A stretch of DNA of 64,000 nucleotides from Pseudomonas sp. S31. GTDB lineage: Bacteria > Pseudomonadota > Gammaproteobacteria > Pseudomonadales > Pseudomonadaceae. Below, piece by piece: positions 1 to 64,000 of the stretch; positions within the stretch are counted from its first letter, which is position 1; every line of letters starts with the position of its first letter. The notes under the pieces are model-generated. The model was not told the origin of the DNA and searched no databases. It saw nothing but the letters and a program-made list of their open reading frames with translations. The translations under genes and the position numbers were made by a program. The stretch spans positions 1-64,000 of the forward strand of contig NZ_JACVVE010000030.1 of the NCBI RefSeq assembly GCF_016648105.1. The letters are read 5' to 3'.

Positions 1-42
1 CCGGCCGCCCCCGGGGGCGCCCACCCCCCCGGCTCCCCGGCG
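1..42. other. Low-complexity G/C-only stretch at window edge
   Basis: Apart from one A and one T these 42 bases are all G or C, with runs of C and G, and they lie just past the stop codon of ptsO. Nothing here looks coding or like a standard terminator. A similar G/C homopolymer stretch occurs at 17324-17370. Both may be poorly resolved REP or hairpin DNA; this cannot be decided from the sequence alone. Confidence 0.4.
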
Positions 43-56
43 ATGCGGACTTCTGG

Positions 57-329
57 TCACTCGCCTTCGTCGAAGAAGTTGTCGATCAACGCTACCAGCG
101 CGTCCATGGCTTCGCCGTCCTGCTCGCCCTCGGTGTGCAGGTGCACCTGGGTGCCTTTGCCGGCCGCCAGCATCATCACCGCCATGATGCTCTTGCCGTC
201 CACCAGCTTGTCCGGCGCGCGGCCCACTCGGACCTGGCAGGGAAAGCGCCCGGCCACGCCGACGAACTTGGCGGCCGCGCGTGCGTGCAGGCCAAGTTTG
301 TTGATGATGGTGATTTCGCGGGCGGGCAT
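57..329 (-). CDS. ptsO: Nitrogen-PTS phosphocarrier NPr (HPr family)
   Basis: A 90-residue HPr-fold protein. It is the middle carrier of the nitrogen-related phosphotransferase chain, taking phosphate from EI-Ntr (PtsP) and passing it to EIIA-Ntr (PtsN). The phosphorylated histidine is His15 in the motif LGLHARAA, and the second conserved HPr segment DGKSIMAVM is at 44-52. The start is the ATG whose context reads MPAREITI; upstream extensions only give low-quality sequence overlapping rapZ. It is the last gene of the rpoN-hpf-ptsN-rapZ-ptsO set, 20 bp after rapZ, the standard Pseudomonas arrangement. Its role is regulatory (carbon/nitrogen balance, potassium) and cytoplasmic. Confidence 0.95.
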   Translation of the reverse strand: MPAREITIINKLGLHARAAAKFVGVAGRFPCQVRVGRAPDKLVDGKSIMAVMMLAAGKGTQVHLHTEGEQDGEAMDALVALIDNFFDEGE

Positions 330-349
330 CGTAGGGTGGATCCTGTGGG

Positions 350-1204
350 CTAGAGGTCGCGATGGCGGACCTGGACGTTTTTCAGGGATTGCTGCAGCAA
401 CTGGCCAAGGCGTTCGGTGATGTACACCGAGCGGTGGTGGCCGCCGGTGCAGCCGATGGCGATGGTGACGTAGGCGCGGTTGCTGGCCGCGAAGCGGGGC
501 AGCCATTTCAGCAGGTAGCTGGAAATGTCGTGGAACATTTCCTCGACATCCGGCTGGGCGGCCAGGTAGTCGATGACCGGTTGTTCGAGCCCCGAATGCT
601 CGCGCAGTTCGGGTTTCCAGTAGGGGTTCGGCAGGCAGCGCACGTCGAACACCAGGTCGGCATCGACCGGCATGCCGCGCTTGAAACCGAACGATTCGAC
701 CAGGAACGCGGTACCGGGCTCGGGTTGGTTGAGCAGGCGCAGCTTGATCGAGTCGCGCAGTTGGTACAGGTTCAGGTTGGTGGTGTCGATCTTCAGGTCG
801 GCCAGGTCGGAGATCGGCCCCAGCAACTCGCTTTCGACGCGGATCGCCTCGGCCAACGAGCGGTCGGCGTTGGTCAGCGGGTGGCGTCGGCGGGTCTCGG
901 AGAAGCGTTTGAGCAGGGTGTCTTCATCGGCGTCGAGAAACAGCACATCGCACTTGATGTGCCTGGCGCGGGCCTCGTCGAGCAGTTCGGGGAAGCGCGA
1001 CAGATGGCTGGGCAGGTTACGGGCATCGATCGACACGGCCACCTTGGGCTGCAACAGCTCGGTGTTGATCAGTGCGTTCTCCGCCAATTGCGGCAACAGC
1101 CCGGCAGGCAGGTTGTCGATGCAGTAGTAACCGTTGTCTTCCAACACATCGAGGGCGGTGCTCTTGCCAGAGCCGGACCGCCCGCTGACGATGATCAGGC
1201 GCAT
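350..1204 (-). CDS. rapZ: RNase adapter / nucleotide-binding protein RapZ
   Basis: A 284-residue P-loop protein of the RapZ/YvcJ family. The N-terminal Walker A motif GRSGSGKST is at residues 8-16, and the conserved C-terminal segment [14 protein letters not shown] lies near residues 250-265. In enterobacteria RapZ delivers the small RNA GlmZ to RNase E and so controls glucosamine-6-phosphate synthase. Pseudomonads lack a clear GlmZ, so the target here is unknown. It lies 2 bp downstream of ptsN and upstream of ptsO in one transcription unit. The length is typical (about 285 aa). Confidence 0.95.
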
Positions 1205-1206
1205 GT

Positions 1207-1671
1207 TCAGTGCTCGTTCTGTGCGTCCAGGACAACCTGGTACAGGGCCTCGCTGCTGTCGGCGGCACGCAGGCGATCGCGAACCTCCTTGCGATCGAGC
1301 ATGCTGGCGATCTGGCGCAGCAGTTCAAGGTGGGCATCGGTGGCGGCTTCGGGCACCAGCAGGACGAACAGCAGGTCGACCGGCGCGCCGTCGATGGCGT
1401 CGTAATCGATGGGTGCTTCCAGGTGCAGGAGTGCGCTGACCGGGGCAGTACAGCCTTCGAGCCGGCAGTGGGGGATGGCGATGCCATTGCCAAAGCCGGT
1501 CGAACCGAGTTTTTCGCGGGCCACGAGCTTTTCGAAGACGTCTTGCATCTCCAGCTCCGGCACTTGCTCGGCAATGACGGTAGCGACCTTTTCCAGGGCG
1601 CGCTTCTTACTGCCTCCCGGCACGTTCACGAGGGAACGGCCGGGGGTCAGGATGGTTTCAAGTCGGATCAT
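1207..1671 (-). CDS. ptsN: Nitrogen-regulatory PTS protein EIIA-Ntr
   Basis: A 154-residue PTS EIIA type-2 domain protein. The phosphoacceptor is His68 in the segment [13 protein letters not shown]-Ntr receives phosphate from NPr (encoded two genes downstream) but transfers it to no sugar permease. Instead it regulates other proteins, such as potassium transport and, in P. putida, pyruvate dehydrogenase and sigma-54-dependent promoters. The last point may matter here, because the window holds three probable sigma-54 promoters. The gene lies 12 bp after hpf. Confidence 0.96.
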
Positions 1672-1683
1672 GGATGAGGGGGA

Positions 1684-1992
1684 TCAGCGGGCGGCTGCAC
1701 CTTGCAGCAGGCTTTGCTGTTTTTCCTTGTGTTTTTTCAGTTGGCGGTCGAGCTTGTCGGTCAAGGCGTCGATCGCTGCATACATGTCTTCGTGTTCCGC
1801 GTTGGCAACCACTTCGCCGCCGGGAATCTGCAGGGTCGCTTCGACCTTCTGCTGCAGCTTCTCGACCTTCATGATGACCTGCACGTTGGTGATCTTGTCG
1901 AAATGGCCTTCCAGCCTCTTGAGTTTCTGCTCGACATAGTCGCGCAGCGGCTGGGTGACTTCTACATGGTGTCCACTGATGTTGACTTGCAT
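1684..1992 (-). CDS. hpf: Ribosome hibernation promoting factor, short form
   Basis: A 102-residue protein of the short HPF/YfiA family. It binds the 30S decoding region in stationary phase and promotes 100S dimers. The sequence begins MQVNISGHHVEV, carries the family's N-terminal strand-helix pattern, and ends in a lysine/glutamine-rich tail. The start is set by a good ribosome-binding site (AAGGAG, 6 nt before the ATG); the longer reading upstream lacks one. It lies between rpoN and ptsN, as in most proteobacteria. Confidence 0.95.
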   Translation of the reverse strand: MQVNISGHHVEVTQPLRDYVEQKLKRLEGHFDKITNVQVIMKVEKLQQKVEATLQIPGGEVVANAEHEDMYAAIDALTDKLDRQLKKHKEKQQSLLQGAAAR

Positions 1993-2070
1993 ACAGCTTC
2001 TCCTTTGTTGCCCGTGCATAAGGAGGCAGGTATTGCACCTGCCCCGAAAACGCTGTGGCACATCCAGGGG

Positions 2071-3564
2071 CTACATCAGTCGCTTGCGCTCGCTCGACGG
2101 TGCGATGCCGAGGGACTCGCGGTACTTGGCGACGGTGCGACGGGCTACCTGGATGCCTTGTGCCTCCAGTAAACCAGCGATCTTGCTGTCACTCAATGGC
2201 TTTTTCTGATTTTCCGCAGCCACCAGTTTCTTGATGATCGCGCGGATCGCCGTGGACGAGCATTCGCCCCCTTCGGCGGTGCTGACGTGGCTCGAGAAAA
2301 AGTATTTCAATTCATAGATGCCACGCGGCGTGTGCATGTATTTCTGCGTGGTCACCCGGGAAATGGTCGACTCGTGCATGCCAACCGCCTCGGCGATATC
2401 GTGCAGTACCAGCGGCTTCATGGCCTCGTCGCCGTGGTCGAGGAAGCCGCGCTGGTGCTCGACGATCTGCGTGGCGACCTTCATCAGCGTTTCGTTGCGG
2501 CTTTGCAGGCTCTTGATGAACCAGCGGGCCTCTTGCAGCTGGTTGCGCATGAAGGTGTTGTCGGCGCTGGTGTCGGCGCGGCGCACGAAGCCTGCGTACT
2601 GCGGGTTGACCCGCAGGCGAGGGATGGCTTCCTGGTTCAGCTCGACCAGCCAGCGGTCGCTGTCCTTGCGCACGATCACGTCCGGGACCACGTATTCCGG
2701 TTCGCTCGACTCGATCTGCGAGCCTGGGCGCGGGTTGAGGCTCTGCACCAGTTCGATGACCTGGCGCAGCTCGTCTTCCTTGAGCTTCATGCGGCGCATC
2801 AGCTGGCTGTAGTCGCGGCTGCCGAGCAGGTCGATGAAGTCGGTGACCAGGCGCTGGGCCTCGCTCATCCAGGGCGTGCTGGCCGGCAACTGGCGCAGCT
2901 GCAGCAACAGGCACTCGCCGAGGCTGCGAGCGCCGACGCCCGCCGGCTCGAATTGCTGGATGCGGTGCAGCACGGCCTCGACTTCGTCGAGTTCGATGTC
3001 CAGCTCGGGGTCGAAGCCCTGGCAGATTTCCTCGAGGGTGTCTTCCAGGTAGCCCTGGCCGTTGATGCTGTCGATCAGGGTGACCGCGATCAGGCGGTCG
3101 GTGTCGGACATCGGTGCCAGGTTCAGTTGCCACAACAGATGGCTCTGCAGGCTCTCGCCGGCGGAGGTGCGTGTGGTGAAGTCCCACTCGTCGTCATCGT
3201 TGCTGGGCAGGCTGCTGGCGCTGGTCTGGTAGATGTCTTCCCAGGCCGTGTCGACCGGCAATTCGTTTGGGATGCGCTCGTTCCATTCACCTTCTTCCAG
3301 GTTCTCGGCGCTGGCCGTGGTTTCCTGGAAGCTGTTGTCCTGGGCTTCGGCGACCGGCTTGTTCTCGGCGTTGTCCGCCATCGGGTCGCTGTTGTCGAAG
3401 TCGTCGCCGTCTTCCTGACGTTCGAGCATCGGGTTCGACTCCAGCGCTTCCTGGATCTCCTGTTGAAGGTCCAGGGTCGAGAGCTGAAGCAGACGGATGG
3501 CCTGTTGCAACTGCGGGGTCATCGTCAGTTGCTGGCCCATTTTTAGGACGAGCGATGGTTTCAT
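2071..3564 (-). CDS. rpoN: RNA polymerase sigma-54 factor RpoN
   Basis: A 497-residue sigma-54 factor. Region I is glutamine-rich at the N-terminus ([19 protein letters not shown]), an acidic region II follows at about 55-120, and the RpoN box ARRTVAKYR that reads the -24 element lies near the C-terminus. It directs polymerase to -24/-12 promoters that need AAA+ activators. Two such activators (37507-39210 and 46277-47785) and at least three matching promoters occur in this window. The start at [12 protein letters not shown] matches the usual family start; an upstream in-frame extension of 14 residues is unlikely. Confidence 0.98.
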
Positions 3565-3733
3565 GGCTGGGGCTAAATACCTTGTTCGCCGGCGCGCATG
3601 CGCCATCCACTACAGGGCGCCGGAGCGCCGAATTCAAGCAAGTTTTATGCCTTAATTTGTAGCGTTTGCCTAGAGCACTGTAACAACTTAGGCCTGTTCA
3701 TGGCGGGTTTGCCAGTGCTCGGGCAGGCCTGGA

Positions 3734-4459
<726 letters not shown>

Positions 4460-4987
4460 TTACTCGGCCTTCTTCTTCGGCTGGATGACCATGTCGATGC
4501 GCTGACGCGGCGTGGTCACGTTGCCACCACGACCTGCGGTCGCCACCTGGGTCTTGGTGTTGTAGACGATTTTCTCGCCTTCGGTGGTGTTGCCCTCGTT
4601 CTCGACCTTGGCGCGGTCGGTGAGGATCACCATGTCTTTCTGGGCCTGGTACTGAATGGTCACCGCCCAGCCTTTCATCTTGTCGGGCTTGGCCGCGCTC
4701 TGCTGCTGTTCGAAGTAGGCCAGGTTGCCCACCGAAGTCACCACGTCGATATCGCCGCTGGCGGCGCGGGTCATGGTCACGGTGTTGCCTTTGATCATCA
4801 TCGAGCCCTGGGTGATGATCACGTCGCCGGTGTAGGTGGCCACGCCCTGTTTGTCGTCCAGGTGCGCGTTGTCGGCCTGGATACGGATCGGCTGGTCACG
4901 GTCATTAGGCAGGGCGAAGGCGCTCGCGCTTCCCAGTGCTGCTGCGCTCAGGCTGAGCAAAAGGGGGAGGGTTTTAACGAGCCTCAT
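4460..4987 (-). CDS. lptA: Periplasmic LPS bridge protein LptA
   Basis: A 175-residue periplasmic protein with a signal peptide (hydrophobic stretch LPLLLSLSAAALGSASAFA) and a single OstA-type beta-jellyroll domain. LptA multimers form the bridge that carries LPS from LptC to the LptDE outer-membrane translocon. The lysine-rich C-terminus (QPKKKAE) is commonly seen in Pseudomonas LptA. The gene overlaps the end of lptC by 14 bp and abuts lptB, which indicates translational coupling. Confidence 0.96.
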   Translation of the reverse strand: MRLVKTLPLLLSLSAAALGSASAFALPNDRDQPIRIQADNAHLDDKQGVATYTGDVIITQGSMMIKGNTVTMTRAASGDIDVVTSVGNLAYFEQQQSAAKPDKMKGWAVTIQYQAQKDMVILTDRAKVENEGNTTEGEKIVYNTKTQVATAGRGGNVTTPRQRIDMVIQPKKKAE

Positions 4988-5546
4988 ACTGTCCTCTTAC
5001 GTTAGAGAGCAAGTCCATCTTGCTTTCTTTCAAATACGCTTTCATTCCTTTGCCCGTAGTTACGCCACCGGCGCCGTCGATTCTAACGGCTTGATCGGTC
5101 TGCGCATATTGCTTCTGCGGGAACACGGTCATGCGCGAGCTGGTAATGATGGTCTCGCGCTGCTTTTCGTCGGTGCGGGCCACGCGCACCTTGTCGATCA
5201 ATTCGACTTCGGTGCCGTCCGGATTGACCTCGGCGCGCACGCTCTGCACGTGCCAGGGGTATTCGGTGCCGCGATACAGGTGCAGGTCGGGCGTGGTCAC
5301 CAAGGTGACTTCGCTGGCCTTGAGGTGTTCGACCTTGTCGGCGGTCATCTCGTACTGCAACTTGCCGTCCGGCAGGAACTGCAGGGTGTGGGCGTTCACC
5401 GCGTAGTAGTCGATGGCGCTCTCGTCGACCTGCGCCACCGGTTTGTCGAGGAAGCTCTCGGGGCTGACGTTCCAGTAGCCGACGGCCACCAGCAGGGCAG
5501 CGATCACCCCGAGCAGCGCGATGTTTCGGACTTTCTTGCTGAACAT
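4974..5546 (-). CDS. lptC: LPS export protein LptC
   Basis: A 190-residue bitopic inner-membrane protein with one N-terminal transmembrane helix (about residues 7-25) and a periplasmic OstA-like domain. It receives LPS from LptB2FG and hands it to LptA. Its 3' end overlaps lptA by 14 bp and it begins 8 bp after kdsC. Together kdsD-kdsC-lptC-lptA-lptB couple Kdo synthesis to LPS export. Confidence 0.95.
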   Translation of the reverse strand: MFSKKVRNIALLGVIAALLVAVGYWNVSPESFLDKPVAQVDESAIDYYAVNAHTLQFLPDGKLQYEMTADKVEHLKASEVTLVTTPDLHLYRGTEYPWHVQSVRAEVNPDGTEVELIDKVRVARTDEKQRETIITSSRMTVFPQKQYAQTDQAVRIDGAGGVTTGKGMKAYLKESKMDLLSNVRGQYEAR

Positions 5547-5554
5547 GGGCAGCC

Positions 5555-6079
5555 TTACAGGTAGTTGGCGTTGGCAGCGTCCAGGGTGCCCTGGGCCTGC
5601 ATGATCAGTTCACAGAACTCGCGGGCGGCACCCTCGCCGCCGCGGGCCTGGGTCACGCCATGGGCGTGTTGGCGAACGAACGGCGCGGCGTTGGCCACCG
5701 CCATGCCCAGGCCGACGCGGCGAATCACCGGCAGGTCGGGCAGGTCGTCGCCCAGATAGGCGACTTGCTCATAGCTTAGGCCCAGTTCGGCGAGCAGGCC
5801 GTCCAGAACCACCAGTTTATCTTCGCGGCCCTGATACAGGTGCGGGATGCCGAGGTTCTTCGCCCGGCGCTCGACCACAGGCGTCTTGCGCCCGCTGATG
5901 ATCGCCGTGGTCACGCCCGAGGCCATGAGCATCTTGATGCCGTGGCCGTCGAGGGTGTTGAAGGTCTTGAATTCGCTGCCATCTTCGAGGAAGTACAGGC
6001 GCCCGTCGGTGAGCACGCCGTCGACGTCGAATACCGCCAGCTTGATGGCCTTGCCGCGTTGCATCAGGTCTTGGTTCAT
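5555..6079 (-). CDS. kdsC: 3-deoxy-D-manno-octulosonate 8-phosphate phosphatase
   Basis: A 174-residue HAD-superfamily phosphatase of the small, cap-less tetrameric KdsC type. HAD motif I is FDVDGVLTDG near residue 17, where the first Asp is the nucleophile, and motif IV is YLGDDLPDLP near residue 118. It removes phosphate from Kdo-8-phosphate to give Kdo for the LPS inner core. Its start abuts the end of kdsD. Confidence 0.96.
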   Translation of the reverse strand: MNQDLMQRGKAIKLAVFDVDGVLTDGRLYFLEDGSEFKTFNTLDGHGIKMLMASGVTTAIISGRKTPVVERRAKNLGIPHLYQGREDKLVVLDGLLAELGLSYEQVAYLGDDLPDLPVIRRVGLGMAVANAAPFVRQHAHGVTQARGGEGAAREFCELIMQAQGTLDAANANYL

Positions 6080-7054
6080 TTACATCACTCCGGCGCGCAG
6101 CAGGTCGTGCATGTTCAGGGCGCCGGACGGGCGGTCGTCCTGGTCGACGACCACCAGCGCGCTGATCTTGTGGTCTTCCATGATCTTCAGGGCCTCGGCG
6201 GCGAGCATTTCGGCGCGGGCGGTCTTGCCGTGCATGGTCATCACCTGGTCGATCAGGGTGGTGTGCACGTCGATGTTGCGGTCCAGGCTGCGGCGCAGGT
6301 CGCCGTCGGTGAATACCCCGGCCAGCTTGCCGTCGGCCTCGAGGACCACGGTCATGCCCAAACCTTTGCGGGACATTTCAAGCAGTGCGTCCTTGAGCAA
6401 GGTGCCGCGTTGCACGCAGGGCAGTTCGTCGCCGGCGTGCATGACGTTCTCGACCTTGAGCAGCAGACGGCGACCGAGGGCGCCACCGGGGTGCGAGAAC
6501 GCGAAGTCCTCGGCGGTGAAGCCGCGCGCCTCGAGCAGGGCGATGGCCAGGGCGTCGCCCAGCACCAGGGCCGCGGTGGTCGAGGACGTCGGAGCCAGGT
6601 TCAGCGGGCAGGCCTCTTGGGCGACACTGGCGTCGAGGTTGACCTCGGCGGCCTGGGCCAGGGGCGATTCGGGCTTGCCGGTGAGGCTGATCAGCTGGAT
6701 GCCCAGGCGCTTGATGAGCGGCAGCAGGGTGACGATCTCGGCAGTGCTGCCGGAATTGGACAGGGCCAGGATGACGTCGTCACGGGTAATCATGCCCATG
6801 TCGCCGTGGCTGGCTTCGGCCGGGTGCACGAAGAACGCCGGCGTGCCGGTGCTGGCCAGGGTGGCGGCGATCTTGTTGCCGATGTGACCGGACTTGCCCA
6901 TGCCGACCACGACCACCCGGCCCTTGCTCGCCAGGATCAGCTCGCAGGCCTTGACGAAACTGGCGTCTATGCGCGGCAGCAGGCCCTCGACGGCTTCGAG
7001 TTCAAGGCGCAGGGTGCGCTGGGCGGATTGGATCAGCTCGCTGGATTGGCTCAT
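6080..7054 (-). CDS. kdsD: Arabinose-5-phosphate isomerase KdsD
   Basis: A 324-residue enzyme with an N-terminal SIS sugar-isomerase domain (motifs GMGKSGHIGNKIAATLASTG and ALSNSGSTAE, about residues 50-115) followed by two CBS domains (about 205-320). It converts ribulose 5-phosphate to arabinose 5-phosphate, the first committed step to Kdo. It is the first gene of the minus-strand Kdo/Lpt/rpoN run, divergent from mlaF with a 244-bp promoter region between them. Confidence 0.97.
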   Translation of the reverse strand: MSQSSELIQSAQRTLRLELEAVEGLLPRIDASFVKACELILASKGRVVVVGMGKSGHIGNKIAATLASTGTPAFFVHPAEASHGDMGMITRDDVILALSNSGSTAEIVTLLPLIKRLGIQLISLTGKPESPLAQAAEVNLDASVAQEACPLNLAPTSSTTAALVLGDALAIALLEARGFTAEDFAFSHPGGALGRRLLLKVENVMHAGDELPCVQRGTLLKDALLEMSRKGLGMTVVLEADGKLAGVFTDGDLRRSLDRNIDVHTTLIDQVMTMHGKTARAEMLAAEALKIMEDHKISALVVVDQDDRPSGALNMHDLLRAGVM

Positions 7055-7298
7055 GTCGAAAAAGCAATGCCTGATGAAAAGGCGCCGATTATAGCGGCAA
7101 TGTGCGAAAGCCTCATCATTCGATTGTCACATGGTGCTGGGTTGCCTGTCTGGGGGCTGAACAAGCGTGGCAATGGCCTTGGGGGCGGCCTGCCAGCGGT
7201 GCTATAGTTCGCCGCTATTCGGCCCGTCGGGGGCGCGTGTGCCTTCATGATGGGGGCCAGCGTCCATAAGGACGAGGCTGCATCAGCAAGGAGTCTAG
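7055..7298. promoter_or_regulatory. Divergent promoter region between kdsD and mlaF
   Basis: The 244-bp spacer between two divergent envelope operons must carry promoters for both. A TATAGT hexamer at about 7203 could be a -10 for mlaF, but no convincing -35 partner is seen. I find no inverted repeat or known operator. The call is positional. Confidence 0.4.
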
Positions 7299-8108
7299 AT
7301 GAGTGTGGATAGCGCCTACGCGGTCGAGTTGAAGGGAGTCACCTTCAAGCGCGGTTCGCGCAGCATTTTCAGCAACGTCGACATCCGTATTCCGCGTGGC
7401 AAGGTCACAGGGATCATGGGGCCATCGGGTTGCGGCAAGACCACGCTGCTGCGCCTGATGGGCGCGCAGCTGCGGCCGTCGAGCGGCGAGGTGTGGGTGG
7501 CCGGGCAGAATCTGCCGTCGCTGTCGCGCAGCGATCTGTTCGATGCCCGCAAGCAGATGGGCGTTTTGTTCCAGAGCGGCGCACTGTTCACCGACCTCGA
7601 CGTATTCGAGAACGTGGCGTTTCCGCTGCGGGTGCACACCCAGCTGTCGGACGAGATGATCCGCGACATCGTCCTGATGAAGCTGCAGGCCGTGGGCCTG
7701 CGCGGCGCCATCGACCTGATGCCCGATGAGCTCTCCGGGGGCATGAAGCGGCGCGTGGCATTGGCCCGGGCGATTGCCCTGGACCCGCAGATCCTCATGT
7801 ACGACGAACCTTTCGTCGGCCAGGACCCGATCGCCATGGGCGTGCTGGTACGCCTGATCCGCCTGCTCAACGATGCTCTGGGTATCACCAGCATCGTGGT
7901 GTCGCACGATCTGGCCGAAACCGCCAGCATCGCCGACTACATCTATGTGGTCGGCGATGGCCAGGTGCTTGGCCAGGGCACGCCCGACGAACTGATGGGC
8001 TCGGACAATCCGCGCATTCGCCAGTTCATGAAGGGCGACCCGGACGGCCCGGTACCTTTCCATTTCCCTGCGCCTGACTACCGCGCCGACCTGCTGGGAG
8101 CGCGGTGA
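7299..8108 (+). CDS. mlaF: Phospholipid transport ABC ATPase MlaF
   Basis: A 269-residue ABC ATPase with Walker [10 protein letters not shown], signature [14 protein letters not shown] and Walker [14 protein letters not shown]. It drives the MlaFEDB complex, which moves glycerophospholipids between inner and outer membranes to keep the outer-membrane asymmetry. An AAGGAG ribosome-binding site precedes the ATG. The stop overlaps the start of mlaE (TGATG), indicating coupled translation. The extended C-terminus with the DGPVPF segment is typical of MlaF. Confidence 0.97.
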
Positions 8109-8905
8109 TGCGCAGAAAATCCTTACTCGAACGCATCCGCCTGCTCGGTCGCTCGGCGATCGACGTAGTGGCGGTCCTGGGGCGCTCATGCCTGTTCCTG
8201 TTCCATGCCCTGATCGGCCGCGGCGGCATCGGCGGTGGCTTCCAGCTGCTGACCAAGCAGCTGTATTCGGTGGGCGTGCTGTCGCTGGCGATCGTCGTCG
8301 TGTCCGGCGTGTTCATCGGCATGGTGCTGGCCCTGCAGGGCTACAGCATCCTGACCAAGTACGGCTCGGAGCAGGCGGTGGGGCAGATGGTCGCCCTGAC
8401 CCTGCTGCGTGAGCTCGGCCCGGTGGTCACTGCGTTGCTGTTCGCCGGTCGTGCAGGCTCGGCCCTGACCGCCGAGATCGGCAACATGAAGTCCACCGAG
8501 CAGCTGTCGAGCCTGGAAATGATCGGCGTCGACCCGCTCAAGTACATCGTCGCGCCACGCCTGTGGGCCGGCTTCATCTCGCTGCCGCTGCTGGCGCTGA
8601 TCTTCAGCGTGGTCGGTATCTGGGGTGGTTCGTGGGTCGCGGTCGATTGGCTGGGCGTCTACGAGGGCTCGTTCTGGGCCAACATGCAGAACAGTGTTTC
8701 CTTTACCGACGACGTGCTCAACGGGCTGGTCAAGAGCCTGGTGTTCGCCTTCGTCAGCACCTGGATCGCCGTGTTCCAGGGGTATGACTGTGAGCCCACG
8801 TCCGAGGGGATCAGCCGTGCCACCACCAAGACCGTGGTCTACGCCTCGTTGGCCGTACTGGGTCTGGACTTCATTCTGACCGCTTTGATGTTTGGAGATT
8901 TCTGA
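8108..8905 (+). CDS. mlaE: Phospholipid transport permease MlaE
   Basis: A 265-residue polytopic inner-membrane permease of the MlaE family, with five to six hydrophobic helices and conserved family text such as [29 protein letters not shown]. It forms the membrane core of the Mla transporter. The ATG at 8108 overlaps the mlaF stop; a GTG one codon earlier would only add a residue. The mlaD start overlaps its stop in the same way. Confidence 0.96.
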
Positions 8906-9390
8906 TGCAAAACCGCACCCTGGAAATCGGTGTCGGCCTGTTCCTCCTGGCCGGGATCCTGGCGCTGCTGCTGCTGGCCCTGCGCGTCAGCGGGCTGTCC
9001 GCCAGCCCGAGCAGCGATACCTACAAAGTTTATGCGTACTTCGACAATATCGCCGGTTTGACGGTCAGAGCTAAAGTGACCATGGCCGGCGTGACGATCG
9101 GCAAGGTCACCGCCATCGATCTGGACCGTGATTCCTACACCGGTCGGGTGACCCTGCAGCTGGACAAGTCGGTCGACAACCTGCCGACCGACTCCACCGC
9201 ATCGATCCTGACCGCCGGGTTGCTGGGCGAGAAGTACATCGGTATCAGCGTGGGCGGTGAGGAAGACGTGCTCAAGGATGGTGCCACCATCCATGACACC
9301 CAGTCGGCGCTGGTGCTGGAAGATCTGATTGGCAAGTTCCTGCTCAACTCCGTTGGCAAGGAACCGAAAGAAGCGCAACCGGCTAATTAA
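8905..9390 (+). CDS. mlaD: MCE-domain lipid-binding protein MlaD
   Basis: A 161-residue protein with one N-terminal membrane anchor (about 7-27) and a single MCE domain (about 38-118: KVYAYFDNIAGLTVRAKVTMAGV...). MlaD hexamers form the periplasmic ring of the MlaFEDB complex that hands lipid to MlaC. The gene overlaps the end of mlaE by one base and lies 9 bp before mlaC. Confidence 0.96.
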   Translation: MQNRTLEIGVGLFLLAGILALLLLALRVSGLSASPSSDTYKVYAYFDNIAGLTVRAKVTMAGVTIGKVTAIDLDRDSYTGRVTLQLDKSVDNLPTDSTASILTAGLLGEKYIGISVGGEEDVLKDGATIHDTQSALVLEDLIGKFLLNSVGKEPKEAQPAN

Positions 9391-9399
9391 GGAGTTTCC

Positions 9400-10047
9400 A
9401 TGATTTCGATCCTGCGACGTGGCCTGCTGGTCCTGCTGGCGGCCTTCCCTCTGTTCGCCCTGGCCGCGCAGTCGCCGCACGATGTGGTACAGAGCACCAC
9501 CAGCGAACTGCTGAACGACCTCAAGGCCAACAAGGAGCAGTACAAGAGCAACCCCAACGCCTTCTACGATGCGCTCAACCGCATCCTCGGCCCGGTGGTG
9601 GACGCCGATGGTATTTCTCGCAGCATCATGACCGTCAAGTACTCGCGCAAGGCTACGCCCGAGCAGATGCAGCGCTTCCAGGAGAACTTCAAGCGCAGCC
9701 TGATGCAGTTCTATGGCAACGCCTTGCTCGAGTACAACAACCAGGGCATCACCGTCGACCCGGCCAAGGCGGACGACGGCAAGCGTGCCAGCGTCGGCAT
9801 GAAGGTCACCGGCAATAACGGTGCGGTCTACCCGGTGCAGTACACCCTGGAGAACATCAGCGGCGAGTGGAAGGTGCGTAACGTCATCGTCAACGGTATC
9901 AACATCGGCAAGCTGTTCCGTGACCAGTTCGCCGATGCCATGCAGCGTAACGGCAACAACCTGGACAAGACCATCGACGGCTGGGCCGGCGAAGTGGCCA
10001 AGGCCAAGGAAGCGGCGGACAACTCGCCTGAAAAGGAAGTGAAATGA
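9400..10047 (+). CDS. mlaC: Periplasmic phospholipid carrier MlaC
   Basis: A 215-residue secreted protein: the signal peptide MISILRRGLLVLLAAFPLFA precedes a likely cleavage after ALA, followed by the MlaC/Ttg2D fold. It shuttles phospholipids across the periplasm between MlaA at the outer membrane and MlaD. An AAGGAG site precedes the ATG. Its end overlaps mlaB by 4 bp (ATGA). In P. putida the system was first described as Ttg2 (toluene tolerance). Confidence 0.96.
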   Translation: MISILRRGLLVLLAAFPLFALAAQSPHDVVQSTTSELLNDLKANKEQYKSNPNAFYDALNRILGPVVDADGISRSIMTVKYSRKATPEQMQRFQENFKRSLMQFYGNALLEYNNQGITVDPAKADDGKRASVGMKVTGNNGAVYPVQYTLENISGEWKVRNVIVNGINIGKLFRDQFADAMQRNGNNLDKTIDGWAGEVAKAKEAADNSPEKEVK

Positions 10048-10346
10048 GTGACGCCGCTGTCAGCATGACCGAGCCAGGCGTGTTGCGCCTGGCCGGTGTG
10101 CTCGATTACCGCAGCGGCCCGGCCCTGCGCAAGCAGGGCAAGGGGCTGATCGCCGCCTGCCGCGAGCAGCGCCTGGTGCTGGATTGCTCGGCCGTGGCCA
10201 AGAGCAGCAGCGTCGGCCTGTCGTTGCTGCTGGCGTTCATCCGTGATGCCCAGGGCGCCGGCAAGGCCTGCGAGGTCCGTGGCATGCCCGACGACATGCG
10301 GGAAATCGCCGAGGTCTACGACCTCGATGAGGTACTGGCAAGCTGA
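10044..10346 (+). CDS. mlaB: STAS-domain protein MlaB
   Basis: A 100-residue single STAS domain protein, the cytoplasmic partner that binds MlaF and activates the ABC transporter. The phosphorylation-loop region of STAS proteins appears as DCSAVAKSSSVGLSLL at about 50-65. It is the last gene of the mlaFEDCB operon, followed by a strong terminator at 10364-10418. Confidence 0.93.
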   Translation: MSDAAVSMTEPGVLRLAGVLDYRSGPALRKQGKGLIAACREQRLVLDCSAVAKSSSVGLSLLLAFIRDAQGAGKACEVRGMPDDMREIAEVYDLDEVLAS

Positions 10347-10363
10347 TGGCTTACCGGTGATGG

Positions 10364-10418
10364 AAGCCCCTCGGTCAGCGTAACCCACCAGTGGGCTTCG
10401 CAGGCGAGGGGCTTTTTT
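10364..10418 (+). terminator. Rho-independent terminator after mlaB
   Basis: The ten-base stem AAGCCCCTCG / CGAGGGGCTT has an inner hairpin (CCCACCAGTGGG) in its loop and is followed by six T residues. It ends the mla operon and separates it from ibaG-murA. Confidence 0.9.
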
Positions 10419-10464
10419 GTATGATGGCCGACCCGCGCGCATCGGGCGCCGATTGAGGTTGAGC

Positions 10465-11993
<1,529 letters not shown>

Positions 11994-12092
11994 TCGTCTG
12001 CCTACGGGGGCGGGCAAGCCTGCCCCCTACGAATTGAATGCGGCCAGGTCCATGACCTGGCCGGCTGTAGCCGCTTAAGGACCGACGTTCCA
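11994..12092 (+). promoter_or_regulatory. Two adjacent hairpins between murA and hisG
   Basis: Two strong inverted repeats lie side by side. One, at 12006-12027, has ten-base arms with one mismatch (a G-U pair in RNA) and a two-base loop. The other, at 12042-12062, is a perfect nine-base stem GGCCAGGTC/GACCTGGCC with a three-base loop. Neither is followed by a T-run. They may terminate murA weakly, stabilise mRNA ends, or affect hisG expression; no histidine leader peptide is visible. Confidence 0.5.
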
Positions 12093-12728
12093 ATGTTGAC
12101 CATCGCGCTTTCCAAAGGCCGCATCCTCGACGACACCCTGCCATTGCTGGCCGAAGCGGGCATCGTGCCGACCGAGAATCCGGACAAGAGCCGCAAGCTG
12201 ATCATCCCTACCACGCAGGATGATGTGCGCCTGCTGATCGTGCGTGCCACCGACGTGCCGACCTACGTCGAGCATGGTGCCGCCGACCTTGGCGTGGCCG
12301 GCAAGGACGTGCTGATGGAATACGGCGGCCAGGGCCTGTATGAGCCCCTGGACCTGCAGATTGCCCGTTGCAAGCTGATGACCGCCGGTGTGGTCGGCGC
12401 GCCCGAGCCCAAGGGCCGCCTGCGGGTGGCGACCAAGTTCGTCAACGTAGCCAAGCGCTACTACGCCGAGCAGGGCCGTCAGGTCGACATCATCAAGCTG
12501 TACGGCTCCATGGAGTTGGCGCCGCTGATCAACCTGGCCGACAAGATCATCGACGTGGTCGATACCGGCAACACCCTGCGCGCCAACGGCCTTGAACCTC
12601 AGGAACTGATCGCCACGATCAGCTCGCGCCTGGTGGTCAACAAGGCGTCGATGAAGATGCAGCATGCACGCATCCAGAGCCTGATCGACACCCTGCGTCA
12701 AGCGGTCGAATCGCGACACCGCGGTTAA
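12093..12728 (+). CDS. hisG: ATP phosphoribosyltransferase, short form HisG
   Basis: A 211-residue catalytic subunit of the first enzyme of histidine synthesis (ATP + PRPP to phosphoribosyl-ATP). This is the short form: it lacks the C-terminal regulatory domain of the ~300-residue enzyme and needs the HisZ subunit, which is not encoded in this window. The start [11 protein letters not shown] and the PRPP-binding segment [14 protein letters not shown] are characteristic. Confidence 0.97.
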
Positions 12729-12861
12729 CTCTCTACCGACTCGCGCGACCTTCGCAGTCGCGCTCGTCTATCCGCGTCATAGCCATTTTTCTCGGGTGCC
12801 CGCGCGGATGGACTGGTAGCCTAGGGCGCCTGAGCATTCGCTAATAATCGAGGCCCTCGCC

Positions 12862-14187
12862 ATGACCGTGTCCACTGCAATTGCCCGTCTCAACGCCGCT
12901 GATCCGGATTTCGCCCGACATCTGGATCATCTGCTGAGCTGGGAAAGTGTGTCCGATGACGCGGTCAACCAGCGCGTGCTCGACATCATCAAGGCCGTGC
13001 GCGAACGGGGTGACGCGGCGCTGGTCGAGTTCACCCAGCGCTTCGATGGCCTGCAAGCCGGTTCGATCGACGACCTGATCCTCGGCCGCGAACGCCTGGA
13101 ACTGGCGCTGACGCGCATCACGGCGGTCCAGCGCGAGGCGCTGGAGAAGGCCGCCGAGCGCGTGCGCATCTACCACGAGCGGCAGAAGCAGGACTCCTGG
13201 CAGTACACCGAGGCCGATGGCACCGTGCTTGGGCAGAAGGTCACCCCGCTGGACCGCGCTGGCCTGTACGTGCCGGGCGGCAAGGCGTCGTACCCGTCGT
13301 CGGTGCTGATGAACGCCATTCCGGCCAAGGTCGCCGGTGTCGGCGAAGTGGTGATGGTGGTGCCGACCCCGCGTGGCGAGGTCAACGAGCTGGTGCTGGC
13401 CGCTGCCTGCATCGCCGGCGTCGACCGTGTGTTCACCATCGGTGGCGCCCAGGCGGTCGCAGCGCTGGCCTACGGCACCGAGAGCGTGCCGCAGGTGGAC
13501 AAGATCGTCGGCCCCGGCAACATCTATGTCGCCACCGCCAAGCGCCACGTGTTCGGCCAGGTCGGTATCGACATGATCGCGGGCCCGTCGGAAATCCTCG
13601 TGGTCTGCGATGGCCAGACCGACCCTGACTGGATCGCCATGGACCTGTTCTCCCAGGCCGAGCACGACGAGGACGCCCAGGCCATCCTGGTCAGCCCCGA
13701 TGCTGAATTCCTCGACCGCGTGGCCGCCAGCATCGACAAGCTGCTGCCGACCATGGAGCGCGCCGAGATCATCGAGAAATCGATCAATGGCCGTGGCGCG
13801 TTGATCCAGGTGCGCGACATGCAGCAGGCCATCGAGGTGGCCAACCGCATCGCCCCCGAGCACCTGGAGCTGTCGGTCGCCGATCCGCAGGCCTGGCTGC
13901 CGCAGATTCGCCATGCCGGCGCGATCTTCATGGGGCGTCACACCAGCGAGGCGTTGGGCGACTACTGCGCCGGCCCCAACCACGTGCTGCCGACCTCCGG
14001 TACCGCGCGTTTCTCGTCGCCGCTGGGGGTGTATGACTTCCAGAAGCGTTCGTCGATCATCTTCTGCTCCGAGCAGGGCGCGTCCGAGCTGGGTCACACC
14101 GCCTCGGTCCTGGCCCGTGGCGAGTCGCTGACCGCCCATGCCCGCAGCGCCGAATACCGTATCCTGACCCAAGCCGAGGGGAACTGA
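12862..14187 (+). CDS. hisD: Histidinol dehydrogenase HisD
   Basis: A 441-residue zinc enzyme that catalyses the last two steps of histidine synthesis, from histidinol to histidine, with two NAD+. Conserved segments include [20 protein letters not shown], the substrate/zinc region [13 protein letters not shown], and [19 protein letters not shown] near the C-terminus. It lies 133 bp after hisG and 2 bp before hisC. A short 7-bp-stem hairpin at 12743-12763 lies in the hisG-hisD spacer. Confidence 0.98.
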
Positions 14188-14189
14188 AC

Positions 14190-15242
14190 ATGAGCCGTTT
14201 CTGGAGCCCCTTCGTCAAGGACCTGGTGCCTTACGTGCCGGGCGAGCAACCCAAGTTGGCCCGCCTGGTCAAGCTCAATACCAACGAGAACCCCTATGGC
14301 CCGTCGCCCAAGGCGCTGGAGGCCATGCGCGGCGAGGTCAACGACAACCTGCGCTTGTACCCGGACCCGAATGGCGATCGCCTCAAGCAGGCGGTGGCCG
14401 AGTACTACGGCGTGACCCCGGCCCAGGTGTTCGTCGGCAACGGCTCGGACGAAGTGCTGGCGCACATCTTCCACGGCCTGTTCCAGCACGATCGCGGCCC
14501 GCTGCTGTTCCCGGACATCAGCTACAGCTTCTACCCGGTGTACTGCGGCCTGTACGCAATCCCATTCGAGCCGGTGGCGCTGGACGAGCAGTTCCAGATC
14601 CGCGTGGCCGATTACAGCAAGCCAAACGCCGGGATCATCTTCCCCAACCCCAACGCGCCTACTGGCTGCCTGCTGGCGCTCGAAGCGGTCGAGCAACTGC
14701 TGCAGGCCAACCGTGATTCGGTGGTGGTGGTGGACGAGGCCTACATCGATTTCGGTGGCGAAACCGCCATCAGCCTGGTCGACCGCTACGACAACCTGCT
14801 GGTGACCCAGACCCTGTCCAAGTCGCGCTCGCTGGCGGGCTTGCGGGTCGGCCTGGCGGTTGGCCATCCGGACCTGATCGAGGCGCTGGAACGAATCAAG
14901 AACAGCTTCAACTCCTACCCGCTGGACCGTATGGCGATCGTTGGCGCGGCGGTGGCGTTCGAAGACCAGGCGTACTTCGAGGAAACCTGCCGCAAAGTGA
15001 TCGACAGCCGTGAAGCGCTGGTCGAGCAGCTGATTGCCAAGGGCTTCGAGGTGTTGCCGTCTGCGGCCAACTTCATCTTCGCCCGCCACCCGCAGCAGGA
15101 CGCCGCGCAACTGGCAGCGCGCCTGCGTGAACAGGGCGTGATCGTGCGGCACTTCAAGCAAGAACGGATTGCCCAGTTCCTGCGTATCACCATTGGCACG
15201 CCAGAGATGAACCAGGCGTTGCTGGACGCACTCGAAGCGTGA
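14190..15242 (+). CDS. hisC: Histidinol-phosphate aminotransferase HisC
   Basis: A 350-residue class-I/II PLP aminotransferase converting imidazole-acetol phosphate to histidinol phosphate. The PLP lysine lies in [14 protein letters not shown]; the N-terminal [13 protein letters not shown] and the [11 protein letters not shown] motif are typical of HisC. It is translated directly after hisD. Confidence 0.97.
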
Positions 15243-15349
15243 TCGCCTGGCGCCGGGGCTGTCCCCCGGCGCCAGGCCTTGAGTGTTGTTGCTGCTTGCC
15301 CGTCGTTCCATTACACTCGATTAAAACATCGGATGATTGGTTGAATGAC

Positions 15350-16000
15350 GTGAGCACTGAGTTACCTAAACGCTCCCTGGTCGAGCTGGCCGTGGAGCGC
15401 ATGCGCCAGCGCATCCTCCAGGGCGACTGGCACGTCGGCCAGCGGCTGCCGACCGAACCGGAACTGGCGATGGAGCTCGGTATCAGCCGCAATACCGTGC
15501 GCGAGGCCATGCGTGTGCTGGCCTTCAGTGGCCTGGTAGAGATTCGCCAGGGCGACGGCAGCTACCTGCGTACCGCACAGGACCCCCTGCAAGCGGTGCA
15601 GGCCATGTCGCGTTGCACGCCCGAGCAAGCGCGGGAAACACGGCACATCCTCGAAGCCGAGGCCATCGGCCTGGCGGCGCTGCGCCGCACCGATCAGGAC
15701 CTGATCGCACTGCGCCAGTCACTGGCCGGCAGCGCCGGGCACTTTCATGGTGATCTGGATACCTATATCTCCTGCGACATGGTGTTTCACCAGCAATTGG
15801 TCGACGCCGCGCACAACCCGGCCTTGAGCGAGCTTTACCGCTACTTCTCGGGGGTGGTGGCCGCAGCCGTGCAGCACAACCTCAGCGCCGAACCGCGCTG
15901 CCAGGCGACCTTCGACCTGCATGGGCAGATCCTCGACGCCATCGAACAACGCGACCCGGAGCGCGCCAAGCGCCTGAGCCGGGCACTCATCGAATCCTGA
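15350..16000 (+). CDS. GntR/FadR-family transcriptional regulator
   Basis: About 216 residues, with an N-terminal winged-helix GntR domain (LAVERMRQRILQGDW...LGISRNTVREAMRVL) and a C-terminal all-helical FCD ligand domain (ETRHILEAEAIGLAALRR...FHQQLVDAAHNPAL). FCD proteins usually sense small organic acids through bound metal. The start is uncertain: the GTG at 15350 (VSTELPKRSL) best fits domain length, while the open frame extends back into the end of hisC. It lies 13 bp upstream of an MFS transporter, its likely target. The ligand is unknown. Confidence 0.85.
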   Translation: MSTELPKRSLVELAVERMRQRILQGDWHVGQRLPTEPELAMELGISRNTVREAMRVLAFSGLVEIRQGDGSYLRTAQDPLQAVQAMSRCTPEQARETRHILEAEAIGLAALRRTDQDLIALRQSLAGSAGHFHGDLDTYISCDMVFHQQLVDAAHNPALSELYRYFSGVVAAAVQHNLSAEPRCQATFDLHGQILDAIEQRDPERAKRLSRALIES

Positions 16001-16013
16001 CAACGAGAAGGCC

Positions 16014-17291
16014 ATGGCTGAATCAATGACCCGCGACCATCCTGCCCGCGAGCGGCATATCGAAGAACTGCTGATCGACGCGGAAGCGGACGATGCGCAA
16101 CTGCAACCGCCGCAGGCGCCCCGGCGCCCCTGGCTGTTGCTGCTGGGCCTGGTACTGGTGGCGTTGAACCTGCGCCCGGCACTGTCGAGCATGGCGCCGG
16201 TGCTCGCCGAGGTGTCCCAGAGCCTGGGCCTGAGCGCTTCCCTGGCCGGCCTCCTGACTACCTTGCCGGTACTCTGCCTGGGCCTGTTCGCGCCATTGGC
16301 GCCGGTGTTGGCCCGGCGCTTCGGCAGCGAACGGGTGGTGCTCGGGATTCTCCTCACGCTGGCGCTGGGTATCGTCCTGCGCAGCTCGCTGGGCGCCTTG
16401 GGCGTGTTTCTCGGAAGCTTGCTGGCGGGCGCGAGCATCGGCGTGATCGGGGTGCTGCTGCCCGGTATCGTCAAGCGGGATTTCCCTCGCCAGGCTGGCA
16501 CGCTGACCGGCGTCTACACCATGGCGCTGTCCCTGGGGGCCGCTATCGCGGCCGGGGCCACCGTGCCGTTGACCCAGCACTTCGGCGACAGCTGGGCGCT
16601 GGGCCTGGGCTTCTGGGTGGTGCCGGCGCTGCTGGCGATGCTGGTATGGCTGCCACAGGCGCGTCAGGGGCATGGCGCGCACAAGGTCGCCTACCGGGTG
16701 CGTGGGCTGTGGCGTGATCGGCTGGCCTGGCAGGTGACCCTGTACATGGGCTTGCAGTCATCCCTGGCTTATATCGTCTTCGGTTGGTTGCCCTCGATTC
16801 TCATCGGCCGTGGCTTGAGCCCCACCGAAGCGGGATTGGTGCTGTCCGGGTCGGTGATCGTGCAGCTGGTCAGCTCCCTGGCGGCGCCGTGGTTGTCGAC
16901 CCGCGGCAAGGATCAGCGGTTGATGATCGTGTTGGCCATGCTGACCACCTTGGCCGGTCTGTTCGGCTGCTTGTACGCGCCGATTTCCGGGTTGTGGGGC
17001 TGGGCGGTAGTGCTGGGGTTGGGCCAGGGGGCGACCTTCGCCCTGGCGCTGACGCTGATCGTGCTGCGCTCCAGCGATGCCCATGTGGCTGCCAACCTGT
17101 CGAGCATGGCCCAGGGCGTGGGGTACACCCTGGCATCCATGGGGCCGTTGGCAGTGGGGTTGGTGCATGACTGGACTGGGGGCTGGGCTGCGGTGGGTTG
17201 GATCTTCGCGGTGGTGGGCCTGGGCGCGTTGGTGTTCGGCCTGGGGGCGGGGCGGGCGCTGCATGTGCAGGTGACTGCCGAGAAGGTCTGA
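16014..17291 (+). CDS. CynX/NimT-type MFS transporter
   Basis: A 425-residue major-facilitator protein with about twelve transmembrane segments after a polar N-terminal tail of about 40 residues. The family text (LVALNLRPALSSMAPVLAEVSQSLGLSASLAGLLTTLPVLCLGLFAPLAP, spread over residues 50-100) is that of the CynX/NimT group, which includes a cyanate-operon transporter and a 2-nitroimidazole exporter. A GAGAAGG site precedes the ATG. The adjacent FadR-type regulator suggests induction by its substrate, which cannot be named. Confidence 0.85.
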   Translation: MAESMTRDHPARERHIEELLIDAEADDAQLQPPQAPRRPWLLLLGLVLVALNLRPALSSMAPVLAEVSQSLGLSASLAGLLTTLPVLCLGLFAPLAPVLARRFGSERVVLGILLTLALGIVLRSSLGALGVFLGSLLAGASIGVIGVLLPGIVKRDFPRQAGTLTGVYTMALSLGAAIAAGATVPLTQHFGDSWALGLGFWVVPALLAMLVWLPQARQGHGAHKVAYRVRGLWRDRLAWQVTLYMGLQSSLAYIVFGWLPSILIGRGLSPTEAGLVLSGSVIVQLVSSLAAPWLSTRGKDQRLMIVLAMLTTLAGLFGCLYAPISGLWGWAVVLGLGQGATFALALTLIVLRSSDAHVAANLSSMAQGVGYTLASMGPLAVGLVHDWTGGWAAVGWIFAVVGLGALVFGLGAGRALHVQVTAEKV

Positions 17292-17310
17292 GTCTTGAGG
17301 CGGCAGTCCA

Positions 17311-17425
17311 GGCCCCTTCGCGGGGGGGGGCCCCCCCCCCGCGCGGGGGGGGGGGGGGGGGGGTGGGGCGGTAAACCCGCTCCTACAGGACCGTCTGTAG
17401 GAGCGGGTTTACCCGCGAAGGGGCC
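17311..17425. repeat. REP palindrome interrupted by a G/C homopolymer tract
   Basis: The right arm (17395-17425) is a complete 31-base Pseudomonas REP unit (CTGTAGGAGCGGGTTTACCC then GCGAAGGGGCC). The left arm is its inverted copy but is split. GGCCCCTTCGCGG at 17311-17323 and GTAAACCCGCTCCTACAG at 17371-17388 are separated by about 47 bases made almost only of G and C runs. The interruption falls inside the small internal palindrome of the unit. Confidence 0.75.
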
Positions 17426-17509
17426 TGCGCTGTCTTGATGGGATGTACAGACCCCCATGACGCGGACTATCTTTCAGGCTTCCCACGCCCCTCAGGACGG
17501 ACTCGCCCA

Positions 17510-17980
17510 ATGAACGACGCCAACCGCGACCTGATCACCCGCTTCTACCAGGCTTTCCAGCGCCTCGATGCCGAGGCGATGGTGGCCTGCTACAGCGACG
17601 ACATCGTCTTCAGCGACCCGGTCTTCGGCACCCTGCGCGGGGCGGATGCCGGCGACATGTGGCGCCTGCTGACGCGGCGGGCCAAGGACTTCTCGCTAAC
17701 CTTCGACCAGGTGCGCGCCGACGCCCAGAGCGGATGCGCACGCTGGGTGGCGACCTATCAGTTCAGCCAGACCGGGCGCACCGTGGTCAACGATATCCAG
17801 GCGCGTTTCGTCATCCGCGATGGGCTGATCTGCCAGCACGACGACAGCTTCGACCTGTGGCGCTGGTCACGCCAGGCGCTGGGCATGCCTGGGGTGTTGC
17901 TGGGCTGGTCGCCACTCTTGCAGAACAAAGTGCGTCAGCAAGCCTTCAAGGGGCTGCGGGCATTCCAGGAGGCGGGTTAA
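17510..17980 (+). CDS. Nuclear transport factor 2-like (SnoaL-type) protein
   Basis: A 156-residue protein with an NTF2-like fold. The opening RFYQAFQRLDAEAMVACYSDDIVFSDPVFGTLRG is typical of polyketide-cyclase/ketosteroid-isomerase-like families. No catalytic assignment can be made. The C-terminal third (DLWRWSRQALGMPGVLLGWSPLL...) is a conserved extension in bacterial homologues. The start MNDANRDL is chosen because the longer frame crosses the intergenic region after the REP. It lies 30 bp upstream of the GIY-YIG gene and is perhaps co-transcribed. Confidence 0.8.
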   Translation: MNDANRDLITRFYQAFQRLDAEAMVACYSDDIVFSDPVFGTLRGADAGDMWRLLTRRAKDFSLTFDQVRADAQSGCARWVATYQFSQTGRTVVNDIQARFVIRDGLICQHDDSFDLWRWSRQALGMPGVLLGWSPLLQNKVRQQAFKGLRAFQEAG

Positions 17981-18010
17981 GCTGTCGGCTTTCCACGCGC
18001 AAGAAGCCTC

Positions 18011-18298
18011 GTGAACGACGTGTCAGAAATCCAGGCAGGCAAGCCCTGGTACGTGTATCTGGTGCGAGCCGCCAACGGCTCGTTGTACTGCGGCATCAGC
18101 GATGATCCGCAGCGGCGCTTCGCGGCCCATCAAAAGGGGCAGGGGGCGCGCTACTTCAAGACCAGCCCGGCCCAGGCGCTGGTCTACGTCGAGCAGTGGC
18201 CCGACAAGGGCGAGGCGCTGCGCCAGGAGCGCCTGGTGAAGAAGTTGCGCAAGTCGGCCAAGGAGGCGCTGGTGGCCTCCTATGTGGCGCTCGGCTAG
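18011..18298 (+). CDS. GIY-YIG superfamily nuclease-like protein (YhbQ type)
   Basis: A 95-residue protein that is essentially one GIY-YIG domain, with [23 protein letters not shown] at about 14-36 and the conserved C-terminal Glu region [11 protein letters not shown]. The related E. coli YhbQ has been linked to DNA damage; the substrate here is unknown. The start is a GTG, as no in-frame ATG precedes the domain. Its end overlaps the convergent yejK gene by 4 bp. Confidence 0.88.
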
Positions 18299-19302
18299 TC
18301 CTTGCGTCGCTTGAGCTGATCCACCAGCGTGGTCGGCAGGCCCTTGATGATCAAGGTGCCCGCAGCCTCGTCGTATTCCACCTTGTCGCCGAGCAGATGA
18401 GCCTCGAAGCTGATCGACAGGCCCTCGGCACGCCCGGTGAAGCGGCGGAACTGGTTGAGGGTGCGTTTGTCGGCGGGGATCTCTGGCGACAGGCCGTAGT
18501 CCTTGTTGCGGATATGGTCGTAGAACGCCTTGGGACGGTCTTCGTCGATCAGGCTCGACAATTCTTCCAGCGTCACCGGCTCGCCGAGCTTGGTCTGGAT
18601 AGTGGCGTATTCGACCAGGGTCTGGGTCTTTTCGCGGGCGGATTCCTCGGGCAGGTCCTCGCTCTCGACGAAGTCGCTGAAGGCCTTGAGCAGGGTGCGG
18701 GTTTCACCCGGGCCGTCGACGCCTTCCTGGCACCCGATGAAGTCGCGGAAGTAGTCGGACACCTTCTTGCCGTTCTTGCCCTTGATGAACGAGATGTACT
18801 GCTTGGAGGCCTGGTTGTTCTTCCATTCCGACAGGTTGATCCGCGCGGCCAGGTGCAATTGGCCGAGGTCGAGATGGCGAGACGGTGTGACGTCCAGTTC
18901 GGCGTTCACCGCCACCCCTTCGCTGTGGTGCAGCAGGGCGATGGCCAGGTACTCGGTCATGCCTTGCTGGTAGTGGGCGAAGAGAACATGCCCGCCGGTG
19001 GAGAGGTTGGACTCTTCCATCAGTTTTTGCAGGTGCTCGACGGCCTCGCGGCTGAACCCGGTGAAGTCTTTTTCGTCTTCCAGGTACTGTTTCAGCCAGC
19101 CGCTCAATGGATAGGCGCCGGACTCCCCGTGGAAGAGCCCCCAGGCCTTGCCTTGCTTGGCGTTGTAGCTGTCGTTGAGGTCGGCGAGGAGGTTTTCGAT
19201 GGCGTCCGACTGGCCCAGTTCGGTGTCACGGGCATGGAGCACGGCGGGGCTGCCATCGGGCTTCTTGTCGATCAGGTGAACGATGCAATGACGGATTGGC
19301 AT
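18295..19302 (-). CDS. yejK: Nucleoid-associated protein YejK/NdpA
   Basis: A 335-residue nucleoid-associated protein of the YejK/NdpA family. The opening [17 protein letters not shown] and the segment [21 protein letters not shown] near the C-terminus are conserved. It binds DNA and co-purifies with the nucleoid; an influence on topoisomerases has been reported for E. coli YejK. The ATG at 19302 is chosen over a TTG two codons upstream because GAGAATTGCCC gives it a ribosome-binding site. Convergent with the GIY-YIG gene. Confidence 0.93.
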
Positions 19303-19697
19303 GGGCAATTCTCGGGTGATCGGGGCGGTGCGAGACCGCGCTGCAAAAGTCGTTCAGTTTACCCCAGCCGGCAGGTGATGCAGTGGCCGGATGTTGGCAG
19401 AAATGTCGGTTGTTCAGTTTTTGTTCGATTTTTTGCGTTTTAGGCTAAAACCCCCGAAAAACCTGCATTAAATCGAGGTCGGCAGCGGATATTTGTCGAT
19501 TCCTGTGGTAGCTTTGCGCGGTCTTGCGCACCTTGTGTGGCGCATTGCTGGCAGTGTGCTCGCAGCGCGTCGAACCAAACGCCAAATTACGCATCTACAT
19601 GCGCGGTTGGCGCGGCCCTCCAAATTTCAGGGGCTGGCCCGATATCGTCGTAGCACGCTGCATAACCACTGAATTTTGATAGGGAAGGAACACCACC
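19303..19697. promoter_or_regulatory. 395-bp divergent promoter region, yejK / HU
   Basis: Non-coding spacer between yejK (minus) and the HU gene (plus). Its middle (about 19405-19500) is clearly A+T-richer than the surroundings, including a TTTTTGTTCGATTTTTTGCG stretch, as expected for the promoter and upstream element of a highly expressed nucleoid-protein gene. I could not assign a confident -35/-10 pair or operator. A GGAAGGAA ribosome-binding stretch lies just before the HU start. Confidence 0.5.
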
Positions 19698-19979
19698 ATG
19701 GCATTGACCAAAGACCAACTGATTGCCGACATCGCCGAAGCCATCGACGCGCCGAAAACCACCGCGCGTAACGCTCTGGAGCAACTGGGCCAGATCGTTG
19801 CCGACCAGCTGGAAAACGGCGCTGAAATCACTCTGCCAGGCATCGGCAAGCTGAAAGTCTCCGAGCGTCCTGCCCGTACCGGCCGCAACCCTTCGACTGG
19901 CGCTGCCATCGAAATCGCTGCCAAGAAAGTCGTCAAGTTCGTACCGGCCAAAGCCCTGAACGACTCCATCAACAAGTAA
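19698..19979 (+). CDS. hupN: HU-family DNA-binding protein (HupN type)
   Basis: A 93-residue HU histone-like protein with the dimerisation helices at the N-terminus (MALTKDQLIADIAEAIDAPKTTARNALEQ) and the DNA-intercalating beta-arm around residues 52-75 containing ERPARTGRNPSTGAAIEI. P. putida has several HU paralogues; the neighbours yejK and rlmF match the locus of HupN, an assignment made from context rather than sequence alone. A bidirectional terminator follows. Confidence 0.88.
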   Translation: MALTKDQLIADIAEAIDAPKTTARNALEQLGQIVADQLENGAEITLPGIGKLKVSERPARTGRNPSTGAAIEIAAKKVVKFVPAKALNDSINK

Positions 19980-19994
19980 TGTGTTGATGCGTTG

Positions 19995-20031
19995 AAAAAA
20001 CCGCGCCCGGCTTGCCCGGACGCGGTTTTTT
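19995..20031. terminator. Bidirectional Rho-independent terminator, HU / rlmF
   Basis: A stem built on CCGCGCCCGG / CCGGACGCGG-type arms is flanked by six A residues on the left and six T on the right, so it can end transcription from both the HU gene (plus) and rlmF (minus), whose stop codon touches it. Confidence 0.88.
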
Positions 20032-20981
20032 CATGCCTGGGTTTTGCCCTGGGCGAGCCAGGCCTGGCGTGCCTGGTCGTCGTGGAAGCTCCAGGCGACC
20101 ATGCGGCTCTGCTTCTGCCCCTGGCCCATCTCGACGATGCGCAGGGCCTTGGCGCCGGCCTTCTTCACCGCCGCCTCGATGCCTGGCAGGTTGCTGGCCT
20201 TGGACACCAGGCTGGTGAACCACAGTACCTGGGCGGCGTATTGCACGCTTTCGTTGACCAGCTGGGCAACGAAGCGGATTTCCCCACCCTCGCACCACAG
20301 CTCGTTGTTCTGCCCGCCGAAGTTCAGCACCGGCAGCTTGCGCTTGGGGTCCTGCTTGCCGAGGTTCTTCCATTTGCGCTGGCTGCCGCGGGTGGCTTCT
20401 TCGCGCGAGGCATGGAAGGGCGGGTTGCACAGGGTCAGCGCGAAGCGCTCTTCGGCCTGCAGCAGGCCGCTGAGGATGTGCTTGCGGTTGGGCTGCTGGC
20501 GCAACTCGATGGCCTTGGCCAGGCCGTTGGCCTGGACGATGGCCTTGGCCGAGGCCAGTGCGATTGGGTCGATGTCCGAGCCGAGGAAGCGCCAGCGGTA
20601 ATCGCTGTGGCCGAGCAGGGGGTAAATGCAGTTGGCCCCCACACCGACGTCCAGGGCGCGCACCTGGGCGCCCCTGGGCACTTCGCCGGCATGGTCGGCG
20701 GCCAGCAGGTCGGCGGCGACGTGGATGTAGTCGGCGCGCCCGGGAATCGGCGGGCACAGGTAGTCGGCCGGGATATCCCAGTGTTGAATGCCGTACTGGG
20801 CCTTGAGCAGGGCGCGGTTGAACACCCGCACCGCCTCGGGGTTGGCGAAATCGATGCTGGGCTTGCCGTGGGGATTGGTGATGGTGAAGCGCGCCAGGTC
20901 AGGGTGGGCCTTGATCAGGCTGGGGAAGTCGTAGCGGCCTTGGTGGCGGTTGCGCGGGTGCAGGGTGGGTTTTTCGGTCAT
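20031..20981 (-). CDS. rlmF: 23S rRNA (adenine-1618-N6)-methyltransferase RlmF
   Basis: A 316-residue SAM-dependent methyltransferase. The amino-adenine methyltransferase motif NPPF appears as [13 protein letters not shown], and motif I lies around [17 protein letters not shown]. It methylates N6 of A1618 in 23S rRNA. The start [20 protein letters not shown] matches the conserved family opening; the 19 residues upstream in frame are not conserved-looking. Convergent with the HU gene. Confidence 0.95.
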
Positions 20982-21022
20982 GGTCGGGTCCGGTGATGCT
21001 GGCCGAGGGGGCTGCTGCGCAG

Positions 21023-21110
21023 CCCTTTCGCGGCACAAGGCCGCTCCTACCGGATAGCGGTGCCATGGGGCGGCACCGTCCGGTAGGAGCGGCCTTGTGC
21101 CGCGAAAGGG
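21023..21110. repeat. Pair of inverted REP elements
   Basis: Perfect 32-base inverted arms at 21023-21054 and 21079-21110, with the core CCGGTAGGAGCGGCC, are separated by 24 bases. Located between the rlmF start region and the end of valS. The layout is that of a paired (BIME-like) Pseudomonas REP. Confidence 0.9.
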
Positions 21111-21142
21111 GCGCGTAGCGGCCCCAACGGTCTTTCTAGCGA

Positions 21143-23989
21143 TTACAGCGCCGCAATCCGCGCATGCTGCTCGGTGAAGTTGGCCAGGGCCTGTTCCGAC
21201 TCGGCCAGCTTGGCGCGTTCCTTCTCGATCACCGCAGGCGGAGCCTTGTCGACGAAGGCGGCGTTGGACAGCTTGCCGCCGACACGTGCCACTTCGCCTT
21301 GCAGGCGCTGGATTTCCTTGTTCAGGCGCGCAAGCTCGGCATCCTTGTCGATCAGGCCGGCCATCGGTACCAGCACCTGCAGGTCACCCACCAGCGCGGT
21401 GGCCGACAGCGGTGCCTCGTCGGCATCGCCCAGCACGGTGAACGACTCGACCTTGGCCAGTTTCTTCAACAGCGCTTCGTTTTCCTGCAGGCGACGCTGG
21501 TCGTCGGCGTTGGCGTTCTTGAGGAATAGTGGCAGCGGCTTGCCCGGGCCGATGTTCATCTCGGCGCGGATGTTGCGCAGGCCGACCATCAGTTCCTTGA
21601 GCCATTCGATGTCGCCTTCGGCGCCAGCGTCGATGCGGCTTTCATTGGCTACCGGCCACGGCTGCAGCATGATGGTCTTGCCGTCGATGCCGGCCAGCGG
21701 CGCGATGCGCTGCCAGATTTCCTCGGTGATGAACGGCATGAACGGGTGCGCCAGGCGCAGCGCCACTTCCAGTACGCGCACCAGGGTGCGACGGGTGCCA
21801 CGGGCGCGTTCGACCGGGGCGTTCTCGTCCCACAGCACCGGCTTGGACAGCTCCAGGTACCAGTCGCAGTATTGGTTCCAGATGAACTCGTACAGTGCCT
21901 GGCTGGCCAGGTCGAAGCGGAACTGTTCGAGCTGGCGGGTCACTTCGGCTTCGGTGCGCTGCAACTGCGAGATGATCCAGCGGTCGGCCAGCGACAGCTC
22001 GTAGGCTTCGCCGTTCTGGCCGCAGTCCTCGCCCTTGTCCAGCACGTAGCGGGCGGCGTTCCAGATCTTGTTGCAGAAGTTGCGGTAGCCTTCGACGCGG
22101 CCCATGTCGAACTTGATGTCACGGCCGGTGGAGGCCAGCGAGCAGAAGGTGAAGCGCAGGGCGTCGGTGCCGTAGCTGGCGATGCCCTCAGGGAACTCGG
22201 CCTTGGTCTGCTTGGCGATCTTCTCGGCGAGCTTGGGCTGCATCATGCCGCTGGTGCGTTTTTCCAGCAGGGCGTCGAGGGTGATACCGTCGACGATGTC
22301 CAGCGGATCGAGCACGTTGCCCTTGGACTTGGACATCTTCTGGCCCTGGCCGTCGCGGACCAGGCCGTGCACGTACACGGTCTTGAACGGGACCTGCGGG
22401 GTGCCGTCCTCGTTCTTGATCAGGTGCATGGTCAACATGATCATGCGCGCAACCCAGAAGAAGATGATGTCGAAGCCGGTCACCAGCACATCGGTGGAGT
22501 GGAATTTCTTCAGGAACTCGGTCTGTTCCGGCCAGCCCAGAGTGGAGAAGGTCCACAGGCCCGAGCTGAACCAGGTGTCGAGCACGTCGTCGTCCTGGCG
22601 CAGTTGCACATCGCTACCGAGGTCGTGCTTGGCGCGGACTTCTTCTTCATTGCGGCCGACATAGACCTGGCCGGCCTCGTCGTACCAGGCCGGGATGCGG
22701 TGGCCCCACCACAGCTGACGGCTGATGCACCAGTCCTGGATGTCACGCATCCAGGAGAAGTACATGTTCTCGTATTGCTTGGGCACGAACTGGATACGGC
22801 CATCTTCCACGGCTTCGATGGCAGGTTCTGCCAGCGGCTTGGTGGACACGTACCATTGGTCGGTCAGCCACGGCTCGATGACGGTGCCCGAACGGTCGCC
22901 TTTCGGCACTTTCAGTGCGTGGTCGTCGATGCTGACCAGCAGGCCCTGGGCGTCCAGGTCGGCGACGATCTGCTTGCGCGCGACGAAGCGGTCGAGGCCG
23001 GCATACTGAGCGGGCAGGGTAGTGTCGAATTGTTCGTTGACGCTGCCGTCGAGGTTGAAGGCCTGGGCGGCGGACAGCACCAGGGCGTTCTTGTCGAAGA
23101 TGTTCAGCAGCGGCAGGTTGTGGCGCTTGCCGACTTCGTAGTCGTTGAAGTCGTGGGCCGGGGTGATCTTCACGCAGCCGGTGCCGAACTCGGGGTCGCA
23201 GTAGTCGTCGGCGATGATCGGGATGCGGCGGCCGACCAGCGGCAGCTCGACGAACTTGCCGATCAGCGCCTGGTAGCGCTCGTCGGTCGGGTTGACGGCA
23301 ACGGCGGCATCACCGAGCAGGGTTTCCGGGCGGGTGGTGGCGACTACCAGGTAGTCCTTGCCCTCGGCGGTCTTGGCGCCGTCGGCCAGCGGGTAGCGCA
23401 GGTTCCACAGGTGGCCTTTCTCGTCGTGGTTCTCCACTTCGAGGTCGGAAATGGCCGTGTGCAGCTTGGTGTCCCAGTTGACCAGGCGCTTGCCGCGGTA
23501 GATCAGGCCGTCTTCGTGCAGGCGCACGAAGGCTTCCTTGACGGCTTCGGACAGCCCGTCGTCCATGGTGAAACGCTCGCGGCTCCAGTCGACCGACGAG
23601 CCCAGGCGACGGATCTGACGGCTGATGTTGCCCCCAGATTGATCCTTCCATTCCCAGACCTTTTCCAGGAACTTCTCACGACCCAGGTCGTGGCGGTTCT
23701 GGCCTTTGGCCTCGAGCTGGCGCTCGACCAGCATCTGCGTGGCGATACCGGCGTGGTCGGTACCTGGCTGCCACAGGGTGTCGCGGCCTTGCATGCGGCG
23801 GAAACGGATCAGGGCGTCCATGATCGCGTTGTTGAAGCCGTGGCCCATGTGCAGGCTGCCCGTCACGTTCGGTGGCGGGATCATGATGGTGTAGGACTCA
23901 CCTGCACCTTGTGGAGCGAAATAGTTTTCGGACTCCCAGGTGTTGTACCAGGAAGTTTCGATGGCGTGCGGCTGGTAGGTCTTATCCAT
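21143..23989 (-). CDS. valS: Valyl-tRNA synthetase
   Basis: A 948-residue class-Ia aminoacyl-tRNA synthetase. The HIGH motif is LHMGHG (in [18 protein letters not shown]) and KMSKS appears as [16 protein letters not shown]. An editing (CP1) domain is present in the middle, and the C-terminal coiled coil (residues about 880-945: [20 protein letters not shown]...) is typical of ValRS. The start [15 protein letters not shown] is the conserved one. It charges tRNA-Val. Confidence 0.98.
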
Positions 23990-24083
23990 GCGCGGCGGGA
24001 CCCTGTGCATTTATTCGGGAAAGCCGGGAAGTATAACGAAGCTGGGAGCGGCAGGCGACAAGCTGCTGCTATCTGGCAATGCG

Positions 24084-24168
24084 GCGGCGCGGCCTTCGCG
24101 GGTAAACCCGCTCCTACAGGTTACTCACCACCCTGTAGGAGCGGGTTTACCCGCGAAGGCCGCGCCGC
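24084..24168. repeat. Pair of inverted REP elements
   Basis: Perfect 37-base inverted arms (24084-24120 and 24132-24168) separated by 11 bases contain the core CTGTAGGAGCGGGTTTACCC. It lies in the 191-bp gap between the start of valS and the end of the next minus-strand gene, so a transcript reading through would form a very stable hairpin in the valS leader. Confidence 0.93.
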
Positions 24169-24180
24169 TGAAGGGGCGGT

Positions 24181-24555
24181 TCACTCGGAACGCTTGATCA
24201 ACCGCTCGATGCGCGCATCCAGGCGGCGCTTGATCTCGGTCTCGATATGCGGGGTGAAGTCGTTGATCACGTCCTGCATGATCAACTGCGCGGCAGCGCG
24301 CAACTCGCTCTCCAGGTGCAGCAGGGTGTCCTGGCGGCGGGTCTGGGGATCATCCTCGGGCTCGGCTGCAACCGGCTCGGGCTCAGGCACGGGCGCCGGG
24401 TTGCCGGCCGGCTCGTCGAGCAGCAGCGGAATCTGTTCGACCGTGTCGGTCAGCAGCGGCGGCTGCAGGTCGGCATCGCCCAACAGCTGGCGAATCGACT
24501 CCAGGTCGTCGAGCAGGTGGGCGGAGTCAGGCAGGGCGGAAGGCTTGTCCATCAT
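24181..24555 (-). CDS. Hypothetical protein between holC and valS
   Basis: A 124-residue soluble protein with no recognised enzyme motif. The N-terminal part is acidic and leucine-rich, the middle is a proline/glutamate linker (EPAGNPAPVPEPEPVAAEPEDD), and the C-terminal 55 residues form a predicted amphipathic helix region rich in charged residues (LESELRAAAQLIMQDVINDFTPHIETEIKRRLDARIERLIKR). It lies 2 bp downstream of holC, so it is surely co-transcribed. Pseudomonads commonly have a protein at this place, often annotated as a DNA polymerase III chi-associated protein. A two-ATG start (MM) leaves one residue of uncertainty. Confidence 0.85.
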   Translation of the reverse strand: MMDKPSALPDSAHLLDDLESIRQLLGDADLQPPLLTDTVEQIPLLLDEPAGNPAPVPEPEPVAAEPEDDPQTRRQDTLLHLESELRAAAQLIMQDVINDFTPHIETEIKRRLDARIERLIKRSE

Positions 24556-24557
24556 TG

Positions 24558-24986
24558 TCAGAGTCGCTGTAAGCGGTGGTCTTGCAGAGCATAGCCCTGT
24601 TCACGGTAGAAACGGAATCGCTCGCGAGCCGATAGGCGGATGCCGGGTTCCTCGACGACGATTTCGGCCACCCGTTCGAACTGGCTGACGAACCCGGGCA
24701 CTTGGGCGCCGAGGTTGATCAACAAGCCCTTGTGGTCACCTGCGTCGTCACCCAGCCCCAGGGCTACTGCGGCGTCGGCATGGTCTTCGGCCAGATCGTG
24801 CGGGACGAACGCTTCGCCCTTGAAGCGCCACAGGCGCAGGTCCAGTTCGCCGCGTTGCTCGGCATCCAGGCAGTGCAGGTAGACCCGGTGGCCGAGGCGC
24901 CAGGCTTTTTCGCACAGCTTGCAGGCGAAATCGAGCCGCGCCGACAGCGAGTCGGTGGGCAGGATGTAGAAATCGACTTTGCTCAT
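24558..24986 (-). CDS. holC: DNA polymerase III subunit chi
   Basis: A 142-residue HolC family protein (MSKVDFYILPTDSLSARLDFACKLCEKAWRLGHRVYLHC...). Chi joins the clamp loader to single-strand binding protein through the psi subunit. The start at MSKVDFY is the family norm; five extra residues upstream are possible but unsupported. The order pepA-holC-x-valS is conserved in Pseudomonas. Confidence 0.95.
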   Translation of the reverse strand: MSKVDFYILPTDSLSARLDFACKLCEKAWRLGHRVYLHCLDAEQRGELDLRLWRFKGEAFVPHDLAEDHADAAVALGLGDDAGDHKGLLINLGAQVPGFVSQFERVAEIVVEEPGIRLSARERFRFYREQGYALQDHRLQRL

Positions 24987-25033
24987 GGTTCGGTCTGCCA
25001 ACCGGTGGCGCGGGGCGCCACCGGTCTACGCCA

Positions 25034-26828
<1,795 letters not shown>

Positions 26829-27944
26829 TTGATCGTCTTTCGTTATCTGTCCCGTGAGGTCCTGGTGACCTTGAGCGCCGTCAGCGCCGTGCTGCTGGTG
26901 ATCATCATGAGCGGGCGCTTCATCAAGTATCTGGCCCAGGCGGCCCAGGGCGTGCTCGACCCGGGCGTGCTGTTCCTGATCATGGGGTTCCGCCTGCCGG
27001 GTTTCCTGCAGTTGATCCTGCCCCTGGGGCTGTTCCTCGGCATTCTCCTGGCCTATGGCCGGCTGTACCTGGAGAGCGAGATGACCGTGCTGTCGGCCAC
27101 CGGTATGAGCCAGCAACGTCTGCTGGCACTGACCCTGGCACCGGCCGCGTTGGTCGCCCTGCTGGTGGCCTGGCTGAGCCTGAGCCTCGCCCCCCTGGGC
27201 GTGGCCCACGTGCAGAAGATCATCGCCCAGCAGGACGCCCTGACCGAGTTCGACACCCTGGTGCCGGGGCGTTTCCAGACCCTGCGCGACGGCTCGCGGG
27301 TGACCTACACCGAGCAGCTGTCGGATGACCGGGTCAAGCTCGACGGCGTGTTCATCTCGGAAAAACGCTTCAACCAGGACAAGACCAAGGACCGCGCGCC
27401 TTCGGTACTGGTCGCCGAGAAGGGCCACCAGGAAGTGCAGGCTGACGGCAACCGCTACCTGGTCCTGGAAAACGGCTACCGCTACGACGGCAACCCCGGC
27501 CAGGCCGACTACCGCGCGATCAAGTACGACACCTACGGTGTGCTGCTGCCCAAACCTGAGGTCAGCGAGGAAGTCACCGAGCGCGAGGCGATTCCGACCT
27601 CTGAGCTGTTCGGCCAGAAGGGCCTGCGCGAGCGTGCCGAGCTGCAATGGCGCCTGTCGCTGCCGATCCTGGTGTTCATCGTGACCCTGCTGGCGGTACC
27701 GCTGGCCAAGGTCAATCCGCGCCAGGGCCGCTTCCTCAAGCTGCTGCCGGCGATTCTCCTGTACATGGCCTACCTGACGATGCTGATTTCCGTACGCGGC
27801 GCCCTGGAAAAGGGCAAGTTGCCGATTGGCCTGGGCATGTGGTGGGTGCATGGGCTGTTCCTGCTCATCGGCCTCGGCCTGATGTATTGGGAGCCGCTAC
27901 GCCTCAAGCGTGCCGCGCGTCGTGCGGAGGTGGCCCATGGCTAA
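26829..27944 (+). CDS. lptF: LPS export permease LptF
   Basis: A 371-residue YjgP/YjgQ-family permease with three N-terminal membrane helices, a periplasmic beta-jellyroll (about 135-265) and three C-terminal helices. With LptG and LptB (3734-4459) it extracts LPS from the inner membrane. The start is a TTG (LIVFRYLSREVL, read as Met), chosen because AGGAG lies eight bases upstream; the GTG three codons earlier overlaps that site. The end overlaps lptG by 8 bp. Confidence 0.95.
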   Translation: MIVFRYLSREVLVTLSAVSAVLLVIIMSGRFIKYLAQAAQGVLDPGVLFLIMGFRLPGFLQLILPLGLFLGILLAYGRLYLESEMTVLSATGMSQQRLLALTLAPAALVALLVAWLSLSLAPLGVAHVQKIIAQQDALTEFDTLVPGRFQTLRDGSRVTYTEQLSDDRVKLDGVFISEKRFNQDKTKDRAPSVLVAEKGHQEVQADGNRYLVLENGYRYDGNPGQADYRAIKYDTYGVLLPKPEVSEEVTEREAIPTSELFGQKGLRERAELQWRLSLPILVFIVTLLAVPLAKVNPRQGRFLKLLPAILLYMAYLTMLISVRGALEKGKLPIGLGMWWVHGLFLLIGLGLMYWEPLRLKRAARRAEVAHG

Positions 27945-28998
27945 GCTCGACCGCTACATCGGCCAGAGCGTGCTGCTGGCCATCCTGGCCGTGCTGGGGA
28001 TCATTCTCGGCCTGGCCTCGCTGTTCGCCTTTATCGACGAGATGAGCGACCTGAGCGACACCTACACGGTGCTCGACGCCGGTATCTACACCTTGCTGAC
28101 CGCGCCGCGTCGTCTCTACGACATGCTGCCGATGGCGGCGCTGATCGGCTGCCTGATCGGCCTGGGTACCCTGGCCAGCAACAGCGAGCTGACCATCATG
28201 CGTGCCGCTGGCGTGTCCATCGGCCGTATCGTCTGGGCGGTGATGAAGCCGATGCTGGTGCTGATGCTGGTCGGTGTGCTGATCGGCGAGTACGTGGCTC
28301 CGGTCACCGAGAACAAGGCCCAGGCCGACCGCTCGCTGGCCCAGGGTGGCGGCGAGGCGCAAAGTTCCAAGCGCGGCATGTGGCACCGCCAGGGCGAAGA
28401 GTTCGTGCACATCAACTCGGTGCAGCCCAATGGCCTGCTGCTGGGCGTCACCCGCTATCGCTTCGATGACGAACGCAAGATCGTCACCTCCAGCTTCGCC
28501 CGTCGTGGCCAGTTCCAGGACGATCACTGGGTGCTCAGCGACGTCAGCACCACCCACTTCCATGGCGATCACACCGAAGTGGTGAAGAACGCCAAGGAAG
28601 ACTGGGACGTTTCGGTTACGCCGCAGTTGCTCAACACCGTGGTCCTGGCACCGGAGTCGCTGTCGATCACCGGGCTGTGGGACTACATTCACTACCTGGC
28701 TGACCAGGGCTTGAACAATGCGCGCTACTGGCTGGCCTTCTGGACCAAGGTCCTGCAGCCGGCGGTGACCGCCGCCCTGGTGCTGATGGCGATCTCGTTC
28801 ATCTTCGGCCCGCTGCGTTCGGTGACTCTGGGCCAGCGCGTGTTCACCGGCGTGCTGGTGGGCTTCGTGTTCCGGATTGCCGGCGACCTGCTGGGTCCAT
28901 CGAGCCAGGTGTTCGGCTTCCCGCCGCTGCTGGCGGTGGTGATACCCGCCGGGATCTGCGCGGTCGCGGGGCTGTGGCTGTTACGCAGGGCGGGGTAA
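27937..28998 (+). CDS. lptG: LPS export permease LptG
   Basis: A 353-residue partner of LptF with the same layout: membrane helices at both ends and a periplasmic beta-jellyroll between. The start MAKLDRYIGQSVLLAIL is preceded by GGAGG inside the end of lptF. The last gene of the pair, followed by a terminator. Confidence 0.96.
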   Translation: MAKLDRYIGQSVLLAILAVLGIILGLASLFAFIDEMSDLSDTYTVLDAGIYTLLTAPRRLYDMLPMAALIGCLIGLGTLASNSELTIMRAAGVSIGRIVWAVMKPMLVLMLVGVLIGEYVAPVTENKAQADRSLAQGGGEAQSSKRGMWHRQGEEFVHINSVQPNGLLLGVTRYRFDDERKIVTSSFARRGQFQDDHWVLSDVSTTHFHGDHTEVVKNAKEDWDVSVTPQLLNTVVLAPESLSITGLWDYIHYLADQGLNNARYWLAFWTKVLQPAVTAALVLMAISFIFGPLRSVTLGQRVFTGVLVGFVFRIAGDLLGPSSQVFGFPPLLAVVIPAGICAVAGLWLLRRAG

Positions 28999-29012
28999 CG
29001 GACACGCTGCAT

Positions 29013-29042
29013 GAAAAAGCCGACCCTTGGGTCGGCTTTTTT
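29013..29042 (+). terminator. Rho-independent terminator after lptG
   Basis: AAAAAGCCGACCC and GGGTCGGCTTTTTT form a stem of about 12 bp with a minimal loop and a six-T tail. It also lies just downstream of the convergent RDD gene and could work in both directions. Confidence 0.92.
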
Positions 29043-29072
29043 GTGGTCGCTGGGCCGGCAATACGCGTAACG

Positions 29073-29561
29073 TCATTTTTTACGCTTGGGCAGCCGCACC
29101 AGTTGGGTTTCCGAGTAGATGTCGTGCCAGCCGCGCTTGCGCTTGTCGACCAGGGCCCAGAAGAACCCCAGCCCCAGGCACAGCCACGAAGCAATCGACA
29201 CCACGAAGCGCAACAGCGCTTGCCACAGGCTGATGGCGCTGCCGTCGGCATTCTGCACCCGCACCCCCCACACCTGCATGCCCAGGGTTTGGCCGCCATG
29301 GGTCCAGAACTTGGCGAAGAAGCCGAACAGGGCGAATAGCAGGAGGGTCGACAGCAGTGGGTCGCCATCCAGGGCGCCGGCCTCGGTGAGTTCGCGCATG
29401 CGTGCTTCGCCGATGATCGCCATCTGGATCATCTTGTAGGCGCCTGCGGTAACGATCAGCAGCGCGGTGCACAGCAGGAAGTCATAGAACATCGCCGCCA
29501 GGCGTCGGCCCAGGCCGACCGGTGGGAAATCACCCTGGGGGGAGAGCAGGGGCTTGGACAT
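29073..29561 (-). CDS. RDD family membrane protein
   Basis: A 162-residue integral membrane protein with the RDD domain (GLGRRLAAMFYDFLLCTALL: the Arg, Asp and next Asp/Asn positions are the family mark). About three hydrophobic segments and a basic C-terminal tail (RLPKRKK) are visible. Some RDD proteins act as Na+/H+ antiporters, but most are uncharacterised. It faces lptG convergently. The start MSKPLLSPQGDFPPVG is preferred to a longer frame with no conserved features. Confidence 0.88.
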   Translation of the reverse strand: MSKPLLSPQGDFPPVGLGRRLAAMFYDFLLCTALLIVTAGAYKMIQMAIIGEARMRELTEAGALDGDPLLSTLLLFALFGFFAKFWTHGGQTLGMQVWGVRVQNADGSAISLWQALLRFVVSIASWLCLGLGFFWALVDKRKRGWHDIYSETQLVRLPKRKK

Positions 29562-29601
29562 GCAGGACGGCTCCGTATGGCGAAGCGGGTATTCTACGGG
29601 C

Positions 29602-29635
29602 AAAAAAAAGCCCCTGCACATGGCAGGGGCTTTTT
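29602..29635. terminator. Terminator after the cold-shock gene
   Basis: AAAAGCCCCTGC and GCAGGGGCTTTTT form a 10-12 bp stem. Read on the minus strand it ends in eight T residues just after the csp stop codon. Confidence 0.92.
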
Positions 29636-29652
29636 AGGAGTCGGGCTTGTGC

Positions 29653-29862
29653 TTAGACAGGCTGGACTTTGTCAGCCTGCATGCCTTTCTGGCCTTGGAC
29701 TGCTTCGAAGGTGACCTTCTGGCCTTCTTTCAGGCTCTTGAAGCCGTTGCCTTCGATGGCACGGAAGTGCACGAACAGATCCGGACCGCTCTCTGGGGTG
29801 ATGAAGCCGTAACCTTTCTCGTCATTGAACCACTTGACGGTACCGTTCTGACGCTCAGCCAT
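29653..29862 (-). CDS. CspA-type cold-shock domain protein
   Basis: A 69-residue single cold-shock domain. RNP1 is KGYGFITP (16-23) and RNP2 is LFVHF (29-33), the two nucleic-acid-binding motifs of CspA-like RNA chaperones. Which Pseudomonas paralogue (cspA, capB, cspD) this is cannot be told from sequence alone. It is preceded by a long non-coding leader region, as is usual for cold-shock genes, and followed by a strong terminator. Confidence 0.93.
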
Positions 29863-30209
29863 TGTCTTGTTTCCTATGAAGCTTAAATTTTTTGATGACA
29901 GTTTCTTTCACATATTTGTAGGCGAAAGAGTACCGGGCTGGGTTGCAGGAAAGTAAGAGACGTCGAACGGGTTGTAGCAGATTGCGGCTACTGGCCCAGG
30001 TCACGAACTGTTGCGACCCATGCAAACACAGTGCAGTGACTCTACGCCAACTCCCGAGAAAAAAACAAGCCCTCCGAGCTGCAGGAAATCGGGCATTTGC
30101 CGATAGCCGACAAAATTGTCGGAAACGGCATGGCGCCTGGCCTGGCGCCATGTTGAAAAGTTATGGAAGAGGTTCGAAAACGAATATCGGCGAACCTCAT
30201 GTTGTGCAT
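29863..30209. other. 347-bp gap, csp upstream / gcvT downstream, with two hairpins
   Basis: The region upstream of the cold-shock gene and downstream of gcvT (both minus strand). It contains a perfect inverted repeat CATGGCGCC-6-GGCGCCATG at 30129-30152 and an 8-bp stem GAGGTTCG/CGAACCTC at 30169-30198; the latter may end the gcv operon. The part near csp (29880-29930) is A/T-rich and probably holds its promoter and leader. Confidence 0.55.
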
Positions 30210-31331
30210 TCAGCCGCGATAGTAACGTTGTGCAACGAAAGGCATTTTGCTGACTTTCAGGGCAACTTGCTTGCCGCGTACCAAGGCGAACAACGCGGTA
30301 TCGAGTGCTGCATGTTCGACTTCGACATAGCCCATGGCCAAGGGTGCGCCGAGCGTCGGGCCGAATCCACCACTGCACACTTGGCCAACGGTCTTGCCCG
30401 TGGCATCGACGATCTCGGCACCTTCGCGCACTGGCGTGCGTTCCTGCGGCAGCAGGCCTACGCGCTTGCGCGCCACGCCCTGGCGCTGCTGGGCGAACAC
30501 CGTTTCGGCACCGGGGAAGCCGCCGGCGCGCTCGGCGTCGGCGCGGCGTACCTTGGAAATGGCCCAGAGCAGGCTGGCTTCGACGGGGGTAGTGGTGGTG
30601 TCCATGTCATGGCCGTAGAGGCACAGGCCGGCTTCCAGGCGCAGCGAGTCGCGCGCACCGAGGCCGATCGGTTGTACCTCCGGCTCGGCCAGCAGGCGAC
30701 GGGCCAGGGCTTCGGCGCCGGCGACCGGCACCGAGATCTCATAGCCGTCCTCGCCGGTGTAGCCCGAGCGGCTGACGAAGCAGTCCTGGCCCAGCAGTGT
30801 GACCGGGCGGAACTGCATGAAGGTCATGCCCGCCACTTCCGGCGCCAGGCGCTCGAGCACCTTGACCGCTGCCGGGCCTTGCAGGGCGAGCAGGGCGCGT
30901 TCAGCGAACAGCGGCTGGATCTCGCACTGGCCGCCGATGCGTTCTTGCAGGTGGGCCAGATCCTGGTCCTTGCAGGCGGCGTTGACCACCAGGAACAGCG
31001 TGTCGTCACCCAGGTTGGCGACCATCAGGTCGTCGAGGATGCCGCCCTGCTCGTTGGTGAACATGGCGTAGCGCTGCATCCCCAGCGGCAGGTCGACGAT
31101 ATCCACTGGCACCAGGCTCTCCAGGGCCTTGGCGGCGTCGCTGCCGCGCAGCACGATCTGGCCCATGTGCGAGACGTCGAACAGGCCGGCCTGCTCGCGG
31201 GTGTGCAGGTGTTCCTTGAGCACGCCAAGTGGGTACTGCACCGGCATGTCGTAGCCGGCGAACGGCACCATGCGCGCACCCAGTTCCAGGTGCAGGGCGT
31301 GCAGTGGGGTCTTGAGCAGTGTTTCGGACAT
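30210..31331 (-). CDS. gcvT: Glycine cleavage system T protein (aminomethyltransferase)
   Basis: A 373-residue GcvT. It takes the aminomethyl group from lipoylated GcvH, releases ammonia and makes 5,10-methylene-tetrahydrofolate. Family segments include the opening [28 protein letters not shown], the [11 protein letters not shown] motif and the C-terminal GCV_T barrel. Last gene of gcvH-gcvP-sdaA-gcvT, 27 bp after sdaA. Confidence 0.97.
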
Positions 31332-31358
31332 CGATGACTCCTTGGTTTGCTGTTCGGG

Positions 31359-32735
<1,377 letters not shown>

Positions 32736-32760
32736 GGCGATTCTCCAGGTTGACGGTGAC

Positions 32761-32838
32761 CCCTGTAGGAGCGGGTTCACCCGCGAAAGCGGTGGTGAGG
32801 CCAGCATCGCATTCGCGGGTGAACCCGCTCCTACAGGG
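32761..32838. repeat. Pair of inverted REP elements
   Basis: Perfect 27-base inverted arms at 32761-32787 and 32812-32838 (CCCTGTAGGAGCGGGTTCAC core) with a 24-base spacer sit in the gcvP-sdaA gap inside an operon. Such placement can lower downstream expression or stabilise the upstream mRNA. Confidence 0.92.
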
Positions 32839-32859
32839 CGGCAGTGGACCCGAGGGCCA

Positions 32860-35715
<2,856 letters not shown>

Positions 35716-35726
35716 GGTCGGTCTCC

Positions 35727-36110
35727 TCAGGCGTCGTCGTTGGCTTTGATCAGGCGGTCGTAGGCGTCCTGGTCGAGCAGCGCGTCGACTTCGGCCATGT
35801 CGGCCGGGTTGAAGCGGAAGAACCAGCCTTCGCCCAGCGGGTCTTCGTTGACCAGTTCGGGCTGGTCGGCAAGTTGTTCGTTGACCGCCACGACTTCACC
35901 GGTGAGCGGCATGTACACGCCACTGGCGGCCTTGACCGATTCGACGGTAGAGGCTTCGGCGCCCTTGTCGTAATGCTGCAGTTCCGGCAGTTGCACGTAG
36001 ACCACATCACCCAGGGCGTTCTGGGCGTAGGCGGTGATGCCCACGGTGACACTGCCATCGGCTTCGACGCGCAGCCATTCGTGATCTTCAGTGAAACGCA
36101 ACTCGCTCAT
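35727..36110 (-). CDS. gcvH: Glycine cleavage system H protein
   Basis: A 127-residue lipoyl-domain carrier protein; the lipoylated lysine is Lys60 in [12 protein letters not shown]. First gene of the gcvH-gcvP-sdaA-gcvT operon, with an AGGA site before the ATG and a sigma-54 type promoter at 36176-36191. P. aeruginosa has a glyA copy in the equivalent operon; it is absent here. Confidence 0.97.
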
Positions 36111-36175
36111 GGGAAATCCTCGGGAAGCAGGGCTTGGTGGCGCGTAAGGCGCGCCCGGTCAGTGAGGATTTTTAT

Positions 36176-36191
36176 TGCAAGAATGTGGCCA
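36176..36191 (-). promoter_or_regulatory. -24/-12 (sigma-54) promoter of gcvH operon
   Basis: On the minus strand the sequence reads TGGCCAC-ATTC-TTGCA, with GG and GC spaced as in the sigma-54 consensus TGGCACG-N4-TTGCA. Transcription would begin near 36165, about 55 bases before the gcvH start. This fits the known sigma-54 dependence of the glycine-induced gcv operon under a TyrR-like activator (GcsR) in P. aeruginosa. Confidence 0.75.
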
Positions 36192-36210
36192 CTTAAAAAA
36201 AGTTTATGTT

Positions 36211-36223
36211 TATCAATTAGTTA
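36211..36223. promoter_or_regulatory. IHF-type site upstream of gcvH promoter
   Basis: TATCAATTAGTTA is an exact match to the IHF consensus WATCAR-N4-TTR. It lies about 20 bp upstream of the -24 element, between it and the repeated motifs at 36257-36373, where a bend would bring a bound activator to the polymerase. The same 16-base context recurs, with one difference, at 39496-39511 before the phenol hydroxylase promoter. Confidence 0.65.
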
Positions 36224-36256
36224 TATGAAGGTTTAGGTTTTTCGAAATACTTGATT

Positions 36257-36373
36257 GGAATGAAATCGATACAGTCATATAGCGGTGGCAAAAGGTTTGA
36301 TCTATCAAACCCTTGGCTATAAGCCACCGACCTCATACGGAATGAAATCAATACAGTGTATTGATTCCATTCC
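36257..36373. promoter_or_regulatory. Array of three repeated motifs with nested palindromes upstream of gcvH
   Basis: GGAATGAAATCRATACAGT occurs at 36257-36275 and again at 36339-36357 (one base different). A 17-base inverted copy with one mismatch is at 36357-36373. Between them lies the perfect palindrome GGTTTGAT-CT-ATCAAACC (36294-36311), enclosed by CGGTGGC (36283-36289) and GCCACCG (36323-36329). The placement upstream of the sigma-54 promoter and IHF site suggests activator-binding sites, perhaps for the TyrR/GcsR-type regulator at 46277-47785. No match to a published operator is claimed. Confidence 0.55.
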
Positions 36374-36425
36374 GCATGAGCTGTGGGGGCGCGCTCAGGC
36401 TTGGACTTGCCTGTTGATCAGCCCC

Positions 36426-37346
36426 TCAACTGGCCTGCAACGCCCGCGGTCGCTGGCTGCGCAATTCATCCTGGGCCTCGCTCGCCGGTTGCAGTTGGAA
36501 GTCGAAGCGCACGCTGGCAAAGCGCCCTGCGATCCCGCTGCTGGGGTCTTCGCCCAGGATCACGTCACCCACCAGTCCGTCGCGGGTGGCGTGGGCGAAG
36601 TCGTCCCACAGGTACTGGTCGCCGGCCAGGTTGATCTGGGTGGTCAGGTGGCGGTGGCCAGGTGCGCAGATGAAGAAGTGAATGTGCGCCGGGCGCTGGC
36701 CATGGCGGCCCAGCAGGTCCAGGCATTGCTGGGTCGGCCCGTCGGGAGGGCAGCCATAGCCACTGGGTACGATGCTGCGTGCGCGGTAGCGGCCCTGGGC
36801 GTCGGTGCGGATGCGTCGGCGCAGGTTGTAGTCGCTCTGGCTGGAGTCGAAGTAGGAATACAAGCCCTGGGTATTGGCATGCCAGACGTCGACGATGGCG
36901 CCGGCGATCGGTTTGCCCTGCAGGTCCAGCACCTGGCCTTCGAGCAGCATCGGCATGCCGGGGTCGGTGCCGTCGTCCAGCCGGGCTTCGCCTTCGTGCA
37001 ACGGCGCGCCGGCCACGTACAGGGGACCTTCGATGGTGCGTGGCGTGCCGCCGACATGCCCGGCCTGCTGGTCGCGGGCGTCGCTGAGCAGGTCGAGGAA
37101 GTGCTCCAGGCCCAGGCCGGCCACCAGCAAACCGGCCTCGCCACGGCCGCCCAGGCGGTTCAGGTAGTCGACCGCCGACCAGAATTCGTCGTCGCTGATC
37201 TCGAGGTCTTCGATCAGCCGGGCGCAGTCCTGCAGCAGGCGCAGGACGATCTGTTTCACGCGCGGGTTGCCCTGTGCGCTGTGGGCGCCTGCGGCCTTTT
37301 CGAAGAACGCCAGCAGTTCGGCGGTATGAGCGATTTTTGCAGCCAT
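36426..37346 (-). CDS. catA: Catechol 1,2-dioxygenase
   Basis: A 306-residue intradiol dioxygenase that cleaves catechol to cis,cis-muconate using non-heme Fe(III). The four iron ligands are in place: Tyr163 (GLYSYFD), Tyr197 (VPSGYG), His221 and His223 (RPAHIHFF). The N-terminal helical dimerisation domain is present. The start is the ATG with a GAGGT ribosome-binding site; a GTG four codons upstream overlaps that site. It lies downstream of the phenol regulator, with its own sigma-54 promoter (37395-37410). It is probably an extra copy beside a catBCA locus elsewhere; muconate must be processed by genes outside this window. Confidence 0.96.
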   Translation of the reverse strand: MAAKIAHTAELLAFFEKAAGAHSAQGNPRVKQIVLRLLQDCARLIEDLEISDDEFWSAVDYLNRLGGRGEAGLLVAGLGLEHFLDLLSDARDQQAGHVGGTPRTIEGPLYVAGAPLHEGEARLDDGTDPGMPMLLEGQVLDLQGKPIAGAIVDVWHANTQGLYSYFDSSQSDYNLRRRIRTDAQGRYRARSIVPSGYGCPPDGPTQQCLDLLGRHGQRPAHIHFFICAPGHRHLTTQINLAGDQYLWDDFAHATRDGLVGDVILGEDPSSGIAGRFASVRFDFQLQPASEAQDELRSQRPRALQAS

Positions 37347-37394
37347 GGGATACCTCACAGGTCATTGTTGTTGTTTTTCCGGTGAAGTCGGTTT

Positions 37395-37410
37395 TGCAAA
37401 GCCGGTGCCA
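37395..37410 (-). promoter_or_regulatory. -24/-12 (sigma-54) promoter of catA
   Basis: The minus strand reads TGGCACC-GGCT-TTGCA, 11 of 12 consensus positions including the invariant GG and GC. The predicted start near 37384 gives a 38-base leader to the catA ATG. The match is as good as that of the phenol hydroxylase promoter. Confidence 0.85.
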
Positions 37411-37450
37411 GGTCGCCAACCCAGGCATTGCAGGGGCTCCAGGCGGTGGT

Positions 37451-37492
37451 CCGGGCAGGGCGGTGGATCATTTGATCAACACCGCCTGCCGG
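37451..37492. promoter_or_regulatory. Activator-type palindrome inside a GC hairpin, between the regulator gene and catA
   Basis: GTGGATCATTTGATCAAC (37463-37480) matches the hydroxylase upstream activator palindrome (39403-39420, read on the other strand) at 15 of 18 bases. It is framed by GC-rich arms (CCGGGCAGGGCGGTG and CACCGCCTGCCGG) that can pair. The DNA may be both the activator site for catA and a transcript hairpin at the 3' end of the regulator gene. No T-run follows. Confidence 0.65.
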
Positions 37493-37506
37493 CATTGCGC
37501 AAATGC

Positions 37507-39210
37507 TCAAGCCCTGCCTGGGGCCTCTTCGCCGGGTGCCTTCTTCAGCCGGTAGGCCAGGGCCGGGCGGGTCATGCCCAGCAGCCGCGCCGCTTCTGAG
37601 ACATTCTGCTGGCAGCGGGCCATGGCCTCCTGCATCAATGCACCTTCCACCGATTCGAGGCTGGTACCGCTGTCGATGATCTGCGCGACCCAGCCTGGCG
37701 CGCCAGGACCACTGTCGGCGACCAGGCGGCCATCGTTGCCCAAACCGATGCTCTCGTCGATGGCCGGGGCCTGGGGGAAAAGGGCATCCACGGCGATGCT
37801 CTGGTTGTCGTCAGTGATGATCACGCCGCGCTCCATGAGGTTTTCCAACTCGCGGATGTTGCCTGGCCATTCGTACTGTAGGCAGGCTTGCATTGCCCTG
37901 TCGCTGAGCCCCCGAGTCTTCTTGCCATAGCTTTCGTGCAGGCGGCCGAGGAAGTGCTCGATGAGCAGTGGAATGTCTTCGCGGCGTTCGCGCAGGGCAG
38001 GGATGCGCACTGGGAATACGTTCAGTCGGTAGAACAGGTCGGCGCGAAAACGACCTTGCTTGACCGCCTGTTCAAGGTCTTCGTGGGTGGCGGCGATGAC
38101 CCGCACATCGACCTGGCGGGTACGGGTGTCGCCCACCCGCTCCAGTTCGCCCTCCTGCAGCACGCGCAGCAGGCTGGCCTGGGCGCGCGGCGTCAGTTCG
38201 ACGATTTCATCGAGGAACAGCGTGCCGCCGTTGGCCCGCTCGAAGCGGCCCATGCGCGCCTGCTGGGCGCCGGTGTAGGCACCTTTCTCGACGCCGAACA
38301 GTTCGGCCTCGATCAGGTCGGGTGGGATCGTCGCGCAGTTGAGGGCCACGAACGGCGCGCCGGCGCGTTCGCTGCGCAGGTGCAGGCTGCGGGCGATCAC
38401 TTCCTTGCCCACTCCGGTTTCGCCCAGCAGCAGCACCGAGGCCTTGCCGGTGGCGACCTTGTCGATCAAGGTGCAGCAGCGCCGATACACCGCCGAGTCA
38501 CCGATGCCATAGAACTGCCCGGCCGCGTACTGCAGGCGCTGGCGCAGGTTGGCCACCTGCACCTGCAGGCTCTGCAGCTCGTCGATGATCGGGTCGCTCT
38601 GAAAGTAGCGCATGAACTCATCGGCATCTTCCCACTGCTCGACGGGCTTGCCGATGATGCGGCATTCGGCACCGCCGCAGCCCCGGCAGCTGACTTCCTT
38701 GTACAGCACCTGGCGGCCGAGGAAGAACGAGCTGTAGCTGATCGCATAGCCCAGCAGCATCCAGCAGATCGGCTGGTCGGAGTGCAGGTTCTCGAGCTGG
38801 CAGTTTTCTACCTCGTACGAGTCCTGCCACTGGATATCGGCGTAGAAGTGGCCGCTCTCCAGGTCGATCTCCAATTGCAGTGGACGGGCCTTGACCATGC
38901 CCTTGAGCGAGTGCAACTGCGGGCCGATGAAGAACATCTCGACCGGGTTGCCGTTGGGCCGCAGCTTGCGCGCAAGCTCGGCATCCTTGAGCCCGGACTG
39001 GTAGCCCAGGCGCAGGAAGAAGCCTTTGGCCCGTTCGACCCCGAGCATTTCGATCAGCTCGCGGCGCATGCTCGCCATCACCGCGGCCTGGACCAGCAGC
39101 ATGCGTTGTTCGTCCAGCCAGATCTTGCCTTCGGTGCCGAGAAAGCGCACCCGCTCGGTGAGGTCCTTCAAGGCCGGTGCCGGTTCAGGTGCCCGGTACT
39201 GGGTGATCAT
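37507..39210 (-). CDS. dmpR: DmpR/XylR-type sigma-54 activator of phenol degradation
   Basis: A 567-residue activator. The N-terminal sensor (V4R-type) domain carries [23 protein letters not shown] and the zinc cysteines CRGCGGAEC of phenol/toluene-sensing regulators. A linker follows, then an AAA+ domain with Walker A GETGVGKE and the sigma-54 contact loop GAYTGA, then a Fis-type helix-turn-helix ([22 protein letters not shown]) at the C-terminus. DmpR itself is about 563 residues, which supports the ATG at 39210 (AAGGGG site eight bases upstream) over longer frames. Phenol binding relieves repression of the ATPase by the sensor. It is divergent from the hydroxylase genes and upstream of catA. 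The exact effector range cannot be read from sequence. Confidence 0.94.
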
Positions 39211-39402
39211 AGGTAGCGCCCCTTGATTGTAGTTGTATGGGGTTTCGGCATGGGCCCGCTCAGGCTGGCGGGTTTCGTTCATGCCGAGGAGGCCTGGGTG
39301 TGCACGCATGGGCCGTCCTGTCCTTTCTAAAACCGCCTGAAAGCCAGGCAAAAGTCAATCGCCGGGTGAATGGGTCATTTGCTGCATCGTCGCGATCAGG
39401 CA

Positions 39403-39420
39403 TTGATCAAATGATCAATC
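39403..39420. promoter_or_regulatory. Upstream activator sequence of the phenol hydroxylase promoter
   Basis: ATTGATCA-AA-TGATCAAT is a palindrome with eight-base arms, of the DmpR/XylR-family type. It lies 120 bp upstream of the -24 element. Only one full copy is seen; the classic Po promoter has two. Confidence 0.8.
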
Positions 39421-39497
39421 TGCCGCGAGCACAGGGTGGCCGACAGCCCTCTGGATGCGCCCTGGGTGGCCAGGCTCCTGATTTAAAAGTCAATTTT

Positions 39498-39510
39498 TAT
39501 CAATTGGTTA
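39498..39510. promoter_or_regulatory. IHF-type site in the phenol hydroxylase promoter
   Basis: TATCAATTGGTTA matches WATCAR-N4-TTR exactly. It lies between the activator palindrome and the sigma-54 promoter, the standard place for IHF in XylR/DmpR-type promoters. Confidence 0.72.
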
Positions 39511-39539
39511 TGAGCTATGCCCACGAGGTTTTTACGGCC

Positions 39540-39555
39540 TGGCACAGCTGTTGCT
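39540..39555 (+). promoter_or_regulatory. -24/-12 (sigma-54) promoter of the phenol hydroxylase operon
   Basis: TGGCACA-GCTG-TTGCT matches the sigma-54 consensus at nearly all positions with correct spacing. Transcription should begin near 39566. This leaves a 24-base leader to the ATG at 39590 and only nine bases to the ATG at 39575, which helps to choose the dmpK start. Confidence 0.9.
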
Positions 39556-39589
39556 CTGATCCCATCGAGCCCAGATGGAGCAACTCACC

Positions 39590-39847
39590 ATGACCCCAGC
39601 CACTTCGTCATTCGAGCAAATGCCGCGTTACGTTCGCGTTCGCAGCGAGCCGGGCGCCGCCTTCGTCGAATTCGACTTCGCCATTGGCTACCCGGACCTG
39701 TTCGTCGAGCTGGTCCTGCCAGCAGCGGCCTTCGCCAGTTTCTGCGAGCACAACCAGGTGCAGCACATGGACGCGACGATGGCCGCTGCCGTCGACGCCG
39801 ACATGCTCAAGTGGCGCTACGGCGAAGGCCGCGACCAGGACGACTGA
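39590..39847 (+). CDS. dmpK: Phenol hydroxylase assembly subunit P0 (DmpK type)
   Basis: An 85-residue small protein first in the operon, of the phenol hydroxylase P0 family (PRYVRVRSEPGAAFVEFDFAIGYPDLFVELVLP). In the dmp system DmpK is not needed for catalysis in vitro but helps assemble active, iron-loaded hydroxylase. The start is the ATG with GGAG nine bases upstream; the alternative ATG five codons earlier would have almost no leader after the sigma-54 start point. Confidence 0.92.
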   Translation: MTPATSSFEQMPRYVRVRSEPGAAFVEFDFAIGYPDLFVELVLPAAAFASFCEHNQVQHMDATMAAAVDADMLKWRYGEGRDQDD

Positions 39848-39896
39848 GGCGCTGCGCTGCAGCCTTGCCCACAACAACAACTACAGGACGCCTTGC

Positions 39897-40892
39897 ATGA
39901 GCATTGAAATCAAGACGGCTACCGTCGAGCCGATCCGCCAGACCTTCAGCCATACCCGTCGGCGCTTCGGCGACAAGCCTGCCAGCCGCTACCAGGAGGC
40001 CAGCTTCGACATCGAGGCGGCGACCAACTTCCACTACCGCCCGCTGTGGCAGCCCGACAAACTGCTCAACGACCCCACCCGCACCGCCGTGCGCATGGCC
40101 GACTGGTACGTGGTCAGCGACCCGCGCCAGTACTACTACGGCGCCTACGTGCAGGCCCGGGCGCGCATGCAGGAAAACGCCGAGCACAGCTTCGGCTTCT
40201 GCGAGAAACGCGAGCTGCTGGCCAACCTGCCGGCACCACTGCGCGCCTCGATCGCCCACCTGCTGCTGCCGCTGCGCCACGCCGAGCTCGGCGCCAACAT
40301 GAACAACAGCGGCATTGCCGCCGACGCCTTCGGCACCAGCGTGACGCAGATGCACATGTTCCACGCCATGGACCGCCTGGCCATCGCCCAGTACCTGTCG
40401 CGCATCGGCCTGCTGCTGGAGGACGACGGCCTGGCACTGCTCGCCGAGGCCAAGCAGCGCTGGCTCGATGAGCCGGCTTGGCAGGGCCTGCGCCGCTACG
40501 TCGAAGACACCCTGGTGGTGCGCGACTGGTTCGAGCTGACCTTGGCCCAGAACCTGGTCAGCGATGGCTTGTTGTATCCGCTGCTGTTCGAGCGTTTCGA
40601 CGACCAGCTGGCGATGGCCGGCGCTGCCCCGGTCAGCATGCTCACCGAATTCATGCGCCTGTGGTTCGGTGAAAGCCAGCGCTGGGTCGATGCGCTGGTC
40701 AAGACCGTCACCGCGGCCAGCCCGGAAAACCAGCAACTGATCGATGGCTGGGTCGGCCATTGGCGCGGTCGCGCGTTGGCAGCCTTGCGCCCACTGGCCG
40801 ACCTCGGCCCAGGCCGTGATGCCCTCGATGCCGTGGACACCGCCTTTGGCGCCCGCCTGGCGAAACTCGGCCTGAACGGAGCGTGCGCATGA
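39897..40892 (+). CDS. dmpL: Phenol hydroxylase beta subunit P1 (DmpL type)
   Basis: A 331-residue structural beta subunit of the (alpha-beta-gamma)2 hydroxylase. It has the fold of the large subunit but lacks the two EXXH iron motifs. Recognisable segments are RTFSHTRRRFGDKPASRYQEASFDIEAATNFHYRPLW-like text near the N-terminus and NMNNSGIAADAFGTSVTQ in the core. It follows dmpK by 49 bp, and its stop overlaps the dmpM start (ATGA). Confidence 0.95.
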   Translation: MSIEIKTATVEPIRQTFSHTRRRFGDKPASRYQEASFDIEAATNFHYRPLWQPDKLLNDPTRTAVRMADWYVVSDPRQYYYGAYVQARARMQENAEHSFGFCEKRELLANLPAPLRASIAHLLLPLRHAELGANMNNSGIAADAFGTSVTQMHMFHAMDRLAIAQYLSRIGLLLEDDGLALLAEAKQRWLDEPAWQGLRRYVEDTLVVRDWFELTLAQNLVSDGLLYPLLFERFDDQLAMAGAAPVSMLTEFMRLWFGESQRWVDALVKTVTAASPENQQLIDGWVGHWRGRALAALRPLADLGPGRDALDAVDTAFGARLAKLGLNGACA

Positions 40893-41158
40893 CTTCCCTC
40901 GTCTACATCGCCTTCCAGGACAACGACAGCGCCCGCTACATCGTCGAGGCCATCACCCAGGACAACCCCCATGCCGAGGTGCAGCACCAGCCAGCGATGA
41001 TCCGCGTGCAGGCCGAAGGCCGTCTGGAAATCCACCGCGCCACGGTGGAGGAAAAGCTCGGCCGCGAATGGGACGTGCAGGAAATGCTGATCGACGTGAT
41101 CACCCTCGGCGGCAACGTCGAGGAAGACGAAGACTGCTTCGCCCTGCACTGGAACTGA
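40889..41158 (+). CDS. dmpM: Phenol hydroxylase regulatory (effector) subunit P2 (DmpM type)
   Basis: An 89-residue cofactorless coupling protein of the MmoB/DmpM family (SLVYIAFQDNDSARYIVEAITQDNP). It binds the hydroxylase and tunes oxygen activation and substrate access. It overlaps dmpL by four bases. The acidic tail (EEDEDCFALHW) is usual for the family. Confidence 0.95.
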   Translation: MTSLVYIAFQDNDSARYIVEAITQDNPHAEVQHQPAMIRVQAEGRLEIHRATVEEKLGREWDVQEMLIDVITLGGNVEEDEDCFALHWN

Positions 41159-41190
41159 TCCGTACAACGACAAGAATCCGGAGAACCACC

Positions 41191-42705
41191 ATGGCCGCCA
41201 AACGCCTGAACCAGAAAGACAAGTACCGCTGCCTGACCCGTGACCTGGGCTGGGAGCCGAGCTACCAGACCAAGGAGGACATCTACCCCTACGAGCACTT
41301 CGAAGGGATCAAGATCACCGACTGGGACAAGTGGGAAGACCCGTTCCGCCTGACCATGGACGCCTACTGGAAGTACCAGGCCGAGAAGGAAAAGAAGCTC
41401 TATGCGATCTTCGACGCCTTCGCCCAGAACAACGGCCACCAGAACATCTCCGATGCGCGCTACGTCAATGCCCTGAAGCTGTTCCTGAGCGGCGTCACGC
41501 CGCTGGAATACCAGGCCTACCAGGGCTTCGCCCGCGTCGGCCGGCACTTCGGCGGTGCCGGCGCGCGGGTCGCCTGCCAGATGCAGGCGATCGACGAACT
41601 GCGTCACGTGCAGACCCAGGTGCACGCGATGAGCCACTACAACAAGCACTTCAACGGCCTGCACGACTTCGCCCACATGCACGACCGGGTGTGGTTCCTC
41701 TCGGTGCCCAAGTCGTTCTTCGAGGATGCCCGTACCGCCGGCCCGTTCGAATTCCTCACGGCCATCTCGTTCTCGTTCGAGTACGTGCTGACCAACCTGC
41801 TGTTCGTGCCGTTCATGTCTGGCGCCGCCTACAACGGCGACATGGCCACGGTGACCTTCGGTTTCTCGGCGCAGTCCGACGAAGCCCGGCACATGACCCT
41901 GGGGCTGGAGGTGATCAAGTTCCTGCTCGAACAGCACGAGGACAACGTGCCGATCGTCCAGCGCTGGATCGACAAATGGTTCTGGCGCGGCTACCGCCTG
42001 CTGACCCTGGTCGGGATGATGATGGACTACATGCTGCCGAACAAGGTCATGTCCTGGGCCGAGGCCTGGGAGGTGTACTTCGAGCAGGCCGGTGGCGCGC
42101 TGTTCAAGGACCTGGAGCGCTACGGCATCCGCCCACCCAAGTACGTCGAGCAGACCATCATCGGCAAGGAGCACATCACCCACCAGGCCTGGTCGATCTT
42201 CTACCAGTACAGCCAGGCCACCAACTTCCACACCTGGATCCCCACCGACGAGGAACTGGACTGGCTGTCGGCCAAGTACCCGGACACCTTCGACCGCTAC
42301 TACCGGCCGCGCTACGAGCACTGGCGCGAGTTGCAGGCGCGCGGCGAGCGCTTCTACAACCCGACCCTGCCGATGCTGTGCCAGATCTGCCAGATCCCCC
42401 TGGCGTTCACCGAGCCGGACAATCCCACCCAACTCAGCCATCGCAGCCTGGTGCATGAAGGCGAGCGTTACCACTTCTGCTCCGACGGCTGCTGCGACAT
42501 CTTCGCCCACGAGCCGGAGAAGTACGTCCAGGCCTGGCTGCCGGTGCACCAGATTCTCCAAGGCAACTGCGGCGGCGGCGACGTCGAGGCGGTGGTGCGC
42601 GACTACTACAACATCGACCCCGGCCAGGACAACTTCGAATACCAGGGCTCGCCCGAGGAGCAACGCTGGCAGGCGCTGCGTAGCGCCGAGCGCAAGGCTG
42701 GTTGA
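41191..42705 (+). CDS. dmpN: Phenol hydroxylase alpha subunit P3 (diiron oxygenase, DmpN type)
   Basis: A 504-residue catalytic subunit. The carboxylate-bridged diiron site is complete: Glu106, Glu136 and His139 in the first half (DELRH), Glu197, Glu231 and His234 in the second (DEARH). The C-terminal zinc-binding YHS-type part holds MLCQICQIPL and HFCSDGCCDIF. It hydroxylates phenol (and often methylphenols) to catechols using O2 and electrons from DmpP. All active-site ligands and the full length indicate a working enzyme. Confidence 0.97.
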   Translation: MAAKRLNQKDKYRCLTRDLGWEPSYQTKEDIYPYEHFEGIKITDWDKWEDPFRLTMDAYWKYQAEKEKKLYAIFDAFAQNNGHQNISDARYVNALKLFLSGVTPLEYQAYQGFARVGRHFGGAGARVACQMQAIDELRHVQTQVHAMSHYNKHFNGLHDFAHMHDRVWFLSVPKSFFEDARTAGPFEFLTAISFSFEYVLTNLLFVPFMSGAAYNGDMATVTFGFSAQSDEARHMTLGLEVIKFLLEQHEDNVPIVQRWIDKWFWRGYRLLTLVGMMMDYMLPNKVMSWAEAWEVYFEQAGGALFKDLERYGIRPPKYVEQTIIGKEHITHQAWSIFYQYSQATNFHTWIPTDEELDWLSAKYPDTFDRYYRPRYEHWRELQARGERFYNPTLPMLCQICQIPLAFTEPDNPTQLSHRSLVHEGERYHFCSDGCCDIFAHEPEKYVQAWLPVHQILQGNCGGGDVEAVVRDYYNIDPGQDNFEYQGSPEEQRWQALRSAERKAG

Positions 42706-42762
42706 TCGCCATCCGGGGCGGCGGGTGCCGCCCCGGCCCTACAAGAACAAGAGGACACCGTC

Positions 42763-43122
42763 ATGCCCGTGACCGCCATTGGCACCTACACTGCCCAACC
42801 CCTGGATCGCCAGGCCAATTTCCACGGCGCCCAGCTGGTCTACCTGTGCTGGGAAAACCACCTGCTGTTCTGCGCGCCGTTCACCCTGCCGGTCGACCCG
42901 GCGCTGCCCTTCGCCGACTTCATCGAGCAGGTGGTCAAGCCGGCCATCGCCCTGCACCCCGATGCCGCCCAGGTGGACTTCGCCGCCGCGCGCTGGCGCC
43001 TGGACGAACAATCGTTCACACCCGATCCAGCGCGGGGCCTGGCTGCCAACGGCGTCGTTCACAAAAGCCTGCTGCACCTGCACACCCCCGGCCTCGAAGG
43101 CCTGGGTGGCAGCTGCAACTGA
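42763..43122 (+). CDS. dmpO: Phenol hydroxylase gamma subunit P4 (DmpO type)
   Basis: A 119-residue gamma subunit of the hydroxylase (AIGTYTAQPLDRQANFHGAQLVYLCWENHLLFCAPF near the start). It is needed for the stable (alpha-beta-gamma)2 complex. It lies 57 bp after dmpN and 11 bp before dmpP, with an AAGAGGA ribosome-binding site. Confidence 0.94.
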   Translation: MPVTAIGTYTAQPLDRQANFHGAQLVYLCWENHLLFCAPFTLPVDPALPFADFIEQVVKPAIALHPDAAQVDFAAARWRLDEQSFTPDPARGLAANGVVHKSLLHLHTPGLEGLGGSCN

Positions 43123-43133
43123 GGAGCCGCGCC

Positions 43134-44195
43134 ATGAGCTACCAAGTCACGATCGAACCCACCGGCGAACAGATCGAAGTCGAAGAGGGCCAGACCCTGC
43201 TCCAGGCCGCCCTGCGCCAAGGGGTATGGTTGCCCTTCGCCTGCGGCCATGGCACCTGCGCCACCTGCAAGTGCCAGGTGCTCGAAGGCGAGGTGGACAT
43301 CGGCGCCGCTTCGCCCTTCGCCCTGATGGACATGGAGCGCGAGGAGGGCAAGGTGCTGGCCTGCTGCGCCATCCCCCAGAGCGACCTGGTGATCGAGGCC
43401 GACATCGACGTCGACCCGGACTTCGCCGGCCTGCCGGTGCAGGACTATCGCGCAACGGTCACCCAGCTGGTGGAGTTGTCGCCGACCATCCGCGGTGTGC
43501 ACCTCAAGCTCGACCGGCCCATGGCATTCCAGGCCGGGCAGTACATCAACCTGCAACTGCCAGGCATCGAGGGCACACGGGCGTTTTCCCTGGCCAACCC
43601 GCCGGGCCGGGCCGACGAAGTCGAACTGCACGTGCGCCTGGTCGAAGGCGGGCTCGCCACCAGCCACATCCACCAGCAGTTGCAGGTGGGCGATGCGGTG
43701 GAGCTGTCCGGGCCCTACGGGCAGTTCTTCGTGCGCAGCACGCAACCGGGCAACCTGATCTTCATCGCCGGCGGTTCGGGGCTGTCCAGCCCGCAATCGA
43801 TGATTCTCGACCTGCTGGCCCAGGGCGATACCCGGCAGATGACCCTGTTCCAGGGCGCACGCACCCGCGCCGAGCTGTACAACCACGATCTGTTCGTCGC
43901 GCTGGCCGCCCAGTTCGCCAACTTCAGCTACGTGCCAGCTTTGAGCCAGGCCGGTGACGACGATGCCTGGCAGGGCTTTCGTGGCTACGTGCACGACGCG
44001 GCCAAGGCCCATTTCGATGGCCGCTTCACCGGCCACAAGGCCTACCTGTGCGGCCCGCCACCGATGATCGACGCCGCCATCACCTGCCTGATGCAGGGCC
44101 GTCTGTTCGAACGCGACATCTTCATGGAGCGCTTCTACAGCGCCGCCGACGGTGCCGGCGAAGGCCAGCGTTCGGCCCTGTTCAAGCGCATCTGA
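43134..44195 (+). CDS. dmpP: Phenol hydroxylase reductase P5 (DmpP type)
   Basis: A 353-residue electron-transfer subunit. An N-terminal plant-type 2Fe-2S ferredoxin domain has ligands Cys37, Cys42, Cys45 and Cys77. A FAD domain follows (RAFSLANPPG), then an NAD(P)H domain (FIAGGSGLSSPQSMILDLL). It passes electrons from NADH to the diiron site. 353 residues equals the length of the archetypal DmpP. The start is the ATG preceded by GAGGAG. Confidence 0.96.
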   Translation: MSYQVTIEPTGEQIEVEEGQTLLQAALRQGVWLPFACGHGTCATCKCQVLEGEVDIGAASPFALMDMEREEGKVLACCAIPQSDLVIEADIDVDPDFAGLPVQDYRATVTQLVELSPTIRGVHLKLDRPMAFQAGQYINLQLPGIEGTRAFSLANPPGRADEVELHVRLVEGGLATSHIHQQLQVGDAVELSGPYGQFFVRSTQPGNLIFIAGGSGLSSPQSMILDLLAQGDTRQMTLFQGARTRAELYNHDLFVALAAQFANFSYVPALSQAGDDDAWQGFRGYVHDAAKAHFDGRFTGHKAYLCGPPPMIDAAITCLMQGRLFERDIFMERFYSAADGAGEGQRSALFKRI

Positions 44196-44273
44196 ACCTG
44201 ATAGCCGGGTACCTCGCCAGGGGCGGGGTGCCCAGGTGCACCCGACCGATAACAACAACAAAGGTTGACCTGT

Positions 44274-45173
44274 ATGAACCCGACCCTTGCGACCCTGCTT
44301 CGCCTCGCCGCCGGCCTTGGCCTGTTCGGCGTGGCCAACCTGTCACATGCCACCGAAGGCGGGGGCACTTCCTACCCGCTGGGTGCGGAAAACTACATGA
44401 GCGGCGCCATGCCACCACCCGGCTTCTACGGCCAACTGTTCGTCAACCACTACGAGGCAGACAACCTGCGCGGCAACGATGGCCGCAAGCTGCCGGTGGA
44501 CTTCAGCGTGCGCGCCAACGCCATCGTTCCCCGGCTGATCTGGGTCAGTGACTACACCTTGTTCGGCGCCAGCGTGGGCCTGCACGCGATCGTGCCGCTG
44601 GTGGACGTCAAGGTCAGCCTCAATGGCCGGTCGCAGCGCAACAGCGGCCTGGGCGACGTGATCTTCGGCCCGGCACTGGGTTTTCACCACAGCGAGAAGT
44701 TCCACAGCATCCTGGCCTTCGACATGATTGCCCCCACCGGCCGCTACGACAAGAACGACCTGGCCAACCCGGGGCGCAACTACTGGGTGTTCGAGCCGGT
44801 CTACGCCATGACCTACGTCGACCCCGACGGGCTCAACGCCGATGCCAAGGTGATGTACGACTTCAACCGCCGCAACCCCGACACCGATTACCGCTCCGGC
44901 CAGGAATTCCACGTCGACTATGCCCTCGGCTGGGGCTTCGGCAATGGCTGGGTGGCCGGCATCGGCGGCTACTACTACCGCCAGACCACCGACGACCGCC
45001 AGGATGGCGAGCGCATAGACGACAACAAGGGGCGCAGTTTCGCCATTGGCCCGTCGATCAAGTACAGCGGCAAGGACGGCTGGTTCGTCACCGCCAAGTG
45101 GTCCAAGGAAACCGAAGTGCGCAACCGCGCCCAGGGCGATGCCTATTGGATCAAGTTGACCGTGCCGTTCTGA
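44274..45173 (+). CDS. Outer-membrane beta-barrel of the phenol-degradation MetA/SphA family
   Basis: A 299-residue protein with a signal peptide (ATLLRLAAGLGLFGVANLSHA, cut before TEGGG) and an alternating beta pattern ending in a C-terminal Phe (IKLTVPF), as in outer-membrane barrels. It opens with GTSYPLGAENYMSGAMPPPG, typical of the transporter family often found at the end of aromatic-degradation clusters. Probably a channel for phenol or other aromatics. The start is the ATG nine bases after AAAGG, 78 bp after dmpP and likely in the same operon. Confidence 0.88.
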   Translation: MNPTLATLLRLAAGLGLFGVANLSHATEGGGTSYPLGAENYMSGAMPPPGFYGQLFVNHYEADNLRGNDGRKLPVDFSVRANAIVPRLIWVSDYTLFGASVGLHAIVPLVDVKVSLNGRSQRNSGLGDVIFGPALGFHHSEKFHSILAFDMIAPTGRYDKNDLANPGRNYWVFEPVYAMTYVDPDGLNADAKVMYDFNRRNPDTDYRSGQEFHVDYALGWGFGNGWVAGIGGYYYRQTTDDRQDGERIDDNKGRSFAIGPSIKYSGKDGWFVTAKWSKETEVRNRAQGDAYWIKLTVPF

Positions 45174-45275
45174 CCCCTGCCTCGCTACCGTGCAAGCGAC
45201 GGGCTCTATCACTGGCGTTTAGCCGCTATGATTGGGCAGTCCGCAGCGTCACCGGCCAGCGAGGGAGAGCCAACC

Positions 45276-46269
45276 ATGGGCACGTTTTTGAACACGCGGT
45301 ATTCATTGATGTTGCTGGCGTTCCTGGCGCTGTCCTGGTCGTTCTGGTTCAGCCCCAGCTGGTTGCAGCTGGCGGCTGGCCTGGCGCTGTTCATCTTCGG
45401 CATGCAAAGCCTCGAGCAGGGCCTCAAGAGCCTGGCCGGTGGCCGCCTTGAGACCTGGCTGGCGCAGAGCACCGCGACACCGGTCAAGGGCCTGATGTTC
45501 GGCTGCGTGGCGACCTTCATCATGCAGTCGAGCACCTTGGTGTCGCTGCTGACCATCGCCTTCCTCAGTACCGGCCTGATCACCCTGGCTGGTAGCATCG
45601 CGGTGCTGTTCGGGGTCAACCTGGGCGCCACCAGCGGCATCTGGTTCCTGGCCATGGCCGGGCAGAACCTGAGCATGTCGGCGCTGGCCATGCCGTTGCT
45701 GGTGTTCGGCGTGCTGCTGGGCTTCTTGGGTGACAAGGGCAAGGCCATCGGCCGCTTCCTGCTGGGCATCTCGATGATCTTCCTGGGCGGAACCAGAGCA
45801 ACTGGCGTTCTGGCGTAACTGCCAGCTGGCTGCTTTCCAGCTGGTGGACGCGGTCAAGCACGCCCGGCGGGTGCAGAAGAACCTGCGCCGCTATGTCCTG
45901 GAGCCAGACGGATCGGTGGCGCGGCAGAACTACCTGGCGCTGCGCCGGCATGTGCTGGAGTGCCTGCGCGAGATCCGCCAGCTGAGCCTGGCCGATGTCG
46001 ACCCCGAGCAATGGGCGGTGCGCTTCCAGGCCCTGAACGAGCGCGAGCAGCGTTTCGAGGAGCGGTTCCGCCAGTCGTTGTACGACGGCATTCGCAGCGG
46101 GGCGCTGGATGGCATGGTTACCAGCTCGCTGATGAACGACCTGGGTTCGAGCCACAACATCGTCCGTGGCCTGTGTGCCATCCTGCTGTTGCTCGGTGAG
46201 GGCCACGAAGCCGAGCGCCAGCGCCAGGCCCTGCTGGGCCCCGAGCCGCTGTTGGCGGAATTGGCCTGA
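45276..46269 (+). pseudogene. Broken Na/Pi-cotransporter family gene (internal deletion plus frameshift)
   Basis: The 5' part (45276 to about 45789) encodes about 170 residues of a Na/Pi-cotransporter-like membrane protein (LALFIFGMQSLEQGLKSLAGGRLETWLAQST, then the QSST repeat region and GVNLGATSG). At about 45790 the frame switches. A different frame then encodes the C-terminal PhoU-like helical domain to 46269 (QLVDAVKHARRVQKNLRRYVLEPDGS...). Whole family members are about 550 residues; together the pieces give about 330, so roughly 200 central residues are missing. The first frame stops at 45818. It is unlikely to work as a transporter unless this is an assembly error. Confidence 0.85.
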
Positions 46270-46276
46270 AGCGCGT

Positions 46277-47785
<1,509 letters not shown>

Positions 47786-47886
47786 GCTGGGGCGGGTTGG
47801 TGGCTTGGGGAGGGCGCTAGTATGCCCCTAGTCGGGGCCCGCGCCCAAGGCTGGCAGCGCTGCACAACGCTTGGGGCTGCTGCGCA

Positions 47887-47917
47887 GCCCTTCGCGGCAC
47901 GAGGCCGCTCCTACAGG
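47887..47917. repeat. Single REP-like element
   Basis: CCCTTCGCGGCACGAGGCCG followed by CTCCTACAG matches one arm of the REP pair at 21023-21110 with small changes. No full inverted partner is present, so this is a solitary or decayed copy. Confidence 0.7.
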
Positions 47918-47939
47918 GGAGCGGCCGTTACGCATGAGG

Positions 47940-48314
47940 TTAGGCGTTACCCAGGTGTTCGGGTTTGACCGGATCGCCGGACTTCACGTCCAGCTTCTGG
48001 CGGATGTCTTCGAACATCGCGTCGTAGAGTTTGTGGGGCGAACCCAGGGTTTCGAATTTCTGGTGCGGGGGGAGATAGGACTGAGCAATGCGCGAGGCTT
48101 TCATCAGGAAACTGGGTAGTACCTGGTCCTTGGACAGGAAGAATTTCTCGTCGACCGTCTTGCCTTCGATGATGCCATGCAGGCGAAACTGGATCCCGCG
48201 GCCTTCCTTTTCGTCGGTCGTCGCCTCGTAGTCGATCTTGAGGTCATAGCTGTGGTCGTTCTGGTTCAGCGCGGTGCGCTCGATGTGTACGTGACCGGGT
48301 TCGTACTTGGCCAT
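47940..48314 (-). CDS. DUF5064-type conserved protein downstream of arcC
   Basis: A 124-residue soluble protein (MAKYEPGHVHIERTALNQNDHSYDLKIDYEATTDEKEGRG...) of a family of unknown function common in Pseudomonas. It looks like an all-beta N-terminal half with a helical C-terminal half; no signal peptide or catalytic motif is seen. It lies about 50 bp after arcC on the same strand and may be read with the arc operon. Confidence 0.8.
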   Translation of the reverse strand: MAKYEPGHVHIERTALNQNDHSYDLKIDYEATTDEKEGRGIQFRLHGIIEGKTVDEKFFLSKDQVLPSFLMKASRIAQSYLPPHQKFETLGSPHKLYDAMFEDIRQKLDVKSGDPVKPEHLGNA

Positions 48315-48365
48315 GGCGGTCCTCCGGAGGTGAAGATGGCGGGCGGACAGCGCCCGCCTGATGCA

Positions 48366-49295
48366 TCAACGGTAGCTGATTCCGGACGCGCTGACGGACA
48401 CTCGGGTACCGGCGGTCCCCTTGACGATCTCCTCGATGTTTTCCAGCGAGCTGATCACGGCCACCTTGCCGGTGTTGCGGGCGAAGTTGCTGGCGGCCTG
48501 TACCTTCGGCCCCATGGAGCCTGCGGCGAAGCCCAGGCGTTCGAGTTCGTCGGGATGGGCTTCGGCGATGCCCTTCTGCGACGGTTTGCCCCAGTCGATG
48601 TAGGCGGCGTCGACGTCGGTGGCGATCACCAGCAAGTCCGCCTCGAGCTGTTCGGCCAGCAGGGCCGAGGCCAGGTCCTTGTCGATCACCGCCTCGATGC
48701 CCTTGAGCTTGCGGTTGTCATCGTACATGGTGGGGATGCCGCCACCACCAGCGCAGATCACCACGCTCTGCTTTTCCAGCAGCCACTGGACCGGGCGGAT
48801 TTCGAAGATGCGCTTGGGTTTCGGGCTGGCCACCACGCGGCGGTATTTGTCGCCGTCGGGCTTGACCACCCAACCCTTTTCCTTGGCCAGGCGTTCGGCT
48901 TCTTCCTTGCTGTACACCGGGCCGATGAACTTGCTCGGGTCCTTGAAGGCAGGGTCGTTGGCGTCTACCTCGACCTGGGTGAGCAAGGTGGCCAGGGGCA
49001 CCTCGAAGGGCAGCAGGTTGCCCAGCTCCTGCTGGATCATGTAGCCGATCATGCCTTCTGTCTCGGCGCCCAGCACATCCAGCGGGTAGGCCTCGTCGGG
49101 CTTGTAGGCCATGCCCTGGAGCGACAGCAGGCCGACCTGGGGGCCGTTGCCGTGGGCGATGACCAGCTCGTTGCCGGGGTGGATCTTGGCGATCTGTTCA
49201 GTGGCGGTACGGATGTTGATTCGCTGGTTCTCAGCGGTCATGGGCTCGCCGCGACGCAGCAGGGCGTTGCCGCCCAAAGCTACAACGATACGCAT
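48366..49295 (-). CDS. arcC: Carbamate kinase
   Basis: A 309-residue amino-acid-kinase-fold enzyme. It makes ATP from carbamoyl phosphate, the last step of the arginine deiminase pathway. The opening [18 protein letters not shown] and the segment [12 protein letters not shown] are typical. The start is the conserved MRIVVALGG; 14 upstream residues in frame extend toward a REP and are unlikely. Confidence 0.97.
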
Positions 49296-49344
49296 GGGGA
49301 ATGTCCTTTTAGCAAGTAAAGAGGGTTTCGAAGCCATACCTCAC

Positions 49345-49437
49345 CCCTGTAGGAGCGGGTTCACCCGCGAATGCGTGAGCCCAAGCAACGCAGCTGGTGC
49401 TACCGACGCTTTCGCGGGTGAACCCGCTCCTACAGGG
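49345..49437. repeat. Pair of inverted REP elements in arcB-arcC gap
   Basis: 27-base perfect inverted arms at 49345-49371 and 49411-49437 (CCCTGTAGGAGCGGGTTCAC core) fill most of the spacer between arcB and arcC. Confidence 0.92.
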
Positions 49438-49454
49438 CTGCGTGTCGCCAGCCG

Positions 49455-50465
49455 TCAGAGATCGGCCAGGGTCGACACCAGGATCGCCTTGATCGTGTGC
49501 ATGCGATTCTCCGCCTGCTCGAAGGCGATGCACGCTGGCGACTCGAACACGTCGTCGGTCACTTCGATGCCGTTGGCCAGGTCCGGATACTGTTCGGCGA
49601 TCTGCTTGCCGACCTTGGTCTCGGAGTTGTGGAACGCTGGCAGGCAGTGCATGAACTTGGTGCGCGGGTTGCCCGAGGCCTTCATCAGCTCCTTGTTCAC
49701 CTGATAGGGCTTGAGCAGCTTGATGCGCTCGCCCCAGGCTTCGATTGGCTCACCCATCGACACCCAGACGTCGGTGTGGATGAAGTCGACGCCCTTGACC
49801 GCAGCCTTGGCGTCCTCGGTGAGCGTGATGCGCGCGCCGCTCTCTTCTGCGTATTTCTTGCAGCGTTCGACCAGGTCGTCATGGGGCCACAGGGCTTTTG
49901 GCGCGGCGATACGCACGTCCATGCCGAGCTTGGCGCCGATCAGCAGCAGCGAGTTGCCCATGTTGTTGCGGGCGTCACCCAGGTACACGTAGCTGATGTC
50001 GTGCAGCGGCTTGTCGCTGTGCTCGCGCATGGTCAGCACGTCGGCGATCATCTGGGTCGGGTGATATTCGTCGGTGAGGCCGTTGAACACGGGAACGCCA
50101 GCGAACTTGGCCAGTTCCTCGACGATTTCCTGCTTGAAACCGCGATACTCGATGGCGTCGTACATGCGCCCGAGCACGCGGGCGGTGTCCTTCATGCTTT
50201 CCTTGTGGCCGATCTGCGAAGAGTTGGGGTCGATGTAGGTGACGTTGGCGCCCTGGTCATAGGCGGCGACCTCGAAGGCGCAGCGGGTGCGGGTGGAGGT
50301 CTTCTCGAAGATCAGGGCGATGTTGTTGCCCTTCAGGTGCTGCTGCTCGGTGCCGGTGTACTTGGCGCGCTTGAGGTCGCGGGAGAGGTCCAGCAGGTAC
50401 TTCAGCTCGCGAGTGGTGTGATGTTCGAGACTGAGCAGGTTGCGATTGCGGATGTTGAACGCCAT
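49455..50465 (-). CDS. arcB: Catabolic ornithine carbamoyltransferase
   Basis: A 336-residue OTCase. The carbamoyl-phosphate motif STRTR ([12 protein letters not shown]) and the ornithine motif HCLPAF ([10 protein letters not shown]) are present. In the arc operon it works in the catabolic direction, splitting citrulline to ornithine and carbamoyl phosphate. The length matches the catabolic type (about 336). It starts 79 bp after arcA. Confidence 0.97.
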
Positions 50466-50544
50466 GACGGTATCTCCTTAGGCTTTCAATGAATGTGGGG
50501 CGGGGCCCGGCGGGCGCCTGCTGGCGCCGCCGGGTTTGGGCGAA

Positions 50545-51798
50545 CTAGTAGTCGACCGGATCGCGCACGATCGGGCAGGTCATGCAGTGGCCGCCGCCAC
50601 GGCCGCGGCCCAGCTCGCCGGCGCTGATGGTGATGACTTCGATGCCGGCCTTGCGCAGCAGGGTGTTGGTGTAGGTGTTGCGGTCGTAGCCGACCACCAC
50701 GCCCGGCTCGATGGCCACCACGTTGTTGCCGTCGTCCCACTGCTCACGCTCGGCGGCGAAGCTGTTGCCGCCGGTCTCGACCACCCGCAGCTTGACCCCA
50801 AGCTGCTCGCCGACCACCTCGATGAACGACTTGTTGATGCGGCGCACGTCCATGCCGTAGGGCTTGCCCTCGTCCGGACGGATGATGAACGGCACGATTT
50901 CCTTGACCACTTCCGGGAACACCGTGACCACGTCGCGATCGCAGAAGCTGAACACGGTGTCCAGGTGCATGGCCGCGCGGGATTTCGGCAAGCCGGCGAC
51001 GATCACTTCGGTAACTGCGCCCTTGGCGAACAGGTTCTGCGCCAGTTGGCCGATGGCTTGGCGCGAGGTGCGCTCACCCATGCCGATGAGCACGATGCCC
51101 TTGCCGATCGGCATCACGTCACCGCCTTCGAGGGTGGCGCTGCCATGGTCTTTGTCCGGGTCGCCGTACCAGACCTGGAAGTCGGCACCGGTGAACTGCG
51201 GGTGGAACTTGTAGATGGCGGTGGTCAGCAGGGTTTCCTGGCGTCGCGCCGGCCAGTACATCGGGTTGAGCGTCACCCCGCCGTAGATCCAGCAGGTGGT
51301 GTCACGGGTGAACTGGGTGTTGGGCAGCGGCGGCAGGATGAAGCTGGAGTGGCCGAGGTAATCGTTGTACATCTTGACCACGTCGGCGCCTTCGCTCGCC
51401 GGCAGGTCCTGGCCGGCGACGCCGCCGATCAGGAACTCGGCCAGGTGACGGGCCTCCAGGCCTTCGAGCCAGCTGCGCACTTCGTTGGTCAGGCCGACGC
51501 CAACGGTGTCAGGGGTGATCTTGCGGTCGAGGATCCATTTCAGGGCCTCTTTGTTCTGCACGATGTCGGTCAGCAGGTTGTGCATCTCCAGCACCTCGAC
51601 GCCGCGCTCGCGCATCTTGGTGACGAAGTCGAAGTGGTCCCGCTTGGCCTGGTCGACCCAGATCACGTCATCGAACAACAGTTCGTCGCAGTTGCTGGGG
51701 GTCAGGCGCTTGTGCGCCAGGCCCGGAGCACAAACCATCACTTTATGCAGCTTGCCGGCCTCGGAGTGGACACCGTACTTCTGTTTTTCAGTGGACAT
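50545..51798 (-). CDS. arcA: Arginine deiminase
   Basis: A 417-residue guanidine-modifying enzyme that turns arginine into citrulline and ammonia. The nucleophile Cys is in the C-terminal [13 protein letters not shown]. Conserved segments [12 protein letters not shown] and [12 protein letters not shown] are intact. It follows arcD in the anaerobic energy operon arcDABC. Confidence 0.98.
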
Positions 51799-51833
51799 GG
51801 TTCAAATCCTCCAATAAGGCGAAGACCAGGAAA

Positions 51834-53261
51834 TCAAAGGGTCAGGAATCCGTCGTACAGGCCATAGGCGGCCACGAGGGCACCCACGACCACGGCGGCG
51901 AAGACCAGTTTTTCGATGTTGGTGAAAATCGGTTGGCCGACTTCGCGCTTGGCCTTGGCGAACAGGATCGCGCCAGGGGCATACAGCAGCGCGGAAAGCA
52001 GCAGATACTTCACGCCGCCGGCATACAGCAGCCAGATGGCGTACACGAGCGCGATACCGCCAATCAACAGGTCCTTGCTGCGTTCGGCTGCGGCTTGTTC
52101 ATAGGTCTCGCCACGCAAGGCCAGCAGGAAACCGTAGGCTGCCGACCACAGGTAGGGCACCAGGATCATCGAGGTGGCGAGGTAGATCAGCGACAGGTAG
52201 GTACTGCTGGAGAACAGGGTGATGACGAGGAAGATCTGCACCATGGCGTTGGTCAGCCACAGTGCGTTGGCCGGCACCTGCTTGCTGTTTTCGCGGCGCA
52301 GGAACTCCGGCATGGTGTGGTCTTTCGCGGCGGCGAACATGATCTCGGCGCACAGCAGCACCCATGACAGCAGGGCGCCGAGCAGCGAGATAACCAGGCC
52401 GACACTGATCAGCACCGCGCCCCAGTGGCCTACCACGTGTTCGAGCACGGCGGCCATCGACGGGTTCTGCAGCTTGGCCAGTTCCGGTTGGGTCATCACC
52501 CCCAACGACAGCACGTTGACCAGCACCAGGAACAGCAGCACGGTGATGAAGCCGATGACCGTGGCCTTACCGACGTCCGAGCGTTTTTCCGCCCGCGACG
52601 AGAAGATGCTCGCCCCCTCGATGCCGATGAACACCCACACGGTGACCAGCATCATGTTGCGCACCTGGTTCATCACGCTGCCCAGCTCAGGTGCACCCGC
52701 GCCCCAGATATCGGCTGTGAAGATGTCCAGCTTGAAGGCGAACAGGCAGATCAGCACGAAGATCAGCAGCGGCACGACCTTGGCCACGGTGGTGACCAGG
52801 TTGATGAACGCCGCTTCCTTGATGCCGCGCAGCACCAGGAAATGCACGGCCCAGAGCAGGATCGACGCACCGATGATGGCCGCGGGGGTATTGCCTTCGC
52901 CGAAGATCGGGAAGAAGTAGCCGAGGGTACTGAACAGCAGCACGAAGTAGCCGACGTTGCCCAGCCAGGCGCTGATCCAGTAGCCCCAGGCCGAGGAAAA
53001 GCCCATGTAGTCGCCGAAGCCGGCCTTGGCGTACGCGTACACCCCGCCGTCGAGGTCAGGCTTGCGGTTGGCCAGGGTCTGGAACACGAAGGCCAGGGTC
53101 AGCATGCCGACGGCGGTGATCGCCCAGCCAATCAGCACGGCCCCCACCTCTGCGCTGGCGGCCATGTTTTGTGGCAACGAGAAAATCCCGCCGCCAATCA
53201 TCGAGCCAACGACAAGTGCAACTAATGCGCCGAGTTTTAGTTTTCCGGAAGAATCAGACAT
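51834..53261 (-). CDS. arcD: Arginine/ornithine antiporter ArcD
   Basis: A 475-residue APA-family exchanger with about twelve to thirteen membrane helices, importing arginine for ornithine with no net energy cost. The opening KLGALVALVVGSMIGGGIFSLPQNMA holds the family's GSMIGGGIF substrate loop. First gene of arcDABC; AGGAG eight bases before the ATG. A closely similar full-length paralogue is read in the opposite direction from 53706. Confidence 0.95.
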   Translation of the reverse strand: MSDSSGKLKLGALVALVVGSMIGGGIFSLPQNMAASAEVGAVLIGWAITAVGMLTLAFVFQTLANRKPDLDGGVYAYAKAGFGDYMGFSSAWGYWISAWLGNVGYFVLLFSTLGYFFPIFGEGNTPAAIIGASILLWAVHFLVLRGIKEAAFINLVTTVAKVVPLLIFVLICLFAFKLDIFTADIWGAGAPELGSVMNQVRNMMLVTVWVFIGIEGASIFSSRAEKRSDVGKATVIGFITVLLFLVLVNVLSLGVMTQPELAKLQNPSMAAVLEHVVGHWGAVLISVGLVISLLGALLSWVLLCAEIMFAAAKDHTMPEFLRRENSKQVPANALWLTNAMVQIFLVITLFSSSTYLSLIYLATSMILVPYLWSAAYGFLLALRGETYEQAAAERSKDLLIGGIALVYAIWLLYAGGVKYLLLSALLYAPGAILFAKAKREVGQPIFTNIEKLVFAAVVVGALVAAYGLYDGFLTL

Positions 53262-53320
53262 TTAACAACTCCTACCAGGAGAAAGTTGACGACAGAATAA
53301 ATCCGACGCCTGAGTCACAA

Positions 53321-53336
53321 ACTGACATAAATCAGT
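53321..53336. promoter_or_regulatory. ANR/FNR-like site upstream of arcD
   Basis: ACTGACATAAATCAGT contains CTGAC-N4-ATCAG, close to the ANR/FNR consensus TTGAT-N4-ATCAA. It lies about 60 bp before the arcD start codon, where an oxygen-sensing activator of arcDABC would be expected. Confidence 0.5.
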
Positions 53337-53666
53337 GTGTGATCACGTGAAGTGGGAGATTTCCTTCACGCGGCTCCTGGAGCGTGCCGACAGCTTGGCT
53401 ACAGGCCTTGAAAACTGGCACCTCCATGTCTTTCTAGAGCAATCGCTCTGTGCAGCCTGCGAACTCTCAAGCTAGCCGCTTTTGCAGGTTTCGCAAATTT
53501 TTCACATGGATTTCGCGTTTTAGCAGATTCCCCTATAGTGCTTGTGGTGTTCGTATTTGTCATAAGCGGTGCTATAGACAAAGCAGTTATGAGTGCTATA
53601 GCTTTAATCGTCGAAGTTATATAAGCCCGGTACATATATGAGGCCGCTGGCTGTTGCAAATGAATG

Positions 53667-53696
53667 ACAGCGTGCAAGTTAACAGCGTGCAAGTTA
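53667..53696 (+). repeat. 15-base direct repeat before the second arcD
   Basis: ACAGCGTGCAAGTTA is present twice with no spacer, ending at the AAGGAG ribosome-binding site of the gene at 53706. Confidence 0.9.
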
Positions 53697-53705
53697 AGGA
53701 GCGTC

Positions 53706-55133
53706 ATGAGCGAACCGGGACAGAAGCTACGCCTTGGCGCACTGATCGCACTGGTGGTTGGTTCGATGATCGGTGGCGGGATCTTCTCTCTGCCGCAGAA
53801 CATGGCGGCACGCGCCGATGTCGGTGCGGTATTGATCGGTTGGGGCATCACTGCGGTCGGCATGCTGGCGCTGGCCTTCGTGTTCCAGACCTTGGCCAAC
53901 CGCAAGCCGGAACTCGACTCAGGGGTCTACGCCTACGCCAAGGCGGGGTTCGGCGACTACATGGGCTTTTCTTCGGCCTGGGGCTACTGGATCAGTGCCT
54001 GGCTGGGCAACGTCGGCTACTTCGTGCTGCTGTTCAGTACCTTGGGTTTCTACTACCCGATCTTCGGCGAGGGCAACACGCCAATCGCCATCGGCTGCGC
54101 CTCGCTGCTGCTGTGGACCGTGCACTTCGTGGTACTGCGTGGCATCAAGGAGGCGGCGTTCATCAACCAGGTCACCACCGTGGCCAAGGTGGTGCCGCTG
54201 CTGATCTTCGTGGTGATCGCCGCGTTCGCCTTCAAGGCCGATATCTTCACCCGCGATATCTGGGGCTTGAGCAATCCACAATTCGGCAACGTGCTCGAGC
54301 AGGTGCGCAACATGATGCTGGTGACGGTATTCGTGTTCATCGGCATCGAGGGCGCCAGTGTCTACTCTGGCCGCGCGCAGAACCGTTCGGACGTGGGCAA
54401 GGCCACGGTGATCGGCTTCCTCGGTGTGCTGGCCTTGCTGGTGCTGGTCAACGTGCTGTCGCTGGGGGTGATGACCCAGCCGGAACTGGCCGGGTTGCAG
54501 AACCCGTCGCTGGCCGCCGTGCTGGAGTACATCGTCGGGCCTTGGGGTGGGCTGCTGATCAGCGTCGGGTTGGCGGTCTCGTTGCTCGGGGCCTTGCTCT
54601 CGTGGGCGCTACTGTGTGCCGAGATCCTCTACGCCACCGCACGAGACAAGACCATGCCGCGCTTCCTGGCCAAGGAAAACGCCAATCACGTGCCGGCCAA
54701 TGCCCTGTGGCTGACCAACTGCATGATTCAGGGTTTCCTGCTGATCACGCTGGTCTCGGCGGGTACCTACACCAGCCTGATCTACCTGGCCTCGTCGATG
54801 ATCCTGGTGCCCTACCTGTGGTCGGCGGCCTATGCGGTGCTGCTGGCGGCGCGCGGCGAGACCTACGCGGGGCAGCCGAAACGGCGGCACAAGGACCTGT
54901 TGGTAGGGCTGCTGGCGTTGCTGTACGCGGTGTGGCTGCTGTACGCCGGCGGTTTGAAATACCTGCTGCTGTCGGCGTTGCTGTATGCGCCTGGGGTGAT
55001 CCTGTTCGCCCGGGCCAAGCGCGAGCAAGGCCAGGCGCTGTTCACACCCTGGGAAAAACTCATTTTCATCGCCGTGCTGCTGGGCGCCGCGTTTGCCGCC
55101 TACTCCCTGTATTCAGGGCTGTTGAGCCTCTGA
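53706..55133 (+). CDS. Second ArcD-like arginine/ornithine antiporter
   Basis: A 475-residue APA-family antiporter, the same length as the divergent ArcD and nearly identical to it over long stretches (LVVGSMIGGGIFSLPQNMAA, VFQTLANRKP, YAKAGFGDYMGFSSAWGYWI). Both copies keep the GSMIGGGIF loop, so the second is likely active. The start MSEPGQKLRLG has AAGGAG five bases upstream; the frame could extend through the 15-base tandem repeat but that is unlikely. The substrate is probably arginine/ornithine or a related pair; it may serve a different condition. Confidence 0.88.
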   Translation: MSEPGQKLRLGALIALVVGSMIGGGIFSLPQNMAARADVGAVLIGWGITAVGMLALAFVFQTLANRKPELDSGVYAYAKAGFGDYMGFSSAWGYWISAWLGNVGYFVLLFSTLGFYYPIFGEGNTPIAIGCASLLLWTVHFVVLRGIKEAAFINQVTTVAKVVPLLIFVVIAAFAFKADIFTRDIWGLSNPQFGNVLEQVRNMMLVTVFVFIGIEGASVYSGRAQNRSDVGKATVIGFLGVLALLVLVNVLSLGVMTQPELAGLQNPSLAAVLEYIVGPWGGLLISVGLAVSLLGALLSWALLCAEILYATARDKTMPRFLAKENANHVPANALWLTNCMIQGFLLITLVSAGTYTSLIYLASSMILVPYLWSAAYAVLLAARGETYAGQPKRRHKDLLVGLLALLYAVWLLYAGGLKYLLLSALLYAPGVILFARAKREQGQALFTPWEKLIFIAVLLGAAFAAYSLYSGLLSL

Positions 55134-55526
55134 CGCCGGCACGCTGGCCTGCTCGGGACGGGACCAGATCCACAGGTTGCCGAGGGTCATGCCGCCAATG
55201 GCCAGGAAGACCGGCCAGCGGTGCTCGAGAAACACCAGCATCAATCCTGCGCACACCAGCATGCTCAGCGTGGCGCTGACCTTTGCCCGGCGCTGGATGA
55301 TCTTGCCGTTGCGCCAGTTGTACAGGATCGGCCCGAATAGACGGTGGCGCTCCAGCCAGGCCGACAAGCGCGGCGAGCTGCGCGTCGCGGCCCAGGCGGC
55401 CAGGAGAATGAACTCGGTGGTCGGCAGGCCGGGGATGACGATGGCGACCAGGCCGATGCCCAGGCTCACGTAAGCCAGGATGCCATACAGCAGGCGCGAC
55501 AGTTTGGAGCGGGCAGGTCGGGTCAT
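55113..55526 (-). CDS. YbaN/DUF454 family membrane protein
   Basis: A 137-residue inner-membrane protein of the DUF454 family (GLVAIVIPGLPTTEFILLAAWAATRSSPRL). Three to four hydrophobic segments are seen. Function unknown; in many bacteria such genes lie near heme or iron genes, as here (the heme oxygenase follows on the same strand). Its 3' end overlaps the end of the convergent antiporter gene by 21 bp. Confidence 0.88.
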   Translation of the reverse strand: MTRPARSKLSRLLYGILAYVSLGIGLVAIVIPGLPTTEFILLAAWAATRSSPRLSAWLERHRLFGPILYNWRNGKIIQRRAKVSATLSMLVCAGLMLVFLEHRWPVFLAIGGMTLGNLWIWSRPEQASVPASEAQQP

Positions 55527-55580
55527 GTTCTCACTGCGAAAAACGGTCCGGCCACCGGAAGGGTGGCCGGGTGGTGCGTG

Positions 55581-56174
55581 TCAGGCCGGTGCGGCGTCCA
55601 CAGCGTAAGCGTGCTTGAGCAGCTCGGTGAAGCGCTCGAAGGCGGCCACTGCGGCACGCTCGGCGGCGGCGTCCTCTTCGGGCGACAGTGCCAGGCCGTC
55701 GAGAATCCGGGTGAACTGCTTCCAGCCCTCGGCACGGCCACCGGCCGGTTCGCCCAGGTGCCGGGCGCCGAAGCTGTCGGACAACTGCAAGGCCACCGCG
55801 CGCTTGATCAGAAACGCAGCGCCCAGTTTGGAGCCTTCGGAGACGAAGATCCAGCCCATGGCTTCACCCAGGCTGGGGTTGCGCAGTGCGCCGGGCACGG
55901 CGGCGGGCACCTCGGTGCCGAGGTCGGCGAGGTCCAGGCGGGCCTGTTCGGCGCGGCAGCGCTGGGCCAGGTCGGGGACGATGGCGATCAGTTGCGGGTC
56001 GTTGTACAGGGACTGCAGCTCGGCCTGGAACAGGTATTGGGCGACGACGAAGCGGGCGAAGCTTTCGCGGCTGTCGAACGGCGCGTGGGATTTGACCAGC
56101 GCATCGAGTTCGGCGTGGGGGGCGTGGGTGACCTGGTTCAGGCGTTGCGAGCGCGGGGCTGGGCGATCGGTCAT
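55581..56174 (-). CDS. hemO: Biliverdin-producing heme oxygenase (HemO/PigA type)
   Basis: A 197-residue all-helical heme oxygenase. The proximal heme ligand should be one of the histidines in NQVTHAPHAELDAL near residue 20, and the distal helix is GWIFVSEGSKLGAAFL. It opens imported heme to release iron, CO and biliverdin. Downstream of the heme-receptor cassette (sigma, anti-sigma, TonB receptor) on the same strand, which fits a role in heme-iron use. Confidence 0.9.
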   Translation of the reverse strand: MTDRPAPRSQRLNQVTHAPHAELDALVKSHAPFDSRESFARFVVAQYLFQAELQSLYNDPQLIAIVPDLAQRCRAEQARLDLADLGTEVPAAVPGALRNPSLGEAMGWIFVSEGSKLGAAFLIKRAVALQLSDSFGARHLGEPAGGRAEGWKQFTRILDGLALSPEEDAAAERAAVAAFERFTELLKHAYAVDAAPA

Positions 56175-56262
56175 GGGGGTGTCCTTGGAAAATGATGGCG
56201 TCTAGTGACAAGACGAAACAGAGGGCTGGGTACAGTAAAAAATCTGGGGTTTTGTGCTGACA

Positions 56263-56353
56263 GGCCTATTCGCGGGTGAACCCGCTCCTACAAGGGTATC
56301 GCTGTGCCTGTAGGAGCGGGTTCATCGGGGCGCCGAACCGCCGCGAATAGGCC
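56263..56353. repeat. REP pair with one arm interrupted
   Basis: Left arm GGCCTATTCGCGGGTGAACC followed by CGCTCCTACA (56263-56292). The right arm starts TGTAGGAGCGGGTTCA at 56309 and finishes CCGCGAATAGGCC at 56353, but about 15 extra bases (TCGGGGCGCCGAACC) sit between. The break is at the same internal place as in the REP at 17311-17425. Confidence 0.8.
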
Positions 56354-56388
56354 GTGACTGACGAAATGCCGATCAGCGGCGCTTCAGA

Positions 56389-58992
56389 TCAGATATCCCA
56401 AACCACGTTGACCGCGAAATTGCGCCCCGGCATGGTCAGGCGGTCGAGGTTGGCAGGCTGGGTCACGCCGGCCTCGCCCTGGCCGTCGTAGCTGCGTACC
56501 GAATCCCACTGCCAGTACTTCTTGTCGGTGAGGTTGTAGAGGCCGGCGTTGACCGTCACGTCGTTGGTGATCTTGTAGAAGCCGGTCAGGTCCAGCACGC
56601 CGTAGCCTGGGGTGCGGAATTTCGAGGACGAGCCATCGGCGTCGAAGTAGGAGGTGTCGTCGACGCGGGTCTTGCGCTTGACCAGGGTCCAGCTCAGCAG
56701 GCCGCCGTAGTTATCCTGGTCGTAGCCCAGGCCGAATACGCCCTTGAGCGGGTTGACCGTGTTCAGCGGCTCGCCGGTATCGTCGTTGCGGCCGTAGGTG
56801 TAGGCGATCGAGCCCTGGGTATACAGGCCCTGCGGTGCACCGAAGTGGTCCAGGTTCAGGCGACCCTTGACCTCGGCACCCTTGATGGTGGCGTGCTTGA
56901 TGTTGGCGGCCTGGAAGGTTTGGCCCAGGGTGGCGCTCTGTACGGCGTCTTCATCGATGAAGTCGCGGTACTTGTTATAGAACACCGCTACATCGAAGTT
57001 ACCCGCATCGAAGTTGCCACGCAGGCCGGTTTCATAGCCTTTGCTCTTCTCAGGCTCCAGCCCGGGGTTGCCTTTGACGGTGTAGCCAACGGTCTCGTTG
57101 GTGAAGCGGCCATACATGGACTTGGCAGTCGGTGTGCGGAAGCCTTCGGCGTACTGGCCATACCAGGTGTAGTTGTCGTTGAACGCGTAGGTGATGCCGA
57201 ACTTCGGCGATACCCGGTGCCACTTCTTCGGCGAGTCGTCCAGCGCCGCTGCACCCGTGCTGCTCGAACCCTGGATACCGCGCAGGTACTGCTCGGTGAA
57301 TTTCGGCTCCAGACGGGTGTAGTCATAGCGTGCACCCGGCAGGAAGGTCCAGTTGTTCCAGCGGATCTGGTCCTGCACGAACAGGCTGTAGGTGTCGATG
57401 GTCGGGGCCGGGAAGTCGCTGACCAGTTGCTGGCGGTCACTGGCGCTGTCGGCACCGACGGCCGAGCAACCCGCGCCTACAGCCAGGCAGGTGCCATTGC
57501 CGCTGCGCGAGCCGGTGACTTTCTCGTGCTTGATGGTGGTGCCGTAGGTCAGCTCGTGGTCGGTCTGGCCGATGCTGAAGGCCTTGTCGAACTGGGCATC
57601 GAGTACCCACTGGCGATCCTTGTAGGTGGTATTGCGGGTGCGATAGACCTGGCGTACGAAGGGCACGTAGATTTCTGCGGTGTCCTGATTGGTCTTGGCC
57701 ACCTGGTAGTTGAGGCTCCACTTCACGTGGTCGGCCACGACCGAGTCCAGGCCGAACTCGTGGTTGATGCCGAAGCGCTCACGGGTGATGGTGTCCTCGG
57801 CCTGGCGCGACTTGTACATGTTGAGGGGAGCGCCCTTGTTGTAGGGGCCGTTGACCGCGCTGAGCACGTTCTGGTCGCGGTCGTCCTTGTAGTTCTCGTA
57901 GGTGAAGCCCAGGCGGGCGTCGTCGGCGTAGTTCCAGCCCAGCTTGGCCAGCACGTTGGTGGTGCGCACGTCCATCGGGTTGGCCTCGGTACGGTCGATG
58001 CCGGCGCCGCCGTGGCTGCCGTAGGACTCGGTCTCGTGGCCGTTGCGCTGGCTCACGTGCAGCAGGCCGTCGAAGTCGCCGTGGCGGCCGGCCACGGTGG
58101 CCGAGGTCAGCCAGCTTTCGTCTGCCGAGCTGTAGCCGGTTTTCAAGCGGGCGCCGACGTCCTGGCCGGGCTTGATGATGTCATCGGGGTCGAGGGTGAA
58201 GTAGCTCACCGCGCCACCGATGGCGTTGCTGCCGTACAGCACCGAGGCCGGGCCGCGGAGAATTTCCACGCGCTTGACGATCTCGGGGTCGACATAGTTG
58301 CGCTGGGTCTGGGCGTATGGGCCGTAGAAGAAGCTGTCGGGAATCGACACGCCGTCGATCTGGGTGAGGATACGCTCGCCGTCGATGCCGCGAATGTTGT
58401 AGCCGTTGAGGCCACTGCGCTGGCCGGTACCGGCCACCGACACGCCGGGTTCATAGCGCACCAGGTCCTGGATATTGTTGACGTTGTCGCGGTCGAGCTG
58501 TTCGCGGGTGTGCACGCTGACGGTGCTCGGCACCTGGCTGACCTCCTGGGCGCTGCGGGTGGCGCTGACGGTCATCTGCTGCAGGGCGATGGCATTGCCT
58601 GCGGCCTGGCGCTCGAGCACCACGTTGCCGCTACCGACGCTGCGGAAGTTCAGGCCAGTGCCGTGCAGCAGGCGCTTGAGCGCGGCCTCGGGCGGCAACG
58701 AGCCCTGCACGCCCGGCGAAGCGATGCCGTCGGCCAGTTCGGCGCTGAAACCGACCTGCCAGCCGGTGACCTGGCTGAACGCGTTGATGGCTGAGACCAG
58801 CGGCTGCTGGGCGATGTTGAAGCGGTAGTCGCCCATCCGTGGGCTGCTCGCCTGGGCCGGCTCGACGGCCAGCGCCGGCAGGCTGTAGGCGCCGCCTGCG
58901 AGCAGGGCGAGGTTCAACAGCGAAAGACTCAGCAGGGACCGTTGGCCGCTGCGGCCAGGAAGGGTGGACGGGCGATTTTGACCTGTGGACAT
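56389..58992 (-). CDS. TonB-dependent heme receptor with STN signalling domain (HasR type)
   Basis: An 867-residue outer-membrane receptor. The signal peptide reaches about residue 43, an STN (secretin/TonB short N-terminal) domain covers about 55-105, then come the plug (RYEPGVSVAGTGQRSGLNGYNIRGIDG) and a 22-strand barrel ending in FAVNVVWDI. It belongs to the hemoglobin/heme receptor group. The STN domain means it also signals across the envelope to the FecR-type protein encoded upstream. With the adjacent heme oxygenase it forms a heme-uptake system; a HasA hemophore gene is not seen in the window. Confidence 0.9.
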   Translation of the reverse strand: MSTGQNRPSTLPGRSGQRSLLSLSLLNLALLAGGAYSLPALAVEPAQASSPRMGDYRFNIAQQPLVSAINAFSQVTGWQVGFSAELADGIASPGVQGSLPPEAALKRLLHGTGLNFRSVGSGNVVLERQAAGNAIALQQMTVSATRSAQEVSQVPSTVSVHTREQLDRDNVNNIQDLVRYEPGVSVAGTGQRSGLNGYNIRGIDGERILTQIDGVSIPDSFFYGPYAQTQRNYVDPEIVKRVEILRGPASVLYGSNAIGGAVSYFTLDPDDIIKPGQDVGARLKTGYSSADESWLTSATVAGRHGDFDGLLHVSQRNGHETESYGSHGGAGIDRTEANPMDVRTTNVLAKLGWNYADDARLGFTYENYKDDRDQNVLSAVNGPYNKGAPLNMYKSRQAEDTITRERFGINHEFGLDSVVADHVKWSLNYQVAKTNQDTAEIYVPFVRQVYRTRNTTYKDRQWVLDAQFDKAFSIGQTDHELTYGTTIKHEKVTGSRSGNGTCLAVGAGCSAVGADSASDRQQLVSDFPAPTIDTYSLFVQDQIRWNNWTFLPGARYDYTRLEPKFTEQYLRGIQGSSSTGAAALDDSPKKWHRVSPKFGITYAFNDNYTWYGQYAEGFRTPTAKSMYGRFTNETVGYTVKGNPGLEPEKSKGYETGLRGNFDAGNFDVAVFYNKYRDFIDEDAVQSATLGQTFQAANIKHATIKGAEVKGRLNLDHFGAPQGLYTQGSIAYTYGRNDDTGEPLNTVNPLKGVFGLGYDQDNYGGLLSWTLVKRKTRVDDTSYFDADGSSSKFRTPGYGVLDLTGFYKITNDVTVNAGLYNLTDKKYWQWDSVRSYDGQGEAGVTQPANLDRLTMPGRNFAVNVVWDI

Positions 58993-59038
58993 CGAAGGCG
59001 CTCCCAGACGCGCGAACTGTTATAGGTGATGAACCGAA

Positions 59039-59053
59039 CTTGTTTGAAACAAG
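59039..59053. promoter_or_regulatory. 15-base palindrome in the receptor promoter region
   Basis: CTTGTTT-G-AAACAAG, perfect seven-base arms, 47 bp upstream of the receptor start codon. The identity of the binding protein is unknown. Confidence 0.5.
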
Positions 59054-59102
59054 AATCAGTTGCATTGGCTATAACGAGACGACTGGGCTATTGCGATCGC
59101 GT

Positions 59103-59132
59103 AAAAATAATTCGGCCCGCATCAGCGGGCCG
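59103..59132 (-). terminator. Terminator after the anti-sigma gene
   Basis: On the minus strand, CGGCCCGC-TGAT-GCGGGCCG is followed by AATTATTTTT, just after the FecR-type gene. It separates the sigma/anti-sigma pair from the receptor gene. Confidence 0.82.
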
Positions 59133-59139
59133 CGATCCA

Positions 59140-60099
59140 TCAGTTGAGAATGACCAGCGCTGGGTATTCGTGCAGTTGCGCCGAGGTGATCTGGGCGAGG
59201 GCGCGCAGGGTCTGCAACGGCTGGTCGAGCCGGTAGTTGCCGGTGACCGCGACGTCATCCAGGTGGCTGTTGCGGTTGATGATCCAGCCGGGGTAGTAGC
59301 GCCGTACCTCGGCCAGCACCTGGCTGAGAGGGCAGTTCTCGAACACCAGGCGACCATCGATCCAGGCCAGGTCCTTGGTCAGGTCGGGGCGTTGGCGTTG
59401 GCCGAAGCCGGCGGGGCCGACGCTGATGCTGTCTCCGGCGCTGAGGCGGATACGCTGGTCGCGAGCCCCCTGCAGGTCGACGTCACCGCGTTGCACTCGC
59501 ACTTGGGCCTCGCCGTCGAGATAGCGCACGGCGAAGTCGGTATCACGCACCTGGGCGCGCAGCGGACCGGCCTGAACCTCGAGCGGAACCTGCCCGCTGG
59601 CTACCTGGAAATACGCTTCGCCTTGCAACAGGCGGGCGACCTGACGACCGTCACGCAGGTCGCTGGCGAAGGCCGAGTTGGTGTTGAGCAACACCTTGGC
59701 GCCGTCGCCCAGTTCCAGGCGCTGGCGTTCTCCTACCACGGTCAGGTGGTCGGCCTGCAGGCGCACGGGCAGGTTGCCGAAGGTGAACAGGCCGACCAGC
59801 AGCAGTGCAGCGGTGGCCAGTGGTTTCCAGTGCGCGCGCAGGCGCCCGCGCAGCGAGCGGCGCTGGTGCTGCTGCAGTTGCACGGCGGCCTCGCGCAGCG
59901 CAGTGCCATTCCACAGGGCTTCGGCCTGCACATAGGCTTCGGCGTTTTCGCTGGCCGCGCCGAGCCAGTGCTCGAAGGCCAGGGTGTCCTCTTCTGTGGC
60001 GCATTGCAGGCGCACGAGCCAGTCCAGCGCCTCGTCCATGGCGCGTGCGCGTGCGTCGGGCCCGCTGGGTGGCGGGTGAGGGACGGGGCTGTCGGTCAC
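59140..60099 (-). CDS. FecR-type anti-sigma factor
   Basis: A 319-residue inner-membrane protein. The cytoplasmic DUF4880/FecR N-terminus (DEALDWLVRLQ...FEHWLGAASENAEAYVQAEALW) binds the sigma factor. One membrane helix (LATAALLLVGLFTFG region) is followed by the periplasmic FecR domain (RLELGDGAKVLLNTNSAFASDL...) and a C-terminal STN-like part. It holds the ECF sigma until heme occupies the receptor. The start is a GTG (VTDSPVPHP) with AGGGA seven bases upstream; longer frames with ATG at 60129 lack a ribosome-binding site. Confidence 0.88.
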   Translation of the reverse strand: MTDSPVPHPPPSGPDARARAMDEALDWLVRLQCATEEDTLAFEHWLGAASENAEAYVQAEALWNGTALREAAVQLQQHQRRSLRGRLRAHWKPLATAALLLVGLFTFGNLPVRLQADHLTVVGERQRLELGDGAKVLLNTNSAFASDLRDGRQVARLLQGEAYFQVASGQVPLEVQAGPLRAQVRDTDFAVRYLDGEAQVRVQRGDVDLQGARDQRIRLSAGDSISVGPAGFGQRQRPDLTKDLAWIDGRLVFENCPLSQVLAEVRRYYPGWIINRNSHLDDVAVTGNYRLDQPLQTLRALAQITSAQLHEYPALVILN

Positions 60100-60190
60100 G
60101 GTGGATCCCTGGAATGGTTTTTCGCGCATGATCAAGGCAAAGGCCGGGCATGGCAAGGGCATTGGGCTCCCTGCCAGGCCGCTGGTCGGT

Positions 60191-60703
60191 TCAGCGCAGG
60201 CGGTCGGCCACGCCCATGCAGATGGCCATGATCAGTTTCAGTTCCTTCTGAACGGTACTCGCCGAGACCTTCAACTGCTCGGCGATTTCCAGGTAGCTGG
60301 CGCCATGCACGCGGCTGAGAATGAAAATACGCTGCTGGCGATCGCTCAGTTGCCCGAGGCTGACGCTCAGTTGCTTGAGCAGGCGTTCGGCGTGAGCGGC
60401 ATCCTCGCTGCTGCTGGCCGGCGCGGCAACGCTGTGCAGCACTTCGTCGGGCACATCGTCGACCAGTGTGCGGGCTTGCACGCGACGGCTGCGCAGGTGA
60501 TCGAGGGCCAGGTTGCGGGCGGTCTGGAACACGAACGGTTCGAGGTGGTCGATGGGCCGCTCGCTCAGTGCCCGTGACACGCGCAGGTAGGTTTCCTGGA
60601 GCAGGTCTTCGGCCGTGCTGGGATTGCCCACCATGCGTTGGAGGGTACGCAGCAGGGAAAGCCGCTGGACGATGAAGACGGAATTGAACCGGGACTGACT
60701 CAC
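60191..60703 (-). CDS. ECF sigma factor for heme uptake (FecI/HasI type)
   Basis: A 170-residue sigma-70 family ECF factor: region 2 around LQRMVGNPSTAEDLLQETYLRV and FVFQTARNLALDHLRSRR, region 4 around LSDRQQRIFILSRVHGASYLEIAEQLKVSASTVQKEL. First gene of the iron-responsive set; a Fur-box palindrome lies just upstream. Expected to drive transcription of the receptor gene and perhaps the heme oxygenase. Confidence 0.93.
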   Translation of the reverse strand: MSQSRFNSVFIVQRLSLLRTLQRMVGNPSTAEDLLQETYLRVSRALSERPIDHLEPFVFQTARNLALDHLRSRRVQARTLVDDVPDEVLHSVAAPASSSEDAAHAERLLKQLSVSLGQLSDRQQRIFILSRVHGASYLEIAEQLKVSASTVQKELKLIMAICMGVADRLR

Positions 60704-60729
60704 GGGGTGACCTGGCCGACGAAAGGTTA

Positions 60730-60746
60730 ATGATAATGCTTATCAT
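60730..60746. promoter_or_regulatory. Fur box of the sigma factor gene
   Basis: ATGATAA-TGC-TTATCAT, perfect seven-base arms resembling the GATAATGATAATCATTATC Fur consensus. It is centred about 35 bp before the sigma-factor start codon. Confidence 0.85.
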
Positions 60747-60811
60747 CTGCCTGCCAGGTCAAGCACCGAATTGTTAGGAAAAGGTAAAGATTGTGCGGTG
60801 CGCGTTCGTGC

Positions 60812-61813
60812 CTACCGTGCGTTGCACAGCGCCAGGCAGTTATCCAGCATGCGGTTGGAGAACCCCCATTCGTTGTCGTACCACGCCAGCACCTTGAGCA
60901 TGTGCCCATTGGCGCGGGTGTGGTTGGCGTCGAAGATCGACGACAGCGGGTTATGGTTGAAATCGCACGACACCAGCGGCAGGGCGTTGTAGCCCAGCAC
61001 CCGGGAGTGGCGGCTGGCTTCGAGGAACAACTGGTTGACCTGCTCGGCGCTGGCCTCGCGCTTGAGGTTGACGGTGAGGTCGACCAGCGACACGTTGATC
61101 ACCGGCACGCGCACGGCCATGCCGGTCAGCTTGCCGGCCAGCTCCGGCAGCACCAGGCCCACGGCCTCGGCGGCGCCGGTCTTGCTCGGGATCATCGACT
61201 GGGTGGCCGAGCGGGCGCGGTACGGGTCGCTGTGGTAGACGTCGGTCAGCACCTGGTCGTTGGTATAGGCATGGATGGTGGTCATCAGGCCCTGCTCGAT
61301 GCCGAACTCGCGGTGCAGCACCTGAGCGATCGGTGCCAGGCAGTTGGTGGTGCAGGAGGCGCTGGAAATGATCTGGTGTGACGGGCGCAGAATGTCGTGG
61401 TTGACGCCGTACACGATGGTGGCGTCGGCACCTTTGGCCGGTGCCGAGACAATCACCTTGCCAGCGCCAGCCGCCAGGTGCGCGGCGGCCTTGGCCCGTT
61501 CGGTGAACAGCCCGGTACACTCGAACACGACGTCGATCGCTTCGGCTTTCCAGGGCAGGTCGGCGGGGTTGCGGATGGCGCTGACCGCAATCCGGTCACC
61601 GTTGACGGTCAGGCTCTCGTGATCGGCCTCGACCGTGGCATCGAAGGTGCCGTGCACGCTGTCGTACTTGAGCAGGTGGGCATTCATGGTGCTGTCGCCG
61701 AGATCGTTGATGGCGACGACCTGCAGGTCCTGGCGGTAGCCTTGGGTATACAGTGCGCGCAGGACGTTGCGCCCGATGCGGCCGAATCCGTTGATGGCGA
61801 TGCGTAGAGTCAT
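60812..61813 (-). CDS. gap: Glyceraldehyde-3-phosphate dehydrogenase
   Basis: A 333-residue GAPDH. NAD-binding opening [19 protein letters not shown]; the catalytic cysteine is in [11 protein letters not shown]. It oxidises GAP in glycolysis and the Entner-Doudoroff cycle. Divergent from edd-glk with HexR-type sites in between, matching gap-1 of P. putida. The start is the ATG reading MTLRIAIN; longer frames enter the promoter. Confidence 0.97.
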
Positions 61814-62079
61814 GGCAGTACCTCTGGCAGTCCGAGTGAAACCTGTGGCACAAAGGAGCTTCACTGAAACGGTTTTGTTGTTGGAATTACAAGATTATTC
61901 ACTGGCTGATAGAAAACAAGCCTTTTTACTGGCAGAATTTTGTTTAAACATACAACGAGTGGTCGGCAAGGCCACCTCCTCGATGCGTCAGGCCCCTTTG
62001 CAATTGAGCCTAGGCTGCGATCGACCGGAGGGGAAATGCCCGGTACGGCCACCCTTACAGTTAGCCTGGAGTCCAGTAC
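61814..62079. promoter_or_regulatory. Divergent promoter region gap / edd with two HexR-type sites
   Basis: A 266-bp spacer. TTGT-N7-ACAA is at 61878-61892 and TTGT-N8-ACAA at 61940-61955, both fitting the pseudomonad HexR operator TTGT-N7/8-ACAA. The first is nearer gap, the second nearer edd, one for each promoter. HexR releases DNA when it binds 2-keto-3-deoxy-6-phosphogluconate. Confidence 0.82.
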
Positions 62080-63909
62080 ATGCATCCGCGCATCCTTGAG
62101 GTCACCCGACGGCTGGTAGAGCGCAGCCGTGCCACCCGTGAACGCTACCTGCGGTTGATTCGCGGTGCGGCCAGCGACGGGCCCATGCGCGCCAGCCTGC
62201 AATGTGCCAACTTCGCCCACGGCGTGGCCGGCTGCGGTACCGAGGACAAGCACAGCCTGCGGCTGATGAACGCGGCCAACGTGGCCATCGTCTCGGCCTA
62301 CAACGACATGCTCTCGGCGCACCAGCCCTACCAGCACTTCCCCGAACAGATCAAACAGGCCTTGCGCGAGGTCGGTTCGGTGGGGCAGTTCGCCGGCGGT
62401 GTACCGGCCATGTGCGATGGCGTGACCCAGGGCGAGCCGGGCATGGAACTGGCCATCGCCAGCCGTGAGGTGATCGCCATGTCCACTGCCGTGGCGCTGT
62501 CGCACAACATGTTCGATGCCGCGCTGATGCTCGGCATCTGCGACAAGATCGTCCCGGGGCTGATGATGGGCGCGCTGCGCTTCGGGCATCTGCCGACGAT
62601 CTTCGTGCCAGGTGGCCCGATGACCTCGGGTATTTCCAACAAGGAAAAGGCCGACGTGCGCCAGCGCTACGCCGAAGGCAAGGCCAGCCGCGAGCAGTTG
62701 CTCGAGTCGGAGATGAAGTCCTACCACGGCCCAGGGACCTGCACGTTCTACGGCACCGCCAACACCAACCAACTGGTCATGGAAGTGATGGGCCTGCACC
62801 TGCCCGGCGCCTCGTTCGTCAACCCCTACACGCCGCTGCGCGATGCTCTTACTGCCGAGGCCGCGCAGCAGGTCACGCGCCTGACCAAGGCCAGCGGCAG
62901 CGGCTTCATGCCGCTGGGCGAGATCGTCGACGAGAAGACCTTGGTCAACGCCATCGTCGCCCTGCACGCCACTGGCGGTTCGACCAATCACACCCTGCAC
63001 ATTCCTGCTATCGCCCAGGCCGCCGGGATCCAGCTGACCTGGCAGGACATGGCCGACCTTTCCGAAGTGGTGCCAACCCTGTCGCACGTGTACCCCAACG
63101 GCAAGGCCGACATCAACCACTTCCAGGCGGCGGGCGGCATGGCCTTCCTGATCCGCGAGCTGCTCGATGCCGGGCTGCTGCATGAGGACGTCAACACCGT
63201 GGCCGGGCACGGCCTGCGCCGCTACACCCAGGAGCCGTTCCTCGACGATGGTCGCCTGGTATGGCGCGAGGGGCCACGGCAGAGCCTCGACGAAAACATC
63301 CTGCGGCCAGTGGCGCGGCCGTTCTCGCCCGAAGGCGGCTTGCGGGTGATGCAGGGCAACCTCGGCCGAGGCGTGATGAAAGTCTCGGCGGTAGCGCCTG
63401 AACACCAGGTGGTGGAGGCGCCAGCGCGGATCTTCGACGACCAGCAGTCGCTCGCCGACGCCTTCAAGGCCGGTGAGCTGGAGCGCGATTTCGTTGCGGT
63501 GGTGCGTTTCCAGGGGCCACGCTGCAATGGCATGCCCGAACTGCACAAGCTGACGCCTTTCCTCGGCGTGCTGCTGGATCGCGGCTACAAGGTCGCGCTG
63601 GTCACCGACGGGCGTATGTCCGGTGCTTCGGGCAAGATCCCGGCGGCGATCCACGTCTGCCCCGAGGCGTTCGACGGTGGTCCGCTGGCAAAGGTGCGCG
63701 ACGGGGATATCGTGCGGGTCGATGGTGTCGAAGGCACATTGCAGGTGATGGTTGCAGCGGAGGTACTGGCCAGCCGCGACCTGCCAGCCGCCCCGCAGGG
63801 CAACGACGAAGGCTGCGGGCGTGAGCTGTTCGGTTTCATGCGCATGGCATTCAGCCCGGCCGAGCAGGGCGCCAGCGCCTTCACCTCGGCCCTGGAGAAC
63901 CTCAAATGA
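62080..63909 (+). CDS. edd: 6-phosphogluconate dehydratase
   Basis: A 609-residue IlvD/Edd-family dehydratase with the Fe-S cysteines and family segments ([60 protein letters not shown]). It makes 2-keto-3-deoxy-6-phosphogluconate, the key Entner-Doudoroff step. GGAG precedes the ATG. The stop overlaps the glk start (ATGA). Confidence 0.98.
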
Positions 63910-64000
63910 AGGACCTGCTGGTTGGCGACATCGGTGGTACCAATGCCCGTTTCGCGCTGTGGCGCGACAACCAGCTGCATGCGGTGAAGGTGTTCGCCAC
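63906..64000 (+). CDS. glk: Glucokinase, 5' part (cut by window end)
   Basis: 31 codons are visible: the opening [18 protein letters not shown] is the ATP-binding start of bacterial glucokinases. It overlaps the edd stop by four bases, as in P. putida edd-glk. The rest lies beyond the window. Confidence 0.92.

Follow-up and report, generated by a model that had tools for sequence, protein, structure and literature searches.

The catechol 1,2-dioxygenase gene catA very likely stands behind a conserved promoter of the DmpR type in the window, i.e. the whole 64-kb stretch of DNA analyzed here. We further consider it likely from the comparison of related loci that catA has its own sigma-54 promoter under the regulator encoded upstream, and that the proximal activator site of this promoter doubles as the loop of a hairpin in the dmpR mRNA.

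The window belongs to a genome of 6.37 Mb (G000, contig 38). On its minus strand it carries a gene for a dmpR/phhR-type sigma-54 activator of 567 amino acids (37507 to 39210), identified by Pfam domains and relatives, and, after a gap of 160 bp, catA on the same strand (36426 to 37346, 306 amino acids; Pfam Dioxygenase_C and Dioxygenase_N). The domains XylR_N, Sigma54_activat and HTH_8 of the regulator scored above the Pfam cut-off, while V4R reached 29.9 bits, just below its cut-off of 31, and the protein probably senses phenol. The phenol hydroxylase genes are located on the plus strand and start at about 39590, where Pfam recognizes a phenol hydroxylase subunit; the names dmpR, phhR and phhK were assigned by similarity. 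Among the best 80 of 581 confirmed relatives of the regulator, the cluster is nearest to loci of named Pseudomonas species. The genome contains three near-full-length catA copies including the one in the window, to which the other two are 74 and 73% identical; these two are found at C30:13598-14524 and C26:7250-8158. In a plasmid search that may leave out near relatives of the window, none of the 854 records with a match held at least 80% of 36426 to 39600 in one place. Two plasmid regions were inspected, of which one is a ben-linked catA and the other contains a regulator with no catA in 9.4 kb.

The putative catA promoter is defined by the -24/-12 element TGGCACCGGCTTTGCA (37410 to 37395, minus strand), which was found by pattern match and is conserved in relatives. 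The initial annotation had described a near-perfect element at this position upstream of catA, and its coordinates hold. The exact pattern TGGCAC-N5-TTGC[A/T] occurs only twice in the 64-kb window, at catA and in the sigma-54 promoter of the hydroxylase operon (39540 to 39555, plus strand), and both matches stand downstream of an activator site. Across the genome, TGGCAY-N5-TTGCW is matched 22 times, compared with three for a reversed control pattern. Sigma-54 promoters start transcription about 12 nt after the -12 element, so that, counted from the -12 GC, the catA start is expected at 37384 to 37386 (minus strand). The catA mRNA would accordingly begin near 37385, downstream of the hairpin, and only dmpR transcripts would therefore contain the latter. 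The leader also harbors an A-rich AAnAAnAA motif (37365 to 37378, minus strand), which we take to resemble a Crc/Hfq target and which is present in 11 of 12 leaders of related loci, being absent in REP124.

The proximal activator site TTGATCAAATGATCCA (37479 to 37464, minus strand) is located in the loop region of the hairpin and agrees at 15 of 16 positions with the strong activator site of the hydroxylase promoter at 39403 to 39418 (plus strand). Over 18 bp the agreement is 15 of 18, as had been claimed, and the 53 bp counted between this palindrome and the -24/-12 element (37411 to 37463) is likewise correct. The view that catA has a single activator site, however, has to be abandoned, since the enhancer is a pair whose distal member had been missed. 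This second activator-like site, TTGAGCATTTGCGCAA (37510 to 37495, minus strand), matches the consensus at 13 of 16 positions, overlaps the dmpR stop codon (37509 to 37507) and is located 31 bp upstream of the proximal one. While TTGANCANNTGNTC has 68 matches in the genome, the form TTGATCA[AT][AT]TGATC is found only at the two sites of this cluster. The hydroxylase promoter follows a similar plan, with a strong proximal site and a weak, more distant one (39371 to 39386, plus strand; 11 of 16) at 32 bp from it. The regulator is expected to bind the activator sites on the catA side, and phenol would induce catA through it.

To follow this arrangement across species, we kept the best 80 of 581 loci with relatives of the regulator, of which seven have catA adjoining the regulator gene; this detection is limited by the flanks fetched, a few of which (such as L074 and L084) extend no further than about 400 bp from the regulator. 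A strict cut applied to 398 genomes of the genus gave 33 regulator matches in 32 genomes. Thirty were examined as loci, and catA follows the regulator in six (L103, L104, L105, L108, L110 and L114), some from species already seen. Of 398 family genomes searched, eight contained the two-site pattern, with catA following in six; of the other two, L135 lacks catA, and L133 carries the pattern on that side of the regulator which faces the hydroxylase genes. In a second genus, 4 of 25 genomes show the pattern and catA follows in all four. Merging duplicates left 12 dmpR-catA loci, one per species and including the window, several of which are closely related. In one genome, G390 (L114), the regulator aligns in one frame only to residue 470 with the 3' end sequence present, which suggests that the gene or the assembly is frameshifted; its stop codon can therefore not be placed.

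All 12 loci share the same gene order, two activator-like sites (13 to 15 of 16; distal sites 13 to 14) and a GGCAY-N5-TTGC element, which supports the proposal that catA has a separate sigma-54 promoter. The two sites are 31 bp apart in 11 loci and 30 bp apart in one. The distance from the proximal centre to the -24 element is 62.5 bp in two loci (the window and G245), 72.5 to 74.5 bp in nine and 84.5 bp in REP124. These spacings cluster near 62.5, 73.5 and 84.5 bp, i.e. one helical turn of 11 bp apart, which suggests helical phasing, with the caveat that the departures may be only two independent events. The enhancer-promoter distance, noted earlier as unusually short, is indeed short in the window but is common to one other locus. 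These two were joined with full support in a catA tree of 15 rows in which most deeper forks are weak, while REP124 forms a long, uncertain branch, its catA being 63% identical to that of the window.

Eight of the 12 loci contain an IHF-like site with a score of 12 of 13 or better, and one more reaches 11 of 13. No site of at least 11 of 13 was found in the window, G245 and G544, so that the reported lack of an IHF site in the window, between the activator sites and the -24 element, was borne out; at the usual position of the site in relatives (37417 to 37429, minus strand) the window has AATGCCTGGGTTG, with 10 of 13. Since its spacer is GC-rich and free of an IHF-like site, the promoter of the window could be weaker. 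Part of this spacer (37419 to 37449) resembles coding-like stretches elsewhere over about 23 to 33 nt, possibly by chance. It is conceivable, if quite unlikely, that catA is transcribed mainly by read-through from dmpR, its sigma-54 promoter contributing little or undergoing decay in the clade lacking an IHF-like site. Such a scenario would fit the common strand, the 160-bp gap, the missing IHF-like site and the shorter spacing in the window as well as the weaker proximal site of G245 (13 of 16), but it is at odds with the -24/-12 element, which is near-perfect in the window and G245 alike (16 of 17), and with a spacing change of 11 bp that would preserve the helical phase.

The hairpin at the dmpR 3' end spans 37492 to 37451 (minus strand) and starts 14 nt past the stop codon, confirming that the GC-rich arms around the palindrome can pair. 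As RNA, the 86-nt stretch around it folds with -42 kcal/mol (z -4.0), a value matched by none of 200 shuffles; for the whole region, z is -4.61 in REP124, -5.34 in jinjuensis and -4.36 in S37. The 14-nt arms flanking the proximal core vary strongly in sequence between the loci, while pairing is kept within each. Over the 12 loci the arm duplexes reach a mean of -19.9 kcal/mol with their own partner versus -13.6 kcal/mol when swapped between species, and none of 20,000 permutations was as good. When close relatives were thinned to eight or six representatives, only the true pairing reached its value (1 of 40,320 and 1 of 720, respectively). The own partner ranks first among the 12 for seven of the 12 left arms and seventh for citronellolis. 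When every third position between -75 and +45 was tried as the centre, the signal was strong at -3, 0 and +3 alone; the best value elsewhere was 30 of 3000, at -42. More than one kind of standard pair was seen in 13 of the 14 left-arm columns, in a table which is drawn from the fold of each sequence and so leans to structure, a bias of which the swap test is free. Taken together, it is well supported that a conserved hairpin sits on the catA enhancer. That the hairpin merely reflects a symmetric protein site embedded in GC-rich DNA is most improbable: the core itself is palindromic and the arms have 82% GC, but the arms outside the core are far more complementary than swapped arms of similar composition, and this does not hold for the hydroxylase site, whose arms have 72% GC.

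The hydroxylase site served as the control because it is expected to be bound by the same protein. Its arms gave -9.8 for own and -10.1 for swapped partners in 17 loci (14,029 of 20,000 permutations as good; two of 19 loci were dropped as the start of the regulator was outside the locus) and -10.5 versus -10.8 in the ten species in common with the catA set, even though some single hydroxylase sites form stable folds together with the adjoining sequence (e.g. P. pudica, -25.6 kcal/mol; P. moorei, -22.4 kcal/mol). Since the hydroxylase arms show no difference between own and swapped partners, the arms are ruled out as a general part of the activator's operator. Likewise, the sites downstream of dmpR homologues without catA, where 30 of 37 loci passed the score threshold, gave -2.9 versus -3.0 (12,349 of 20,000 permutations), with arms of 54% GC against 82% in the catA set. 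The missing effect at the control sites indicates that the covarying arms belong to the catA-side site, which is located in the dmpR 3' region.

Loci with partial losses were also compared. NBRC 14671 (L026) has the distal site and lacks both the proximal site and catA, while in KK4 (L034) and C8 (L028) both sites are present and the arms pair, but catA is missing. In 3A7 (L032) the distal site and the pairing arms are kept, the proximal core has decayed and no catA was found; as its arms pair despite the decayed core, the hairpin appears separable from the enhancer. Compared with shuffles, the fold of the whole region is weak in 3A7 (z -1.97) and KK4 (z -1.31) and strong in C8 (z -6.99), which has an extra hairpin.

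The main rival reading, which we regard as rather unlikely, is that the promoter is real and the inverted arms act in the DNA, either as an extended palindrome for the activator or as a cruciform that makes the site accessible or conceals it. The arms are centred on the activator site, and the bias in G-U pairs is small, eight on the dmpR strand versus five on the other, which is too close to prove that the arms act as RNA. Yet the hydroxylase sites of the same activators, as a set, have no such arms, the arms differ between loci whose activators are 80 to 96% identical to that of the window, and 3A7 retains them although its site has decayed. The dmpR strand folds better than the other strand in only nine of the 12 loci. 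Position 15 of the core is a G in 10 of the 12, which breaks the DNA palindrome and allows a U-G pair in the dmpR RNA. The hairpin most likely belongs to the dmpR mRNA, and we infer that it acts as RNA, with a role at the dmpR 3' end. The suggestion that one palindrome is used both as catA enhancer and as a dmpR 3' hairpin is in this way supported by sequence comparison over 12 loci.

As in intrinsic or hairpin-only terminators, a GC-rich hairpin is present soon past the stop codon of dmpR. The U-tract is missing: none follows the stem of the window hairpin, and a terminator scan reports no terminator there, which rules out a standard intrinsic terminator at the dmpR 3' end. An Rfam scan of 36000 to 40000 returned a sole match, at 39498 to 39615 and far below the gathering score. 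Transcripts of dmpR may nevertheless end at the hairpin.

According to the preferred reading, the phenol-bound product of dmpR, the gene directly upstream, would switch on the sigma-54 promoter of catA. It would do so from two activator sites placed 31 bp apart across the dmpR end, with the stop codon inside the distal site and the proximal site also forming, in the dmpR transcript, the loop of an RNA hairpin. This hairpin would most likely mark or protect the 3' end of the dmpR mRNA or help transcription to stop there, the candidate roles being Rho-dependent termination, hairpin-only termination and protection from 3' decay. We favor that the activator sites and the catA promoter would thereby be insulated from transcription of dmpR. 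Without read-through from dmpR, catA would stay low until phenol is present, when the hydroxylase and the ring-cleaving dioxygenase would be induced together. More tentatively, we may be looking at a bacterial enhancer under double selection, in which the DNA site of an activator is also the loop of the hairpin that ends the activator's own transcript. Activator bound at the hairpin-loop site could then be a roadblock shaping the end of its own mRNA, which would link phenol sensing, regulator level and the insulation of catA in one element.

The catA promoter shares with DmpR/XylR-type promoters (Po of dmp and Pu of TOL) an activator with XylR_N, paired palindromic sites and a -24/-12 element. 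An IHF-like site, usual in such promoters, is present in eight of the 12 catA loci; the IHF motif is also absent from the mph operon in the excerpt of PMC3063778 considered here. Activator sites of this type are placed about 100 to 200 bp upstream in an excerpt of PMC7264223. Those of catA are closer to the promoter than in the Po/Pu type, their centres being about 87 and 118 bp upstream of the expected start. Unlike in Po and Pu, they are located at the 3' end of the regulator gene, one of them inside a covarying hairpin, and the target is catA and not the hydroxylase operon. HbpR of Pseudomonas azelaica is an XylR/DmpR-type activator whose sites precede two promoters, PC and PD (PMC3040749, excerpt), and here, too, one activator has sites before both catA and the hydroxylase genes; the same excerpt, in contrast to what we see at catA, mentions neither a hairpin nor an overlap with a stop codon. 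The dual dmpR-catA arrangement is absent from the phenol operon descriptions in the excerpts of PMC5336314 and PMC7285258. Among titles and abstract openings, drawn from few subscription journals, we found no report of a DmpR-type catA promoter or of an enhancer in an mRNA hairpin.

Many dmpR homologues of Marinobacter and Halopseudomonas are also followed directly by activator-like sites and a sigma-54-like element. The next frames there, judged by eye, resemble a lipoprotein and a large membrane protein and not catA, and as a set these loci have no covarying arms. As a separate observation, a small inverted repeat with ACAnGGAnGT, presumably similar to a CsrA/RsmA target, follows the regulator stop on the sense strand in 16 of 37 non-catA loci, nearly all from Marinobacter (L047, L048, L051, L055, L056, L060, L064, L066, L071, L072, L073, L075, L076, L077, L081 and L092). 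On the antisense strand it was found in none of the 37, and its base rate is about 0.003 per 110-nt stretch.

If the proposed arrangement is true, it would illustrate the recruitment of a second target gene by a compact catabolic cluster in a way that avoids leaky read-through, and it would provide a natural and testable case of one sequence selected both as a protein site in DNA and as an RNA structure. The spacing steps of 11 bp constitute a small natural series on which helical phasing and the IHF requirement of DmpR-type promoters could be tested. For the bacterium itself, the prediction is that, of the three catechol 1,2-dioxygenases encoded, a single dedicated one is induced by phenol together with the hydroxylase.
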